From a virus: a stretch of 55,059 nucleotides of DNA. Made by a program: the position numbers and the translations under genes. A model generated the notes under the pieces. The model was not told the DNA's origin and searched no databases. It saw only the letters and a list, made by a program, of their open reading frames with translations. Below, one piece after another: positions 1-55,059 of the stretch (its first letter is position 1; every line of letters begins with the position of its first letter). The DNA is taken from positions 1 through 55,059 of IMG/VR virus record IMGVR_UViG_3300017963_000062; one strand, given 5' to 3'.

Positions 1-81
1 CCACAAGCCATTCCAAATTCTTTGAGCTGTAGACCAAATCCCATCCCAGATGTCTGTAGCCATTGACCACAAGCCATTCCA
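1..81. repeat. 81-bp terminal direct repeat, left copy (circular joint)
   Basis: Bases 1-81 are identical to 54979-55059. The tape measure reading frame is continuous when one copy is removed. The length is what a k-mer assembler leaves on a circular or circularly permuted molecule. The unit genome is therefore 54,978 bp. Confidence 0.95.
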
Positions 82-231
82 TACTTCTTGAGCAAGCGCC
101 CAAATCTTATCCCAAGCCTCGGTTGCATTAGACCATAGTTTTTTCCAAAGTGTTTCAGCCAATGACCACATTGTTTTCCAAAGATTTTCGGCAAAGCTCC
201 AAAGACCACGCCAAATCTTTGTTGCCAGATC
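1..231 (-). repeat. 33-bp tandem repeats encoding an 11-residue Trp repeat in the tape measure protein
   Basis: Blocks of 33 bp at 1-33, 34-66, 67-99, 100-132, 133-165, 166-198 and 199-231 each begin with cca on the + strand, which is Trp on the coding strand. They encode hendecads of the form [LIM]WSxAxxxW[DNK][GK]. The array continues on the other side of the joint (54830-54978), and a looser Trp-rich part extends up to about base 360. Such Trp-rich stretches are common in tape measure proteins. The genome joint lies inside the array, so the number of repeats there could be mis-assembled. Confidence 0.85.
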
Positions 232-3200
232 CCATATGGCTGCAAAACCATTTCTCACGAGATCAATAATTCCATCCCAAATTTTTTCCAATTCTCCCCA
301 TAGCTTTTTCCACACTCCAGTTATCCATCTCCACAGCTCTTTCCACTTCTTTTCAATCCACAACATGGATTTCTTTGATCCTTCAAGCATGGCTGCTGCA
401 ATTTCGTCAGGGCTAGAAGCTCCCATCCCAGCCTCTTCAGCTGCGACTCTAAATAGCTGTGATGTTTTTCCAAAAGCCTCTTGCAACTTTTTGTTGGCTT
501 GATTTATTCCCTCCTCGACCTTGTTTGGGAGATCTCCGAACATAGATGTAAAACCCTCAGAAACACCGCGCAACACAGCCTTTATAAGTTCTGGCAACAT
601 TTTGACGATCTCTACAAAAATTTTAGGCAACGCTTGAAAATATAGCTTGATGATCGATGTAATCAATCTCGCTGATCTCATTGAGGCTACAATCATTTTG
701 ATTAGAGCGTCTGGCAAAGTTTCCATCATGGATTCTATGATACTTGGCAGCTGATCCACCAAAGTTTCAAAAGCTGTCACAATTCCTTCAATGAACTCAG
801 CCGATTGAAATAATGATTTTGGGATCGATTCTATGAGATTTGGAATGAATTCCTGGACAAATCTGGTTAACGAATCAAACAAGGCTCCAAACGCTTCGTA
901 AAGCATTTTTGGAAAATCTGTTATCTTGTCCACAAGGGAAGCCACACCCTTAAGAATATCTGGGATCTTCAGAATAATGCCAATTATCATTGAACCCATT
1001 GACGCGCTCATCTCGGCCATGGCTGTAGAGGCTTGGCCAAGGAATCCGCTCATAGATTGCCCAAAGGCTTGCGAAGCGCCTTCAAAAAGTTCAGCCACAC
1101 CGCCAAGCGCACTTCCCACGTCACCAGCTACCTGTTGCCTTTGAGACTGCTGTTGCTTTCTGGCCTCTTCAATCTGCTGTTCTCTGGCAACACCAAGCAA
1201 TTCACGCTGCATTTTCAACTGTTTTTCTATTTCACTTGTAAGCAACCTCTTGCTTCTCAAGTGATCTCTTGTCTTGATGATTAAATCAATCTCTCTGTTG
1301 AATTGGTTGTTTATTCTTGTCTCTTGGTCTGCTCCAAAGTCTGCTATTGACTTCTGCAATTCGCCGTTCTTTGCTATTATTTTTTCAAGTGCTGAAAACT
1401 GTTTTTTATCTCTCTCTTCTTCCTTTCTTTGCTTGGCCTGCTTGATGGAAAGTTCAGTGGATTTTTTAATGAGCGCGATTCTTCTGTTTAGCTTTTTCAA
1501 CAATTCATCGTCAAGCTTTCCTATTTTCTTCATTCCTTCTATCTGCTTGTTAACGGCTTCTATTTCTATCTTTGACCTTATTTTTATAGATTCTATTCCT
1601 TTTCCTTCAAGGTTTGCAATCTCAATGCTTTTATCCAAGATAGCGGTGTCAGTCTCTTTAAGAATATCGTTCCTAATTCGAAGCTGGTTTATCTCTTCCT
1701 GCAACAGGGCTTTTCTTTTCTCAACTATCTTGTTGGCAAGCTCTTTTTCTGTACCCTTGATGTTAAAGATGTTTTGCATCTCAGCATTTAGCTTTTTAAT
1801 TTTAAGTGTTGTCTGTTCAAACTTGTCAGCGAGTGCAACCTGTCTTTCAAGCTCTGGGTCGAACCCCTTCATCATAGAGTCAGCTAGTTCTCTAACCCTT
1901 TTTCTAAATGACTCCACCAAGTCCATATTTTTCTTGGCCTCGTCACCATATCCCTTTTGTGCTTCAGTCGCTGCTATGGCGCTGTTTGTAAAGTAATCTA
2001 TCGTTAATCCATAGTTTTCCGTGTCTTTTGTAAGCGTGTTTATCAAGGTGTCTATTCTATGCAGCTCTTTGTTGTATTCAAACAATACTGCTTGATCGTC
2101 TACAAGCAACTTCCTCAGAGACAACAATGCTTTTTGCAGGTATAAAAAACTTTGTGCCAATCCCGTCAATACTGTAATAGCAGACCTCGAAATGAAGCCA
2201 ATCAGCTTTTCAAGAATTGATTTTGTTTCGGCTGTCTTTTCGTTCGTTTCTTCAATTTCATCAGACAGAAACCCTAGCGCAAGTCCCAAATCTCTGATTA
2301 CTGCCATAAAAGCAACTGACTTTTCCGTTAACTCTTTAAAAGCATCATAAAAAAGCCATATCAAAGCTATTAGAGGCAGTATTCTTAAAAAGATGGTTTT
2401 CAGTGTTCCTATGATCGCGATATTAACGCCTAGATATGCCTTGGCTGCAGCAGCAAGAAATTTATAAGCCAAGATAAGGCCCATCAATGTAAACGTATAT
2501 TTAATTATCTTGCCTGTTATAATCAGCGTTACTCCGAGTATGTCTCTTGTCATCCCTATGGCTTTCAATAAAGCCTCTGGCATCGAATTCCACCACCTAT
2601 GCAACTTTATCAATACTTTCAAATATGCCCTTGTTGCCACCCCTGTTTCTGCCATTTTTCTAGACAACTCATCTTGTTCTTTTGTAAGCAGCATGGTTTG
2701 ACCTGCAACTGTGTCTATGGCTGAAGCAGAAGCCCCTCTAATAGCATTGGTCTTTTTGATTAAAGCCTGCAACCTAACTTGTACTTTCTCTTCTCTTGTC
2801 AATTGGTTTACCAAAAGACCCGTTGAATCCAACATCTTGCTGTTTTCAATGGTGGCATCTCTGATATCAATCCCAAGACCAAGTACCGATTGAGCTGTCA
2901 TGCCAAGGGAATTAACCATCAATTGTGTTACTTCTGAAACCTTTCTACCTGTATTGCTGGCAACATCTACGGCTATTTCTGATAATTTCATCATTTGTTT
3001 TGGAACTAACCCTAATATTGTTCCTTCGGCTACGATCAATTTCATGCTTTTAACAATTTCTTCTCTTGCGAAAATGGAATTATCAACAAGCATCTCTAGT
3101 TTTTCATTCCATTCGTCAAGGCTTCCAACTGCCGCCTCTCCAAATTCTTTTGTAAAACCTTTAACTGTAAACGTAAATTGATTCATTACTGCTTGAAATT

Positions 3201-4803
3201 TGATAAACTTATCTTGAGCTGCAATAAGTGAGTTAATTAATTTATGTCCAAGGCTTTCTATCAAAGATCCTATCCATGACATGGCCAGCGCAATGGCACC
3301 AGCAAGGCTTGTGGTCAATATGGAAACAAATTTTAAGACTTGTCCCGTACCTCTCACAAAAGCATTATCGCTTTGTTCCATTGCATACCCAAGGCCCAGC
3401 AAAGCAGGTGCCAATATTCCAACAGCTTCTACAGCACTCAACAAGGAAAGTGAGAAAGTGCCTCTAATCGTTTTAGCTGTGTTTATAGAAAGTTTTTTCA
3501 TCCCTTGCAAAACTTTGTCATATTTAGACGCTGCAACAGTTAAAAAATCTACAGGCTTTTTAACTGCTGAGGCTGTTTCCTTGAATGACTTCTTGACGCC
3601 TACAGCAAAATCAGAGGCTGTCCAGGCAGCTTTATTCATCGCATTACGCACTATCTCGAATTCTGAAGCTATAGTTAGACCTATCGCCCCGACCGCTGTA
3701 ACCTTCAGAGTGTCCAATGCAACACCAAACCTTTCAGACCACTTAATTGCATCATCATATTTTTCTTTTACGGTATCAAAACTTTCTTTCACAACATCTT
3801 TTATAACTGCTGTTTTGGCAGAAAAATCCACAACAGAATCTGATATTTTGTTTATCTGGTCTGCAAGGTTTGGATTGCCTTTTATTCTGGCAATATTTGA
3901 CATTAAGGATAGAAGTCTTGTAACTTTCTTCAACCTTTCCGGGTCTGATAAAAATTCTAGAATATCTATAAAATTTACAATTTGTTGAGACAAGAAAGCA
4001 AAAGCATTTTGTACACTTTTAACTATATTGGCAATCTTGTTGTATATTCTCGTGAAAACGCTTACTTGCTCGGCACTTTTCTTAGTCGCCTTTGTAACTT
4101 TTATGGTTTCTTTTGTAGTTTCAGAAAGTTGATCCCTGTATTTTGATATATTCTCACTCAAACCATTTACAGTTTTTGCAAGTACAATATTTTTATTTGC
4201 GCTATTCTCTATATTTCTCTCATATTTTTCCTGCAAATCCATCGACTGTTTTATTATGTCGTTGTTTTTTTCTATTGAATTCTGCAATTCTGTAAATTGT
4301 CTTGATGTATCAATTTCAAATTCTGCTTTGCCGCTCAAAACCTTGTCAAGATCGCCTTTCTTTTTTGTAACGCTGTCAATAAAACCTTCTACGCTTTGAG
4401 TGTTTTGATTCATGGATGATGAAACAGAATCAGAAAGTTTCAAAAAATCTTCAGACAAGCTTGATATCTCAGAGGAAAGATTAGAGTAATCATCTGTAAC
4501 CTTTTGTACCTCTGCTCTATGATTTTCAGATGACTTTGACATTTTGTTGAAGTGGTCTTGCTTTGCCACCATTGCAAACTTTGACATTAACGCGGAAGCC
4601 TTTAATGTTGTCTTTGACAATGATTCTGCAATCCTTTTATACTTTCCTTCGATCTCATCCATTGATGAAGATGTTTTAGTGGCTGATCTTTCGGCTTTTT
4701 CAGAAAGTGATGAAAAGGCGTTACCTATATCATTCAACGCTCTTTTTGTATCTTTGTTGTTGACTTCAATGTCAATAACCAGCTTGGTTTTATCTATAGC
4801 CAT
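1..4803 (-). CDS. Tail tape measure protein, N-terminal 1601 codons (runs off the left edge)
   Basis: The frame is open from an ATG at 4803 to base 1. I read most of it codon by codon and found no stop. It continues in the same frame into 54978-53998 across the circular joint, giving about 1,927 residues in all. The start has GGGAG upstream and follows the chaperone stop at 4805. The first ~450 residues are charged and coiled-coil-like. A hydrophobic middle part follows, and near base 360 a Trp-rich tandem repeat begins. Tape measure proteins set siphophage tail length; at the usual ~1.5 Angstrom per residue this implies a tail near 290 nm (inference). The position directly after the frameshifted chaperones is the classical one. 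It contains no GTTTAAAC site, unlike most of the genome. Confidence 0.93.
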   Translation of the reverse strand, partial: MAIDKTKLVIDIEVNNKDTKRALNDIGNAFSSLSEKAERSATKTSSSMDEIEGKYKRIAESLSKTTLKASALMSKFAMVAKQDHFNKMSKSSENHRAEVQKVTDDYSNLSSEISSLSEDFLKLSDSVSSSMNQNTQSVEGFIDSVTKKKGDLDKVLSGKAEFEIDTSRQFTELQNSIEKNNDIIKQSMDLQEKYERNIENSANKNIVLAKTVNGLSENISKYRDQLSETTKETIKVTKATKKSAEQVSVFTRIYNKIANIVKSVQNAFAFLSQQIVNFIDILEFLSDPERLKKVTRLLSLMSNIARIKGNPNLADQINKISDSVVDFSAKTAVIKDVVKESFDTVKEKYDDAIKWSERFGVALDTLKVTAVGAIGLTIASEFEIVRNAMNKAAWTASDFAVGVKKSFKETASAVKKPVDFLTVAASKYDKVLQGMKKLSINTAKTIRGTFSLSLLSAVEAVGILAPALLGLGYAMEQSDNAFVRGTGQVLKFVSILTTSLAGAIALAMSWIGSLIESLGHKLINSLIAAQDKFIKFQAVMNQFTFTVKGFTKEFGEAAVGSLDEWNEKLEMLVDNSIFAREEIVKSMKLIVAEGTILGLVPKQMMKLSEIAVDVASNTGRKVSEVTQLMVNSLGMTAQSVLGLGIDIRDATIENSKMLDSTGLLVNQLTREEKVQVRLQALIKKTNAIRGASASAIDTVAGQTMLLTKEQDELSRKMAETGVATRAYLKVLIKLHRWWNSMPEALLKAIGMTRDILGVTLIITGKIIKYTFTLMGLILAYKFLAAAAKAYLGVNIAIIGTLKTIFLRILPLIALIWLFYDAFKELTEKSVAFMAVIRDLGLALGFLSDEIEETNEKTAETKSILEKLIGFISRSAITVLTGLAQSFLYLQKALLSLRKLLVDDQAVLFEYNKELHRIDTLINTLTKDTENYGLTIDYFTNSAIAATEAQKGYGDEAKKNMDLVESFRKRVRELADSMMKGFDPELERQVALADKFEQTTLKIKKLNAEMQNIFNIKGTEKELANKIVEKRKALLQEEINQLRIRNDILKETDTAILDKSIEIANLEGKGIESIKIRSKIEIEAVNKQIEGMKKIGKLDDELLKKLNRRIALIKKSTELSIKQAKQRKEEERDKKQFSALEKIIAKNGELQKSIADFGADQETRINNQFNREIDLIIKTRDHLRSKRLLTSEIEKQLKMQRELLGVAREQQIEEARKQQQSQRQQVAGDVGSALGGVAELFEGASQAFGQSMSGFLGQASTAMAEMSASMGSMIIGIILKIPDILKGVASLVDKITDFPKMLYEAFGALFDSLTRFVQEFIPNLIESIPKSLFQSAEFIEGIVTAFETLVDQLPSIIESMMETLPDALIKMIVASMRSARLITSIIKLYFQALPKIFVEIVKMLPELIKAVLRGVSEGFTSMFGDLPNKVEEGINQANKKLQEAFGKTSQLFRVAAEEAGMGASSPDEIAAAMLEGSKKSMLWIEKKWKELWRWITGVWKKLWGELEKIWDGIIDLVRNGFAAIWDLATKIWRGLWSFAENLWKTMWSLAETLWKKLWSNATEAWDKIWALAQEVWNGLWSMATDIWDGIWSTAQRIWNGLW

Positions 4804-4804
4804 T

Positions 4805-5269
4805 TCATCTCCCAGGCTTGTTGTTGCTTCCTTTGCCAGAATTAAAGCTTTTTGCAACCGTGTTGAATTTCTCGTTGAATTCCAAAGTTTTTTTCAGAGG
4901 CCCAAAAGTTGACACTAGATCAATCCAAAAATATTCCTGGTTGTTTAAACCACCTTCATCGGGCCATGTTCCTGTTTCAAGTATAGCAATCAAAGTCTTA
5001 AAAATCATCATGGCCGTTGGATCGTCCCTTGTGACCTTTGCCGGACAAAATCCAAACGATGGACCTCCAACCTCCATTTGTATTGGGAAAACCGAACCGT
5101 CAGCCTCAGTAAAATCATATCTGTTTTCTCGGCAACGCCTAAGCTTTGCTATCGAATCATTATATTTTTTTGTATTGGGATCTTTAAGACACTTGTCACA
5201 AGAGAAAGGCCGACCTCTTCGGCTCAATTCCGAATGGTCGGCATACTGCAAGGCCATAAGAGCGGTTAC
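4805..5269 (-). CDS. Tail assembly chaperone, C-terminal (gpT-like) part made by -1 frameshift
   Basis: This open frame (150 residues from the internal ATG at 5257) lies -1 relative to the preceding chaperone. It is open from the slip site at 5269-5275, so the frameshifted product would be about 318 residues (164 + 154). The piece has a four-cysteine start (CDKCLKD, later FGFCPAK) and acidic and aromatic patches. In siphophages such as lambda the G and GT products chaperone the tape measure protein before tail assembly and are absent from the virion. The position between tail tube and tape measure and the slippery heptamer support the same role. Independent translation from 5257 cannot be excluded. 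Confidence 0.8.
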   Translation of the reverse strand, partial: VTALMALQYADHSELSRRGRPFSCDKCLKDPNTKKYNDSIAKLRRCRENRYDFTEADGSVFPIQMEVGGPSFGFCPAKVTRDDPTAMMIFKTLIAILETGTWPDEGGLNNQEYFWIDLVSTFGPLKKTLEFNEKFNTVAKSFNSGKGSNNKPGR

Positions 5270-5760
5270 TTTTTTTTAAGGATCTCTGTATTGTCCTTGT
5301 GGGTAAGGTAGAAGGAATATATATCATCCAATATTCCATAACTTCCCAATTCTGCAAGCAGCTCGTCAGTGACAAAACCATGCTTGTCTTTTTTAAAAAC
5401 GATCTTTTTAGCTAAAGGCAAGGTGTCTGGATTCTCAATTCCGCAAAGTACACATTTTACTGTTGCATACTTGTGCTTGCCAAGTTTAAACCCGAATTCA
5501 TCCTTTTTCCCGTCACCGCCAAGAGAAGCATTGTCAATCAATACTTGCTTCTTGTGGGTGAGAGAAAAATTTATCTTGAATCTCGTAGGCTGGGAATCTG
5601 GCTTTAATGTGCAATGCTTTTCAAAGTCCCAAGTTTCTCGGTACTTCTCCAAATTGCTGTTTGGTTCTCCTGTAGCGTCGTCAAATTCCAAATCAATTGC
5701 ATCATCCTTTGGTGAGATGAAATCAATGACGCCTAAAGTTTCCGGTTTCAAAAAAGCCAT
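5266..5760 (-). CDS. Tail assembly chaperone (gpG-like)
   Basis: A 164-residue protein with a strong AAGGGGGG ribosome site. It ends in a lysine run (EILKKK) directly before TAA. The last codons sit on the slippery sequence, so a fraction of ribosomes should shift -1 into the next frame and make the longer chaperone. The sequence is otherwise lineage-specific: an acidic N-terminus, a Cys pair near residue 103 and a helical C-terminus. The call rests on synteny (tail tube, this gene, frameshift partner, tape measure) and the slip site rather than on sequence similarity. Confidence 0.8.
   Translation of the reverse strand: MAFLKPETLGVIDFISPKDDAIDLEFDDATGEPNSNLEKYRETWDFEKHCTLKPDSQPTRFKINFSLTHKKQVLIDNASLGGDGKKDEFGFKLGKHKYATVKCVLCGIENPDTLPLAKKIVFKKDKHGFVTDELLAELGSYGILDDIYSFYLTHKDNTEILKKK
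5269..5275 (-). promoter_or_regulatory. Programmed -1 ribosomal frameshift site A AAA AAG
   Basis: On the coding strand the frame reads CTT AAA AAA AAG TAA. The last seven bases before the stop form A AAA AAG in the zero frame, one of the strongest bacterial -1 slip heptamers (used in dnaX). After slippage the next codon is GTA and the frame opens into the gpT-like part. The adjoining zero-frame stop should favour pausing. Confidence 0.85.
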
Positions 5761-5777
5761 AAACCCCCCCTTAGATA

Positions 5778-7028
5778 TTAGATAAAGCTGACTGTTATTT
5801 CGTCAGCTGCTGTAAATGCTGATTCAAACGCCGTTCCAGAAAATTCTACAGGAATACTGCCAGTATCTGGAAGTGAAAAACCTGGATAATTGAAAATTGC
5901 TGAAGGAATCTCAAATTTTCCATGTCTTCCAGCAACATCACCAACTATTGCAGTTATTGCCTGGCCTTCAAATCTCTTGACTTTATGAAGGAATTCCACC
6001 ATCTCATCTGAAAGATTGAAAGACAATGATACTTCGACTGTCAACCTGTCTCCTGGGACATAATATTTCCCGCTTAAATTTTTTGTACCATAACAGTAAT
6101 CAACTAACTCGTGGTTCCCGTTTATGTTTAGTCCCAATGATCTAAAGCAACTGGTGCCAAGGTTAGCGATGCTCACGGAACCTACAAGACCAGTTTGAAT
6201 ATCATTGATTGCACTCAAAGCCGCATCATCGGCTTCATAGTATACGAGATAAATCTCAGTCCCAGCTCCCCCAGAACCATCGGCGTCAGCAAGGACCGCG
6301 CCACCCAAACTAATGGTGTCGGTTGTTGTGTTAATTGCTGTTATCAGCCTTGGTGATCCATCTGGGGTATCAGCAGAACGGCTGTTGTCACCCTTGATAA
6401 TCATCACCGCACCGCCAACTTCAAAACGTTCAGATTCTCCAGCTCCAACAACGATGTCATTGGTTGTATTGTTGTCTGCTGTTGATTGGCCGATACCAAT
6501 GAGATATGACTCTCCAGCATTTCCCGCCCATTCACATGTTGCTTGTCCGTCGCCAGGCAACTGAACATTGTTTGACATGACAAAAGCGCCAATTGTTTGC
6601 CTGGCCCACTTGTCGCCAACTTCCATTAATGTAAAAGTCAAATCTGGAGTTTCTGAAGGATCATAGACAGCTCCTGCCGTTGCAGTTTCCTTGCCAAGCA
6701 AGGACTTCCATAGAACTCTAAACGCTGGGTCGATCTCGGCCACGTTTGCGGCTCCAAGAGTCGTATCAATATTGAAATATGTGGAAAAGTTCCAGGCGGT
6801 TGAATTTTTCTGCTCTAACACAGATGAGTGATGTCTTCCACTTCTTTGTGGTGAACTCTCAAATGGAGCTTCAAAGTTGATCGCTCCACCAGGCATTGTA
6901 AAAAAGAAATCAGTCGCTGCAGGGTAAACCATTGTTCCCCTGGTTACTTCCTCTTTCAAATAAAAACGCTGTTCCAAAGATATGCTGTCATTTCCAGACG
7001 CATATAAATTAGGATAATTCTTAGCCAT
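5778..7028 (-). CDS. Major tail tube protein
   Basis: A 416-residue protein when started at the ATG at 7028, which has GAGGATCAAA before it; an upstream in-frame ATG at 7040 overlaps that site. The sequence is beta-rich and low in charge, with glycine and threonine stretches. The C-terminal part has the look of a tail tube fold: a conserved-looking block on natively binding partners, then an alternating hydrophobic end (EFSGTAFES, ITVSFI). It lies between the tail terminator-like gene and the chaperones, where the tube gene is expected. It is longer than many tube proteins (~200-300 residues), and the region around residues 180-270 could be an added surface domain. Confidence 0.75.
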   Translation of the reverse strand: MAKNYPNLYASGNDSISLEQRFYLKEEVTRGTMVYPAATDFFFTMPGGAINFEAPFESSPQRSGRHHSSVLEQKNSTAWNFSTYFNIDTTLGAANVAEIDPAFRVLWKSLLGKETATAGAVYDPSETPDLTFTLMEVGDKWARQTIGAFVMSNNVQLPGDGQATCEWAGNAGESYLIGIGQSTADNNTTNDIVVGAGESERFEVGGAVMIIKGDNSRSADTPDGSPRLITAINTTTDTISLGGAVLADADGSGGAGTEIYLVYYEADDAALSAINDIQTGLVGSVSIANLGTSCFRSLGLNINGNHELVDYCYGTKNLSGKYYVPGDRLTVEVSLSFNLSDEMVEFLHKVKRFEGQAITAIVGDVAGRHGKFEIPSAIFNYPGFSLPDTGSIPVEFSGTAFESAFTAADEITVSFI

Positions 7029-7076
7029 TTTGATCCTCAATCATGAAGTTGTTGTTTAAACGTCATGACTTGAAAA

Positions 7077-7541
7077 CTAGCAGGCACTTCTAGTAATTGG
7101 CTCGTAATACTCTACCTGGACACCAATGGTTGATATGTAATTCGGGTCAAGCATGTGTAGGTCTGTCACAGAATCGATCAACGTGACGCTGGTCACGTAA
7201 TTCAAGCCTAGCTTTGGATCTTCCATAATCGCTCTTTTAACCGATTCTTCCAAATCCCATAGCTCTTTTTGATCGACAACGCCCAGCTCTTCCGTCGTCC
7301 TCATGCAAATCTCTACAGCCAAAAACCATTGTGTTCTTGACCTTGACATTTCATGATTGACAGTAGCAGACAAGTCGATAATCTGAACCGCTGGCAGCTC
7401 GAAATCTTGGTAGTCGGATATGTTTATCTTCACTTTGTCAAACGATACCACGCCTATATCGTGCGAGTACCCTCCAGCAATGGTAACACCCTCTACTCTC
7501 GATTTCAGAGCGTCGGCAATCTGTGCCTTGAATCCCGCCAT
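7077..7541 (-). CDS. Tail terminator / tail completion protein
   Basis: A 154-residue protein starting MAGFKAQIADALKSRVEGV. A small alpha/beta protein with an N-terminal helix, beta strands and an EEL..VDQKELWDLEE helix matches the size and layout of phage tail terminators, which stop tail tube growth and join tail to head. It follows the gp10-like gene and precedes the tube gene, the usual slot. A GTTTAAAC site lies 21 bases upstream of the ATG, and another separates it from the tube gene. Confidence 0.6.
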   Translation of the reverse strand: MAGFKAQIADALKSRVEGVTIAGGYSHDIGVVSFDKVKINISDYQDFELPAVQIIDLSATVNHEMSRSRTQWFLAVEICMRTTEELGVVDQKELWDLEESVKRAIMEDPKLGLNYVTSVTLIDSVTDLHMLDPNYISTIGVQVEYYEPITRSAC

Positions 7542-7598
7542 GCTCTATTCTCGAATATTTTGTTTAAACGCTGTGTGTCAGAATTATGGCATATAACC

Positions 7599-8078
7599 TT
7601 AGATTGCATCAAGCATATATTGAACAATACGCGTTTTATGCTTTTCATAAGCAGGGTAAAGGTACGGCCTTCCTTGCTTGTCTATCCGTCTTTGATGTGC
7701 TCTAACCCTTGCTATGGTTGCCTTTTCTAGGCTCCTTCCAAATGCTCTGGTAATGACTCGATTGTGGGATCTTACAGGCACTTGCCCATGAAAACCAAAT
7801 TCCCAAAAAGCGGCATAAGGCACCCCAAAAGATCCAATCGAAATCCCGTTTACATCCCCGCGCTTGTAGAATTCCCAGCGAAGGGAGTTAATAAGACGCC
7901 CGGTGTCAATGAGTCCTTGACGCCTTACATTTAGTTTTGCCTGGGATGTGATGAGAATGGCGGCCCTTTGCAAAGCTCTTTTGACCGCTGTAGAATCTGG
8001 TGCAGCAGCCGCCTGCCTTTCTTTGATCTTTTCTATGATGCTCCTCATGTTCAGCATTCGTACTTTAAAGCTGTCCAT
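7599..8078 (-). CDS. HK97 gp10-like head-tail joining protein
   Basis: A 159-residue basic protein. An N-terminal helix, then R.AAILITSQAKLNVRRQGLIDTGRLINSLRWE, then YAAFWEFGFHG: the TGRL..S..W pattern and the Y...WEFG turn are typical of the gp10 family (HK97_gp10/Minor_tail_Z-like). These proteins act at the head-tail joint. The start overlaps the connector stop (TAATG), so translation is coupled. Confidence 0.75.
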   Translation of the reverse strand: MDSFKVRMLNMRSIIEKIKERQAAAAPDSTAVKRALQRAAILITSQAKLNVRRQGLIDTGRLINSLRWEFYKRGDVNGISIGSFGVPYAAFWEFGFHGQVPVRSHNRVITRAFGRSLEKATIARVRAHQRRIDKQGRPYLYPAYEKHKTRIVQYMLDAI

Positions 8079-8704
8079 TAGAGATTCCTTATTGGCTCAA
8101 CAGGTGCAATCATTTCGGCTCGTTTGTAGTTGTCAAGTATGAGCGTCGAGGACTCTGGAAGCCCTTGTATCAAAGTAATGTTTTCTTCTCCCTTGGACTT
8201 GTTGGAGAATGTCCAGTTCTTTTGCTGCTGTTGCTCGTAATAAAAGGCTACTGCAATTTTGCAGGCTAGTTGCAAATCGGCTGGAACGTCATCAAAGGCA
8301 ACGTATCCAGCCTTATAAATCACTTGGATATTTTTTCTAGCCCTTGGGAATATTGCATCAAATCTCTCAACTATAAACCCATCTCCTGTTTCATCGTTGA
8401 ACACTTCATAGTTGGATGGATCTAACAAGTTGTCAACTCCGAATTGCCTCTTGTCGTCCACATGAATTGATGTAATCGAGTTTATGGGCCAATGGCTTAA
8501 AAGGATCTCTGTAATGCCTACACCGTTGAATCTTTCAGTGTGCTCCACCTCTCTAAACTTCCTGTTGCAGTAGTTTTCAGAGAGAGAAGAGCAAGAGTTT
8601 ATAAACCCTTCAACAAGTGTATCCTGGCTCGTTTCTGTCGATGGAATTCCAAGATATATTTTTGTTGGTGCCAATTCTATTAGAGCGTTTGCATTAAGCG
8701 CCAT
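8078..8704 (-). CDS. Head-tail connector, HK97 gp6-like
   Basis: A 208-residue protein. The N-terminal helical block (STETSQDTLVEGFINSCSS with YCNRKF and V.HTERFNG) and the later block with P.DLQLACKIAVAFYY match the gp6/gp15 adaptor family, which forms the ring under the portal. The ribosome site GGGAGG is placed directly after a GTTTAAAC site at 8717. It precedes the gp10-like gene with a TAATG overlap, a common order in HK97-like phages. Confidence 0.75.
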   Translation of the reverse strand: MALNANALIELAPTKIYLGIPSTETSQDTLVEGFINSCSSLSENYCNRKFREVEHTERFNGVGITEILLSHWPINSITSIHVDDKRQFGVDNLLDPSNYEVFNDETGDGFIVERFDAIFPRARKNIQVIYKAGYVAFDDVPADLQLACKIAVAFYYEQQQQKNWTFSNKSKGEENITLIQGLPESSTLILDNYKRAEMIAPVEPIRNL

Positions 8705-8735
8705 TCAAACCTCCCTGTTTAAACGCCACTTTGTT

Positions 8736-8963
8736 TCACGCCTTCCTAGTTGGCTGCTTCATCTTCATACGTGAAGGTTCTGATGTTTCAACAAAAAGCG
8801 GCTTGTCTTCATTTTCGTTAAATTTCGAAAGTATCCAAAGACCTTCCTCGGCCGTACAATCAAAAATCTCGTTTGTTTTAATACTAATACCCATTGTACC
8901 ACTGTCGTTTTTTATGTGTAGTGAGATGGGTGATCTTTTTTGCCCAACATATTTAAGTTTCAT
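8736..8963 (-). CDS. Small virion-associated protein (75 aa)
   Basis: A short basic beta-rich protein beginning MKLKYVGQKRSPISLHI. Similar small proteins lie before gp6 connectors in many phages, but I cannot assign a role. It overlaps the end of the upstream gene by 11 bases, indicating coupling within the head operon. Confidence 0.6.
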   Translation of the reverse strand: MKLKYVGQKRSPISLHIKNDSGTMGISIKTNEIFDCTAEEGLWILSKFNENEDKPLFVETSEPSRMKMKQPTRKA

Positions 8964-9477
8964 CCGGAACCCCCTTTTTTGTACCGCTTAATGTTGTTTT
9001 TGCTATTATGGCCAATACACCTTGTTTAGTCAATAATTCAATGGATTGAGGCTCACCTCCTCGTTTAGTAACCCCTTCGTATAATTTTACAGGATAGCCA
9101 ATAGAATAATATTCTGCCAATCCTGTCTTGCTTATTTCATAGGCATAGATGAACTTGTCTTTTTTACACTTGAAAACCTCTGTGGCCATTCGGCGTTTAA
9201 GATCTTTTATGTACTTTTTATTCCCGCAAAAGTAACCAGTAAGCTCCAACACCTTGTCACACAGGTTAATCCTTACTGGGGGCCGCGGGATTTCTTCCAG
9301 GGTTCTTGGCATTTCATAATCTACTATGGCAAATCCTCCGGTGATTTCATCACCCTCTTTAACCGCCCAAACATTTTGGAAGTAGAAATATTCTTCTGGA
9401 ATTAAATGGCCAGAAGCACGTTTAAATGCTTCTGAGAATTCTGCCAGGTCTTTCCATTTGGTAAGTTTTACAATCAA
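8953..9477 (-). CDS. Putative GNAT-like N-acetyltransferase in the head operon
   Basis: A 174-residue protein. An N-terminal helix, WAVKEGDEITGGFAIVDYE (two strands with the look of a GNAT core), a YFCGNKK turn and helix, then YSIGYPVKLYEGV resemble the small acetyltransferase-like proteins often found in phage structural operons. No diagnostic catalytic residue is fixed in this family, so the enzymatic claim is weak. It overlaps the upstream NlpC-like gene by four bases. Confidence 0.4.
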   Translation of the reverse strand: MIVKLTKWKDLAEFSEAFKRASGHLIPEEYFYFQNVWAVKEGDEITGGFAIVDYEMPRTLEEIPRPPVRINLCDKVLELTGYFCGNKKYIKDLKRRMATEVFKCKKDKFIYAYEISKTGLAEYYSIGYPVKLYEGVTKRGGEPQSIELLTKQGVLAIIAKTTLSGTKKGVPDET

Positions 9478-9980
9478 TACATGTTCCCCCGTACTTTCAA
9501 AGCCTTATAAAGCATGTAAGGGGTCATTGCATCGAGCTGCAAATCAGATATGTCAACGCCGTAGAACCCTTTAAGATACGGTGCCACTGATCCCGCCACC
9601 TCTGTACACCAACGACCATTGCCAGACCACTTGTTTTTTTCTGGGTATGGGCAATTAAAAAGGTATTTCTTTAATCCAGCAATCCATGCGTAATAATAAG
9701 CACCCCAATCGTAAGGTACGTCTAAGCTGTCAAATATGCAGTCAGCATAAGCATGTGTTTCGTCCCTTGGCAATAATGGAAAGTCAATCTTTTCCACGGT
9801 CTGATATTTTTTATTCCAGTGATCCGCGTGGCTTGCCTTTCCCGCTGGCTTGGTACACTCAACAACAATATTAGCTCCACCCTCAAAAAATAGAATTCCA
9901 ACATGTGTAAAAGGCTCACCAGTTATATACCTATGAGCCTTTGAATACCATTTTTCATTGGTTGAAAATAAAAATTTCAT
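9474..9980 (-). CDS. Permuted NlpC/P60-type (YiiX/LRAT-like) papain-fold protein
   Basis: A 168-residue protein. The early motif EPFTHVGILFF (His26), the VVECT block (Glu41) and the late RWCTEVAGSVAP (Cys125) are in the order His, acid, Cys. That order is typical of circularly permuted NlpC/P60 proteins (YiiX, YaeF, LRAT group), and the opposite of normal NlpC/P60. Members hydrolyse amides or act as acyltransferases. In a head-to-tail operon it could be a virion-borne murein or lipid hydrolase (inference). The family call is moderate; the activity is unknown. Confidence 0.55.
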   Translation of the reverse strand: MKFLFSTNEKWYSKAHRYITGEPFTHVGILFFEGGANIVVECTKPAGKASHADHWNKKYQTVEKIDFPLLPRDETHAYADCIFDSLDVPYDWGAYYYAWIAGLKKYLFNCPYPEKNKWSGNGRWCTEVAGSVAPYLKGFYGVDISDLQLDAMTPYMLYKALKVRGNMY

Positions 9981-9981
9981 C

Positions 9982-10602
9982 TTACTCCTTGTAATGCTCG
10001 TAAATCATCTGAACACCGAAATAATCACCTATTGAGTGCTTCACAATCAAGCCAATTTTGTGTGAATAGTATGTTGTATCGTTTTCAAGGACAAATGTGG
10101 TATTGCCGTCCATTTGGATGAATGACTTGGCTGGAAAGAATGAAAGGTTGTAGCCGCCAGCAAGAAATGGAACGTTTCCACCGCTCGCTTCCGGTATGTG
10201 TGGCGCTAGGACACACCACAAATAGCAGTCTGTTGAAGGGGATTCCCTCAAACTGATGATCCCCGACTTTATGCAGTATTTGAAATTCGGCGTATAGTCT
10301 ATTCTTGTCTTTACGCATCCGGAATCAAGCCTTGCTTGAAATTGGGTTTCTGTTTCAGACTCATGGCCCGTTTGGCGAAATGAAAGCTCGTTGTCTGATG
10401 AATCAAAAAACATCATTTCGGCGTCGCCGTAATCGGTTCCGTCGTATATCCCGCCGTTGTCGTGCTTTCGGTTGTAGAGGCTGTTGTATTGCCCGACCTT
10501 GAAATCAAGAGATCTTGGTTCGTAATGAAATCCGTCCAAGGCTATTACGTTTTTATATTGAGGATGTCCCTGCTCATCGCGCTCCGGAATTACCACGCCC
10601 AT
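9982..10602 (-). CDS. Putative virion structural protein (206 aa)
   Basis: Starts at MGVVIPERDEQG with AGGAG seven bases upstream, overlapping the end of the previous gene. An earlier ATG at 10638 would lie inside that gene. The protein is rich in aromatic and charged residues with beta character, and has an HDNGGIYDGTDYGD segment and a C-terminal VQMIYEHYKE. I do not recognise a family. Its place in the tightly packed head operon suggests a virion component. Confidence 0.55.
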   Translation of the reverse strand: MGVVIPERDEQGHPQYKNVIALDGFHYEPRSLDFKVGQYNSLYNRKHDNGGIYDGTDYGDAEMMFFDSSDNELSFRQTGHESETETQFQARLDSGCVKTRIDYTPNFKYCIKSGIISLRESPSTDCYLWCVLAPHIPEASGGNVPFLAGGYNLSFFPAKSFIQMDGNTTFVLENDTTYYSHKIGLIVKHSIGDYFGVQMIYEHYKE

Positions 10603-10607
10603 TTTTT

Positions 10608-11822
10608 TTACTCCTGTCTGAATCCTTCTGCCAAGCATTCTAATTGTGCAAGACCAGATGATATATCGTCATAAATGTGGATATGAATGTAATCGTCATT
10701 TCCAATTCCGTAAGTTCCAGATTTTCTGATTATGAAGGAAAGTTCTGGCGCGAAAGTAGCAACAAATTGATCTTCCCCCGCTTGAACGTCGATTCTAAAA
10801 GCGTTGCCCGGTTGCGGGAAAGAGAAATAGTTTTTGAAATCTTCGGTTGTGAGTATTCCTGGAAGTGTTGTTATTTCGTTGTCAGATTTGATTTCAACCG
10901 ATATTCCCGAACCTCTTGACTGAGAACCAAGAGGCTGATTTTTACATAAAAATTGCCCGAATTTTATTCCGGAACAACCGCCATAACAACGTATCTGCGA
11001 TATGAACAGGTCTTCGTTGTTGTCAACTGGTACAGTGTACCTACACTTATTTTCTGTATAACTGGCTTCATCGCAATCCTGCCGCATGTCCTTGCTTGGA
11101 ATTGTTTCGGTATTGTAAAAGAATTCAAAAAACCTTTTTCCAAGACCGCCAGGAATAGAAAGAACCGTACCAGTTATGCCGAAAAATCCAAGCCTGCCTG
11201 GATCGTTTGGGGATCTCGCAAGTTCTGCCGCTTTCGATCGCCTTACGATGGAACCGTTTGCAATGGTGCATATTGTCAAGCCACTGCATGTTACAGTCCA
11301 TGATGATCTTGTTCCCCACTCGTTCATCAACCTTGATGCAATGTGTACATATCCAAAATCCTTTGCAACGTCACACTTCCAGTTGGCAAGAATAAAATTT
11401 GTATCGGCGTTTAATCCTACACATACATTTTCTGCTACCTCCCTTTCGGGATTGTCGTTGGCCACATCTGAAGCCGTGACTGTATAAGTATAGTCCACTG
11501 CTGGGTAAAGAGTAGTGCCAATTGGAGTAACTGCTGCTGGGATCTCTACCCTTACTGTATCGCCTGCCGAACCTATCCCGTTTGCATCTTCAAGGGTGCC
11601 GCCAAAAAAGAAGAAATCTGTACCTTGTGGATCAAGTCCAAATGTTGATTGAACTGTCACAATTGAACTGGTTTCCAACCTGTTTACTCCCGCCGACCTG
11701 CTTACATCGGCGCAATAATCATTGTCATCGTCACATAGCTTGGCTCTCTGTGACGTTGGCCACGCAGCACCAAAAACAAGAAGCAAGCACATGCCTGCAA
11801 GGAATGAAGCGGCTTTTCTCAT
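10608..11822 (-). CDS. Secreted Cys-rich protein with Sec signal peptide, inside the head operon
   Basis: A 404-residue protein that starts at an ATG with AGGAG at ideal spacing. The first ~25 residues are a clear Sec signal: MRK, then SFLAGMCLLLVFGAAW. The mature part is beta-rich and has more than a dozen cysteines, many in pairs (CSGLTIC, CYGGCSGIKFGQFLC), as expected for disulphides formed outside the cytoplasm. I recognise no family. Export is at odds with the capsid genes around it. Possible roles are surface exclusion, a receptor mask or a cargo effector (inference). Confidence 0.7.
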   Translation of the reverse strand: MRKAASFLAGMCLLLVFGAAWPTSQRAKLCDDDNDYCADVSRSAGVNRLETSSIVTVQSTFGLDPQGTDFFFFGGTLEDANGIGSAGDTVRVEIPAAVTPIGTTLYPAVDYTYTVTASDVANDNPEREVAENVCVGLNADTNFILANWKCDVAKDFGYVHIASRLMNEWGTRSSWTVTCSGLTICTIANGSIVRRSKAAELARSPNDPGRLGFFGITGTVLSIPGGLGKRFFEFFYNTETIPSKDMRQDCDEASYTENKCRYTVPVDNNEDLFISQIRCYGGCSGIKFGQFLCKNQPLGSQSRGSGISVEIKSDNEITTLPGILTTEDFKNYFSFPQPGNAFRIDVQAGEDQFVATFAPELSFIIRKSGTYGIGNDDYIHIHIYDDISSGLAQLECLAEGFRQE

Positions 11823-11900
11823 TGTTTTCTCCTAAAAAAAGTGGGGCTGGTTATGAGATTTAGGACCGGACACCCCCCCCGAAACGGTCACATGATATGA

Positions 11901-12500
11901 TTAGGTTGTTTCTTCAATGTATTGGATTGTGGAATATCCATCATTGGCTCTATCCCTATTAGTCGCCAGTACTTGGATTCCAACAGTCCCATCCCCCACA
12001 ACTTCACACATTGGAAAGTTGAGTTCTACAACTGGGCTAGCTGGCGATGTTACAACCTTTCCCCATGTTGTAAGTGTATCAACGCCGTTATATTCGCCAA
12101 TTTCCCATGTTACCAGTGACAAGGATGAAAGAGTAACCTTGATTTCCTTGGCTGTTTTGGCGTTTGTCACAACAGCATCATGCGCGTCTGTAGCATCCTT
12201 TGCCATGGAGTCATGAAGATGGTAGGAAAAATTTTTGTCAGAATCTGAGCTGGGAACAACAACCACCTTAACATTTCCATCCGGGTCAGTCCTTGGGATA
12301 ACAAGGCTTGGTGTTGCTTCGTCTGTCTTAAAAAACACAGGAACGGCAAAATCATTTGTTCCTGGTGTAATTGTATCTCCGTCTTGCCCAACTGTTACAA
12401 AGTCTGTAGCGGTGGAACCGGACTGGCCATCAACAAGTTTGATTTTAAATTCGTCATCTCTGTAAGTTTTTACGATTTGGGCTTCGTTAAATTCTGCCAT
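11901..12500 (-). CDS. Putative virion protein (199 aa)
   Basis: Starts MAEFNEAQIVKTYRDDEF with AAGGAG upstream; an in-frame ATG six bases earlier is less well spaced. The protein is acidic, beta-rich and low in cysteine. It has a VPVFFKTDEATPSLVIP segment and a C-terminal VGIQVLATNRDR. Such proteins next to the major capsid often decorate the shell, but I see no family motif. A GTTTAAAC site (12520) lies between it and the gene upstream. Confidence 0.55.
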   Translation of the reverse strand: MAEFNEAQIVKTYRDDEFKIKLVDGQSGSTATDFVTVGQDGDTITPGTNDFAVPVFFKTDEATPSLVIPRTDPDGNVKVVVVPSSDSDKNFSYHLHDSMAKDATDAHDAVVTNAKTAKEIKVTLSSLSLVTWEIGEYNGVDTLTTWGKVVTSPASPVVELNFPMCEVVGDGTVGIQVLATNRDRANDGYSTIQYIEETT

Positions 12501-12521
12501 GCTCACTCTCCTTGTGTGCGT

Positions 12522-12710
12522 TTAAACGTCATCTGATTCGAGATTTTGAAGGCTTTCCCTGCACTTCTCCAACTCTTCTTTTAATGTGGATATAGTCATA
12601 TTATACTCTATGATCTTAAATTCATAATCTTCTATTTTTGCTTTCGTTGCAAAAATTGTTTTTCTCCTGGCAACGCGCTTTTTAAGCTCATCGAATTCCT
12701 GCTTGTTCAT
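12522..12710 (-). CDS. Small coiled-coil protein (62 aa)
   Basis: Starts MNKQEFDELKKRVARRKT with GAGGG upstream, and is helical and highly charged throughout. Its last codons are GAC GTT TAA, so the stop codon is the centre of a GTTTAAAC palindrome. Function unknown. Its place between two likely head proteins suggests an assembly factor or a minor virion part. Confidence 0.55.
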   Translation of the reverse strand: MNKQEFDELKKRVARRKTIFATKAKIEDYEFKIIEYNMTISTLKEELEKCRESLQNLESDDV

Positions 12711-12712
12711 TG

Positions 12713-13543
12713 TTAACCCTCGTATACAAAGATATTATAGTCGGCGTTTACATTGCTGTAATTGGTGTTTTTTACTTTTACCTTTAAATTGTCGGTGGCC
12801 TCGAATTTGTAGGCTCCCATATCAATATCTATATTTCTGTCGTTCCAAGAATTTCGCTTCATAGCCCAGGGGGAATTGTTTATTAGAACAGTAAACAATC
12901 CATAACCGTCACCTTCACAAAGGATCTTTATTACTCTTGTGTCAGCCGTGTATGTTTTATCAATTAATGTTTGTTCTGCGCCTTTTGCGATATTCGCCGT
13001 AGCATGTATTACGTTTTCGAAAATAGTAACGGAAGAAACAAATATTTCCCCGTCTTCTCCTATCCTTAAGAATTTCCAGACTCCGTTGGTTTCGTCGTAG
13101 CCTCCCATCGCTACAGCTTTGTCCGTAAGAAAATTTACAGTCTGGTTTTCTTCAATGATAGCGTCTGCTAATTCTGTCGCCGATGTACTTACAATGGTTC
13201 CATAGACAGAAAATTTAACACTCCCACCTGTAACAGTAGCCTTTAGATAGGCTTTATCGTGGGTATTTCCAACCAGAACTTTGTCGGTTGCAAGGCCGCT
13301 TGAAAGGGGATTGTGTTGCCTTAAAAGGTTGCCTTCTCCAATCTCAAATCCAGTTGTGAAATCATAATACTCTACAAGGACCGAGCCGCCAGCAGTTGAC
13401 TCAACTAAAACAGTAGACAATATGGAATTGCCTGCAAGATCAAGTTTTGCATAATAAACACCTGCCACCCTTGTTTCCAAGGGCAAGAGGTCTAGCGATT
13501 CTCCATCACTAAGGGTGTGTTTTGCATCAAATGATATAGCCAT
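12713..13543 (-). CDS. Putative head decoration / virion protein (276 aa)
   Basis: A protein of beta character with many small residues, lacking cysteine-rich motifs. N-terminus MAISFDAKHTLSDGESLDLLP; the C-terminal half (MGAYKFEATDNLKVKVKN) resembles a jelly-roll-type decoration or fibre domain. It is the first gene after the major capsid gene, the usual place of a decoration protein. Family not recognised. Confidence 0.5.
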   Translation of the reverse strand: MAISFDAKHTLSDGESLDLLPLETRVAGVYYAKLDLAGNSILSTVLVESTAGGSVLVEYYDFTTGFEIGEGNLLRQHNPLSSGLATDKVLVGNTHDKAYLKATVTGGSVKFSVYGTIVSTSATELADAIIEENQTVNFLTDKAVAMGGYDETNGVWKFLRIGEDGEIFVSSVTIFENVIHATANIAKGAEQTLIDKTYTADTRVIKILCEGDGYGLFTVLINNSPWAMKRNSWNDRNIDIDMGAYKFEATDNLKVKVKNTNYSNVNADYNIFVYEG

Positions 13544-13608
13544 ATCGTTATCCCCAAAAACGGGCCGCCCGAAAAGTCAAGCGGCCCTTAAACTAGGATA
13601 GGGGGATA

Positions 13609-15135
13609 TTAAGATGGGACATTAATCCCGTAACTTACTGTTTTCTCGTTGGCTCCATTTGGCGTACCTTGAAAATCGACTCTTGAATAACTTGCAATTT
13701 CATAACGATCATCCTTACTTAGGGCTTCTCTAAGAGCCATTCGGATAGGTCGCCTAACTGCCCAATACCATCTATCTTTGTGGATAAGTAATAGACCTGT
13801 TCTATCAGTAGTCACTCCATCATAAACGCCTGTCGCGTTTAGATCTTCCCTCATAAAACCAGACTGCATAATTGGAGTCCCTGCGTAAGATCCTAATTGG
13901 CCCTTCAAAACCGTGGCCTTGTCGGCCATTTTGTCAACCGTGACAACGTTGTCAGTGCCCATCATTCCATTGTAAGCAGAAGGCCCAACGATCCAAATTA
14001 AGTCGAGAGGATTAACGCCAAATTTACCTAGCTCTTTTCTGTGTGCTCTAAGCTTCGCATCAGTTATCGCACCGTTCAGATAATCGTATGTTCCACCGTT
14101 TGCACTGTTTTGGATACCGTAGTACCTAAGTCCGTGAAATTGCTTTTCTGCGAGGTCTGCAGCGCCTGCCTGCGTGTCAGAATCAATATGAACTGTACCT
14201 ATCTTTGTTCCGTTTATGACACAAGATTCATAAGATCTCAAATGAGCGTTTGTCAATTCCATTTTGGCTAATTCTAAAATACCAATTATGGAATCCTCAT
14301 TTACTTCTTCTGGAATGATAAAATATTCGCCATATTTGCTGGCCGTAAAAGTGATTTTTCCAGTTGTAAAACTGGCATCGGTCATTGATGTATTTTCTGC
14401 AATTCTTCGCGCTTTTGTAAAATCACCCGCTGTTGGCAACTCATAAGGCGAGGTAGGCATATCAATCTGTCTTAATGCACCAACTAATTCACGGTCTAAT
14501 TCTAGCTCTGGTATGTAAGTACTTGAAATTGCTGTAGGAATCCATTCTGCCCCCCCACCAACAACGCCAGTGCCGAATGATTTTATGCGAGGAATAAGCA
14601 CGTTTTTAGCATAATATGACTCTAAAATATTCTTGCATTTTCCAAATCTATCTTGGCTTTCAGAAGCGCCGATTTTGTCCAATGGGTCACCATAAAACAT
14701 TTGCGCGATAAAACGAGCATTCTGAAATTCTTTTTTCATCTGACAAACTAGGGATTTCAATTCTCTTGGAACATTTCGATAGCCCTGGGCTTCGGTGTTT
14801 ACATTAATAAGATCTTTTACGTTGGAGACACCAAAATATGACTTGCACCTCGATTCGTCGCTGTTAGATCGGTTCATTGGCTGGTAACCTCCTGTTGTCC
14901 TACCTTCTTCGGAGCCTAGTAATTTTTCTTTGTTTTCTTTTTCGTCTTGCTTTTCCTTGTCAGCTTTTTCCTTGGCTGCCTTTTCCTTTTCAACTTCTTC
15001 AGCTTCCTTGGCTTTTTTGGCTTCCAATTCTTTCGCCTTGAAAGTTTCATTTTCTTCGTTCAAAGATTTATTGGTAGCTTCAAGGTCGTTTAAACGGCCT
15101 TCCAACTTTCTGTAATCGGCTACAGTTAGTTTCAT
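13609..15135 (-). CDS. Major capsid protein, HK97 fold, with N-terminal scaffold (delta) domain
   Basis: Starts at MKLTVADYRK, with GGAAGGA upstream; an in-frame ATG 24 bases earlier lacks such a site. The protein is 508 residues. The first ~90 residues are an alternating Lys/Glu coiled coil, the delta domain that is removed by the prohead protease. The HK97 core follows: STYIPELELDRELVGAL, a FTTGKITFTASKYGEYFIIP strand block, an A-domain-like stretch with LIWIVGPSAYNGM, and a closing DRWYWAVRRPIRMALREAL block. The protease gene immediately upstream in the operon fits this. Confidence 0.9.
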   Translation of the reverse strand: MKLTVADYRKLEGRLNDLEATNKSLNEENETFKAKELEAKKAKEAEEVEKEKAAKEKADKEKQDEKENKEKLLGSEEGRTTGGYQPMNRSNSDESRCKSYFGVSNVKDLINVNTEAQGYRNVPRELKSLVCQMKKEFQNARFIAQMFYGDPLDKIGASESQDRFGKCKNILESYYAKNVLIPRIKSFGTGVVGGGAEWIPTAISSTYIPELELDRELVGALRQIDMPTSPYELPTAGDFTKARRIAENTSMTDASFTTGKITFTASKYGEYFIIPEEVNEDSIIGILELAKMELTNAHLRSYESCVINGTKIGTVHIDSDTQAGAADLAEKQFHGLRYYGIQNSANGGTYDYLNGAITDAKLRAHRKELGKFGVNPLDLIWIVGPSAYNGMMGTDNVVTVDKMADKATVLKGQLGSYAGTPIMQSGFMREDLNATGVYDGVTTDRTGLLLIHKDRWYWAVRRPIRMALREALSKDDRYEIASYSRVDFQGTPNGANEKTVSYGINVPS

Positions 15136-15196
15136 TTTGTTATCCTTCCGTGGAAACAATAATAATAATTAGCGATGATTAACCGTTACACAGCGT

Positions 15197-16645
15197 TTAA
15201 ACATCTAGTTTGTCAAGTCTTTGATTTAATTTTGCATGATAATCTCTAATAATGTCAAGGTTTTCCTGCTTTTCCTTAGAAGGTTCGGTGTTTAAACGCT
15301 GTCCGTTTAACGCAAGGGATTGTGGAGCAGCTAGCATTGCACCGCCCATTATCTGTTTTAATCCCTGGATCTCTCCGATTAGTTGAGCAAGCAGGACGTT
15401 GGTTTGCTTGGCTTCGTTCAATCCAACATCTCCTGGGGATGATTCTATATATCCTTGTCCTTGAATTGGCTGGGTAGGCATTGGGGCTAGGTTTTTGAAA
15501 ACCATTCCCCACGATTCTGGTTTTAAATCACAGCTTTTTTCTTTAGAGCACTTTGCAATAGCTATAGCAATAGCCTGGTCTTGCGGTTTCCCTGCCTCCA
15601 TCTCTTCTTTGATCCAATTTGAAACACATTTGGCATAAGATTTTTGCTTTTCGTCTTCCTCTTCTTCTAGGGGTATCTCTGATTCGTCTTGAAGCTCTTC
15701 ATCTGCAAGCTCTTCGTCTTGAATCTCTGTCTCTTGCTCTAGCAGTATTTCTTCCCCTTCCTCTTCAAGTGATTCTTGGTTCTCTTCTGTGTCAGTGTTT
15801 CCGTTCTCCAAAGGCTCTTCTTTGTCTTCCTCTTCATCCGCTATTTCCTCCGGACGCCTTATTGTATCGGCGTTTAAGTTAGTATCTATGTTGTTTAATT
15901 CCATTAGCTCACTTGACTGTATCCCAAGATTGGAGGCCAAGGAAGTGATTAATTTCTCGCTTGCCTGGTGGATATTTCCAGCCATAAATTCAAACATTTC
16001 ATCTAATGACATTTCTGATTCTTTAGCTATTTTTGTCAGCATGTCTTCTCTTGAAAAGCCCTCTTGTTCTTGCATTTCAGATATTTTTGCATGAACTCTA
16101 GCAGCAACTGCAGCACCCTTTTGCTTAAGCAGTCGGCTTTTTATGTCTTTGAGGCTTCCTTCTTTAAGCATCTTTGTTGATAGTTCAAACTGTGATTCTT
16201 GATTCATTGGGATAGACACTATTGAACTCTCAAGGAGATCAACACCCATAAGATGGATAGAATCTTCTGTTTCTTTTTCTGATTCAACATCTATGCCTAC
16301 AGAGAAAGAGTTCAAAATCCCTTCTTCAACCAAGTCCCTTACTTTTTTTATCTCTGGTACTTCGGATTGTGAGATCCTAACCTTCATCCATAGACCTTCT
16401 TCGTCAACCTTGGCATCAATCCCCTTGCCTACTGGTAGATCCTTGTTGTGATTAAAAAGTATTATTGGATTTTTTTTCCATTCGTCTATACGCCACTGGT
16501 CAATAGGGACATGCTCCATCCCCCTGTCTATCACCTTATTTCCCTTCTTGTAGGATCGGTTTGCATATCCTTCTATAATAGTTTCTTTTTTATCGCCTTC
16601 TTTCTTTTTTACCTTATAGTCAAAGTTAAACAGCAATTTGCGCAT
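15197..16645 (-). CDS. HK97-type prohead protease fused to an acidic scaffold-like tail
   Basis: Starts at MRKLLFNFDYKVKKKEG with GGGGTG upstream; the frame is open further upstream but without a good start. The protein is 482 residues. Residues 20-165 are the U35/S78 protease: ILFNHNKDLPVG (His66) and ILNSFSVGI (Ser113/115) carry the catalytic motif. A helical linker, a very acidic tract near residues 265-335, and the motif AGKPQDQAIAIAIAKC follow. The C-terminus is helical and may act as scaffold. The gene ends GAT GTT TAA inside a GTTTAAAC site, and another site lies at 15290. It lies downstream of a predicted promoter. Confidence 0.85.
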   Translation of the reverse strand: MRKLLFNFDYKVKKKEGDKKETIIEGYANRSYKKGNKVIDRGMEHVPIDQWRIDEWKKNPIILFNHNKDLPVGKGIDAKVDEEGLWMKVRISQSEVPEIKKVRDLVEEGILNSFSVGIDVESEKETEDSIHLMGVDLLESSIVSIPMNQESQFELSTKMLKEGSLKDIKSRLLKQKGAAVAARVHAKISEMQEQEGFSREDMLTKIAKESEMSLDEMFEFMAGNIHQASEKLITSLASNLGIQSSELMELNNIDTNLNADTIRRPEEIADEEEDKEEPLENGNTDTEENQESLEEEGEEILLEQETEIQDEELADEELQDESEIPLEEEEDEKQKSYAKCVSNWIKEEMEAGKPQDQAIAIAIAKCSKEKSCDLKPESWGMVFKNLAPMPTQPIQGQGYIESSPGDVGLNEAKQTNVLLAQLIGEIQGLKQIMGGAMLAAPQSLALNGQRLNTEPSKEKQENLDIIRDYHAKLNQRLDKLDV

Positions 16646-16692
16646 TAAAACACCCCTTGGTTTTGTATTAATATTTTGGCATTGTGTAATAA

Positions 16693-16722
16693 ATAATATG
16701 TCACGTTTAAACGGGGGGTCAA
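16693..16722 (-). promoter_or_regulatory. Leftward head-operon promoter with GTTTAAAC between -35 and -10
   Basis: On the minus strand: TTGACC (16722-16717), an 18-base spacer, TATTAT (16698-16693), ahead of the protease/capsid genes. GTTTAAAC (16705-16712) starts four bases after the -35 box, the same offset as in the 24.7-kb promoter. Predicted by eye. Confidence 0.55.
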
Positions 16723-16725
16723 GCA

Positions 16726-17214
16726 ATGATTTATGACGATCAAACAGAGCATACAATTAGAGTTGAAGCGGAAGCCGCTTCAGTTATCACCGAAAAGCTG
16801 GGAATGACCGTTGAGAGAATGCCTGGTCAATATAGATTTTCCGATTTTATCGGGTATTCAGATGACGTTGTATCTTGCCTTATTGAAATTAAAAGCAGGA
16901 ATATCAAGTTGCACACATACAAAGAGGTTATTCTTTCCTGGTCGAAATTTGTAAAAGCTCATGCTTATGTTTTTTCTGCTGGAATCCCTTTTATAGTGGT
17001 ATTTTGTTTCAAAGATTGCGTTGCAATATACCAGTGGCGTGGTGAATCGTTAACGGGAAAGGTTAAGCTTTCTGGTCGCACTGTTAAATATAGAAGGCCG
17101 CAAGATATCGAACCGTGTGTATATATCCCAGTTAAGGACATGGAAATAATATCTATGGAGCCAATACCTTCTATGTGTAAAGGATCTAGAGTTATAGATC
17201 TTTTTAAAAGGTAA
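16726..17214 (+). CDS. PD-(D/E)XK nuclease-like protein (162 aa)
   Basis: Starts MIYDDQTEHTIRVEAEAAS with a GGGGGG purine run upstream. It is on the opposite strand to the surrounding head genes, so it is a cargo gene. An N-terminal helix, then FSDFIGYSDDVVSCLIEIKSRN: the D..(~15)..EIK arrangement is the PD-(D/E)XK core, followed by a mixed alpha/beta C-terminus. Such small phage proteins may be resolvases, restriction-like nucleases or inactive binders. The exact family is not clear. Confidence 0.55.
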   Translation: MIYDDQTEHTIRVEAEAASVITEKLGMTVERMPGQYRFSDFIGYSDDVVSCLIEIKSRNIKLHTYKEVILSWSKFVKAHAYVFSAGIPFIVVFCFKDCVAIYQWRGESLTGKVKLSGRTVKYRRPQDIEPCVYIPVKDMEIISMEPIPSMCKGSRVIDLFKR

Positions 17215-17311
17215 AAAAAAGCGGCCATAAAAAAATCTTGGATTGGACGACTGACCTTATTGTGACCGCTTGCCAGAATACTATCTAGACTGATGATTTA
17301 ACAAAACAACG

Positions 17312-18220
17312 TTATTGCTGCAAGGAAAATTCTCCCTGGCTTTCAGCATCTGTTTCGTATTGATTTAAGACAGGTGAATATGTGTAATATCTAACCTTGT
17401 TCTCTTCTGGATAGAATGTATAGTACCGCAAAAAAAAGACTTCGTTGCTGTCACACTGGTAATCAACAACAAAAGAATGTGAATTGTTTTCTTTATAATA
17501 GGCTTCACGCACACAGCTATGGCCGCCATTGCTTAAAACTATGTTTTCATGGTGCCTAAGCAGTTGCTCTCTTATAATACTTGAAGACCATATATCATGC
17601 GTAGCAAGTATGACTTTATGGTCGGGGTAGGACAATAAAATCTCTTTGGCCCAATTGAGAGATCCATAATTTGGGTCGCTGTAAGGATCAAAAGACTGCA
17701 GCTGCAAGAACAGGTAGTCAACGCCTCCCAAATCCATGTTGAAAAATATATTTTCTGTCCCATTGTGGTTACCTCCAAACCATGGCAAACCATCGAAGTC
17801 ATGCAGTGGAAAGTGCTGGTTGAAGGAGTCCAAGGAATCATGATTTCCAGCTACTGGCATGTATAAAACCTTTCCTCTCAAATGTTCCCATGCTCTTTTT
17901 CCTCTTGCCCATTGGCTGCCGTTTGACCAGTTTTCTGTGATGTCACCCAATCCCTGCACCATCTTTATGTTTAAACGACCTACATTTTCAGCTATCCATT
18001 TAAATGATTCGTCCATTCTTTCATAGGGTGCTTTTCCCCAGTTAGCTGTATAGTGTTGGGTGTCTGGTATTACTACCAACGTCCAAGGAAGTCTTTCGGG
18101 ATTTTGGTCTTCTGACTGTGTTTCACAACCAGGATCGACAAAAGCATTGGTGTCATTTCTTTCGGTTGCGCAAGCGAAAAAAAGAAAAAAAACAGTTGTC
18201 AGCATCGCTAGCTTTTTCAT
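17312..18220 (-). CDS. Exported lipoprotein calcineurin-like metallophosphoesterase
   Basis: A 302-residue protein. The N-terminus MKKLAMLTTVFFLFFAC is a lipoprotein signal with the lipobox ending at Cys17. The metallophosphoesterase motifs occur in order: VIPDTQHYT, GLGDITEN, AGNHDS, ATHDIW and SNGGHS. All the metal ligands of the fold (D, H, D, N, H, H) can be placed. The enzyme would act in the periplasm or at the cell surface on a phosphoester, nucleotide or lipid substrate that cannot be inferred. It has its own AAAGGA site and lies between the protease and methyltransferase blocks. The signal suggests a moron acting on the host envelope. Confidence 0.8.
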   Translation of the reverse strand: MKKLAMLTTVFFLFFACATERNDTNAFVDPGCETQSEDQNPERLPWTLVVIPDTQHYTANWGKAPYERMDESFKWIAENVGRLNIKMVQGLGDITENWSNGSQWARGKRAWEHLRGKVLYMPVAGNHDSLDSFNQHFPLHDFDGLPWFGGNHNGTENIFFNMDLGGVDYLFLQLQSFDPYSDPNYGSLNWAKEILLSYPDHKVILATHDIWSSSIIREQLLRHHENIVLSNGGHSCVREAYYKENNSHSFVVDYQCDSNEVFFLRYYTFYPEENKVRYYTYSPVLNQYETDAESQGEFSLQQ

Positions 18221-18294
18221 AGGATTCCTTTCTGCATATTATTTGATACAATTATTTTTTCACTGCTAATTTTATCATAAAAGGATGGTTTAAT

Positions 18295-18618
18295 ATGGTT
18301 TTCAAAAGAAATTTAAAAACATTTGCAAAAGCCGTTGCTGTGGCTGGAACCGCTGAAGCATTAAGCGCAACACAATTATATGCGAAGGAAGTCAAGATCA
18401 AGTCACCTTCGACAAATACAGATGCTGTTTACTTGGGAGATTCCACTGTTGCAGCGGCTAATGGGTATGTTTTAGCTCCAGGAGAAGAATTGGACTTGGC
18501 CTCTCTCCTTACCGATCCGACAGAGGAAACAGTGTTCGACCTGTCTACAATTTATGCAGACGTGGCAGTAAATACCGAAGGTGTTGTTGTTATTTATCTT
18601 GAAAAAACACCCGTTTAA
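18295..18618 (+). CDS. Small virion-like protein (107 aa), opposite strand
   Basis: Starts MVFKRNLKTFAKAVAVAGTAEALSAT after AAAGGATGG. The central part reads AVYLGDSTVAAANGYVLAPGEELDL: this pattern (GDSTV..NG..L.PGE) is one I associate with small phage head-tail proteins. The N-terminal stretch is not a convincing signal peptide. It is rightward among leftward genes and its 3' end overlaps the next, convergent gene by 29 bases. A weak TTGATA/TAATTT promoter may lie at 18243. Confidence 0.55.
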   Translation: MVFKRNLKTFAKAVAVAGTAEALSATQLYAKEVKIKSPSTNTDAVYLGDSTVAAANGYVLAPGEELDLASLLTDPTEETVFDLSTIYADVAVNTEGVVVIYLEKTPV

Positions 18619-19255
18619 GCAACCTTGCAAAGATGAGGTTTTCAAAGATCAAAATGAATCGTATTGCAAGGTGTACATTTGTGTTGTTATGATCTTTAAT
18701 TCTATTTTTCTCCAATGTTTTTATAGAAGCTATGGTTTTCATGGCTGTTTTTAGTGCCTGCGACTTTCTTGTTGTGTAAGTTGCAGGCATTTCTCTTGAG
18801 TTGGCTATCTGCTGCTTAGCAAGATCCAACTTTGTTTTTTGTAACTCCGTCATGCCTGGAGTTACACCAGCATATAGTACATATGTGGATATTGCTAAAA
18901 AAAGAACAAAGCCCACTTTAATTGCTATCGCCTCTGTTTTTTGGGCCGAAGTAACCAGACCAAATGTTACTATGCCAATCTCTAGCAAAATGGCACAACA
19001 CCAGCCATAAAAACCATAACCCAAACTGCCAGCCATTAGATAAATTAAAATGCTTGTGCAAGCAATACACGTGGTAATATAAAAGCCTCCGGTCAAATAG
19101 CGTCTAACAGTATACAGTGTGTCGACTTTGGCTTTTTCGTCCTTTTTAGCTGGCTCGATTTCGACTTTTTTAGACGCTCTTTCCTTTTTTAGACGCTCCT
19201 TGTTTTCTTCATACCATCTTTTTTTCCGATCTTTTTCTTTATTTATATCAACCAT
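18590..19255 (-). CDS. Membrane protein with four hydrophobic segments (221 aa)
   Basis: Starts at MVDINKEKDRKKR, with GGAGG five bases upstream. A basic, charged N-terminus of about 55 residues precedes hydrophobic helices near residues 57-75, 78-98 and 108-126. A soluble helical part and a final amphipathic or membrane helix (AIRFILIFENLIFARLL) follow. The topology suggests an inner membrane protein. No family is recognised; superinfection exclusion or a holin-type role are both possible. The 3' end is convergent with the small + strand gene. Confidence 0.55.
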   Translation of the reverse strand: MVDINKEKDRKKRWYEENKERLKKERASKKVEIEPAKKDEKAKVDTLYTVRRYLTGGFYITTCIACTSILIYLMAGSLGYGFYGWCCAILLEIGIVTFGLVTSAQKTEAIAIKVGFVLFLAISTYVLYAGVTPGMTELQKTKLDLAKQQIANSREMPATYTTRKSQALKTAMKTIASIKTLEKNRIKDHNNTNVHLAIRFILIFENLIFARLLKRVFFQDK

Positions 19256-19335
19256 TAGCGCCTCCAAACGTCTAGATTAGGTTGGAATTTAGACACGCTT
19301 TGCGGATTTGTCAACTGGCTGGCGACAAAAAGTTG

Positions 19336-19363
19336 TTGACACCACATTATGTGGTGCTATTAT
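19336..19363 (+). promoter_or_regulatory. Promoter with a 17-bp palindromic operator upstream of the XRE operon
   Basis: TTGACA (19336-19341), a 16-base spacer, TATTAT (19358-19363). The perfect inverted repeat CACCACATTATGTGGTG (19340-19356) fills the spacer. This is the classical place for repressor binding. It lies 80 bases before the first gene of a two-gene unit that ends with an XRE regulator, so autoregulation is likely (inference). Confidence 0.65.
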
Positions 19364-19442
19364 GGGCGTCGTTGGATAGTTGTTTTTAACAAGGAGACAA
19401 GTTTTGGATAAGTTTTTATCAAATTATTATAAGGAAAATGAA

Positions 19443-19781
19443 ATGAAAAAAACGAAGCAATTAATGCAAGATCTTAAAAAAGAATTTGGTCTTAATTTCA
19501 AAGATTTATCATACGAGTACATTATACTGAACAAGTATCATAAGAAGATGAATTTTGCATCAAAATTAAGCTATGATAACGCTTGTAGAGTAGAAGATAT
19601 CGCTAGTTACATAGAAAATCATGAATGTGTGACAGCAACTAACTTTATGGGTGGCGTGATACAATACAGCAATAATTGGTCTTGCAAAATCGGAAATGAA
19701 TCCAGTATCTATGTGGATATGGAGTGGGTTGAAAGAAGCGTTGAATTCCACATTATGGAACAAAATGGGGATAAAGAATAA
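19443..19781 (+). CDS. Unknown protein cotranscribed with an XRE regulator (112 aa)
   Basis: Starts MKKTKQLMQDLKKEFG with AAGGAAAATG upstream; a longer frame back to 19380 is possible but would start just after the promoter. The protein is mixed alpha/beta, with YKKMNF and a tail of short strands ending in EWVERSVEFHIMEQNG. I recognise no family. Two bases separate it from the XRE gene, so a toxin-antitoxin-like or regulator pair is possible but unsupported. Confidence 0.55.
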   Translation: MKKTKQLMQDLKKEFGLNFKDLSYEYIILNKYHKKMNFASKLSYDNACRVEDIASYIENHECVTATNFMGGVIQYSNNWSCKIGNESSIYVDMEWVERSVEFHIMEQNGDKE

Positions 19782-19782
19782 C

Positions 19783-19965
19783 ATGGATGTAAAAAAGGCG
19801 AGGAAAAAACTAAAGTGCACACAAGCCCAACTGGCTGAAAAACTGGGATTAACAGAAACCCATATTCAACGTCTTGAATATGGAAAATGTGCGATTCAAA
19901 AACAAACAGAACTTGCAATCTTAATGCTTTTACAAAAAAGCAATATGACTAAAAATGTGCGCTAA
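19783..19965 (+). CDS. XRE-family helix-turn-helix regulator (60 aa)
   Basis: Residues 2-52 form the five-helix XRE domain: VKKARKKLKCTQAQLAEKLG, then LTETHIQRLEYGKCAI. TQAQLAEKLGLTETHIQRLE is the HTH itself. It is the only clear XRE protein here and a candidate repressor for the 17-bp palindrome at 19340. Its 3' end overlaps the convergent methyltransferase gene by 36 bases. Confidence 0.8.
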   Translation: MDVKKARKKLKCTQAQLAEKLGLTETHIQRLEYGKCAIQKQTELAILMLLQKSNMTKNVR

Positions 19966-20883
19966 AACGTCAACAGTCCAACCGTTGCCGATCATTTTTA
20001 GACGTTGCGATTTTGAAATTTTGACTTTTTTGCCGTCGCTGTTGATTCCAAATTCTGTATAACCATCGGGCAGTGTCTGCAATCTTTCGCATTCCACCGG
20101 CAACAACGGCCTCCAGATATTTTTTTTGTATTCCACTTTGGGTATTCTGTGACCACCTGTGCAGGTGTTAATTGTTGGACTTTTACCATCGCGATGGTAA
20201 ACCCGTTTAAGATGGTCGTTGCCCTTTATATCTGCATTGCCCAAGTGGCAAAGTCCATTTTTAGAAAAAACCAATTGTCTGGAGTGCTTTTCAAAATATG
20301 AAAAAAGATCACCAGATTTGGCATAGTTTGCGTCGATGCAGTAAGATTTTTTCCTGTCAGAAAAACCACACTCCAACATGTCATCCATCATTATTCCCTT
20401 GTCATTCGGCTGAGTTACATTTGGTATATTAGTCCAATAGAGGCGTTTTCGATGTTGCGCGGATACCAACGAGGAATTAATCATGATTGGCTGCACTTTC
20501 AGAAGTTCCGAAATTTTTTCCATTACTGCTTTTTTCATCATCACATTTTCCAGGAGAAAGTACCGTGGCTTAATTTGATCCAACAATCGCAGGTATTCGA
20601 AAAACAGAGCCGACCTTGGATCATCAAAGTTGAGTTTTTTGCCCGCAAAAGAAAATCCTTGGCATGGAGATCCACCGATTATCAAATCAATATCGATTGG
20701 CATGGACTCAGTTGTTATATCCCGTACGTCTCCAAGTTCAATTAGTTCTGGATGGTGCAACCTTGCGACTGAGGCGGCATACTTGTCAATTTCCGATGTG
20801 TAATACTCGCTTACAAAAATACCAGCTCTTTTTAGTGCCACAAGACCGCAAGCCATGCCGTCAAACAAACTTAAAACTTTCAT
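19930..20883 (-). CDS. DNA (cytosine-5) methyltransferase
   Basis: A 317-residue protein with all main C5-MTase motifs in order: I, LSLFDGMACGLVALK; IV, GGSPCQGFS (nucleophile Cys74); VI, LENV (112); VIII, SAQHRKRLYW; IX, PVECERLQTLPDGYT; X, MIGNGW. Motif order is canonical and the short target recognition region lies between VIII and IX. The layout around motifs I to VIII (FDG..GL..L...G, GDVRDIT, RLLD.IKPRYFLLENV) reminds me of the Dnmt3-like subgroup. It probably protects phage DNA from host restriction. Target unknown. It lies between the portal gene and the XRE unit. Confidence 0.9.
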   Translation of the reverse strand: MKVLSLFDGMACGLVALKRAGIFVSEYYTSEIDKYAASVARLHHPELIELGDVRDITTESMPIDIDLIIGGSPCQGFSFAGKKLNFDDPRSALFFEYLRLLDQIKPRYFLLENVMMKKAVMEKISELLKVQPIMINSSLVSAQHRKRLYWTNIPNVTQPNDKGIMMDDMLECGFSDRKKSYCIDANYAKSGDLFSYFEKHSRQLVFSKNGLCHLGNADIKGNDHLKRVYHRDGKSPTINTCTGGHRIPKVEYKKNIWRPLLPVECERLQTLPDGYTEFGINSDGKKVKISKSQRLKMIGNGWTVDVLAHIFSHIAFL

Positions 20884-20905
20884 ATATCCCCCTTGCCTAA
20901 ATTAA

Positions 20906-23152
20906 TTATCTAAAGTTAATGCCGCTATCATCCAAGTCAGCATCTGGCGGTACGAGCAGCCAAGTGCAGCGACAATTTATAGTTTCATTGGCTGGTCCTC
21001 TTGGATCTCGCGGGAATTCCAAGTTGTTTCCTGCTGGTGTCTTAAAGTCTTTTCCAACTTCCACCATTTCCCCGTCCAGCTGCTTGTGGTCGGTTGCGTC
21101 ACCTTCTGCAAAAGACCTAACCCTAGAGTCGCCTGCTGTTATCCACATTTTTTTTAACCCTGGAATAACTGTTGTAGCATCCTCTTCTGCCGCTTTTTGT
21201 CCTAATGAAACAGCAGTTAATGTTTCTGTTCTGGCTATTGTTTTGGAGCGATTTGGCGCTGCTTCTCCGAAATAGCTAAAGATGTTTTCAGCGATTTCAT
21301 CCAGCGTTTTTGATTCCTTCACACCCTTTTCAACCACCTTAAGAATGTCGTTGGTTGTAGTTTCTGAAAATGTTTGAAAGTTCTTCAAGGCTCTCGCTGC
21401 AAGGGCTTCGCGCCTTCCTTGCTCGTTTCTAGATCTTAATGCCTGTATTTCGTTTTCGGATGGAAGGTTGAAGGGTGTATCTAGTTGTAGGTTGTAACCG
21501 ACTTCGCCAGTTGCAACAAGCGTAGGTACTGCATTTTCTGTGTATTGAGGTTCAAATTTTTCATAGGCTTCATTCAACGCCGATTTTAATCGCTCCTCCT
21601 CCGGAAAAAATCCTTCCTGCTTCAGCCTTTCTTTAAATATTTTCTTGAATATCTTTACTGTAATTGGTGCCTCTTCAGCAAAGATATCCAATACGGATTT
21701 TAAAACCTTCCTTTCACCCCGATCAACTTGGTTGTCTTCCTTATTTTTTCTGCCGCTCCACCAAGAATCATTTTTGGTCAAAAAAGCCTCGGTCCTCCTA
21801 GGCTTTGTGTCCTCTTGCGTGTCCTCTTCCAGCTCTTCGCTGTCTTCTTGGGGTGCTGGCAAGGCTGGGAGGTTGCTGCCTGCCTGCAACGGTTGAGCAG
21901 AAAATTGCTCGAATGGGTTATTCTGCTGGGAACCTCTAACAACGTCGCCGCCAGGTAGAGGTGGAGCGTCATAAAGTGTTTTTCTAACTTCATTCATTGT
22001 CATGAAATTCATCTGCTTTATTGCCAAGTCAGCTTTTTCCGATTCGTCGACTTGCAAGGCTCCAACATCCGAATTGTCAAATCGGAAGAATGTTTTAAAG
22101 CCAAGTTCACGTTTAAACGAAGAGCTTAGAGAATCAGAAATTATATTTTGGAAGGGAATAACTGTTTGTTCCCAGAAATTTCTTATCTGCGCTTTTGTCT
22201 CTTCCGATCCGAGAGATCCAGATGATTGCAAGCCAAGTTCATGTGGCGGTATTGCAAGCGTCGCGCGTATATCGTCCCGATTTATGAGAAGGTGTTCTTT
22301 TAGCTGCTGCTCGGCCATTGTTTGCTGCAATGACTTTGCAGTAACCCCTTTCGGTAGTATCATGGTTCGGCGCTGGTTGCGGCGTCCAGTCCAATTTGTT
22401 TCAATCGATTTTAGCAGTCTCATTGCCTGCTTTTCGTTCGCCAATTCTCCCATCTCCAACACTGGGCCGGGGTTTGCTTGCTTAAGATAAAAGTTAATCA
22501 GAAATTCTTTTGTGTATTTGTCAAACAGAACTGACTTTCGTGCTGGTATAAATGGAGACAAGCCCCAATACATGCTGTTTAAGTGAGGTAGCTTAACGTG
22601 AATGATATCCTTCGGGGAAATTTTCATGTACCCGCCATACATGTCTTGGAATTCTTTCGCCGATCCAAAGTTAACTTGGTAATACTTTATAGATCCATCT
22701 GTAGCTGTTTCAATTGTCACAATTTCAGTGGGTATCAGTATAAGTTCTTTATGAAATCGAAGCCGCCATATAATTGCATTGCCCATCAAAGTCAATTCAG
22801 AGGCGACCTTGTACATGAAATTTGTGTACCCCTCTTGAGGATTTGGATTGTCAAGCATATCTATCAAGTTGTTTTTTTCTGCTGGAACTCTTACTATTGA
22901 ACCGTTTGAAAGAACCTCTCTCTCAATTGTAAGAGGCTGGCTTGATATCTTTCTGGCTACTATATTTACAACAATATATGGCCAATTTTCAGAGAAATAT
23001 TGGTTCTTGAGACTCATGAAATCTAGCGTTGCTTCTACCTCGCTCACCCAATTTCCAAAGTTTTCGTCGTTGTATGGGTCACTCGGCGCGGCCTTTTCTT
23101 TTGGCTGTCTTTTCTCGATTTCATTCCTTCTAAAGTTTTCTGTGTAGCTCAT
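20906..23152 (-). CDS. Portal protein fused to a MuF (SPP1 gp7-like) domain
   Basis: A 748-residue protein. Residues ~20-430 are an HK97/lambda-type portal: long helical N-terminus, NPNPQEGYTNFMYKVASELTLMGNAI, MEIS-like crown region, and IPPHELGL..SGSLGSEETKAQI. A Pro/Glu/Asp-rich linker (430-480) joins a C-terminal MuF domain with its signature: ARTET, DHKQLDGEMV, LEFPRDPRGPANETINCRC. Portals form the dodecameric DNA channel, and MuF proteins enter the capsid in a few copies. Here one would be made per portal subunit unless the linker is cut. GAGGG precedes the ATG. Confidence 0.88.
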   Translation of the reverse strand: MSYTENFRRNEIEKRQPKEKAAPSDPYNDENFGNWVSEVEATLDFMSLKNQYFSENWPYIVVNIVARKISSQPLTIEREVLSNGSIVRVPAEKNNLIDMLDNPNPQEGYTNFMYKVASELTLMGNAIIWRLRFHKELILIPTEIVTIETATDGSIKYYQVNFGSAKEFQDMYGGYMKISPKDIIHVKLPHLNSMYWGLSPFIPARKSVLFDKYTKEFLINFYLKQANPGPVLEMGELANEKQAMRLLKSIETNWTGRRNQRRTMILPKGVTAKSLQQTMAEQQLKEHLLINRDDIRATLAIPPHELGLQSSGSLGSEETKAQIRNFWEQTVIPFQNIISDSLSSSFKRELGFKTFFRFDNSDVGALQVDESEKADLAIKQMNFMTMNEVRKTLYDAPPLPGGDVVRGSQQNNPFEQFSAQPLQAGSNLPALPAPQEDSEELEEDTQEDTKPRRTEAFLTKNDSWWSGRKNKEDNQVDRGERKVLKSVLDIFAEEAPITVKIFKKIFKERLKQEGFFPEEERLKSALNEAYEKFEPQYTENAVPTLVATGEVGYNLQLDTPFNLPSENEIQALRSRNEQGRREALAARALKNFQTFSETTTNDILKVVEKGVKESKTLDEIAENIFSYFGEAAPNRSKTIARTETLTAVSLGQKAAEEDATTVIPGLKKMWITAGDSRVRSFAEGDATDHKQLDGEMVEVGKDFKTPAGNNLEFPRDPRGPANETINCRCTWLLVPPDADLDDSGINFR

Positions 23153-23233
23153 CTGTTCCCTCTTTTAATACATTCACTAAAATAGTATCCAAAATGTTAC
23201 TAAAATCATCACAAACCTGTCATCGAACATCGT

Positions 23234-24628
23234 TTAAAATCCTTCCTCTGGGTCCATATCCATTGATTCATATAAATAGTTTTCAAAAGAATCCTTAACT
23301 GTTTCAGCTTTGGGCAAATCCTCCACAAATTTTATATCGAAAGACTTATCTGCATACTCATCGCAAGCCACATAGCCGAGAAAACAAGAGGTAACAATGT
23401 CATCGTGTGCACCGTCGGCTGCGTTGTATCTCATCCTGCCAAGCTTATCAGTTTCGACCTCATAAGAATCAAATTCCTTCAGAAGTTCTGGCCAATTTGG
23501 AAAAATTATATCGCCCAATTCCATACCGTTTATAAGCGAATTGACCATTTGAGATTTCGATGCATTTGAGAAAGTTATTCCATGGTATACAAGCCCTGGA
23601 ATTTCTGCAAGCATGTCATCGATCACTGTCCCTAGTCCTGTTTTATCGTGGTATAGCATGTCACAGGATTGGAATTTAAACATGAATTTAGCCATAAGCA
23701 ATAGCTGTTCTGGGTATCTTTTACCCTGCATCCGTAAAAATCCCACACATCTAAATGGCCGCTTGGAATAATCCCAACATGTAATGACTGTGTAGTCTGT
23801 TGTTTTTGCCCAGTCAGCACCTGCCACCATTGCAATATCTGCATGATTTGGGTGTATCCACATTTCCACGGCTGAAGACTTGATAAACTCTTCTTTCCAA
23901 GTCTCTGTGTCAATTACGCACTTGGGGAATACTTCCCCATCGTCGATGAATTCCGAAAGGTAGTATTGCCTAAAAAGCCTATCAGGAAGAAGCCTTTTTG
24001 CTTCGTCTATGGAATCTTGGGGTACGTGTGGATTATCACGCGTTGGAGCTGTAAGAAATATTTCGCGCGGTTCTCTTTTTTCGTGCTTTGCGCGCAGCAT
24101 CTCTTCTTTCGCCCTCATACAACCTTTATAAAAAAAGTTGCGGCCTCTTGGGGTCGATATGTTTAAACGCTGTGCTTGCGTCAGTGTCCAAGTTGTCCTT
24201 GATGAAATAATTGCTTGTTCTTTTAGTTTGGCGCATTCGTCCGACACTTGCCCAAAAACGGCTTCACCTTCCAAATCCTCTGGGTTTTGCCCATGCCAAA
24301 ACTGGATTTCAATGTTTTTACTCGGAATGGTAATAATACTGTCTGCTTTATTTTCCTTTATGTACGGCGGCGGCGGCCATAGGTGTTTTATGTATCGCTG
24401 GCCTATTTTGGTCTGTTTTTGAATAGGCGCAAGCCAGCGCCACAAGGTATTGCTAAATTTGGGAGCAGCAAAAGCCAGACTTGCACTTGCGCTTATACTT
24501 TTTCCCCATTTCGTACCACAGGCCAGCCAAAGTGTTTTTGTTTTTGTGTTACGATTTGCCAAGTGGCGCATAACAAGTGATTGCTTTTCGCTATGGGGAG
24601 AAAAAATTTTAGTCCTTAGCTTTGCCAA
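23234..24628 (-). CDS. Terminase large subunit
   Basis: A 464-residue protein. ATPase: Walker A ACGTKWGKS (residues 36-44), Walker B VFGQVSDE (Asp130, Glu131), coupling motif LNISTPRG. Nuclease: GADWAKTTDYT (Asp272), YHDKTGLG (Asp328), DGAHDDIV (Asp409/410), the RNase H-like triad. It packages DNA into proheads. The start is TTG at 24628 because the frame is closed just upstream; an ATG at residue 20 would remove sequence before Walker A only. The small subunit is not adjacent but seven kilobases away. Confidence 0.93.
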   Translation of the reverse strand: MAKLRTKIFSPHSEKQSLVMRHLANRNTKTKTLWLACGTKWGKSISASASLAFAAPKFSNTLWRWLAPIQKQTKIGQRYIKHLWPPPPYIKENKADSIITIPSKNIEIQFWHGQNPEDLEGEAVFGQVSDECAKLKEQAIISSRTTWTLTQAQRLNISTPRGRNFFYKGCMRAKEEMLRAKHEKREPREIFLTAPTRDNPHVPQDSIDEAKRLLPDRLFRQYYLSEFIDDGEVFPKCVIDTETWKEEFIKSSAVEMWIHPNHADIAMVAGADWAKTTDYTVITCWDYSKRPFRCVGFLRMQGKRYPEQLLLMAKFMFKFQSCDMLYHDKTGLGTVIDDMLAEIPGLVYHGITFSNASKSQMVNSLINGMELGDIIFPNWPELLKEFDSYEVETDKLGRMRYNAADGAHDDIVTSCFLGYVACDEYADKSFDIKFVEDLPKAETVKDSFENYLYESMDMDPEEGF

Positions 24629-24713
24629 TATGACTTACCAGTAATAATTTGTCTAAACTTAAAAATACATATTAATACATATTATGCTCAAAATAAATGT
24701 TGTCATATTTCTG

Positions 24714-24741
24714 TTGACAGACCGTTTAAACAGTGTAATAA
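24714..24741 (+). promoter_or_regulatory. Rightward early promoter with GTTTAAAC between -35 and -10
   Basis: TTGACA (24714-24719), 16-base spacer, TAATAA (24736-24741), 55 bases ahead of the SprT-like gene. GTTTAAAC (24724-24731) starts four bases after -35, as in the 16.7-kb promoter. Binding there would block RNA polymerase. Confidence 0.65.
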
Positions 24742-24795
24742 AGGGGGTGTTGGAAATGGCGTTTTTGTATTACAGTTTTTGCAGGAGAGAATAAA

Positions 24796-25401
24796 ATGTC
24801 CAATATAACTAGGGAACAGTGGTTAAAAAGAATGGCAAAACACTTGAGCAGAGAGTTTAAACGGCAGTTTTACACAGTACCAGAAAACATAAGGGTATCA
24901 TGTGGTTTGCCAAGTTCAAGAGCCTTTGGAGCTAAAAGGAAAACAATTGGCCAATGTTGGGACAAGGCCGCTTCAGACGATAAACATTTTGAAATATTTG
25001 TTAGTCCGACCGTGGACGATCCAATTGAAGTTGCCGCTACATTGGCTCATGAGATGGTTCACGCTGTCGTTGGTTTAAAGGCTGGACATAAAAAGCCATT
25101 TGTTGACTGCGCAAGATCCATAGGCTTGGAAGGCAAGCCAACGGCAACAGTGGCAGGTTTAAGACTAAAGGAATTTATAATTGCTGGACTCGAAAAAATA
25201 GGTCAATATCCACACGCCAAGATTGACTACTCAAGCAAAAAAAAGCAGGGCACAAGGCTTGTTAAGGTGGCTTGCCCTAACCAAGAGTGCGACTTTTTGG
25301 AAGAGCTTGGGAAGGTCTACAGTGTCAGAATGTCGGCGCAGGTCATCGAATACGGGCTACCTGCGTGCGGGTGTTGTCAAGAAACAATGGTGGAGGTCTA
25401 A
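24796..25401 (+). CDS. SprT-like zinc metallopeptidase
   Basis: A 201-residue protein. TLAHEMVHAVVG (His85, Glu86, His89) is the HExxH zinc motif, preceded by a strand (HFEIFVSPTVDDP) as in SprT/Spartan domains. A C-terminal zinc ribbon has CPNQECDF and YGLPACGCCQE. Spartan enzymes cut DNA-protein crosslinks in eukaryotes; phage SprT-like proteins have no settled role. First gene of the rightward early cassette, with AGGAG upstream, and linked to the RHH gene by TAA directly followed by ATG. A GTTTAAAC site lies in its coding part (24855). Confidence 0.8.
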   Translation: MSNITREQWLKRMAKHLSREFKRQFYTVPENIRVSCGLPSSRAFGAKRKTIGQCWDKAASDDKHFEIFVSPTVDDPIEVAATLAHEMVHAVVGLKAGHKKPFVDCARSIGLEGKPTATVAGLRLKEFIIAGLEKIGQYPHAKIDYSSKKKQGTRLVKVACPNQECDFLEELGKVYSVRMSAQVIEYGLPACGCCQETMVEV

Positions 25402-25608
25402 ATGAGAGAAAAGAAAGTTCGGGCAAGTGTTTACTTGTCGGAACACTTGACACAAATAGCTGTCAAAACAATGGGTTCAAAAAGTAAATTTGTTGCGGAA
25501 GCATGTAGATACTACATAAACAATGGAGGTTTGGAAAAATGGGCAAAGGAGAACGAAAAAAATGAAGCTGATGGAGCTAAAGGGATTGTACGTAACCCTA
25601 AAAGATAG
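25402..25608 (+). CDS. Ribbon-helix-helix-like small DNA-binding protein (68 aa)
   Basis: KVRASVYLSEHLTQIAVKT and then SKSKFVAEACRYYINNGG: a short N-terminal strand, two helices and the turn between them match an RHH (CopG/Arc) fold. RHH proteins bind palindromes as dimers. It is a candidate reader for GTTTAAAC, but I have no direct evidence. The 3' end overlaps the next gene by 47 bases. Confidence 0.55.
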   Translation: MREKKVRASVYLSEHLTQIAVKTMGSKSKFVAEACRYYINNGGLEKWAKENEKNEADGAKGIVRNPKR

Positions 25609-25786
25609 GGGTGTTTTTAAAGGAATCAGAGGTGAATATCTGCCAATGGATTGTTTGACCGACAACTTGGAAGGCTTAATTGACATAGCTTTAGAGGCTG
25701 ATCGTTTAAACCAGATGGATTTGCAAGGGACTGTACACCATGACTATACACAACTGCGAAAGTTGCTCGGAAGATTCGAGGATTGA
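25562..25786 (+). CDS. Unknown small protein (74 aa)
   Basis: Starts MKLMELKGLYVTLKDRGVF, with AAAGGAG upstream; an earlier ATG in frame lacks such a site. Mixed alpha/beta; carries a GTTTAAAC site in its codons (Arg-Leu-Asn). Overlaps both neighbours, so it is cotranslated. No family recognised. Confidence 0.5.
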   Translation: MKLMELKGLYVTLKDRGVFKGIRGEYLPMDCLTDNLEGLIDIALEADRLNQMDLQGTVHHDYTQLRKLLGRFED

Positions 25787-25997
25787 AGAAGATTTTGGCT
25801 TCGTTGCAAAGGGTTTGCAGGTGGAGCTAATACGCAAAGGCATAGAGGTATTTGGCAATCAATCTGCTATTGCAAGGGCTTGCGGCGTGTCTCGCCAATT
25901 GATATCTAGATACTATTGTGCAGACGCCGAAATGAAACACTCCTTTTACTTGTATCTTCAGAGTGTTATAGAGTCTGAGATTAAAGATAACGTTTAA
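25740..25997 (+). CDS. Helix-turn-helix protein (85 aa)
   Basis: Residues 38-62 (IEVFGNQSAIARACGVSRQLISRYY) form a Cro/CI-like helix-turn-helix. It starts inside the previous gene. The last codons GTT TAA AC put the stop codon in a GTTTAAAC palindrome that lies 22 bases before the next -35 box. It may regulate the promoter that follows (inference). Confidence 0.65.
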   Translation: MTIHNCESCSEDSRIEEDFGFVAKGLQVELIRKGIEVFGNQSAIARACGVSRQLISRYYCADAEMKHSFYLYLQSVIESEIKDNV

Positions 25998-26020
25998 ACA
26001 ATTATATTGTCAATTTTTTG

Positions 26021-26049
26021 TTGACACTCATTTCTAAAAACCCTATAAG
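26021..26049 (+). promoter_or_regulatory. Rightward promoter of the small-gene early unit
   Basis: TTGACA (26021-26026), 17-base spacer, TATAAG (26044-26049). A GTTTAAAC site ends 22 bases upstream and a 19-bp inverted repeat starts six bases downstream. It would drive the genes and arrays from 26.1 kb on. Confidence 0.65.
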
Positions 26050-26054
26050 GAGGA

Positions 26055-26073
26055 TGTCAACAACGTGTTGACA
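26055..26073 (+). promoter_or_regulatory. 19-bp palindrome TGTCAACAACGTGTTGACA at the start of the transcript
   Basis: Perfect eight-base arms around ACG, positioned at the expected transcription start. As DNA it is a likely repressor operator. As RNA it would make a 5' hairpin that could stabilise the message. Confidence 0.6.
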
Positions 26074-26099
26074 CTAACTGGATAACTAAGGGGTGAGAG

Positions 26100-26279
26100 A
26101 TGACATACTTAATGAGCGAAAAAGATGGAATGCCAAAGACGGCAACCAACGTAAAGACAGGAACATTCGGGACTGTCTCTGAAATCTGGACAAACCTAAA
26201 AGGCGTTAAATACGTCACTGTTCACAGCTTTAACGGCAAAGTTAACTGGAAACTTTCAAACTGCAAGATTGAGGGGTAA
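26100..26279 (+). CDS. Unknown small protein (59 aa)
   Basis: ATG at 26100 preceded by AAGGGGTGAGAG. Reads MTYLMSEKDGMPKTATNVKT and ends NWKLSNCKIEG. Beta-rich. Too short for confident assignment; supported by the ribosome site and by packing with the next genes, each preceded by a similar AAGGGGTGAG sequence. Confidence 0.55.
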   Translation: MTYLMSEKDGMPKTATNVKTGTFGTVSEIWTNLKGVKYVTVHSFNGKVNWKLSNCKIEG

Positions 26280-26282
26280 GAG

Positions 26283-26456
26283 ATGAACAACAGAGCAATC
26301 GGGTCGTTTGAAGACCTTTTGGATCTTTGCATTGAAAATGAAGCCGACAGGCAGGATCTCGTTTCGGAACATGCAGACAGGATCAACTTGACTGAAAATG
26401 AGAAACTCATACTTCTAAGGGGTAATTTGAAATTCTGGAAAATAAGGGGTGAGTGA
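26283..26456 (+). CDS. Unknown small helical protein (57 aa)
   Basis: Starts MNNRAIGSFEDLLDLCIENE with GAGGGGTAAGAG upstream and stops in TGATG, overlapping the next start. Acidic and helical; the end reads LKFWKIRGE. No family recognised. Confidence 0.55.
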   Translation: MNNRAIGSFEDLLDLCIENEADRQDLVSEHADRINLTENEKLILLRGNLKFWKIRGE

Positions 26457-26740
26457 TGAGCGAGAACATTACAATAAATTTTGAATACCGGTTGGCTCAC
26501 TATGACAACATCGAAGAATATGCATTCGACGAGCATGCCGATCCAAGCGGCCGGGGGCCTGGCACAGGCTTTGATGACATCGAAAGCGCAAAGCTTGCAA
26601 TTGCAGAATACGGGCATGACGGCCTTTGGATAATAGATATGTCTTTCGACAGCGGCGCAATGAAAGAAGTTTGCTTTTTGCTTGACGGCGAAGAGGTTGA
26701 GAATCCGAAGAAGAAAAACAGGTGGTCGAGGGATGATTAA
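26456..26740 (+). CDS. Unknown protein (94 aa)
   Basis: Coupled to the previous gene by TGATG; AAGGGGTGAG upstream. MSENITINFEYRLAHYDNIEEY, acidic, with a GLWIIDMSFDSGAMKEV segment and a basic tail. Resembles no family I can name. Overlaps the next gene by eight bases. Confidence 0.55.
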   Translation: MSENITINFEYRLAHYDNIEEYAFDEHADPSGRGPGTGFDDIESAKLAIAEYGHDGLWIIDMSFDSGAMKEVCFLLDGEEVENPKKKNRWSRDD

Positions 26741-27020
26741 GAATATAACACTAGAATTTGAAGAGGATGAGATTCAGCATCTGGCTTATGTGATATGCAG
26801 AAGTTTTCTTCATGAACAAACAGACAGGTTTCTGTTGAAAGACTTACAGAAAATGGACTTGGCAACATGTAACAGGTACTCGAAAGGAACATTGTTTTTC
26901 ACAGATGACTTATTAAAGGCAAAAATAATATTTTCCTTTTATGCTGAGGATTTTAATCCGATACTTCTTTCAGAAAATGGCGGTGATTGGTGCATTGCAG
27001 TTGATAAGGAGTTTCATTAA
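26733..27020 (+). CDS. Unknown protein (95 aa)
   Basis: Starts MIKNITLEFEEDEIQHLAYV with GTCGAGGG upstream. Helical with two cysteines. A longer frame from 26682 lies wholly inside the previous gene and is less likely. No family recognised. Confidence 0.5.
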   Translation: MIKNITLEFEEDEIQHLAYVICRSFLHEQTDRFLLKDLQKMDLATCNRYSKGTLFFTDDLLKAKIIFSFYAEDFNPILLSENGGDWCIAVDKEFH

Positions 27021-27023
27021 GAA

Positions 27024-27233
27024 ATGATTACAATATTGTCAAAAAAGACTGAATATCATTTGAAGATTGGCAGCGAGCGTTTCTTTTTTATAATCGATGA
27101 AAATAGATACAGGCTTGAAGACGCAGACGGAAACGAATATGCAAACAGCATGGGCCTTGCGAAATCGCCTAAATTTTTGAAAATACTTGAAGCGTGTCGC
27201 GACAAAGTAAAGCATGGGTATTGTAAGGTATAG
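27024..27233 (+). CDS. Unknown protein (69 aa) whose 3' end runs into pentamer array A
   Basis: MITILSKKTEYHLKIGSERF, beta then helix. The last ~27 bases (27207-27233) already follow the GYNNN phase of the array that starts here, so the last codons (KHGYCKV) are made of array units. Function unknown. Confidence 0.5.
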   Translation: MITILSKKTEYHLKIGSERFFFIIDENRYRLEDADGNEYANSMGLAKSPKFLKILEACRDKVKHGYCKV

Positions 27234-27590
27234 TATCGTTTTGGTGGAGTGGGTCAGAGTCATGTAAAGTAACGGCTGGGTGGAGCATCTTCTGGCAAAG
27301 GCTATGCAAGGTGAGGCGATAAATAGTTTAGTTTAGTTCAGTTTTGGTAAAGTGATGCATAGTTGAGTGTTGGCAATGTTTTGTTGAGCAGTCCAATGCT
27401 ATGGCAAAGTTATGGTTAGGTAATGTGTAGTGCAATTCAGTTTTGGTAAAGTGAGGTAATGTTGAGTATTGGCAATGTTTTGTTAAGCAGTCAAATGTTA
27501 TGGCAAAGTTAGGCGCAGTTTTGGTTTAAGTAATGGCAGGGTAAAGCGCGGTCAGTTACTGTTGTGGTTAGGTGTTGCGTATTTCAGTTG
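27207..27590 (+). repeat. Pentanucleotide (GYNNN) phased array A
   Basis: From 27207 the + strand can be cut into units GTAAA, GCATG, (G)GTATT, GTAAG, GTATA, GTATC, GTTTT and so on, almost all starting with GT or GC, five bases apart. Six-base steps appear where an extra G precedes the unit. A 76-bp stretch (27337-27412) is repeated at 27436-27511 with a few differences. There is no coding frame of note. C is rare outside the second unit position. The gap of about 375 bases after the stop at 27233 is filled by it. Confidence 0.85.
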
Positions 27591-27608
27591 GGAAAGGATA
27601 AAACAAAA

Positions 27609-28124
27609 ATGAATATTGATGGAATAAGAGAAAAAGTTGTAAGGAACATTACTGGCGGTGTTGACGAAAAAATAAAGATAAAAAGAGAATCTAGTTCAGA
27701 TACAAGAACGTGTGATTATACTAAAGTTACAAAGGAAGAGCTTTACAAAAACTCACTATCACATATAAGTGATGTAAATCTAGGAATTAGTTATTTAATA
27801 AGAAAATTGAGAGAAGCCGCGCTTTTGCACGATGTTACAAAAACGTATGATATCGATAAATTCTACAACGACTTTAAAACAGGCTTTGAAAACACTGATT
27901 GGTGGGAAGAACATCAAAAAGTGGAAAGGCACCATTTTAATGATGGAAAATATATCCAAGATGATATCAACTTGATTGATGTACTTGAGCAAATTGTTGA
28001 TGGAGTGATGGCTGGCATGGCCAGAACAGGTAAATATCGACACGAGCCAATCAGCAATGAATTACTGCAAAGAGCATACAATAATACAGCAAAACTTTTA
28101 ATTGACAATACTTCAGTCGTATAA
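27609..28124 (+). CDS. Conserved phage protein with HD-like helical core (171 aa)
   Basis: Starts MNIDGIREKVVRNITGG with AAAGGA upstream. SHISDVNLGISYLIRKLREAALLHDVTKTYD, FKTGFENTDWWEEHQKVERHHFN and INLIDVLEQIVDGVMAGMARTG form a pattern (H..DV, HD.TK, WW..H..., RHH) that I recognise as a widespread phage protein of unknown role. The paired HD and RHH may be metal ligands as in HD hydrolases (inference). It lies between arrays A and B. Confidence 0.65.
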   Translation: MNIDGIREKVVRNITGGVDEKIKIKRESSSDTRTCDYTKVTKEELYKNSLSHISDVNLGISYLIRKLREAALLHDVTKTYDIDKFYNDFKTGFENTDWWEEHQKVERHHFNDGKYIQDDINLIDVLEQIVDGVMAGMARTGKYRHEPISNELLQRAYNNTAKLLIDNTSVV

Positions 28125-28138
28125 GGAGAATGTTAATA

Positions 28139-28426
28139 ATGGGTGGAATACTTTTTAAAGGGCAATTGGGTGAAAAAGGGAACATGCGGCTGAATGCGAC
28201 GGAGTCTTTCCCGCTTTATCTTATGTTTCTTTTTTCATGTGAGGAGGAGCCACATTCAAAGGAGGCAAAAGACAGCGTTCGAGGATTTTTTGAAAAAGCC
28301 TTTGCCGAACTGCTTGACCAGGTTTTTTCCAAGTATGAAGCGGTAAAATTTGATTTTAATAAGACGCCAGAAGAAAACTACAAGATTCTTCGAAATTATC
28401 TGGAGAAGGAAAAGGCAAATGCATGA
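28139..28426 (+). CDS. Unknown protein (95 aa)
   Basis: MGGILFKGQLGEKGNMRLNA, with AAGGAG eleven bases upstream. An ATG nine bases earlier is too close to that site. Helical C-terminus FEKAFAELLDQVFSKYEAV. Ends eight bases inside the next gene. No family recognised. Confidence 0.5.
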   Translation: MGGILFKGQLGEKGNMRLNATESFPLYLMFLFSCEEEPHSKEAKDSVRGFFEKAFAELLDQVFSKYEAVKFDFNKTPEENYKILRNYLEKEKANA

Positions 28427-28787
28427 CATCAACACGTTTTACAAGTTGGACGAAAACAACGAAGTGCAGATCATGTCGCCGGAAGAGGTCGAAAGATTCG
28501 ATTGGAAGAGTCGCTGGCACATGAAAAGCAAAGCAGGCGTCGTGACTGTGTCAACAATTTTTCTTGTTATAAATCACAGATGGTTTGCTGGCAAGGCTCC
28601 ATTGTTGTTTGAAACCTGTCTGTTTCATGATGCCACGAATGAATCCTTGATGGTCCAAAGATATGAAACAGCTAAAGAAGCAGAAAAAGGTCATGATTAT
28701 TGGTGCGCAACAGTCAGAAGCAGACTTGGGATACTTCTTGAAGAACCAGTTAATAATCTCGATTTCATGCGAGAAAGTGTTCAATAA
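28419..28787 (+). CDS. Unknown protein (122 aa)
   Basis: MHDINTFYKLDENNEVQIMS with AAGGAAAAGG upstream. Central strands around VVTVSTIFLVINHRWF and LLFETCLFHD, then a helix YETAKEAEKGH. The strand-turn-helix pattern suggests a small alpha/beta fold. No function inferred. Confidence 0.5.
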   Translation: MHDINTFYKLDENNEVQIMSPEEVERFDWKSRWHMKSKAGVVTVSTIFLVINHRWFAGKAPLLFETCLFHDATNESLMVQRYETAKEAEKGHDYWCATVRSRLGILLEEPVNNLDFMRESVQ

Positions 28788-28807
28788 ACATATCTTTATT
28801 GATCACC

Positions 28808-28842
28808 GGCGTAACATTGTTAACTTGCCGGCTTTATTTATA
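28808..28842 (+). terminator. Possible terminator after the 28.4-kb gene
   Basis: CCGGC, a 16-base loop, GCCGG and then CTTTATTTAT. The U-tract is imperfect, so termination may be partial. The rest of the 28788-28926 gap is A+T-rich and ends in a GTTTAAAC site (28917). Confidence 0.4.
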
Positions 28843-28926
28843 AAACAGAATTTATAGGGGTTTAATGATCACTTATAAATGCAGCTGAAATCTTTAACAG
28901 AATATTAAAAGGAATCGTTTAAACGC

Positions 28927-29172
28927 ATGGAAAAGAGAATTATCATAAATCCGACAAAGGAACAGTTTGATGATATTGGCAAGACTTATGAAATTTTAAT
29001 TTTTCTTATGGGCAAAGACGGTCTTCACCTCGCTTGCAACAGGATATTGAATGAGGTCTTGGCCGACATGAAAAGGAAGGGGTTAACAGAAGATAAGATC
29101 AAAGATATGTTTACACAAAGTATAACAAACGCTATCGATATAGCTTTTAAGCAAAATGACCTTGGAGTGTAA
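28927..29172 (+). CDS. Unknown helical protein (81 aa)
   Basis: MEKRIIINPTKEQFDDIGKT, mostly helical. The start codon lies two bases after a GTTTAAAC site, which separates it from AAAGGA, so a protein bound there or the longer spacing could affect translation. Its stop codon is inside the first units of array B. No family recognised. Confidence 0.5.
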   Translation: MEKRIIINPTKEQFDDIGKTYEILIFLMGKDGLHLACNRILNEVLADMKRKGLTEDKIKDMFTQSITNAIDIAFKQNDLGV

Positions 29173-29471
29173 TGTTTCTGTAAGGTTGTGTGGTGTAGTT
29201 TGGGTATAGTGGAGTTGTGTGAAGTTATGGTTAGGTAAAGTTAGGTTTATTAAGGTACTCGTTGGCTAAGTTAAGTTTTGTAAAGTTCTTGGCTAAGTTA
29301 AGCAGCGTTGGGTTTGGATCATGTATAGTTTTGTAATGTTATGGTTAGGCAAAGTTAGGTTTATTAAGGTACTCGTTGGCTAAGTTAAGCAGCGTAGGGT
29401 TTGGGTTATGTATAGTTTTGTAACGTTTTTGGCTAAGTCAAGTATGATCTTGTTTATAGTCATAAAGTTGG
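29169..29471 (+). repeat. Pentanucleotide (GYNNN) phased array B
   Basis: Units GTAAT, GTTTCT, GTAAG, GTTGT, GTGGT and on to the ribosome site region of the next gene. A 52-bp block (29224-29275) recurs at 29338-29389, and a block around 29290-29340 recurs at 29377-29430. Six-base steps again show an added G. No coding frame. Fills the 300-base gap before the next ORF. Confidence 0.85.
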
Positions 29472-29514
29472 AATGGACAGTAAAAAATTATCAGAAATAA
29501 GTGAAAGGAAAAAA

Positions 29515-30387
29515 ATGTTTAAGTATATCAATATCAAGTATAAGTTGGTGGCAGAGCAATTAGGCACATGCACAGAGGCCAGCATTTACCATGAGCATGT
29601 TTTAAAAAAGGCTCAAAAGGAGATAAAAAAGGCCAATAGAATGCATAAAAAAGCAACCAAGGCGTTTGAAAAATTTAACGGCTGTGACGAAATATCAGAA
29701 ATTAAAGAGGTTGTGGAATTGCAGAGTATTATAAGATCTTACCAAGAGTGTTTAGGTAAAAAAGATCCTTTACCAGATAACCCGGAGGAGTTAATAGCTT
29801 ACTCCAAGGTTTGCGAAGAAGAATTTGACGCTATGGTTGCAGAAGGACAACAGCAAAAAGCAACGATATTTATGAAAGATGAGAATGGTTGGCCAAGAAT
29901 ATCGACGCACATGTTTTTAGGCAACTTCAAAGAAAATGCTAAAATAATAGCAAACAACAGCACCTTGGCAAAAGAAAAAAAGATGTTTAAGTCCAAAGTA
30001 TCCGTACAAGAAATGTTAACAATGGACGTTAAGCCAATCCAACCATTTGTTAAACCGTCGGAGGATATTATTAAAGACGATGATGGAAAACCAGTAATAT
30101 GCGAGAGGCCAATAAGGTTTGAACGGATGGGAAAAACCGAAACTGCGATAGCACTGAGCGAGCAACTTCCTATAGGAACAGAATACAGCGTGGATTTTAG
30201 GGTACGAGGTGACTCGCCTTTTGCTGACAATAAATTCCAAATTATTAAAGACCTTTTGGAATGTGGGAAAAATTGCGGTTTGGGGCAATGGCGTGGGTCC
30301 GGTGGCAAAGGCGCTTACATGTACAAAATAAAGGAAATTAAAAAATCTGAAATAAAACAAGATCCAAGATTCGCTGGCTGGAACTGA
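29515..30387 (+). CDS. Array-flanked protein with a RAMP-like glycine-rich C-terminal motif (290 aa)
   Basis: Start chosen at the ATG at 29515 with GAAAGGAAAAAA upstream; an ATG at 29473 has no good site. Residues 1-90 are helical and basic. The middle has GWPRISTHMFLGNFKENAKI, then VQEMLTMDVKPIQPF, ERPIRFERMGKTETAIALSE and GTEYSVDFRVRG. The C-terminus has LLECGKNCGLGQWRGSGGKG, which resembles the G-rich loop of RAMP proteins (Cas5/6/7). The resemblance is from pattern only. It is the sole gene bordered on both sides by the pentamer arrays, so it is the best candidate to bind or process their RNA. Confidence 0.6.
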   Translation: MFKYINIKYKLVAEQLGTCTEASIYHEHVLKKAQKEIKKANRMHKKATKAFEKFNGCDEISEIKEVVELQSIIRSYQECLGKKDPLPDNPEELIAYSKVCEEEFDAMVAEGQQQKATIFMKDENGWPRISTHMFLGNFKENAKIIANNSTLAKEKKMFKSKVSVQEMLTMDVKPIQPFVKPSEDIIKDDDGKPVICERPIRFERMGKTETAIALSEQLPIGTEYSVDFRVRGDSPFADNKFQIIKDLLECGKNCGLGQWRGSGGKGAYMYKIKEIKKSEIKQDPRFAGWN

Positions 30388-30399
30388 CCATCTTTTAGG

Positions 30400-30746
30400 G
30401 CAAAGTGGGGGTAAGGCGTGGTGCAATAAAGTAGAGTGACAGTTTTGTCGAGTTAGATAAAGCAGCGTGGGGGTAAGGTGGGTTATCGTCCCGCGTAGGC
30501 AAAGCCTAGCGTAATACCGTCAGTGTATTGTATAGTAAAGGTACGACGCGTTAAAGTAAAGTGACAGTTTTGTCGAGTAAGACAAAGTTGCGTGACAGTT
30601 AGGTCCGGTCGAGCATAGTAGGGGTATGGTAAAGTTAGGTTATGGTAGTTTATGGCGTAGTGGCGTAGTGGTGGAGCCATGCATAGTTGCATCCTGTAGT
30701 TGCAATGTTTTACAACGTCATGCACAGCGAGGTTACGGTGAAGTTA
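30400..30746 (+). repeat. Pentanucleotide (GYNNN) phased array C
   Basis: Units GCAAA, GTGGG, (G)GTAAG, GCGTG, GTGCA and so on. The stretch beginning AGAGTGACAGTTTTGTCGAG (about 30433) recurs with small changes about 125 bases later. It contains more GC-type units than arrays A, B and D. The region 30388-30737 has no credible gene. The array runs into the start of the next small gene. Confidence 0.8.
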
Positions 30747-30965
30747 ATTAAATATTTGATACTAAATCAAATTTTGGAAGAAGATGAACATGATAAACAA
30801 CTGTACCATGACCATCTGATGACTCGACGCCTGGAGCACTTGAAAACCACGGAAGATACTATTAAAAGGCTTTTGGAGGTTAGAGAGAGTCACAAAAAAA
30901 AACTTATTTTGCTTGAGAAAAAAATAAAGGATTTGAAGCGGTTTAGTCGAGGTAAGGTCGAGTGA
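30738..30965 (+). CDS. Small coiled-coil protein between arrays C and D (75 aa)
   Basis: GTG start at 30738 with GAGG upstream; an ATG at 30687 lies inside array C. Sequence MVKLIKYLILNQILEEDEHD followed by a charged, helical coiled coil rich in Lys and Glu. The last eight codons are made of array D units (GTTTA, GTCGA, GGTAAG, GTCGA). No family recognised. Confidence 0.5.
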   Translation: MKLIKYLILNQILEEDEHDKQLYHDHLMTRRLEHLKTTEDTIKRLLEVRESHKKKLILLEKKIKDLKRFSRGKVE

Positions 30966-31540
30966 AGTGGAGTCAAGTTAAGGTTGTTCAATGTGAAGTG
31001 TCGCTTTGGTAAAATAGCGTCGAGTATCGCATAGGTTGACTGGAGTAAGGTAAAGTTATGGTTATTCAAAGTGAAGTATCGCTATGGTAAAGTATCATCG
31101 TGTTCGGTAGTGTTAAAGTAAGGTCTAGTATCATTTTGTGGAGCAGCGGTTGAGTTAAGTTGCGTAATTTTATGTCGAGTATTGCACAGGTAAAGTAGCA
31201 TTGTGTTCGGTAGTGGTAAAGTAAGGTCTAGTATCGTTTTGGTGGATTAATGCAAGGTCTTGCAGCGGTTGAGTTAAGTTGCGTAATGTTATGTCGAGTA
31301 TCGTTGAGTGAAGTTGAGTATTGGTTAAGTTGAGTCGAGTATCGTTGAGTGAAGTTGAGTATTGGTTAAGTTGGGTTAAGTTTTGTAGTGGTTAAGTAAA
31401 GTGTGGTAATGTTGAGTATTGGTTAAGTGAAGTTGAGTATTGGTTATGTTGAGTTAAGCAAGGTGAAGTCTTGGTATGTTGCAGCGATATGAAATAATGT
31501 TTAGGTAAAGTGAGGTAATGTTGAGTACATGTTGTTGTTA
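30941..31540 (+). repeat. Pentanucleotide (GYNNN) phased array D, the longest
   Basis: About 600 bases with the clearest phase. Around 31300-31450 units such as GTTGA, GTGAA, GTATT(G), GTTAA, GTCGA and GTATC alternate without break. A block from about 31103 recurs from 31208 with one insertion, and a 41-bp block at about 31306 recurs directly. No coding frame. The gap 30966-31653 holds this array, then a terminator for the opposing operon. Confidence 0.88.
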
Positions 31541-31561
31541 TTTCAAGCTTAGTTGGGCATG

Positions 31562-31597
31562 AAAAAACCCAGCTCATAAATTAATGAGATGGGTTAG
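31562..31597 (-). terminator. Terminator of the leftward 43.8-31.6 kb region
   Basis: On the minus strand AACCCATCTCAT, loop, ATGAGCTGGGTTTTTT: an interrupted stem of about 11 pairs followed by six T. It would keep leftward transcription out of the arrays. Confidence 0.7.
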
Positions 31598-31653
31598 GAA
31601 AGGAAATTGTTATGAATTTTCATAATTAAATATGCTTACACCATTAAATATGC

Positions 31654-31869
31654 TTAAGTAGCATACATTAATATTTGGGAATATGGAATGTCATATATTT
31701 TTTTCTCCCCGTCAGCATAAACAACTTCGCATTCTTCATAAAACGAAGTCCAGGCAACAATGGAATCGGTCCTTACAATTCGTTTAAACGTCGATTGTGT
31801 TCTGGTCTTCCGCCCATTTACCATAGTCATCTGTAACTTCGGTATCTTTTTGTATCTTTTTCTTTTCAT
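31654..31869 (-). CDS. Possible small protein overlapping the terminase small subunit gene (71 aa)
   Basis: The frame opens at 31869 inside the upstream gene, with no clear ribosome site there, and ends CEVVYADGEKKIYDIPYSQILMYAT. The non-overlapping 130 bases look coding (VYADG..K.Y.IP). A later start is likely but unclear. Function unknown. Confidence 0.35.
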   Translation of the reverse strand: MKRKRYKKIPKLQMTMVNGRKTRTQSTFKRIVRTDSIVAWTSFYEECEVVYADGEKKIYDIPYSQILMYAT

Positions 31870-32347
31870 AAACTTTTCGTTTTATCTGCTGCATGGTTCC
31901 ATTGTCGGATATTACTGTTTCAAATTCAAGTGTCTCTGTTCCTTCCGAGTCTTCCCCTTCTCCCGCTGTTAGAATGAATTTTTCCAGTAGAAATCTACAA
32001 ACTGTAGCGACTGTATGAGCTGGCGTTGACTTATCATCCAACATATCATTAAGACGTTTAAACGCTTTTGTTTGCAACGAAAAAATTTCGTTCCTAAACT
32101 TCTCCCTAAAAAAATCTTCAATCTGGCCTTTCAACTTTCCCTTGAGATGCATTCTAACGGTCGACTCGTGACACCCAACTTTTTTAGCTATCTCGACGTT
32201 GCGCAAAGTCATGTCTTGAATCTTTTCAGCAAATATTTTTTGGGCCAAGGTCAATTTATCGGTTTTTATGACTTTGGTAACTTTTGGCCCTCGTTTTTTG
32301 CCAACCTTTTTTTTTCCAGCTTTCGAAGATGTCTTTTTTTTAGCCAT
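31784..32347 (-). CDS. Terminase small subunit candidate (187 aa)
   Basis: A Lys-rich N-terminus of about 30 residues, then LTLAQKIFAEKIQDMTLRNVEIAKKVGCHESTVRMHLKG: a helix-turn-helix. A helical oligomerisation-like segment FFREKFRNEIFSLQTKAFKRLNDML follows, and an acidic tail. This arrangement matches small terminases, which bind pac/cos. Its stop is GAC GTT TAA inside a GTTTAAAC site, and another site lies at 32056. Distance from the large subunit (23.2-24.6 kb) is unusual but known in some phages. A plain HTH regulator remains possible. Confidence 0.55.
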   Translation of the reverse strand: MAKKKTSSKAGKKKVGKKRGPKVTKVIKTDKLTLAQKIFAEKIQDMTLRNVEIAKKVGCHESTVRMHLKGKLKGQIEDFFREKFRNEIFSLQTKAFKRLNDMLDDKSTPAHTVATVCRFLLEKFILTAGEGEDSEGTETLEFETVISDNGTMQQIKRKVYEKKKIQKDTEVTDDYGKWAEDQNTIDV

Positions 32348-32373
32348 ACAATACGATTTTTTTATATTTTATT

Positions 32374-32601
32374 TTAAGATTTTAGTATCTTTTTTAACTC
32401 ATCCTCAGAAATCTTATTTGAAAGATAAGACAAATCATCATTTTCTATACATGATATTATTGACTTTATAATATTCTTAGCTCCTTTAATTTGTTCATTA
32501 AAACCAGCAACTAGAGCTTTCTTCTCTTCCTCAAGATCATCAAGGTTTTTTTGTACTTGGTACATTTTGGCTTTTAGACTATCAATCTGCTTTGGTGTCA
32601 T
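32374..32601 (-). CDS. Small coiled-coil protein (75 aa)
   Basis: Start at MTPKQIDSLKAKMYQVQK; AAGGA is seven bases upstream, whereas the ATG at 32610 overlaps that site. Almost wholly helical with heptad pattern (LDDLEEEKKALVAGF). Overlaps the preceding gene. Function unknown. Confidence 0.5.
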   Translation of the reverse strand: MTPKQIDSLKAKMYQVQKNLDDLEEEKKALVAGFNEQIKGAKNIIKSIISCIENDDLSYLSNKISEDELKKILKS

Positions 32602-32797
32602 CTTTTTCATCCTTTTTTAATTGTTTTTCCAATTCTTCCATTCCTGCAGCAATTTGCTTGAACACAATTCCAGAACACACGCCGACGCATGAAAAACAGA
32701 TAGCAACATCAGAATTCTTTAGCGTTATTGACGCTCCTTTTTCTCTCATTTTTGAACAAAAAGTACATTTGACCATTTCAATCTTTCGATCTTCCAT
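32582..32797 (-). CDS. Stand-alone ClpX-type C4 zinc finger protein (71 aa)
   Basis: VKCTFCSKMREKGASITLKN then VAICFSCVGVCSGIV: Cys11, Cys14, Cys34 and Cys37 with C-x2-C-x19-C-x2-C spacing, and the helix following C37, as in the zinc-binding domain of ClpX. ClpX uses this domain for dimerisation and adaptor binding. No ATPase is present here. A helical charged tail follows. It may act as a decoy or adaptor for host ClpXP (inference). TAATG overlap with the MazG-like gene. Confidence 0.6.
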   Translation of the reverse strand: MEDRKIEMVKCTFCSKMREKGASITLKNSDVAICFSCVGVCSGIVFKQIAAGMEELEKQLKKDEKDDTKAD

Positions 32798-33072
32798 TAT
32801 TTTACTTCCTCTATAGTTTTAAGAAGTTTACCCAACTTAACTTTTTTCCAAATGTCAATTGAGCTTTCAAATTTTCCTCTGACTTGCTGTATCACTATTT
32901 CAACATCTGCCACCTCTTCCGCAAAGTTAGACAGATGATTAATGTTTTTACCATCCCTAAGCATTTTAGAACAGGCTTGAATTAATTCGGCGCATTCTTC
33001 CATCAAAAGCATTAGCCTGCTTTCAAAGCTATAAACACGCCTGGCCTCCTTACATATTTGTTTCTCATTCAT
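32797..33072 (-). CDS. MazG-like nucleotide pyrophosphohydrolase (91 aa)
   Basis: LMEECAELIQACSKML and NFAEEVADVEIVIQQV give the EExxE...ExxD metal motif (Glu25, 26 and 29; Glu53, Asp56) of the all-alpha NTP-PPase superfamily, here as a single short unit. Such enzymes hydrolyse NTPs, dNTPs or alarmones. AAGGTG upstream. Confidence 0.75.
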   Translation of the reverse strand: MNEKQICKEARRVYSFESRLMLLMEECAELIQACSKMLRDGKNINHLSNFAEEVADVEIVIQQVRGKFESSIDIWKKVKLGKLLKTIEEVK

Positions 33073-33076
33073 TTTT

Positions 33077-33283
33077 TCACACCTTCAAATCATAATCTTT
33101 AGAAATTTCTATTATACTTCCTATGCAATTTTCACAGAGATATGTATCAGCAACCTGCGCTTTTACTTCAATACATAGTTTATATTTATCAATAAGTGCA
33201 TTGCATCCGGTGCATGAAAAATCGGTGTTACAATAAACAAGGTTTACATTTTCAACTATATTTTCTTCTATCGTGATTATCAT
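33077..33283 (-). CDS. Small four-Cys zinc ribbon protein (68 aa)
   Basis: FSCTGCNALIDKYKL and TYLCENCIGSIIE give two CxxC pairs separated by about 22 residues, which would hold one zinc. GAGG upstream. Function unknown. Confidence 0.5.
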   Translation of the reverse strand: MIITIEENIVENVNLVYCNTDFSCTGCNALIDKYKLCIEVKAQVADTYLCENCIGSIIEISKDYDLKV

Positions 33284-33295
33284 AACAACCTCTAA

Positions 33296-33703
33296 TTATG
33301 CTTTGCTGTAACCCTCAACCCCACGTTTTACGCGGTCTTCTTTTCTTTTTTTAGACCACATCAACGCTTCCTCCAACTTTGTTATGACGATAGCATTTTC
33401 TCGGCATGGAAAGTTTTTATTGAGGTTTTCGATCATGATTTTTGCGGTTTCTATTATTGTGTCTACTTGGCACCCGTTCACACCATTTTCTTTTATTGGT
33501 CCTTTTTGAATTGTGAACGAAATTGAATTTACATCGTTGCGAACATAAACAAAATTCTTTGGTCTTATTTCATTCTCAAACCATTTGTAATCCATGGCTC
33601 CAGATTCGTTGAATTTGGATGGATGCTTTTTTTGAAGATCATCCATAACAACAACATCAAAACCGCCTATTTGGTCAACACCTTTTAAAGTTTCTAAAGC
33701 CAT
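33296..33703 (-). CDS. Acb2/Tad1-like cyclic-nucleotide sponge candidate, copy 1 (135 aa)
   Basis: The C-terminal half reads IQKGPIKENGVNGCQVDTII, then NFPCRENAIVITKLEEALMW and KEDRVKRGVEG. This GPI.E.GVNG, P[CS]REN..AITKLEEAL.W and DR..RGVEG pattern is the helical hairpin I associate with the Acb2/Tad1 group, proteins that bind cyclic oligonucleotide or gcADPR signals and block CBASS or Thoeris defence. The N-terminal ~65 residues are specific. GGAG upstream. Family fit good, ligand unknown. Confidence 0.65.
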   Translation of the reverse strand: MALETLKGVDQIGGFDVVVMDDLQKKHPSKFNESGAMDYKWFENEIRPKNFVYVRNDVNSISFTIQKGPIKENGVNGCQVDTIIETAKIMIENLNKNFPCRENAIVITKLEEALMWSKKRKEDRVKRGVEGYSKA

Positions 33704-33733
33704 TTAAAAAATCTCCTTTGAATGATATGTTAA

Positions 33734-34093
33734 TTAAACACGCAGGCCAATAGTTGGCCCTTTGGCCTTGGCGGGATGATAAGCCGGGCGTGTCCGGTCC
33801 CGTTCCACTTTTTTTCTTTCTTTCGACATAACAAATATATTAAGCCTCTTCCCTTCTTTTGCAGCGCCACAAAAAACTATATGCCTCAATGATTTTGCAA
33901 TTGCTCCAGATTTTCCCAACAGGTTGCCAACGTCAGATGGTTCCACAAAAACTTCGATTGAAACAGAATTCCCCATTTCATTGAAATCCATTTTCATTGA
34001 ATCTGGATAGTCTAAAAGTAATTCTGCAACTGATTGCAAAAAAATTTTAATTCTTTGATTCAATTCTAGCTTTGATTTTTTCGCGCTGCTCAT
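33734..34093 (-). CDS. KH-domain RNA-binding protein, KhpA-like (119 aa)
   Basis: Residues 17-90: helix, strand (SVSIEVFVEPSDV), then GNLLGKSGAIAKSLRHIV with the GxxG loop GKSG at 60-63, then a strand KRLNIFVM. This is a type II KH domain as in KhpA/YlqC. KhpA binds many RNAs in host bacteria. A basic C-terminal tail follows. Overlaps the upstream gene by 47 bases. A phage copy is unusual and lies in the same leftward cluster as the tRNA and RNA ligase. Confidence 0.7.
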   Translation of the reverse strand: MSSAKKSKLELNQRIKIFLQSVAELLLDYPDSMKMDFNEMGNSVSIEVFVEPSDVGNLLGKSGAIAKSLRHIVFCGAAKEGKRLNIFVMSKERKKVERDRTRPAYHPAKAKGPTIGLRV

Positions 34094-34286
34094 CAGTGAA
34101 CGTATCCCCCATGCAGTAGTCGATTGGAAGCCACACTTGATTTTTATTTTGATTTCTTATGATAAGCTGATAGCAATCATCTTTGCATCTCAAGGCTTTT
34201 ACTGGATATTTCATAATCAAGTTGAATCTTGTATAAGCATTTAGCCTTTTATAAAATTGCAAATTTTGAATTATGTTTGGTGCCAT
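34047..34286 (-). CDS. Unknown small protein (79 aa)
   Basis: MAPNIIQNLQFYKRLNAYTR; beta-rich core and helical end DEQREKIKARIESKN. GAGG upstream. Between the RNA ligase and KH genes, overlapping the latter. No family recognised. Confidence 0.5.
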   Translation of the reverse strand: MAPNIIQNLQFYKRLNAYTRFNLIMKYPVKALRCKDDCYQLIIRNQNKNQVWLPIDYCMGDTFTDEQREKIKARIESKN

Positions 34287-34309
34287 AGATCCTCTTGTTT
34301 CTACTCATT

Positions 34310-34948
34310 TTATTCAATGTTTTTATAATGACCTTTCCTAAAATCTGAACCCTTGATCTTACAAATGATTCTATCTCCATTTCTGGCAAACATACCCAAT
34401 TTAGGAGTTAATACCATCCCCTCTGATTCGAGATCACCCAATTGAGATTTCATTCCATTTTTCACTACATCAAGTGCATTTCTTAACGTACCTCTATAAA
34501 CCACTGGCACTGCCTTTAAACCCAACTCGTTGGCTATCTCATCAACACTTTCTCTATTTAACCACCATTGGCCTATCATGACATCAAAAAGGATGAAATC
34601 TACTTCTTTTCCAAGGTAGTGTTTACCTGCACTTTGAATCTTATGACCGTATCCCTCGCCATACAGATATACAGAGGTTTCTCCAAACATCTCTTTAAAA
34701 TCTATCGTGCTTATTATCTCATCAAGTCTCTTATCCAAATGCTCTGGGATCTTTGATTTATCTGATCTTCCGAATTTGGAAACTTCACCATCTACGTATT
34801 GAATACTAATGTTGGTTCCGTCAACCTTTTCAGTACCAACCCATTCAAGGTCAAACAGATATTCAAATTCTGGCCTGGCAAACTCATTTGTGAAGTCGCC
34901 TTTTTCATCTCTCATATAAAGAGAGTTTATTTTGTGATACTTTCGCAT
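34310..34948 (-). CDS. Rnl2-like RNA ligase (212 aa)
   Basis: Nucleotidyltransferase motif I is EKVDGTN (Lys41 is the adenylated residue). Motif III-like YLYGEGYGHKIQ, motif IV ESEGMVLTP and motif V ICKIKGSDF follow at the expected spacing. Short phage RNA ligases of this kind reseal tRNAs cut by host anticodon nucleases. It lies 50 bases from a tRNA gene in the same direction, which fits. AAGGAT upstream. Confidence 0.85.
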   Translation of the reverse strand: MRKYHKINSLYMRDEKGDFTNEFARPEFEYLFDLEWVGTEKVDGTNISIQYVDGEVSKFGRSDKSKIPEHLDKRLDEIISTIDFKEMFGETSVYLYGEGYGHKIQSAGKHYLGKEVDFILFDVMIGQWWLNRESVDEIANELGLKAVPVVYRGTLRNALDVVKNGMKSQLGDLESEGMVLTPKLGMFARNGDRIICKIKGSDFRKGHYKNIE

Positions 34949-34998
34949 GATTTTATCCTTAAAATTGCCATGATGTTAATTTCTACTCCACGTTTAAA

Positions 34999-35070
34999 CA
35001 GGCTGGGAAGGACTTGAACCCTCTTCTAAAGATTTGGACTCTTTTGTTTTACCCGTTAAACTACCAGCCT
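34999..35070 (-). tRNA. tRNA-Trp (anticodon CCA)
   Basis: Folded by hand: acceptor AGGCUGG/CCAGCCU (7 pairs), D stem GUUU/AAAC, anticodon stem AAAGA/UCUUU with loop GUCCAAA (U33, anticodon CCA), variable AGAA, T stem GAGGG/CCUUC with loop UUCAAGU, discriminator G. CCA is not encoded. Its discriminator base is the last base of a GTTTAAAC site (34992-34999). Its 5' end overlaps the stop of the preceding gene. Confidence 0.93.
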
Positions 35071-35375
35071 TTTTTTCTTCGTTCTCTTTTGTGTATCTCG
35101 TCAAGTCTCTTTTTGTCAAATGTTTCTTGGTTTCTAAGCTGTAGGTAGCCGTAGAATGCAAAAGGCATTGTTATTATGAGCGCAAGTAGAAAAAGACACC
35201 CAATAAAAGGCGAAAAAATTATGGTCAGCACCTTCTCAAAAAACCTCATCTCCTTTAAATTCACAGCGCCTAGAATCGACGTGATAACGCATGTTATCGA
35301 TATCCAGCCAAGGATAATTAAAAGCAAATCGTTTGTGTAAATCCCATTTGTCAAAGAAAAATATGGTGTAGTCAT
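35061..35375 (-). CDS. Small membrane protein (104 aa)
   Basis: MTTPYFSLTNGIYTNDLLLI with GGGGTG upstream. Two hydrophobic stretches, near residues 16-37 and 50-75, and a basic tail ending RERRKKGW. The stop lies in the tRNA acceptor stem. It overlaps the RusA frame by about 140 bases, so one of the two ends may be wrong. Confidence 0.55.
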   Translation of the reverse strand: MTTPYFSLTNGIYTNDLLLIILGWISITCVITSILGAVNLKEMRFFEKVLTIIFSPFIGCLFLLALIITMPFAFYGYLQLRNQETFDKKRLDEIHKRERRKKGW

Positions 35376-35736
35376 ACTCACCCCAAAGCTTTAACGTGAC
35401 GTTTAAACATATCCTTGAGTCATCTGTAATTAATCCTGCCTGCCTTTGCATCGTGTCAAAAACAAATTTGGATAAATTGTCAATATCTGGTTTCGTGTTC
35501 CAAAAAACTTTTTGCTGTCTTTTTTTCTTTGGTATAGTGCGAGGCCACTTTTTATAGAAGATCCCAAAGAAAGCAATTTCCCCGTCCAAAGGCTCCTTAA
35601 GTTGACACCTTCTAGCTGACTCCAGCATTATTTGAGCTATCTGTTTTTTTTCATCTGACTGCGTATCAAAATGTCTGCCATATGCAAGTCCTGCTCTTTT
35701 CCAAGCTTCGTATCCATGATATTCAACTTTTAACAT
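35236..35736 (-). CDS. RusA-type Holliday junction resolvase (166 aa)
   Basis: NTKPDIDNLSKFVFDTMQ with later LITDDSR: Asp residues of KPD.DN and the DD pair are the RusA active site. Preceded by the usual basic strand region (KKWPRTIPKKKR). RusA is ~120 residues; here ~45 extra residues at the C-terminus overlap the next gene. Couples to the upstream gene through TGATG. Works with the DnaC-like, RecE-like and RecT proteins in replication and recombination. Confidence 0.85.
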   Translation of the reverse strand: MLKVEYHGYEAWKRAGLAYGRHFDTQSDEKKQIAQIMLESARRCQLKEPLDGEIAFFGIFYKKWPRTIPKKKRQQKVFWNTKPDIDNLSKFVFDTMQRQAGLITDDSRICLNVTLKLWGEYDYTIFFFDKWDLHKRFAFNYPWLDIDNMRYHVDSRRCEFKGDEVF

Positions 35737-36002
35737 CAATGCATATTCCCCTTGTGCTGCTTGATGTCATTCCAATCATTTACCACGTCTTCAATTGTAA
35801 ATGGCTTGTTAGTGTCAAGATAGGCCGTATTTTTACTAACCGTTCCACATTCATCGCATTGGAGGTAAGAATATATTTCAACTGGTTCTTCCATGCCAGT
35901 TGATTGCATACGCTGGTATACTGCCATTGGCCCATTACAATTGTAGCAAGGTTTGCAACTTTCCATTAGTGCTTCCATTTTTTCAACTTCAGTCGCTTTC
36001 AT
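35736..36002 (-). CDS. Lar-like zinc ribbon protein (88 aa)
   Basis: SCKPCYNCNGPM and YLQCDECGTVS give the two CxxC pairs, followed by VVNDWND, the ...WN end of the Lar/restriction-alleviation type zinc ribbon. A paralogue-like gene occurs at 41954. Function in phages is mostly unknown. Confidence 0.5.
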   Translation of the reverse strand: MKATEVEKMEALMESCKPCYNCNGPMAVYQRMQSTGMEEPVEIYSYLQCDECGTVSKNTAYLDTNKPFTIEDVVNDWNDIKQHKGNMH

Positions 36003-36198
36003 AAGTTTCTACCCTGTAATCAATATATTTTTCTTTAGCGCATTTTGGGCAGTCGTGGAGTTTGTAAGCGGCCATTGAAACAGTCCAACTTTGATTACAC
36101 TTCTTGCAATTTGTGACATTTGTAATTTGGAATTTTTTGACTTGGTTTTTCGATATTATAGCATTGGTGTCAATTCGCCTATGATATTTTACTTTCAC
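35989..36198 (-). CDS. Small zinc ribbon protein (69 aa)
   Basis: TNCKKCNQSWTVSM and LHDCPKCAKEKY form two CxxC pairs. Starts immediately after a strong terminator hairpin, with no obvious promoter. Function unknown. Confidence 0.5.
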   Translation of the reverse strand: MKVKYHRRIDTNAIISKNQVKKFQITNVTNCKKCNQSWTVSMAAYKLHDCPKCAKEKYIDYRVETYESD

Positions 36199-36200
36199 AA

Positions 36201-36231
36201 AAAAACCCCCTTGCCGCCTAGCAAGGGGGGG
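36201..36231 (-). terminator. Strong terminator or attenuator hairpin before the 36.2-kb gene
   Basis: On the minus strand CCCCCTTGC, loop, GCAAGGGGG then TTTTTTT. Nine GC-rich pairs and a T-run. The next gene starts at the end of the T-run, so this may be an attenuator rather than an end. Confidence 0.75.
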
Positions 36232-36238
36232 AAAACCA

Positions 36239-36403
36239 CTACTTGTTTTTTTCTCCCAACTCTCTTATATCCCTTGCCATTTGCTGTAGTGCGTGGACTT
36301 TATCACCTTCGTTCATCATATTCCACATCTTTTTACCCTGGCGGTATGGTTTTCTTCGAACAAAACACCATAATTTTATAAATTTCGCTGTTTTGGAATT
36401 CAC
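36239..36403 (-). CDS. Unknown small protein with GTG start (54 aa)
   Basis: GTG overlaps the stop of the previous gene (GTGA) and ends TAG just before the terminator. Begins MNSKTAKFIKLWCFVRRKP and ends RDIRELGEKNK. Basic and helical. Supported by coupling and by filling an otherwise empty interval. Confidence 0.45.
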   Translation of the reverse strand: MNSKTAKFIKLWCFVRRKPYRQGKKMWNMMNEGDKVHALQQMARDIRELGEKNK

Positions 36404-36639
36404 TTTTTTCTCGCCTTTTTGACCGTCGAGCTAAATTCAAAATCAGAGAGCACCGAATCAAGAAATTTAGTTACAATCTTGTCAATGTCTTCAACTCCTA
36501 TGTCTGCTTTTTCCAATTCTTGTTTGTCAATATTTTTGACTTTGAAAATCAGATCCATACAGTCCCGCATAATCTGGGTTTTTATATCCCAATTTCGCTT
36601 GAACATATCTACTAGCTCTTCCTTTGATTTGTCCAACAT
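36400..36639 (-). CDS. Small helical protein (79 aa)
   Basis: MLDKSKEELVDMFKRNWDIK with GAGGGG upstream. Charged and helical; ends in a Lys/Arg cluster. Overlaps both neighbours by short stops. No family recognised. Confidence 0.5.
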   Translation of the reverse strand: MLDKSKEELVDMFKRNWDIKTQIMRDCMDLIFKVKNIDKQELEKADIGVEDIDKIVTKFLDSVLSDFEFSSTVKKARKK

Positions 36640-36641
36640 TT

Positions 36642-36905
36642 TCAATTCCCCTCTTCTAAAAGTAAGTCAATTATTTTTTTTTGCTTGGAGATAATAACAT
36701 CTTTTTCAGCACACTGGCATTCTGCTTTTGCCACTGTTTTATCTATCTTTTCCGTTAGTGTTTCGTGATCCCCAAATTTTCTTTTCCAAGAATATATAGT
36801 AGTGCTTTTAATGCCGTGTTTCTTGGCCACCTTTGCCGCGTTGCCAACTTTAGCAACCTCCCTTAGTATCTCTTTCTTTTTCTCTACTGTGTAACTCTTC
36901 CTCAT
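36642..36905 (-). CDS. Transposase-type (IS3 OrfA-like) HTH protein, stand-alone (87 aa)
   Basis: SYTVEKKKEILREVAKVGNA then AKVAKKHGIKSTTIYSWKRKFG is the transposase_8/OrfA helix-turn-helix, followed by a leucine-rich helix. There is no transposase core nearby and no inverted repeats, so it is a domesticated DNA-binding protein rather than an IS element. Confidence 0.6.
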   Translation of the reverse strand: MRKSYTVEKKKEILREVAKVGNAAKVAKKHGIKSTTIYSWKRKFGDHETLTEKIDKTVAKAECQCAEKDVIISKQKKIIDLLLEEGN

Positions 36906-37257
36906 TCTTTTGGCCCTCTTTTTTTAATTTTTCCAAACTTTCTTCTGCATCTTTTAGCAGTTTTATGAGATCTTTTCTCCAATAAAAACATGAAATGAAC
37001 ATGTAAAAGGATACTACAGAGATCAACGCCAGCATGAAGCCAACAAAGTAAAACAAAGTTGACTCGAAGTTATGACCAAGCAAGGTGATCGATACAGCAG
37101 CAGCAACGATGGATTCTACCAGCGATGTTAACATACTACCTTTGTTCAACTTGACTAGCCGTGTGGCATTGATTAGCAAAACTTCTGCTCTGTATTGCAA
37201 CATTTTATGTTGCAGTGTGTCCCAGTAACTTTGTTGTTTCCTGCTTACTTCGTCCAT
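36850..37257 (-). CDS. Membrane protein with two TM segments (135 aa)
   Basis: Start at MDEVSRKQQSYWDTLQHK, with GGAAGG upstream; an earlier ATG lies inside the previous gene. Hydrophobic helices near residues 42-60 and 64-84 flanked by charged, helical segments; C-terminal coiled coil of Lys/Glu. Overlaps both neighbours. Role unknown. Confidence 0.5.
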   Translation of the reverse strand: MDEVSRKQQSYWDTLQHKMLQYRAEVLLINATRLVKLNKGSMLTSLVESIVAAAVSITLLGHNFESTLFYFVGFMLALISVVSFYMFISCFYWRKDLIKLLKDAEESLEKLKKEGQKNEEELHSREKERDTKGGC

Positions 37258-37583
37258 GTTCCTTCCACCTCTCTTTCTATGCGATCTCTTGTTCTCTCTT
37301 TTTGGGACGTCAGCGCATTTTTCAAGCAAGCGATGGTTTTCTTGTTTTGTTCACATGGCAACTTTCTATCTAGCATTTCGTACAATGACAATGCCAGGCT
37401 GACAATATGACTGGGGTCTATCCCTTGGTCACCAAATATTGACCTTGGGCCAGGTTGTATCCTCAAGCGGATCTCATTCGTCTTGCAGTTAAATTCGATG
37501 TCGTGAGATCTCCTTCCGCAAACCCTAATCCTATGTATTGGTCTGTCGTCTATGTACTTGAGATCACTTATGTATTGAAGCAT
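37245..37583 (-). CDS. Acb2/Tad1-like sponge candidate, copy 2 (112 aa)
   Basis: IQPGPRSIFGDQGIDPSHIV, then KLPCEQNKKTIACLKNALT and RTRDRIEREVEG. The spacing and key positions match the 33.3-kb protein: IQ.GP, G[IV], P-C-x2-N, IxxLxxAL, R.xDRxxRxVEG. The catalytic claim is not relevant here; these would be ligand binders. N-terminal ~45 residues differ. Two divergent copies may bind different signals. Confidence 0.55.
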   Translation of the reverse strand: MLQYISDLKYIDDRPIHRIRVCGRRSHDIEFNCKTNEIRLRIQPGPRSIFGDQGIDPSHIVSLALSLYEMLDRKLPCEQNKKTIACLKNALTSQKERTRDRIEREVEGTWTK

Positions 37584-37603
37584 AGTTGCAGCCTTTTTAA
37601 ATG

Positions 37604-37666
37604 AGTGGTTTTGAACTCCCCAACTAGCCAGCTAACGTTGCTGGCTGATTGGCCTAATTAGGAGTT
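37604..37666 (-). promoter_or_regulatory. Multi-stem RNA hairpin at the end of the DnaC-like gene
   Basis: On the minus strand: AACUCC and GGAGUU, CCAA and UUGG, AGCCAGC and GCUGGCU nest around the loop AACGUUA. The DnaC-like stop codon lies just after the first arm. There is no U-run, so it may be an RNA processing or stability element rather than a terminator. Confidence 0.5.
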
Positions 37667-38371
37667 TTTGAACATATCAAAAACTTCTGCTTGACGATTT
37701 CTCGCTGTCATTGTTCTATAGTTGTAATCGTGCCATCTCACAATTGGCGCGGCCTTAATAATGCGGTCTACAGTCTTTTGCAAATATTTGGATCGTAAAG
37801 CTTTTTCATCAAGATTTGTGGAGATAAATGTTTGTGTTTGATTTTTTTCGCGATAATCGAACAATCTCCATATGATCTTTTTTTCCCATTCCGATCCAAT
37901 CTCATTCCCCAAATCATCCAAGAAAAGATACTTTGGCTTGTAAAATCTTTTTAGGCAAAACTCTATGTCTACATCCTTGCTCTTGAGAAGCCCTAGAATC
38001 TCGTCTACGGTGATGAAACATACTTTTCCACCTCTATGCATTACCCTAGAGGCAAAAGCCCTTAAAATAGTCGTTTTGCCCGTTCCAGGGTTTCCGTAGA
38101 AAGTAACACCAAAGGGTTTGTCCCAATTCAATAATCCCTTCACAAATTTATGATTGTAGCAGTCTGCATAATTTTTACTCAAAGGAGCATAATAATCGCT
38201 TAACCTAAGTCCATCCCCCCTGTCTGCAACAACATGCTTAGGCAAATTTTCCCTTCTTTCTTTGGCTGTTTGTTCTCTAATATGCGCCTCACTAGCTTTC
38301 CGTTGTCTTTCCTTTTCTTCCGGACTTGCATTAATCGCCTTTTGAAATAGTGAGTTCAAGTTTAAATTCAT
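37658..38371 (-). CDS. DnaC/IstB-like helicase loader (237 aa)
   Basis: FYGNPGTGKTT (Walker A, ~92-101), KYLFLDDLGNE (Walker B), FISTNL (sensor 1) and RIIKAAPIVRW (sensor 2 region) define a DnaC-type AAA+ ATPase. N-terminal helical segment LFQKAINASPEEKERQRK would bind the helicase. Loads host DnaB at the phage origin together with the next gene. Confidence 0.85.
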   Translation of the reverse strand: MNLNLNSLFQKAINASPEEKERQRKASEAHIREQTAKERRENLPKHVVADRGDGLRLSDYYAPLSKNYADCYNHKFVKGLLNWDKPFGVTFYGNPGTGKTTILRAFASRVMHRGGKVCFITVDEILGLLKSKDVDIEFCLKRFYKPKYLFLDDLGNEIGSEWEKKIIWRLFDYREKNQTQTFISTNLDEKALRSKYLQKTVDRIIKAAPIVRWHDYNYRTMTARNRQAEVFDMFKNS

Positions 38372-38387
38372 TATATTTTTCCCTTAA

Positions 38388-39425
38388 TTAAGGCCATGAC
38401 CAGCCTTTAAATTCATGAAACCGCTTGGCTCTTTCGATATCTTCAGCGGTGTACTCTGGCTCTACATACTCTTTTTGCTCTTCTGGTCCCTCCTTCTTTT
38501 CTTCATTTTCATATGCTTTGTTCAGCCAAGATATCAAATAGGATTCTTCGCTTCCCTGCTTGATTTTTAATCCATTCTTTACCTTGCCGTACAACTGCGC
38601 TGCGATTAACTGCACCTTTGAGTCATTTATGCCAAGGGCCAAAGCTGCAGCATTTGTAGGCCCGTGGTGGTTTATTCCGCATGATTCCAATAGTCTGCGA
38701 GTATGCTCTGATAGAATCAAATTATCAATAAATTCTCCCTCTCTTTCACCACCACCATTTGGATCATATACATTGTTGGTGGTGGTAGTTGTAGTGGTAG
38801 GATAGAGAGATTCTTTTTCTTTTTCTTTTTCTGCATTCTTAATTCTGTCTTTTTCTTTCTCCCTTCTATTAATGTTGCTGCAATTATTTATTTCGTCTTG
38901 AATTTTGTTTGATTGTATATTGCCACACTGTTGGTCATACATTGAAAGATCATTGTCAGTTAATTGATTTGCCCTTGATGGGTCAGTATCTAAGTTGTTA
39001 GAAATCACACCATTTTCTATTGCAGAATTATTGTCGTTTTCTTGATTGTTTCCTGTGTTTTCATTGTCGTTTTCTTGATTGTTTCCTGTGTTTTCATTGT
39101 CGTTTTCTTGACGATTTATTGATGAATCTGGGTACTCCAGCAACAGCCCATTTTTATTGGATATTATTGATATAAATCCATTTTCTGCTAATTTTTTAAC
39201 CATTGTTCGAGCCTTCCAGTAGGTAACTTCACACCCATCTGCTAACTCTTGATAAGAGGTCAATGTTTGATATTTTTTTGTTTTTTCTCCATCCTCCCAG
39301 GACGCCCAAGAGAGCAATTCAAAAAACATCCAGGCCAATTTTTTGTCTTTCCAAAGTGGATTGTCGCGGCTTCTAATAAAGTAATGTCTGTCTATTTTTA
39401 CCCAACCTGCATATTTTCTAACCAA
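38388..39425 (-). CDS. DnaD/lambda O-like replication initiator (345 aa)
   Basis: TTG start with GGAG upstream. Residues 1-105 form a winged-helix domain: WVKIDRHYFIRS, SYQELADGCEVTYWKARTMVKKLAENGFI. A low-complexity linker contains QENDNENTGN repeats. The C-terminal part (near 230-345) has EEPLISWLNKAYENE-like segments as in DnaD/primosome proteins. Next to the DnaC-like loader, it is the likely origin-binding protein. The exact 33-bp repeats in its linker could be origin iterons. Confidence 0.7.
   Translation of the reverse strand: MVRKYAGWVKIDRHYFIRSRDNPLWKDKKLAWMFFELLSWASWEDGEKTKKYQTLTSYQELADGCEVTYWKARTMVKKLAENGFISIISNKNGLLLEYPDSSINRQENDNENTGNNQENDNENTGNNQENDNNSAIENGVISNNLDTDPSRANQLTDNDLSMYDQQCGNIQSNKIQDEINNCSNINRREKEKDRIKNAEKEKEKESLYPTTTTTTTNNVYDPNGGGEREGEFIDNLILSEHTRRLLESCGINHHGPTNAAALALGINDSKVQLIAAQLYGKVKNGLKIKQGSEESYLISWLNKAYENEEKKEGPEEQKEYVEPEYTAEDIERAKRFHEFKGWSWP
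39031..39111 (-). repeat. 33-bp direct repeat (2.45 copies) inside the initiator gene
   Basis: 39031-39063 and 39064-39096 are identical on the + strand, and 39097-39111 repeats the first 15 bases. Encodes QENDNENTGN units. In lambda-like phages the origin lies as iterons in the initiator gene. Candidate origin only. Confidence 0.7.
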
Positions 39426-39608
39426 TTTTATTCTCCAATCATCTTTTCAGTTTAACAAAGCAAATAATTTATTGACCTCCTCCCAAAAAAAACATACAAA
39501 ACAAAAAGGGGGGGGTCGTGATCTGCTATTGCAGACCTTTAGACATCTATGCCCGATCTTTCTTTGTGTTTTGGGGTCAAGCCGTGTGCGCAAAATCATA
39601 GCTTGAAA

Positions 39609-39646
39609 CCAATAAAAGCGGCTGTTTGGCCGCTTTTTTTTTATTG
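39609..39646 (-). terminator. Bidirectional terminator between recT and the initiator gene
   Basis: GCGGC, six-base loop, GCCGC with a long T-run on the + strand and TTTT on the minus strand. The 39426-39729 gap also holds an eight-G run (39511) and no convincing gene. Confidence 0.7.
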
Positions 39647-39729
39647 CATAGATAAATGGAATTTGAAAGAGATAATTGCTTAGAGAATAGAGTAGGTAGG
39701 AATTGGCCAAAGGCCGAGGAAGTTTTGAA

Positions 39730-40911
39730 TCAATCAAATTCCGTTGAAGACTCTATCAAAAAGTCGAGCCGCCCGAAATCATTATTTAACGCATTTCTTA
39801 CTGCAAGTTGAATACCCTTTTCATGCTCTTTGCTGACTGCCATATTCTTTAATTCTAGGAGTTTGCCAAGGACTTTTTTATTCATTTTGACTCTCTCCGT
39901 TGCTATGCATGTTTCTATAGTTTCATAGACACTTTTGTTAGCAGCAATGTATGCCTCTTTATTCAGAGATTCATCTGCAATCTTTGGAGCTTCTTTTTCT
40001 TCTTTCAACTTTTCCGGTGCCAACCTCCTTCTGACTGCCGGCTTTTTTTTCGGCTCTGGTTTTGACTCTGGTTTTGACTCTGGTGCAACTTCCTCTACAA
40101 CTGGCTGATGCGCAAGCATTTCCTGTAATTCCTCCTCGTTTGATTCATACATCTCATCTGCTTCAATAATCTGATCAATTTCCTTTTCATCAATCTTTTC
40201 ATGAGTATACTCAAATTCATCAATCCCATTTTTTCTTTGATGAGTAACTATAGCGGCGTCTGCATATGCAGCTTGGCCCATTTCTGAAGACATTGGAGCA
40301 GTCTTTAAAAGATCCAGCAGTACAGTCTTTTTTGCCATTGCGTCGAAACTGGTTTGCCAAGGGCCATCTTTTTTAAAAAATGACTTTGAATACTTCTTGG
40401 CATGGTGTTCTATCTTTTGTCGCGACCACACTTTGAAACCCACGCCGCCATTGTGCAACTTGAAAAGGGCATAGTACTTGACTGATTCTCCTTCAGAGTA
40501 TTCCGCTGGCTTGTGCTTTAGAGTCATGTCAAGACCGTACTCATACGCAAATTCATCGAATTCATACACTTCCATGGCATAGATGTTTTGGTATAAGCCT
40601 GTCCTCCTCGCTAATTCTAGTATACCTTTATACCCTAGTTGCAATTGACACTTGTCCTTGTAGGGTATCAGATATGCATGGCCAAGCGGGGTGTTTGGCT
40701 CCAGCCCTAGAGCTGCCAATTGCATCATGGCACCAAGAAATGACTCTCTGGTACAATACGATAGTTTTGGGTTTTGGCTAACAGCCGTTAAACATGCTCT
40801 AAGCATTCTGTCTGCTGTAATTGTTTTTGGAACCGCTTGGGCTATTTGGCCCTTCATTTGATTGATCTCTGTTCGCCTTTGATTCACCAAAGCCAATGTG
40901 TTGTTAGTCAT
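39730..40911 (-). CDS. recT: RecT-family single-strand annealing protein
   Basis: A 393-residue protein. FLGAMMQLAALGLEPNTPLG, HAYLIPYKDKCQLQLGYKG and ILELARRTGLY are the RecT core signature. Later WSRQKIEHHAKKYS and KTVLLDLLKTAPMS complete it. The C-terminal third adds a Lys/Pro/Glu-rich linker (PESKPESKPE) and a helical tail. Overlaps the nuclease gene by eight bases, forming a RecE/RecT-type pair for recombination and end repair. Confidence 0.93.
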   Translation of the reverse strand: MTNNTLALVNQRRTEINQMKGQIAQAVPKTITADRMLRACLTAVSQNPKLSYCTRESFLGAMMQLAALGLEPNTPLGHAYLIPYKDKCQLQLGYKGILELARRTGLYQNIYAMEVYEFDEFAYEYGLDMTLKHKPAEYSEGESVKYYALFKLHNGGVGFKVWSRQKIEHHAKKYSKSFFKKDGPWQTSFDAMAKKTVLLDLLKTAPMSSEMGQAAYADAAIVTHQRKNGIDEFEYTHEKIDEKEIDQIIEADEMYESNEEELQEMLAHQPVVEEVAPESKPESKPEPKKKPAVRRRLAPEKLKEEKEAPKIADESLNKEAYIAANKSVYETIETCIATERVKMNKKVLGKLLELKNMAVSKEHEKGIQLAVRNALNNDFGRLDFLIESSTEFD

Positions 40912-41821
40912 AATCTAATTCCTCCATCTCTTTTTCTAAATATTTTGGAAAATTAATCTTAATTTTTGAGTCGTAGCCTGGCCAATACTTCTTCTTTCTT
41001 CCTCTAGCCAGCTCTCCAAGATTTTTATGAACCAGCTTTGCACCAAGTTCTAAAAACTGATCGTCCAAAGTTACTACTCTATTGCAATAAGGTGCCTCTT
41101 TTTCGACAAAGATAAATTTCATTTCTGTACTAAAACCGAGGATATCCAATATATACTGGTAGTAGGCATATTGATAGTACAAAGGGTTCTTTCTATCACA
41201 TATTACACGCAATATAGAATGCTCATTTTCAAGATCAAACAATTTGCACGTCTTATAATCTCCTATCAAAATACTCTGTTCTTTCACTACTAAAAGATCC
41301 ATTTTACACTTCATTAAGATTCCGTACTTTGGATCTCTGGCAATGGCAACAAGCTCTGGATAAGCAAGCCCAAATTCTTGTTTAAACACTGGGTTCTTTT
41401 TAATTGACCAGCGCATATAGGTTATGCAGCTTTTTTCTTCGGCAGTAATTGCCTTGCAGCCACTCTCTTTTTCCCACTCATTTATGGCAGCTAATTTCTT
41501 TTCTCCGGTCAACTTCCCCCCTCTTGGCCCTTTAAAAACAGGCGCTTGGTGGTATAGCCTGTTGAACTTGTCCCAGTTTTCCATTGCCAAATGGAACATT
41601 GATCCAAACCGAAGAGCCTCGCTTTCTTCGTGCTTGTTCCTCAAATCAGAGAGCCTAAAGTGTTGGGGGGAAGGTAGCATCTTTTGTAGCTTTGAACGAC
41701 TGATTCCAGGACACTGGTCATTGAAATATATATCGTCAGACATATAGTATAAGCCTTTTAAGTCTTTTTTCGTGCAATAAGATAGCACATCTTGAATAGT
41801 CGCAAACGGGTGTATGTCCAT
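40904..41821 (-). CDS. RecE-like (exonuclease VIII C-terminal type) PD-(D/E)XK exonuclease
   Basis: A 305-residue protein. GISRSKLQKMLPSPQHFRL and RFGSMFHLAMENW are the N-terminal signatures; MKCKMDLLVVKEQSILIGDYKTCK carries the catalytic D..x..DYKT motif (Asp, Asp, Lys). Compared with E. coli RecE, only the nuclease part is present, as usual in phages. AAAGGAG upstream. Works with RecT on double-strand ends. Confidence 0.85.
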   Translation of the reverse strand: MDIHPFATIQDVLSYCTKKDLKGLYYMSDDIYFNDQCPGISRSKLQKMLPSPQHFRLSDLRNKHEESEALRFGSMFHLAMENWDKFNRLYHQAPVFKGPRGGKLTGEKKLAAINEWEKESGCKAITAEEKSCITYMRWSIKKNPVFKQEFGLAYPELVAIARDPKYGILMKCKMDLLVVKEQSILIGDYKTCKLFDLENEHSILRVICDRKNPLYYQYAYYQYILDILGFSTEMKFIFVEKEAPYCNRVVTLDDQFLELGAKLVHKNLGELARGRKKKYWPGYDSKIKINFPKYLEKEMEELDYD

Positions 41822-41908
41822 ATTTAAAACTCCTTTGACTAGGTGGAATCTCTAACCTTATTTTTTTCACAATACAACAAAAAAAAACACAAGAGGCCAA
41901 TAAAAAGC

Positions 41909-41914
41909 TATAAT
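41909..41914 (+). promoter_or_regulatory. Rightward -10 element with GTTTAAAC at the start site
   Basis: A perfect TATAAT, with no good -35. GTTTAAAC (41920-41927) covers the expected transcription start, as at 44447. Precedes the zinc-ribbon operon. Confidence 0.5.
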
Positions 41915-41953
41915 AAAGCGTTTAAACGATTACCAACAAATAGGAGCCACACA

Positions 41954-42307
41954 ATGTCTAGCACTTGCGAAGAGTTAAAAAATTGTCCTTGGTGTGGAGA
42001 AAAACCAGTATATATATTTCAGCAGCAAAGCAAAGAAGTGGAGCCACATAGCTTTAGCCTCAAGTGCCTTTTTGAACGATGTAGAGCCAACCCTCTTATT
42101 TCAAGCGGAAAAGGGTACACAAAAGCGCAAGTAACCAGGGTCTGGAATTCGTACTTAGACCTAGAGTATAAGAAAAAGCCAAAAGACCTAACTCGTTTTA
42201 ACGACGTTGTTAGTAAAAAAGAGTTGAAAGAAGCGCTTCAAGATGCTAATTGCTCGGATGAAGTTTGGATGAAGTACTTGCCAGACGAGCCATACAACGG
42301 GAGTTAA
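41954..42307 (+). CDS. Lar-like zinc ribbon protein (117 aa)
   Basis: ATG at 41954 after AGGAG; the longer frame starts before the promoter. KNCPWCGEKPVYIFQQQ, SLKCLFERC and GYTKAQVTRVWNSY form the Lar pattern (CxxC, C...C, and A...WN). Lar-type proteins alleviate restriction in Rac prophage. A similar gene occurs at 35.7 kb. C-terminal ~45 residues are specific. Confidence 0.6.
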   Translation: MSSTCEELKNCPWCGEKPVYIFQQQSKEVEPHSFSLKCLFERCRANPLISSGKGYTKAQVTRVWNSYLDLEYKKKPKDLTRFNDVVSKKELKEALQDANCSDEVWMKYLPDEPYNGS

Positions 42308-42308
42308 C

Positions 42309-43097
42309 ATGGACAATATGACCAAGAAAAAGGTTGAACTAGCAGACACTTTAAGGTTTGCCTATACGGACTATCTGAAGGACAGATATGGCAAAGTCAA
42401 ACCAATGAACATGCCGAAAAAATTTATTGAAGACCTATATCTTTTTATGTTTACGTGCTTCAAAAATTCAACCGAAAATTATAGGATTTCCGAGGCAGAA
42501 GTAGGGAAGATAGAGGCTTTCAAGGATAACATTTTGAAGCTTGTATATAGGCTTAAATCGATCTATGAATCACATGACAGTTTAAACGGTCGAGATAGGG
42601 TAGACGTACACTTGCAATCTTACGAAGTAGTACAGATATATGACTTTCTAGCTTTCTTTTATTCTTATCAAAAGGTTATGGATATCCCTGCAAACGGTGA
42701 AAATATTTTTTACGACATGTTTTACGTGTATATACCAGACTCACTTGGTATAGATCCTTACAAGTCAGACGAAAAAAAGTTGGAAGAGATCCGTTTTAAG
42801 TCTAAGTACAGGCATAACATGCCTATATATGATCACGAAGTAGCAGACTTCAGCGGCGCTATGTTTAAAATATTGTATGCAGAAGATAAGACCTTATCGA
42901 ACGTGGATCATAAAATTATTAGCACATTGTATAGTCGTTTTATGGATAAGTTGGAAAAAGAACAACACATGGATCGCCCAGAAAACGTTATGCCAATATT
43001 TGGAACGCCACATATTGCAGACGTTTTAGTTTCAAATTCAGATAAGTATGAGTCTATGTTTAGAACAAAAAAGACACTTGAGCCAAAAGACCATTAA
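42309..43097 (+). CDS. Unknown protein (262 aa)
   Basis: MDNMTKKKVELADTLRFAYT with GGAG five bases upstream. Helical, rich in aromatic residues and charge (NYRISEAEVGKIEAFKDN, LQSYEVVQIYDFLAFFY). Carries a GTTTAAAC site (42580) in coding. I recognise no family. Confidence 0.55.
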   Translation: MDNMTKKKVELADTLRFAYTDYLKDRYGKVKPMNMPKKFIEDLYLFMFTCFKNSTENYRISEAEVGKIEAFKDNILKLVYRLKSIYESHDSLNGRDRVDVHLQSYEVVQIYDFLAFFYSYQKVMDIPANGENIFYDMFYVYIPDSLGIDPYKSDEKKLEEIRFKSKYRHNMPIYDHEVADFSGAMFKILYAEDKTLSNVDHKIISTLYSRFMDKLEKEQHMDRPENVMPIFGTPHIADVLVSNSDKYESMFRTKKTLEPKDH

Positions 43098-43137
43098 TTG
43101 ATATCCTTTTTGCAAACCTAAAATACAGGATTGCAAA

Positions 43138-43422
43138 GTGAGCGACACAATTACTTTTGGTATTTCTGCAACGCCGCGAGAACATACCTATAATCTAGAA
43201 ACAAGGTATTCCAAGCAGCCACAATCTTTTTCAAAAAAAAGTAAATTGGCGGCCTTTTGTGCATCTCAAGGGTGCATTAGCTTGTCCGAAGAAATATATT
43301 CTGTTGTTGGTTTGGAATACGCTGTGCGCAAAGATGTAAATAAATCTACGGTTGATTGCCCAGATTGCGGATATGCTCTTTTTTGGTCAAAGCGATGGAC
43401 TAAAAAAGGGGATCTAAAATAA
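43138..43422 (+). CDS. Small zinc-ribbon-like protein with GTG start (94 aa)
   Basis: Starts MSDTITFGISATPREHTYN after AGGATTGCAAA. AAFCASQGCISL and VDCPDCGYALFW may form a zinc site. The end overlaps the convergent lysis gene by 23 bases. Confidence 0.5.
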   Translation: MSDTITFGISATPREHTYNLETRYSKQPQSFSKKSKLAAFCASQGCISLSEEIYSVVGLEYAVRKDVNKSTVDCPDCGYALFWSKRWTKKGDLK

Positions 43423-43813
43423 CGACAAGATCATTTCTAGAGTTGTGCGGCCTTATCCGTATGTATGCATTTTGTATTATTGCGTCATTTATCGTTCTAG
43501 TTACACTTGTTCCTCCTCCCGCTTCAATCATCAAATCAGCGGTCAAACCAATGGCAACATGCTTTATTCTTTCTTTGTCGCCAAAAAAAAGGAGATAACC
43601 CAAGTCGCAATGTTTTTTTATCTCTCCATGCTTTAAAAAATATCTATATAGACTGTTTGCAGTTTGGTCGCCTGGTGGATCTTTGCCAAAAGATGCTAGA
43701 TATTCTTGGGCAAATCCAGAACAATCGAATCCATTTATTGGGTCATCTCCTCCCCAGATGTAAGGAGTCCCAACAAATTGCAATAAATAATCTCTAATTA
43801 TTTTATGATACAT
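43400..43813 (-). CDS. NlpC/P60 endopeptidase, likely endolysin (137 aa)
   Basis: GTPYIWGGDDPINGFDCSGF (Cys31) and RIKHVAIGL (His85) are the catalytic motifs of NlpC/P60. The protein is short, with no signal peptide, and would need a holin. It would cut peptide stems of peptidoglycan (gamma-D-Glu-mDAP bond in the family). It is the third of three coupled leftward genes. Confidence 0.8.
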   Translation of the reverse strand: MYHKIIRDYLLQFVGTPYIWGGDDPINGFDCSGFAQEYLASFGKDPPGDQTANSLYRYFLKHGEIKKHCDLGYLLFFGDKERIKHVAIGLTADLMIEAGGGTSVTRTINDAIIQNAYIRIRPHNSRNDLVVILDPLF

Positions 43814-44135
43814 TTTTAAGCTCTTTAAAGTTTTTTATGGCTTCTATCATCCCGCAAACTATATCTATAATGTTTTCAATGAAAAATTCCAAATCATTAT
43901 CTTTTAAATCAAATTCCTGTTTTACATATAAAACAAGGTTACCCATTTGTTCGGCGTTCATACTTTCTATTTCGCCCTTAACATTCTGTATCCCAGATAC
44001 AGCTGCTGCAAGTTTTGGCAACACAGATTTAAAATGAATAATGTCGCTGATTGAAATCTTTCCATCTTCCAACGATGATTCTATAGCCTTTATCATGTGG
44101 CAGCCAAAGCTAACCACGTCTTTTGTATCTTTCAT
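43803..44135 (-). CDS. Unknown helical protein of the lysis unit (110 aa)
   Basis: MKDTKDVVSFGCHMIKAIES, wholly helical, no membrane segment. ATGA coupling to the upstream membrane protein and overlap with the endopeptidase gene suggest a shared function such as regulation of lysis (inference). Confidence 0.5.
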   Translation of the reverse strand: MKDTKDVVSFGCHMIKAIESSLEDGKISISDIIHFKSVLPKLAAAVSGIQNVKGEIESMNAEQMGNLVLYVKQEFDLKDNDLEFFIENIIDIVCGMIEAIKNFKELKNVS

Positions 44136-44383
44136 TTTTTTGACCTTTCTATGTTTTCTTTTATAAATATCAAAGAGGCTTCTATTTTTGCAAGTCGTTC
44201 AGTTATGGAATCCATTTTTTGAGATAGTTTTTCTTGTGTACTTTTTTGGCTTTTGACCGTCATGGCATTAATTTCGGACGTTTTTTTTAAATCTAGAACC
44301 CAGGACACAGCAAACCATCCGAGAACAATAAAACTTAGAGGCACCATTGTTTTGTTTGTTATTTCCAATATCTTATCTGGCAT
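44132..44383 (-). CDS. Small single-TM protein, holin-like candidate (83 aa)
   Basis: MPDKILEITNKTMVPLSFIVLGWFAVSWVLDL: one membrane segment near residues 12-30, then a coiled coil to the C-terminus. Position before the NlpC/P60 gene suggests a holin or spanin-type role. One TM with a long helix also fits an i-spanin. GAGGTG upstream. Confidence 0.5.
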   Translation of the reverse strand: MPDKILEITNKTMVPLSFIVLGWFAVSWVLDLKKTSEINAMTVKSQKSTQEKLSQKMDSITERLAKIEASLIFIKENIERSKK

Positions 44384-44414
44384 TTTGCACCTCGTTTAAA
44401 CATAATATTATCTG

Positions 44415-44443
44415 TTGACTGGTTTTATTTATGTTATCATAAT
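44415..44443 (+). promoter_or_regulatory. Rightward promoter between two GTTTAAAC sites
   Basis: TTGACT (44415-44420), 17-base spacer, CATAAT (44438-44443). GTTTAAAC at 44394 and at 44447; the second covers the expected start site. Drives the 44.5-45.3 kb genes. Confidence 0.6.
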
Positions 44444-44481
44444 TGCGTTTAAACTTTCACTTCATGTCATGAGGTAACAAC

Positions 44482-45051
44482 ATGTCAACAGAACAAACAT
44501 TAGACTCGGTCAACAATTCGCACGTTGGTGTAAATCAATCCGTTCCTGCATGGGCAACGGGACAAAAAGAAGTTATGGATATTCAGCATTCAGCCAGGAA
44601 CGACAAATATTCTGAATTGTCCTTCCAGAATGCGATTGTGAACCAAAATCTTCAAAACCAGTCGGCTCTTGATGAGCTAAACAACAGCAGAGCGCTTAAC
44701 ATGGCCTTCCGTGGTGCGTTGATGGAAAGACTTGTTAAACTTGATCCCCTCGATGCAGCTAGCGTTGGACAACTTCAAAAATCTTCTGCAAATGGTGATA
44801 TCCTTGCTCTTATGTCCCAGCTAAGCGGGTCGCAGATGGGAGCCAAAATAGCACAGTCTACACCTCCAACTAGTGCTGCTGACACAGGTTTTTCTAACTT
44901 GCTGGCAATGCAGAATACTCTCAATTCTCAAAACTATAGCAACAACGCAACAAACAGCTCTTTGGCGGCTTTAAATGCAGCCCTTTCGACGATTGTTATG
45001 CGCAACGCAACTAATGGGCCTGTTAATGCTGGTCCTGTTGGGACTCCATAA
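44482..45051 (+). CDS. Unknown Asn/Ala/Gln-rich protein (189 aa)
   Basis: MSTEQTLDSVNNSHVGVNQS with GAGG upstream. Low-complexity, rich in Asn, Ala, Gln and Ser, with a helical middle (FRGALMERLVKLDPLDA). No cysteine or membrane segment. Could be a virion or ejected protein; no family recognised. Confidence 0.55.
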   Translation: MSTEQTLDSVNNSHVGVNQSVPAWATGQKEVMDIQHSARNDKYSELSFQNAIVNQNLQNQSALDELNNSRALNMAFRGALMERLVKLDPLDAASVGQLQKSSANGDILALMSQLSGSQMGAKIAQSTPPTSAADTGFSNLLAMQNTLNSQNYSNNATNSSLAALNAALSTIVMRNATNGPVNAGPVGTP

Positions 45052-45062
45052 AAGGAATTTAA

Positions 45063-45290
45063 ATGTCTGATTTCGATATCGTGAAAGAAAATGATGCTAA
45101 CTTGGAGTTAGGTTTTGAGGCGATTGAAAAAGAGCTTCAAGAGATAAGAAAAGCATACAGAGACAAGCGTTCGCAAATCTTGACGGCTTTCGAACAAGAC
45201 CAAAAAAGAGATGCAATCAACTTGTCAAAGTTGGGTGAAGTTCTTGAAGCCATGAGGCCAAAAATAGAACCGCAAAAGTCTAAAATTTAG
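45063..45290 (+). CDS. Small coiled-coil protein (75 aa)
   Basis: MSDFDIVKENDANLELGFEA, AAAGGA upstream; Lys/Glu coiled coil. Ends before a strong terminator, so it closes the unit with the previous gene. Function unknown. Confidence 0.55.
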   Translation: MSDFDIVKENDANLELGFEAIEKELQEIRKAYRDKRSQILTAFEQDQKRDAINLSKLGEVLEAMRPKIEPQKSKI

Positions 45291-45319
45291 CATCAAATCA
45301 GCTACGACAAGAAGCCGAC

Positions 45320-45352
45320 TTACTTATATGAGTCGGCTTTTTGTCATATTAA
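45320..45352 (+). terminator. Rho-independent terminator of the 44.5-kb unit
   Basis: AAGCCGACT, ten-base loop, AGTCGGCTTTTTGTC. Nine pairs and a T-run. Confidence 0.85.
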
Positions 45353-45355
45353 CCG

Positions 45356-45384
45356 TTGACATTCCAACCTTGCATGCATATACA
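45356..45384 (+). promoter_or_regulatory. Promoter of the exported-paralogue pair
   Basis: TTGACA (45356-45361), 17-base spacer, TATACA (45379-45384). Supports a start at 45426 for the next gene, because an ATG at 45384 would precede the transcript. Confidence 0.7.
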
Positions 45385-45425
45385 TGTTTATGTATATTTT
45401 TTACTCACAGAAAGGAATGTTTTTT

Positions 45426-46034
45426 ATGAAAAAAATCGTCATGGCCCTTATGGCCCTAGTTTTTGTCGAGTCCTCGGCTTACTCCACATGCACTACAAAA
45501 TGCATAACAAGAGATCCATTTAGCGGCAGGTGTTTGATTAAAACAAAAGTGTGTGGTGTCTCGATTAAAGGCATTCAAGAGGAGCTTGAAAAAGGTTGGC
45601 ACAAGTTAGAATCTGCTTGGCACGATCTTTATGCAACAGCAATACCGGAACACTTGCGCGATGTAATTAATAACTACCCTGTTACAATTATTGGCTCAGC
45701 TTTTGGCGGTGTTCAAGGTCATGTTTTTGGTCAGTGGTTTGACCACTATATAACGAGAGCAGTCCTTAGACTTGAAAGGACAAAGAAAGTCATATTGCAA
45801 TTTGAGGATTGGAAATCATCAATCATATGGGAAGGCTATGTTATTGCTACAGGCAGGCAGTTGGCTGCTGTTGGAACATCGAAAGAAATGAATATGCCAA
45901 TGCTCGATGGTATTGACAAGCAGTACGAAGAATTTCTAGATTGCATGGGCCATGCCACTGATCCGGTGGGGGCTAGACAATACTGCCTGCAACCTTTAGA
46001 ATTCGAAGCCATGAGATTGGTCTATAAACTTTGA
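45426..46034 (+). CDS. Exported protein with Sec signal (202 aa), paralogue of the next gene
   Basis: MKKIVMALMALVFVESSAYS signal peptide, then a Cys-rich start (CTTKC, GRCLIK, VCG). C-terminal part: GYVIATGRQLAAVGTSKE and YEEFLDC ... QYCLQPLEF. This matches the next gene in GxVxAxGRxLxxVxTxK and in the paired cysteines, so they are tandem paralogues. Would fold in the periplasm. Possible superinfection-exclusion or receptor-blocking role (inference). Confidence 0.7.
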   Translation: MKKIVMALMALVFVESSAYSTCTTKCITRDPFSGRCLIKTKVCGVSIKGIQEELEKGWHKLESAWHDLYATAIPEHLRDVINNYPVTIIGSAFGGVQGHVFGQWFDHYITRAVLRLERTKKVILQFEDWKSSIIWEGYVIATGRQLAAVGTSKEMNMPMLDGIDKQYEEFLDCMGHATDPVGARQYCLQPLEFEAMRLVYKL

Positions 46035-46044
46035 GGTTAAAAAA

Positions 46045-46533
46045 ATGAGACTTTTGATAATTGCTGCTTTATTGTGCTCATGTGTCAATGACAAGAATTC
46101 AGAATACAAGAAAAGAGATCCAAGGTATTGGGAAATGACCGAATATCTATCAAAGGAATCCGCAAAAATTGCGGATTCATGGTTTCTTGAAACAGGGACA
46201 GAGTCAGAAACGATTAAAAATATAACAGTTGTATACCCTGTTTCGTTGTATGCTGAGATCTTTGAAAAAAAGCCAATCAAAACATTGAAGCAAGAATACA
46301 ATTATGCTTTCGAAAACATCCACGGCTGGCTTGTGATATCAACAGAATATCATAAGAAAGGTTTTGTTGCTGCATTTGGCAGAACGCTACAGATGGTCAC
46401 AACAAAGGACACGCCAACAGTTATAAGGGAAATTGAGTTGCTTTATAGCGATTATGTAACTTGCATTAACTCGGACAAGCAACACTGCTTGAAGGATCTC
46501 GAAGAGAGTTTGATAAAGTTTCAATACCAATAG
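46045..46533 (+). CDS. Lipoprotein paralogue of the preceding exported protein (162 aa)
   Basis: MRLLIIAALLCSC: lipobox LLCSC. C-terminal GFVAAFGRTLQMVTTKD and YSDYVTC...QHCLKDLE align with the previous gene. The pair would thus be one soluble and one membrane-anchored form. Own GAGG site, shared promoter, strong terminator after it. Confidence 0.7.
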   Translation: MRLLIIAALLCSCVNDKNSEYKKRDPRYWEMTEYLSKESAKIADSWFLETGTESETIKNITVVYPVSLYAEIFEKKPIKTLKQEYNYAFENIHGWLVISTEYHKKGFVAAFGRTLQMVTTKDTPTVIREIELLYSDYVTCINSDKQHCLKDLEESLIKFQYQ

Positions 46534-46539
46534 AAAGAA

Positions 46540-46565
46540 TCCCCTAGAGATAGGGGATTTTTTTT
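46540..46565. terminator. Bidirectional terminator between convergent operons
   Basis: AATCCCCTA, GAGA loop, TAGGGGATT then TTTTTT on the + strand; the minus strand also ends in T-rich sequence. Serves both the lipoprotein gene and the fibre gene. Confidence 0.8.
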
Positions 46566-48252
46566 AGTTGCATAGTGCCTGTGGAGCGTCTGCCTGTGAG
46601 CAAATCCATTGTTTTTGCATTTCTATGATTTCTTGTTGTTCTTGAATGGCTTTAGTCAATACAGGGATCAACTTTGTTTTTGACACGCTCATCGGTGTAT
46701 CAACGGTACTTTTTGGATCTCCATAAACAGCATCTGGGAAAACATTCATTAGCTCTTGAGCAATAAATCCAATTTCCTTTTCATCTGTTTTTTTCCAAGC
46801 AAATTCACGAACATTGATTTTTTTAACGACCGACAAGCCGCCAGTATACTCTATAATATCTTTCTTCAGCCGTTCGTCAGATGTCGCAGCCCAACTATTT
46901 GTAACAAGTGTTACGCCTGTTCCAGTCTGTCTTACAATATCAAAATTTCCATCGCCATTGTTTCTCCCAAAATGCCATTCATTGCCAGATGCATCTTGGG
47001 AGACATATGCCAGACCGAGCGAGCTGTTTCCGTTCTGAACTGTTATATCTCCAAAAAACAAGAACCCCCCGTCACCTGTTGTAAATTCAAGTTTACCCGT
47101 CCCAGTACTCCGATTTTGAATAGCACTCTGTAAGGTTGTACCTTCATAAAATTGGATTGCACCATTAACGTTCGTTGCTTCAGTACCCCTAATCTGAAGA
47201 GCTGACCGAGAACCGCCCACGATGTCTAGTAAGGTCGAGTGAGAGCCAACATTATTTGGTGAGTCACCAATACCAATTGCACCACTTGAGTCTACTGTTA
47301 ACCTTTGTAAGTCGTTTGTAAACAACCTCATTTCATTGTTCGGAAAGTTATATTGTATTCTCCCTTTCCTCCCATTGCCAACGCCTGCCGTTCCAAAATT
47401 TAAAGCTCCAGTTGTAGTGCTTGCAATTGTTACTCCTGCTTCTGAGCCACTACCAGAAAATACACCTTCATCTGCACCAGCATCTGGCGTAAAACTTGTT
47501 GGTATGCCATTACTTGAATGAAACAAGCCTAACGGCAACAACGTGTTAAGACCAACTTTACCATTGCCAAGGACGGTTAAAGCATTGACTGCTGTCCCGT
47601 CAGTCTTTGTTCTAATTTGTATTTTTGATGTATCCGAATCAATTCTTGAGTCTATGTATGCAGTGGTGGCTCCGTTATTGTTGTACCATATCCCTAACCC
47701 GTGTGTCGTATTTGAGGCAGTCCCAAACAGTATTCCATCTGTATACGTTGATGATGAGCTGGAAAGTAAATTAAGTTTTGTTTGAGGAGTTAAACCTAGT
47801 CCAACCTCCCCGCTTGTATCAATCAATATGCCTTTGGTTGTGGTTGTACCAGCAGCTGCACCAGAACTATTAGTTAGATAAAGGTCGGTTGATCCACTGG
47901 GAATTCCGATTTTGTATTCGGCTACTGCAGCCGTGTGCATCCTTATAAGGTTTCCATTGCCTGTTGTAGTGTATGTTTCTATTTTTTCAGTTGGTACGGC
48001 GGTTCCAACACCTAAATTTCCATTTGATCCTTCCATAAAAAATGCATTAATCAGAGTGTCTGACTCGATTCTAAAATCAGCATCAGCGCCGCTTTCGTTA
48101 AAGATAGTTGAGCTATCAACTGTAAAATCACCGCTGCCGATCTCAATATACTGCTCCATTTTCCTTTTTTGGCTCGTTTCGTAGCTTTGAGAAAGAACGA
48201 AATCAGACCTAAAAAATAAAAGCACACAAAATAACACATAAAAAAACTTCAT
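46564..48252 (-). CDS. Fibre protein with C-terminal S74 intramolecular chaperone and N-terminal signal peptide
   Basis: Start at MKFFYVLFCVLLFF with GGAGG nine bases upstream and TAATG overlap; the protein is 562 residues. The first ~24 residues look like a Sec signal (…FVLSQS). The middle is Gly/Ser/Thr-rich beta repeats (GNLGVGTAVPTEKIE, GKVGLNTLLPLGLFH). The end is a peptidase S74 domain: ATSDERLKKDIIEYTGG with the catalytic Ser, REFAWKKT, GFIAQELMNVFPDAV. S74 domains trimerise the fibre then cut themselves off. A signal peptide on such a protein is unexpected in a phage tail operon. Confidence 0.85.
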   Translation of the reverse strand: MKFFYVLFCVLLFFRSDFVLSQSYETSQKRKMEQYIEIGSGDFTVDSSTIFNESGADADFRIESDTLINAFFMEGSNGNLGVGTAVPTEKIETYTTTGNGNLIRMHTAAVAEYKIGIPSGSTDLYLTNSSGAAAGTTTTKGILIDTSGEVGLGLTPQTKLNLLSSSSSTYTDGILFGTASNTTHGLGIWYNNNGATTAYIDSRIDSDTSKIQIRTKTDGTAVNALTVLGNGKVGLNTLLPLGLFHSSNGIPTSFTPDAGADEGVFSGSGSEAGVTIASTTTGALNFGTAGVGNGRKGRIQYNFPNNEMRLFTNDLQRLTVDSSGAIGIGDSPNNVGSHSTLLDIVGGSRSALQIRGTEATNVNGAIQFYEGTTLQSAIQNRSTGTGKLEFTTGDGGFLFFGDITVQNGNSSLGLAYVSQDASGNEWHFGRNNGDGNFDIVRQTGTGVTLVTNSWAATSDERLKKDIIEYTGGLSVVKKINVREFAWKKTDEKEIGFIAQELMNVFPDAVYGDPKSTVDTPMSVSKTKLIPVLTKAIQEQQEIIEMQKQWICSQADAPQALCN

Positions 48253-49034
48253 TAAATTGTCCTCCAATCACCGTTGCCGTTGGCAACAAATTCAACAGCT
48301 ATTCCATTTGTCGATAATGTCATGTCAGAAGCGGCTCCATTAATATTATTGCCGTTTCTTCCAACTGTTAATGTATTGCTCCCAAAAGTATTATTATAAT
48401 CTATAACCCTAACCCTCTTGCCTATTGTTGCGGCAGCTGGCAAGTTAATCTGAAAGGCTCCACCGCCTGTATTCGCAAAAATTTCATCCTTGTCCACGGC
48501 GGTGTAAAGTGCAGTCTTAAAGGATGTCGTCCATGGGGTTACTGTATTTGCCCCAGGCTCATATCGACTATTGGCATCCACCCACTTCAATATGTAACCG
48601 TCGGCAACGCCTGTATTGTTTACGTCATCCAATTCGTCGATAGATTCAATAAATGTTCCATGCGACATTATCACAAAAAAGCTATGTGGGCCACCGCTGC
48701 CGGGTGTTGTAATTTCTATTACAGTCTTAAGGCTCCCTGCCTTTGCTGCAATTGTCCAGCCAGCTGCTGCAGGGTCTTGAACCCTTGTCATGTCCGTGGC
48801 TGTCCCAGTGTAAAGCAGTATCTTGTATTCTGCGAAGGCTGCGCCAAAGTTATGGTCAAGCTCAACAGTTGTTGAGTTGGCGATAGATGAATATGCTTCG
48901 TATCTAGTGCCGACATTATCTCCCAAGACGGTGAACATATCTTTAACAAGAACCTCTAGAGGCACACCCCCGCTATATCCAATATCTGGGAATTCCAGCT
49001 TTTTTCTCGATATGATTGTTGTTGTGTCTGCCAT
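48252..49034 (-). CDS. Tail fibre or tip-associated protein (260 aa)
   Basis: MADTTTIISRKKLEFPDIGY with AAAGGAG upstream. Contains SIDELDDVNNTGVADGYILKW, a fibre linker motif common in phage tail fibres (DDV...T....G..L.W), and a C-terminal beta domain. Coupled to the S74 fibre gene. Probably forms the stalk or attachment part. Confidence 0.65.
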   Translation of the reverse strand: MADTTTIISRKKLEFPDIGYSGGVPLEVLVKDMFTVLGDNVGTRYEAYSSIANSTTVELDHNFGAAFAEYKILLYTGTATDMTRVQDPAAAGWTIAAKAGSLKTVIEITTPGSGGPHSFFVIMSHGTFIESIDELDDVNNTGVADGYILKWVDANSRYEPGANTVTPWTTSFKTALYTAVDKDEIFANTGGGAFQINLPAAATIGKRVRVIDYNNTFGSNTLTVGRNGNNINGAASDMTLSTNGIAVEFVANGNGDWRTI

Positions 49035-49048
49035 ATTTATTCACTCCT

Positions 49049-49486
49049 TTAAAAACAGGCATAATTATATTCTTTGTCCGATTCAATCCTTTTTTTGATA
49101 ACAGGTTCACGCCCATCAACCAAAATCAAAGCCTCTAAATCACGCGTCACCAGCTTCAAACCAGCAACTTGGGGATTTACCTTTTGTTCTTGTATAGGCT
49201 TGTTTAAACACATTGCAATACTAGCAAGATACTCCCACTTGAACATTACAAAATCATCCGCTTTGCAATGAACAGGGGTAAACGTTTGAAATGTTCTTTT
49301 ATCCCGAACCTCTACAAAAGCCCTTGCCAATCCTTTGCGAGGCTGGAAGGAACACATTTTTGCTGGGTCTTTCTCCGGTCGAGTCCATTGGCCCCACTTT
49401 GGAGCTGTTCCGTCGTGATACTCAAGACGCCAACGCACATCGAAAATTGGCTTGATATGGGAACTTTTCATTCTATATATTTCCAC
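49049..49486 (-). CDS. Unknown tail-operon protein (145 aa)
   Basis: GTG start at 49486, or ATG at 49471 (MKSSHIKPIFDVRW); neither has a strong ribosome site. Mixed alpha/beta with basic and aromatic residues (WRLEYHDGTAPKWGQWTRPEKDP). No family recognised; GTTTAAAC site in coding at 49202. Confidence 0.5.
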   Translation of the reverse strand: MEIYRMKSSHIKPIFDVRWRLEYHDGTAPKWGQWTRPEKDPAKMCSFQPRKGLARAFVEVRDKRTFQTFTPVHCKADDFVMFKWEYLASIAMCLNKPIQEQKVNPQVAGLKLVTRDLEALILVDGREPVIKKRIESDKEYNYACF

Positions 49487-49517
49487 TCATAAAAGGCTGC
49501 GAACTGTAATCATTAAA

Positions 49518-50207
49518 CTATGCCGTGTGAGAATAATTAAAAACCATATCCCATTGCATAATCCCGCCTGTACTTGCGCCATTGTTGAGGAAAAACCTCG
49601 AAATTAATTTGCAATTGTCGCCCAAAACAGAATCAGCCGACTTTCCTATTTTTCCATCCACTGGAGCAGTTGGAGCGGTTGGAACAGCAGCATTATTGTA
49701 GACCATGGCAGCCGCTTTTAAATCGAATGAGCTGGAAAGGTCAATTCCATCTGTCGATGATGCAACACCATCCCCAAAGATAAAAACATTTGAACCAGCA
49801 CCGCCGCCCGATCCTATGCGTGTTGGATCAAATTGGTTTGCTGTCGTAACATCCCAATCCATATCCACTGCAAGACCTTGCCAATCGCCGTTTGAGTTGT
49901 TGGCGGTCGAACCTGCTGATGTAAAACCCATGTTCTTTAACGTTGTGAAATCGCCTGCAGCTGTTGCCGCACCGCCATAAGTACCGCTGTACTGCTGTGT
50001 AAATACTCCACAATCTGTGATTGGATCTACTACGGCATTATGACTTATCCATATGGGTAGAGCACCGTCATTTGTTGGCTGGTCTATTAATGGTGTGTAT
50101 GCGCCTGTGGAAACTTGGCCAAAATCTATGCCTGTGTCACCTCCTGCTAGTGCATCTGCGTAAGCCGCGCCGCCCATTGTTGCCGAAACCGTAATTGATA
50201 CTGCCAT
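49518..50207 (-). CDS. Putative tail virion protein (229 aa)
   Basis: MAVSITVSATMGGAAYADAL with GGAGG upstream. Low charge, Gly/Ala/Thr-rich beta protein, ending IMQWDMVFNYSHTA. Such sequences are typical of tail-tip or fibre beta domains. Preceded by a GTTTAAAC site in the gap (50227). Confidence 0.55.
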   Translation of the reverse strand: MAVSITVSATMGGAAYADALAGGDTGIDFGQVSTGAYTPLIDQPTNDGALPIWISHNAVVDPITDCGVFTQQYSGTYGGAATAAGDFTTLKNMGFTSAGSTANNSNGDWQGLAVDMDWDVTTANQFDPTRIGSGGGAGSNVFIFGDGVASSTDGIDLSSSFDLKAAAMVYNNAAVPTAPTAPVDGKIGKSADSVLGDNCKLISRFFLNNGASTGGIMQWDMVFNYSHTA

Positions 50208-50246
50208 TGTTCTGCCTCCATGAAATGTTTAAACGGCCTTGCTGGC

Positions 50247-52454
50247 CTACTCTTCTGATATTGTTGCTGTGTCGCCTGCTACTATCCCTGCATAACCTGG
50301 ATTCCAGCCGCTTGGATTTCCAAACGGGATCATTTGGAATGACCATAGTTTCATGGGCAACTTTAAGTCACTTCCGTATCCAATTTCTCTGATCATCATT
50401 GGTACATTATCGTAAACCGTTGCCCCAATTTCAACTGAGACTTTAAGAAAGTCTCCAATGTCTCTCAACAAATGCCTGGCTGTTGACTTGAAATCGATTA
50501 ATTCAGCGGTCCCGCTGGCAATTCTTAGGATCTCTTTTATCTGGTTTTCTACGTCAGTGGTAACGTATAGATTTGGCAATTCGATTGATCTAAATATTTC
50601 TTTTCCGGATTGGTCTATGGCTGCTTGATTTCTAAAAATACCCGTTTTTTTGAAGTTCTCGCCAAGGAATGGATTGAAATCACTAAAACCCTGCGCCCGA
50701 TTAAAATTGTTTCTTTCGTCAATGGCTACACTTATGGAGCCTTCAACAACATCAAAATTTCTTAACCTCGGCGTAGGGTCTGGGTCAAAGTCTTCAAGGT
50801 GCAGGGAATTTATCTTAATGTCAAGATCTCTTGAGATAAAGTACTCAAGCCTAACTTGCTCCAACAGTGAAAGCGAGTATTCTAAAACGCTTTGGCTTTC
50901 TTGAAGCCATACCCTTGACTTAATGTTGGCTGTTGCACTTTGGGAAGGTGTTGCCTTGTCCCTGTAAGTAGTCCAGTTAGGGTTAAATTCAGCAGGATCA
51001 ACACTAGCATATGTTTCCAATATGTGTTTTGCCTGCCAGATAATGTTGTCATCGTATGCCCCTAGATCTCTTCCTTTTACCTTTACTATGAAAGTGTCAC
51101 TTGAATCATAAGTATAATTTGCGCCTTCTATGAGCGTGTTGCCACTATTCTGCACAACTTCAAAATAATTGTTGTCAACGTTCACATTGACAATATCAGA
51201 TGAATCGATTCTATAAAAGACCTCAGACCTTGAAAGCCAAACCTCTGATTGCTGGAAGTCTTTTAATGCATGGTCAGAAATCAGACATTGGATGTTTACC
51301 AGGTCTTGAGCAACAACATTGTGTTGCCCGGAACCTCCACTTGTGCCAATTGCTACGCCTCCAGGGGTGTCAGTAATTGCAAAAGTGTCAGCAGTCAAAT
51401 ATACGATAAAGTAATCAAATCCAGTATTCAAAGGACTTGGAAGCGTTCCATCAGTTGTTAGATGCACCTTGTCATCGTTGTCAAACAGGTGGTTTTCAAG
51501 GGTGAAAATTCCAGGGCTTCCGTTGGCTATGGATACAGGCAATTCCTTGTTGTAGTAGCTTTGTGGATCTCTTCCATTGACAATAAAGGCTGGTACATTT
51601 CCTTCTGTTTCTACTGTTGCAGTGTAATCTCCATATATAACTGGCTTGGCAAGTCCTGCAACCTCGTCTGATATTTTTGGATAATCTGCGTGTTTAAACA
51701 AGTTGGTTGGGAATTTAACGTCCAGTCGATCAAACTTGTCACGGGCTACATACTTGATTGATGTTATATCCCTAGTGAATCCTCCGGTTTCAGTTACAAA
51801 ACCATCAAATACGGTGAAATAAGTTGATTCAACATCCCGAAGCCCAAGCTTTATGACAACACTGTTGTTTATCTGACCTTCGTAGTTGTCACCCCCTGGA
51901 AGCATTCCAGTATATTCACCGTCAACATTGGAAACAGCAACCTTGATGGAGGAAAATTCTATTGTGGGCCTAAGCCATTCGCCAACAAGTCGCTGTATCA
52001 ATGGTATCTTTGTCCTTGCTTCATAAAATCTTTCGCCAACAAAAATATTTCTGTCCGATACCCTTAAAACACCCGTTGCTGAAGATACCGAATGTGTCCC
52101 TGTTCCGGAAGTTGATAGATTGATCTTTGCTCCCAGTTGCGTAGCAGAAATCTGAAAATTTCCCTCTGATGGATCTCGGACATAGTAAGTCTGGCCTGCT
52201 GTAATTTCTGGCGGCAGCGTACCAGTTGTTTCAAATATGACAGCTTGGTAAAGAATGAACGGATTGTATTTAGCAAAAACATCCCCAGGCGTTCCAGTTG
52301 TAAATGTACATTCATGTCGTGGCTCTTCCTCTTGTGGCCGTTCAATTTCAACTATCATTTGAAGCTTGTTTTCAAGATTGTCTTGCGAGAAATCAAGCAG
52401 CTGCTGATTTAATACCGTTGCTGTTTCGTGCGGTCTTCTGTCCTTGCTTGACAT
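50247..52454 (-). CDS. Tail tip / baseplate hub protein with two inserted beta domains (735 aa)
   Basis: Follows the Dit-like gene through a TAATG overlap. The core resembles tail hub proteins: a strand-rich N-terminal part, FSSIKVAVSNVDGEY..MLPGGDNYEG, then FDGFVTETGG and a helical/strand C-terminus with VTTDVENQIKEILRIASGT. Two inserted domains near residues 50-115 and 315-390 share a pattern (FATYNPFI..TTGTLPPEITAG.YYV..P, and FTLENHLF..TTDGTLPSPLN.G.DYF.V), suggesting duplication or modular gain of a small beta domain. Confidence 0.6.
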   Translation of the reverse strand: MSSKDRRPHETATVLNQQLLDFSQDNLENKLQMIVEIERPQEEEPRHECTFTTGTPGDVFAKYNPFILYQAVIFETTGTLPPEITAGQTYYVRDPSEGNFQISATQLGAKINLSTSGTGTHSVSSATGVLRVSDRNIFVGERFYEARTKIPLIQRLVGEWLRPTIEFSSIKVAVSNVDGEYTGMLPGGDNYEGQINNSVVIKLGLRDVESTYFTVFDGFVTETGGFTRDITSIKYVARDKFDRLDVKFPTNLFKHADYPKISDEVAGLAKPVIYGDYTATVETEGNVPAFIVNGRDPQSYYNKELPVSIANGSPGIFTLENHLFDNDDKVHLTTDGTLPSPLNTGFDYFIVYLTADTFAITDTPGGVAIGTSGGSGQHNVVAQDLVNIQCLISDHALKDFQQSEVWLSRSEVFYRIDSSDIVNVNVDNNYFEVVQNSGNTLIEGANYTYDSSDTFIVKVKGRDLGAYDDNIIWQAKHILETYASVDPAEFNPNWTTYRDKATPSQSATANIKSRVWLQESQSVLEYSLSLLEQVRLEYFISRDLDIKINSLHLEDFDPDPTPRLRNFDVVEGSISVAIDERNNFNRAQGFSDFNPFLGENFKKTGIFRNQAAIDQSGKEIFRSIELPNLYVTTDVENQIKEILRIASGTAELIDFKSTARHLLRDIGDFLKVSVEIGATVYDNVPMMIREIGYGSDLKLPMKLWSFQMIPFGNPSGWNPGYAGIVAGDTATISEE

Positions 52455-54001
52455 TATTCAGCCTCATCAATCTCAATTGTGAAATCTATAAAGTCCATAT
52501 TTTCATTGATACCCTTCACATTATGCTTTTGACTGGGAATTCCTTTTATCTTTCCAAACACTGCAAATCTTTTCATCAAACTTTGGCTTCTTGGGTCCGG
52601 TATCCATAAGCACTTTAAAGTTGTTCTGCTGTAATTTATAACATTGTTGAGCGTGTCATAATCTCCGCTGTCATAAGAAATGGATCTAAAATCTAACTTA
52701 ATGGATCTCTTCAGTGACCTCGAATTGCCAACAGAGGTAAAACCCTCAGTTCTAAGAGTGTTCTTAAATTCCCTTGGAGCAACGACGATATCTTGTGTTG
52801 CACACTCAGAATTTAGGATATTGGAAGCGCCAAATATGATTGTGCCAATTTTAACAAAACCATCCGTATTGGTTGGGTCGGATATTCTCAACCTCCAATA
52901 TCGATATGATGTGAGAGGCAGCGCAGGCTCCACGTAAAAAATCTTGTCGTCTTGCGGTGTAAGGTTTTCAGTCCAAGATATTGTTGTATATGTTGGATCG
53001 TTCGTTCCTTCAAAGACAACCGTTGCCGAGGATGTCAAGTTATGGCCTTCTGCATAGAATGTGTCCATAAAAATACCTTGAGTGATTTCGGTGTCACAGT
53101 CAAGGTTTATAGTTGTCACCCCGCTTGCAGAACGGTAATAAAACTCTGAGATGTCATTGTTAACATTGAGTATTGAAAAGTCACCTGGTTCAGTGCTTGA
53201 AGCAGTCCAGTTTAATCCTGTCGTGCCTCTTGATGGAAATTGGCACATAATTCTTGGTCGTACCACGTTATAAAGAGATATCAAAACTTGGGACGGAATC
53301 CGCTCGATGGTTTGAAGATTGGCTTGTGCTCCAACGTCTGTAATTACGTCTATCTTCATTTCCACTTGATTATAAATGCCATGCTCTACGTCTACAATCT
53401 TAAGCTCAACTTGTGCGCCCACATTAATCTGCGTGTCAATCCTAAGTTCAACTTGTTGCCTTGAGCCTGGGCAAATCCTCCTTGCAAGCCATGCTTTTGT
53501 CAGCCAAGCCGTTTCCAGCCAACCGCCACACCGAACCCAGTAAAGGTTAGAAGAATATACTTCTGCGCCCTTGATATGCAGGTCGTCCACAACTTTCAGA
53601 TCTACTTGAGCGCCCGTTGTCTTGAGAGCGTCTACAATAATCTGCTCGACTTGCTGCCTGTTGTTGTTTTGCAATTCGATAAATGGCCTTGCCTGTGTAA
53701 AATTTCCATTGAGCACGTCTACAATCTTAAGCTCAACTTGAGCGGCAACAGGCTCTTCAACGTTTAGACCTATCTCGGTCTGCATTGGGGTGATGTGTTG
53801 AGTATTTATTTTTAACTCAGCTTGAGAGTTGACAGGCTGGTCAGTGACTATTTTTAGTTCAGCCTGTGCATTTATCGGGCTTAAAACGTCTGGAATTTTT
53901 AACTCTACTTGCATGTTGGTGCTGTCTTCTATATCTGCACCAAGCCATGAGGTATCAAGCCATGTTCTTTCCAGCCAAGCGGTTTGGTTTGTTATGGTCA
54001 T
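52454..54001 (-). CDS. Distal tail-like protein with QVELKI repeats (515 aa)
   Basis: ATGA overlap with the tape measure stop. Residues ~28-245 hold about eleven degenerate units of the form xAQVELKIVDxxxxx, roughly 15 residues long. Two copies of a W-L motif interrupt them: AWLERTWLDTSWL and GGWLETAWLTKAWL. The C-terminal half (~250-515) looks like a distal tail or discoidin-like beta domain. Position directly after the tape measure is that of Dit. The repeats are unusual. Confidence 0.6.
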   Translation of the reverse strand: MTITNQTAWLERTWLDTSWLGADIEDSTNMQVELKIPDVLSPINAQAELKIVTDQPVNSQAELKINTQHITPMQTEIGLNVEEPVAAQVELKIVDVLNGNFTQARPFIELQNNNRQQVEQIIVDALKTTGAQVDLKVVDDLHIKGAEVYSSNLYWVRCGGWLETAWLTKAWLARRICPGSRQQVELRIDTQINVGAQVELKIVDVEHGIYNQVEMKIDVITDVGAQANLQTIERIPSQVLISLYNVVRPRIMCQFPSRGTTGLNWTASSTEPGDFSILNVNNDISEFYYRSASGVTTINLDCDTEITQGIFMDTFYAEGHNLTSSATVVFEGTNDPTYTTISWTENLTPQDDKIFYVEPALPLTSYRYWRLRISDPTNTDGFVKIGTIIFGASNILNSECATQDIVVAPREFKNTLRTEGFTSVGNSRSLKRSIKLDFRSISYDSGDYDTLNNVINYSRTTLKCLWIPDPRSQSLMKRFAVFGKIKGIPSQKHNVKGINENMDFIDFTIEIDEAE

Positions 54002-55059
54002 AGTCCTATTCCTGTTGCTTCTATTAATCTTCTGCCGTCTATTGAATCTCTTCTAAGTTGTGTTTTTAGTGCTGGCATAATTTCATCACGCACAAAGTCG
54101 CTATTTATTTCTTTGCTCGTATTGATTGTAACATTGAATTCAAAGTTTTGAGAAACGCTTGACCTGCCAAATCCCCTTCCGCTGTTTAAACGCTCTAGCG
54201 GCCCTACGCCAATATCTTTGACCGCTGGCCTTGAAATAACAAATTCACCTGGTTCAACCATGCCGCCAACGCCATTCACAAGGCCGCCCGTTTGAAATTT
54301 GTTTGCTGCAAGCATTTTCCAAATCATTTCATCAAATACTTTTTTCTTGACCATTGCCCACATTTCTTTAGGTGTTAGCTTTTTAACAGCGTTAACTATG
54401 TCTTCCCCTGCACCCTTTACGTCTCCATCCAGTACCTTGCCCAAAGTACCGCCAATAGCTCCACCAAAGGCAAATCTTGGAAGACTAAAGTCACCATCTA
54501 TTATAGCTCTCACTAGCCTGCTCATCTGGGGATCTTCCATGATGGATCTAGGTATCACCGCTTCACCAGGAGAAAGCAATGCAAGTATTCTATCATTTAT
54601 CAAAGAGTCACCAGGTACTTTTGCCCTTCCAGGCACTTCACCACCTCTTGCAAAATTCATGAATGGCACATCAATATTTAGGGCTTTCTCAACCGTTCCC
54701 CTTCCCTTCATGTCAACCTTAAACATCTTTTCAAACAGGTTGGCAGGATTTAGCTTGTTGAGCTGATCTCTTAGAATGAAATAAACATTTTCCAGACCGT
54801 CTTTTAACCCTTTCCAAATCTGATCGCCTATACTACCTACATTTGACCATATATTATCCCACCCGGTTTTTAGCGAATCCCAAATACTGCTGCCTATGTT
54901 TTCAGCTGCAGACCACATGCCGTCCCAGATTCTTTGGGCCATGCTCCAAATCCCATTCCATGCGTCTGTCGCAAAACTCCACAAGCCATTCCAAATTCTT
55001 TGAGCTGTAGACCAAATCCCATCCCAGATGTCTGTAGCCATTGACCACAAGCCATTCCA
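53998..55059 (-). CDS. Tail tape measure protein, C-terminal part (continues across the circular joint)
   Basis: Same frame as 1-4803; the last 81 bases are the duplicated joint. Trp-rich 11-residue repeats occupy the start, then LSPGEAVIPRSIMED and EPGEFVISRPAVKDIG, two blocks of the typical tape measure C-terminus. Stop TGA at 53998-54000 overlaps the next start. A GTTTAAAC site (54184) encodes Arg-Leu-Asn. Confidence 0.93.
   Translation of the reverse strand, partial: WNGLWSMATDIWDGIWSTAQRIWNGLWSFATDAWNGIWSMAQRIWDGMWSAAENIGSSIWDSLKTGWDNIWSNVGSIGDQIWKGLKDGLENVYFILRDQLNKLNPANLFEKMFKVDMKGRGTVEKALNIDVPFMNFARGGEVPGRAKVPGDSLINDRILALLSPGEAVIPRSIMEDPQMSRLVRAIIDGDFSLPRFAFGGAIGGTLGKVLDGDVKGAGEDIVNAVKKLTPKEMWAMVKKKVFDEMIWKMLAANKFQTGGLVNGVGGMVEPGEFVISRPAVKDIGVGPLERLNSGRGFGRSSVSQNFEFNVTINTSKEINSDFVRDEIMPALKTQLRRDSIDGRRLIEATGIGL
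54979..55059. repeat. 81-bp terminal direct repeat, right copy
   Basis: Identical to 1-81. The open frame of the tape measure gene continues only if the two copies are merged. Confidence 0.95.

What the first reader, a model, noticed from the sequence alone, without database searches (positions are those of the whole stretch)
27207..31540. Four phased GYNNN pentanucleotide arrays in the early cassette
Seen in the sequence: at 27207-27590, 29169-29471, 30400-30746 and 30941-31540, the + strand divides into five-base units that begin GT or GC, with three variable bases, kept in phase for hundreds of bases. Occasional six-base steps arise from one extra G before a unit. C is rare elsewhere in the arrays. 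They have no coding frame, no dyad symmetry and no spacer-repeat layout as in CRISPR. They lie in the transcribed sense of the early genes. I know of no described phage element with a five-base code-like unit. Possible roles (inference): RNA scaffold with a five-base protein footprint, DNA filament binding site, or a decoy or guide transcript.
Basis: seen in the sequence. Interest (0 to 1): 0.95.

Follow-up and report, generated by a model that had tools for sequence, protein, structure and literature searches.

The report
Phage RNA-guide arrays, divergent VIPR system
The five-base arrays are very probably the guide-RNA genes of a phage VIPR system, a newly described relative of CRISPR that phages use against rival phages, here in a divergent form whose arrays gain one extra base about every six units.

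Summary
All four arrays show lag-5 GY periodicity far above dinucleotide-shuffled sequence (z 6.2 to 11.8). It occurs only there and only on the + strand. The element is not unknown. The 304-aa gene between arrays 2 and 3 (29473-30387) is a RAMP (Cas7-like) protein related to Vipr. VIPR was described in 2026 (PMC13142463): a phage RAMP protein plus vrRNA guides made of tandem pentanucleotides whose variable bases address DNA. I found pentamer arrays in 81 loci of one IMG/VR scan and 79 of a second. A Vipr-family gene usually lies within a few bases.

The window differs from the published GGY/NN form. It belongs to a RAMP clade (43 loci, all on the array strand) in which only GY is fixed and arrays are long (up to 317 units). 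An extra base, mostly G, recurs every 5-7 units, giving 5.170±0.024 nt per unit over 53 loci. Class-wide statistics fit three target bases per unit, with the third base partly templated. No target was found. Transcription and targeting in this phage are inferred. The preprint's supplement, which may cover this type, could not be read. Verdict: a new variant of a known kind.

The parts
27207..27590 (+). array 1: about 74 GY-NNN units, candidate vrRNA precursor
   Evidence: GY lag-5 z 8.5; segmentation
29169..29471 (+). array 2: about 59 units, ends at the start of the vipr-like gene; contains a near-duplicate of roughly 120 nt
   Evidence: GY lag-5 z 8.7
29473..30387 (+). vipr-like RAMP gene, 304 aa (alternative start at 29515); strand b1 (16-30), long helical insertion (42-130), G-rich loop GLGQWRGSGGKG near the C end
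   Evidence: HMM of first-scan Vipr family, built without the window, E 1.2e-7; L166 homologue 50% identical, E 8e-87; clade profile hits Cas7 of type VII at 7.8e-7; fold of clade member matches Cas7/Csm3
30400..30746 (+). array 3: about 67 units, starts 13 bases after the vipr-like stop codon
   Evidence: GY lag-5 z 6.2
30738..30965 (+). small charged ORF (75 aa), overlapping the end of array 3 and the start of array 4; no relative found
30941..31560 (+). array 4: about 116 units, the longest and most regular
   Evidence: GY lag-5 z 11.8
31566..31595 (+). hairpin just after array 4, likely end of the transcript towards the convergent minus-strand genes
   Evidence: fold of 31540-31612: -20 kcal/mol, z -3.15; no T-run follows on the + strand, and the terminator scan did not list it

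Best explanation
The window carries a divergent VIPR system. The 304-aa RAMP protein would polymerise along long transcripts of the four arrays, one subunit per GY-NNN unit. GY would anchor each subunit, and the variable bases would pair with double-stranded DNA at three target bases per unit. Binding would block transcription of genes of a competing phage or satellite, as shown for SUSP1 VIPR. The extra base about every six units would be a register correction of the filament. Shown here: the arrays, their grammar, the RAMP gene beside them, the same pairing in dozens of other phages, and no detectable sequence similarity between the arrays of the two closest relatives. From the literature, for other Vipr proteins: guide function, DNA binding with a 1-nt skip, silencing. 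Inferred: transcription, processing, targeting and silencing in this phage, and the role of the extra base.
For: Periodicity confirmed. Degenerate pentamer arrays found in 81 of 126 loci of a pattern scan. One protein family (phrog_4652) in 45 of them, median 5 bases from an array. Its profile hits PDB 36pp 'SUSP1 Vipr protein' at 1e-27. A family HMM built without the window hits window ORF 29473-30387 at 1.2e-7. A second scan with the 6-nt step gave 80 loci (window included). The window's protein clade is in 43 of them, 44 of 44 on the array strand, median 4 bases from an array. Clade profile to type VII Cas7 at 7.8e-7. AF2 model of clade member L139 (pLDDT 92): top Foldseek hits are all Cas7/Csm3 RAMPs, E 1.2e-7, prob 1.0. 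L166 has a 50% identical protein and the same grammar, yet no blastn match between the two contigs. In the 5/6 class the variable bases show natural-DNA adjacency: n2n3 z 12, n3n4 6.0, and n4 to the next n2 across GY z 5.3 over 5-nt steps, while n3 to the next n2 is about 0. VIPR mechanism: PMC13142463.
Against: No target was found: local search of 2 Mb gave nothing beyond chance, and three exact guide patterns gave no hit in IMG/VR (one window guide; two from L220). The window's own code statistic is weak (n3n4 2.1, n2n3 0.4). Direct phmmer of the window protein to 36pp is not significant (E 1.3), and the window's own fold model is poor (pLDDT 68; RAMP hits at E > 0.5). No conserved accessory gene. 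No tail structure after each guide was identified. Array units lack the fixed GG of published vrRNAs.
Confidence: 0.87

Rival explanations
1. DNA-level element: GY marks every half helical turn (2 x 5.17 = 10.3 bp) for a filament- or centromere-type DNA-binding protein.
For: Mean spacing of 5.170 nt per unit is very constant over 53 loci and close to half of a B-DNA turn.
Against: Arrays of other Vipr families keep 5.0 or add 4-, 7- or 8-nt punctuation, so no general helical phase. The neighbour gene is an RNA-binding RAMP. Arrays are always sense to that gene in this clade (44 of 44). Variable bases look like natural DNA read across GY, which a DNA landing site does not need.
Confidence: 0.05
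2. RNA sponge or regulatory leader for a TRAP-like ring protein (triplet plus two spacer bases, period 5).
For: TRAP sites have five-base spacing and about 11 units (own knowledge); arrays are in sense and next to genes.
Against: The associated family is a RAMP. The fixed bases are GY, not (G/U)AG. The variable bases carry contiguous-DNA statistics. Arrays reach 317 units.
Confidence: 0.04
3. Neutral degenerate minisatellite produced by slippage and segmental duplication.
For: Arrays hold internal near-duplicates of roughly 120 nt and longer arrays look self-duplicated.
Against: GY is kept while three bases vary freely, within each contig and in unrelated contigs with GC 0.28-0.70. A single protein family lies within bases of the arrays. 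The 6-nt steps are regularly spaced.
Confidence: 0.02
4. The clade is already one of the seven VIPR types of the preprint (for example the type with staggered, overlapping vrRNAs), so the window is an ordinary member. This is a rival about novelty, not about mechanism.
For: The preprint names 'a related consensus' and 'staggered arrays with overlapping vrRNAs'; the long uninterrupted arrays here could be that.
Against: The main text gives 9-16 repeats per vrRNA and does not mention a recurring six-base step or an absent first G; 36pp is only weakly similar to the clade profile (E 0.37). The supplement was not readable here.
Confidence: 0.4

Closest known systems
VIPR (Viral Interference Programmable Repeat), SUSP1 / P. 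fulva type II; PMC13142463; PDB 36pp
   Same: Phage-borne small RAMP gene flanked by noncoding pentanucleotide arrays; fixed G-pyrimidine with hypervariable bases; minimal locus.
   Different: Only GY is fixed, not GGY. Arrays run 57-116 units here and up to 317 in relatives, without the ~100-nt units or tails described. Extra base every 5-7 units. RAMP clade distant from 36pp; the window protein carries a helical insertion of about 90 aa. No vap gene recognised.
Class 1 CRISPR Cas7/Csm3 (closest solved: Cas7 of type VII, 8yhd/21bh)
   Same: RAMP fold and G-rich loop; subunits expected to line a guide RNA at fixed steps.
   Different: Steps of 5 (and 6) nt rather than 6; no direct repeats with spacers, no other cas genes seen beside the arrays.
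TRAP (MtrB) RNA sites
   Same: Five-base spacing of short RNA triplets.
   Different: Other protein fold, other fixed bases, about 11 units, no hypervariable code (TRAP features from own knowledge).

Membership tests
VIPR | RAMP homologue with RRM core and G-rich loop | tested here: met
   Clade model (L139) matches Cas7/Csm3, E 1.2e-7; window protein homologous to the clade; GLGQWRGSGG loop. Window's own model alone was too poor.
VIPR | Related by sequence to Vipr proteins | tested here: met
   HMM of the phrog_4652 family, which matches 36pp, hits the window at 1.2e-7; direct phmmer to 36pp not significant.
VIPR | Thumb domain that kinks the guide | not tested
   Not examined in the models.
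VIPR | Noncoding tandem pentanucleotide arrays flanking vipr | tested here: met
   Arrays 2 and 3 flank the gene within 13 bases.
VIPR | Consensus GGY/NN, or a related consensus | tested here: inconclusive
   GY fixed, base before it free (A 52, G 20, T 19, C 9%). 'Related consensus' is allowed by the preprint but its list was not readable.
VIPR | vrRNA of 9-16 repeats with a 3' tail | tested here: inconclusive
   Arrays are 57-116 units and guide borders are unknown; a hairpin follows array 4 only.
VIPR | DNA target read with a 1-nt skip | tested here: inconclusive
   Class statistics fit three target bases per unit; no target found.
VIPR | vap accessory gene | tested here: inconclusive
   No gene conserved beside the clade; vap sequences themselves were not available.
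VIPR | vrRNA transcribed and bound by Vipr | not testable with these tools
   Needs RNA sequencing and pull-down.
CRISPR-Cas class 1 | Direct repeats separated by unique spacers, with cas genes | tested here: not met
   No such layout; no PADLOC defence match among the genes tested next to the arrays.

The most novel reading that the evidence does not exclude
The clade is an undescribed VIPR type with another code geometry. All three variable bases of each GY-NNN unit derive from a contiguous target, so the guide specifies whole triplets rather than NN plus a skipped base. The filament takes one unread extra nucleotide per turn of about six subunits, giving one very long guide or many overlapping ones.
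Probability: 0.3. Interest if true: 0.88.

Novelty: new variant of a known kind. Interest (0 to 1): 0.74.

Why it matters
VIPR is a very new class of RNA-guided DNA recognition, proposed as an ancestor of CRISPR. This window independently leads to the same protein from the arrays alone. It adds a RAMP clade in phages (IMG/VR contigs up to 277 kb) with guide arrays several times longer than the published vrRNAs and a mixed 5/6-nt register. If the register and the templated third base hold, they bear on how a RAMP filament reads DNA and on how new guide units are copied from their targets, which is an open question in the origin of CRISPR memory.

Tried and rejected
Hidden-protein reading: array 4 decoded as n3-n4-n2 looks protein-like (4 stops in 115), but shuffling unit order gives 3.4±1.4 stops, so composition explains it; PHROGs gave no convincing match for four such decoded peptides. 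Wobble test in the window: z about 0. Codon 1-2 signature: seemed strong, but codon 2-3 and 3-1 matrices fit as well, so it is plain neighbour statistics of natural DNA and was re-tested that way. Internal duplicates as a mutation record: shuffled arrays gave nearly as many. Target searches: none. Close relatives by terminase or vipr protein with single queries: few or none. Rfam: only tRNA. Half-helical-turn phasing considered and set low because other Vipr families do not keep it. The placement of the window protein in a tree of first-scan Viprs is not trusted (end branch 5.6).

Full report
OBSERVATION. The arrays are real. GY pairs at lag 5 exceed dinucleotide shuffles with z 8.5, 8.7, 6.2 and 11.8. 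A scan of all 55 kb on both strands finds this only in the four arrays and only on the + strand. Segmentation gives 185 steps of 5, 54 of 6 and 32 of 10 nt. The six-base steps are mostly an added G (44 of 54). They come more often after a pyrimidine than after a purine (36 of 85 against 18 of 151, p 2.5e-7), and they recur regularly: 35 of 54 groups hold 5 or 6 units, and autocorrelation peaks at 26, 31, 52 and 57 nt.

RELATIVES OF THE ARRAYS. The window is a whole IMG/VR record with no close relative among isolated phages. Of 126 fetched loci, 81 hold degenerate arrays, always on one strand within a contig, with per-phage consensus such as GGY-NN, GTC-NN, GTT-NN or GTG-NN. Clustering all proteins of these loci gave one family in 45 loci, median 5 bases from an array. 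It is phrog_4652, of unknown function.

IDENTITY. A profile of that family hits the PDB entry 36pp, 'SUSP1 Vipr protein', at 1e-27 (the window was one of the 29 rows). This led to PMC13142463, which describes VIPR: a phage RAMP protein and vrRNAs of 9-16 YNNGG repeats that read double-stranded DNA with a 1-nt skip and silence competing phages. An HMM of the family built without the window hits window ORF 29473-30387, between arrays 2 and 3, at 1.2e-7.

THE WINDOW'S CLADE. A scan with one six-base step inside returned 92 stretches; 80 loci (window included) hold arrays, 68 of them with at least 12% six-base steps. Contigs reach 277 kb and arrays 317 units. One protein clade, the window's included, is in 43 loci: 44 of 44 genes on the array strand, median 4 bases away, the array mostly just 3' of the gene. 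Its profile hits Cas7 of type VII at 7.8e-7 and Vipr only weakly (0.37). An AlphaFold2 model of member L139 (pLDDT 92) matches Cas7/Csm3 structures at E 1.2e-7, probability 1.0. A viral structure annotated 'Cas system-associated RAMP superfamily protein' is the best BFVD match. The window's own model is poor (pLDDT 68) and shows a helical insertion at 42-130. L166 carries a 50% identical protein (E 8e-87), while its terminase is 39% identical and the two contigs share no nucleotide match at all: the grammar is kept, the letters are not.

REGISTER. Over the class, groups between six-base steps hold 5 (29.5%), 6 (25.7%) or 7 (15.8%) units, against 8, 7 and 6% after shuffling. The mean is 5.170±0.024 nt per unit over 53 loci. 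The second scan selects for one such step, but the window was not selected by it, and its arrays hold dozens of steps. First-scan families show 0-10% six-base steps, with the caveat that their pattern selected against such steps.

CODE. In first-scan families the natural-DNA neighbour statistic is carried mainly by one pair of variable bases (n2n3 in GGY arrays, n3n4 in GTC, GTT and GTG arrays). In the window's class n2n3 (z 12), n3n4 (6.0) and, across the fixed GY, n4 to the next n2 (3.6) all carry it; n3 to the next n2 does not. Split by step, n4 to next n2 is 5.3 over five-base steps and 0.4 over six-base steps. In-frame stops read as n2n3n4 are about 10% depleted (413 against 457±14). This fits three target bases per unit, as in the published skip rule, with the third base still partly target-derived. 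It is a class result; the window alone lacks power. No target was found.

MECHANISM, MARKED. Shown: arrays, grammar, RAMP gene, association. From the literature for other Viprs: guide RNA, DNA binding, silencing. Inferred here: transcription of the arrays as one operon with the gene, coating by the RAMP one subunit per unit, targeting of a competing phage, the extra base as a register correction of the filament.

NOVELTY. The kind is known since April 2026. The GY-only consensus, the long arrays and the 5/6 register are not in the preprint's main text; its supplement could not be read, so this may be one of its seven types. I file the window as a new variant of a known kind.

Noticed in passing
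L021:7876-8459: Arrays of about 20 GTC-NN units separated by a constant stretch of about 37 bases (GTCAGGAAAAACAGCCTCCTTGTCTGAGTGATAAACAC), a CRISPR-like layout of long variable blocks and constant spacers.
   Followed up: no
L034:3392-3874 and L045:2625-3119 (families): Two further protein families lie within about 30 bases of arrays in 15 and 9-10 first-scan loci (the second is phrog_15946); candidate vap accessory genes.
   Followed up: partly
17 of 45 first-scan loci, e.g. L098, L106: The GT strand of the arrays is opposite to the vipr gene, so in the gene's sense the units read GAC-NN, CAC-NN or similar: either antisense guides or another consensus.
   Followed up: no
L045:2090-2627, L025:4588-5056, L104:10708-11043: Arrays punctuated about every 7-13 units by a constant short word (GCAG, GCTAATGG, GTCG), perhaps guide borders.
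   Followed up: no
window 24796-25401: SprT-like gene upstream of the cassette, about 40-46% identical to genes of many actinophages and a few others; some records call it a transcription elongation protein.
   Followed up: no
window 34310-35070: RNA ligase gene next to a tRNA-Trp gene on the minus strand.
   Followed up: no
window 27609-28124: Protein with a weak HD/HDIG domain match directly downstream of array 1; no relative in other array loci.
   Followed up: partly
L222, L223, L224: The window's RAMP clade also occurs in contigs binned as a WOR-3 bacterium, an unnamed bacterium and a Desulfobacterales bacterium (possible prophages or phage contigs).
   Followed up: no
L220:6598-6808: A human-gut phage array of this clade decodes (n2n3n4 per unit) to 41 codons without a stop, GIFKYLIFSANAIVNGSKALTYVEYIYMKILAFIYNVRVTK; the chance expectation is 1.9±1.0 stops, and no target was found.
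   Followed up: partly
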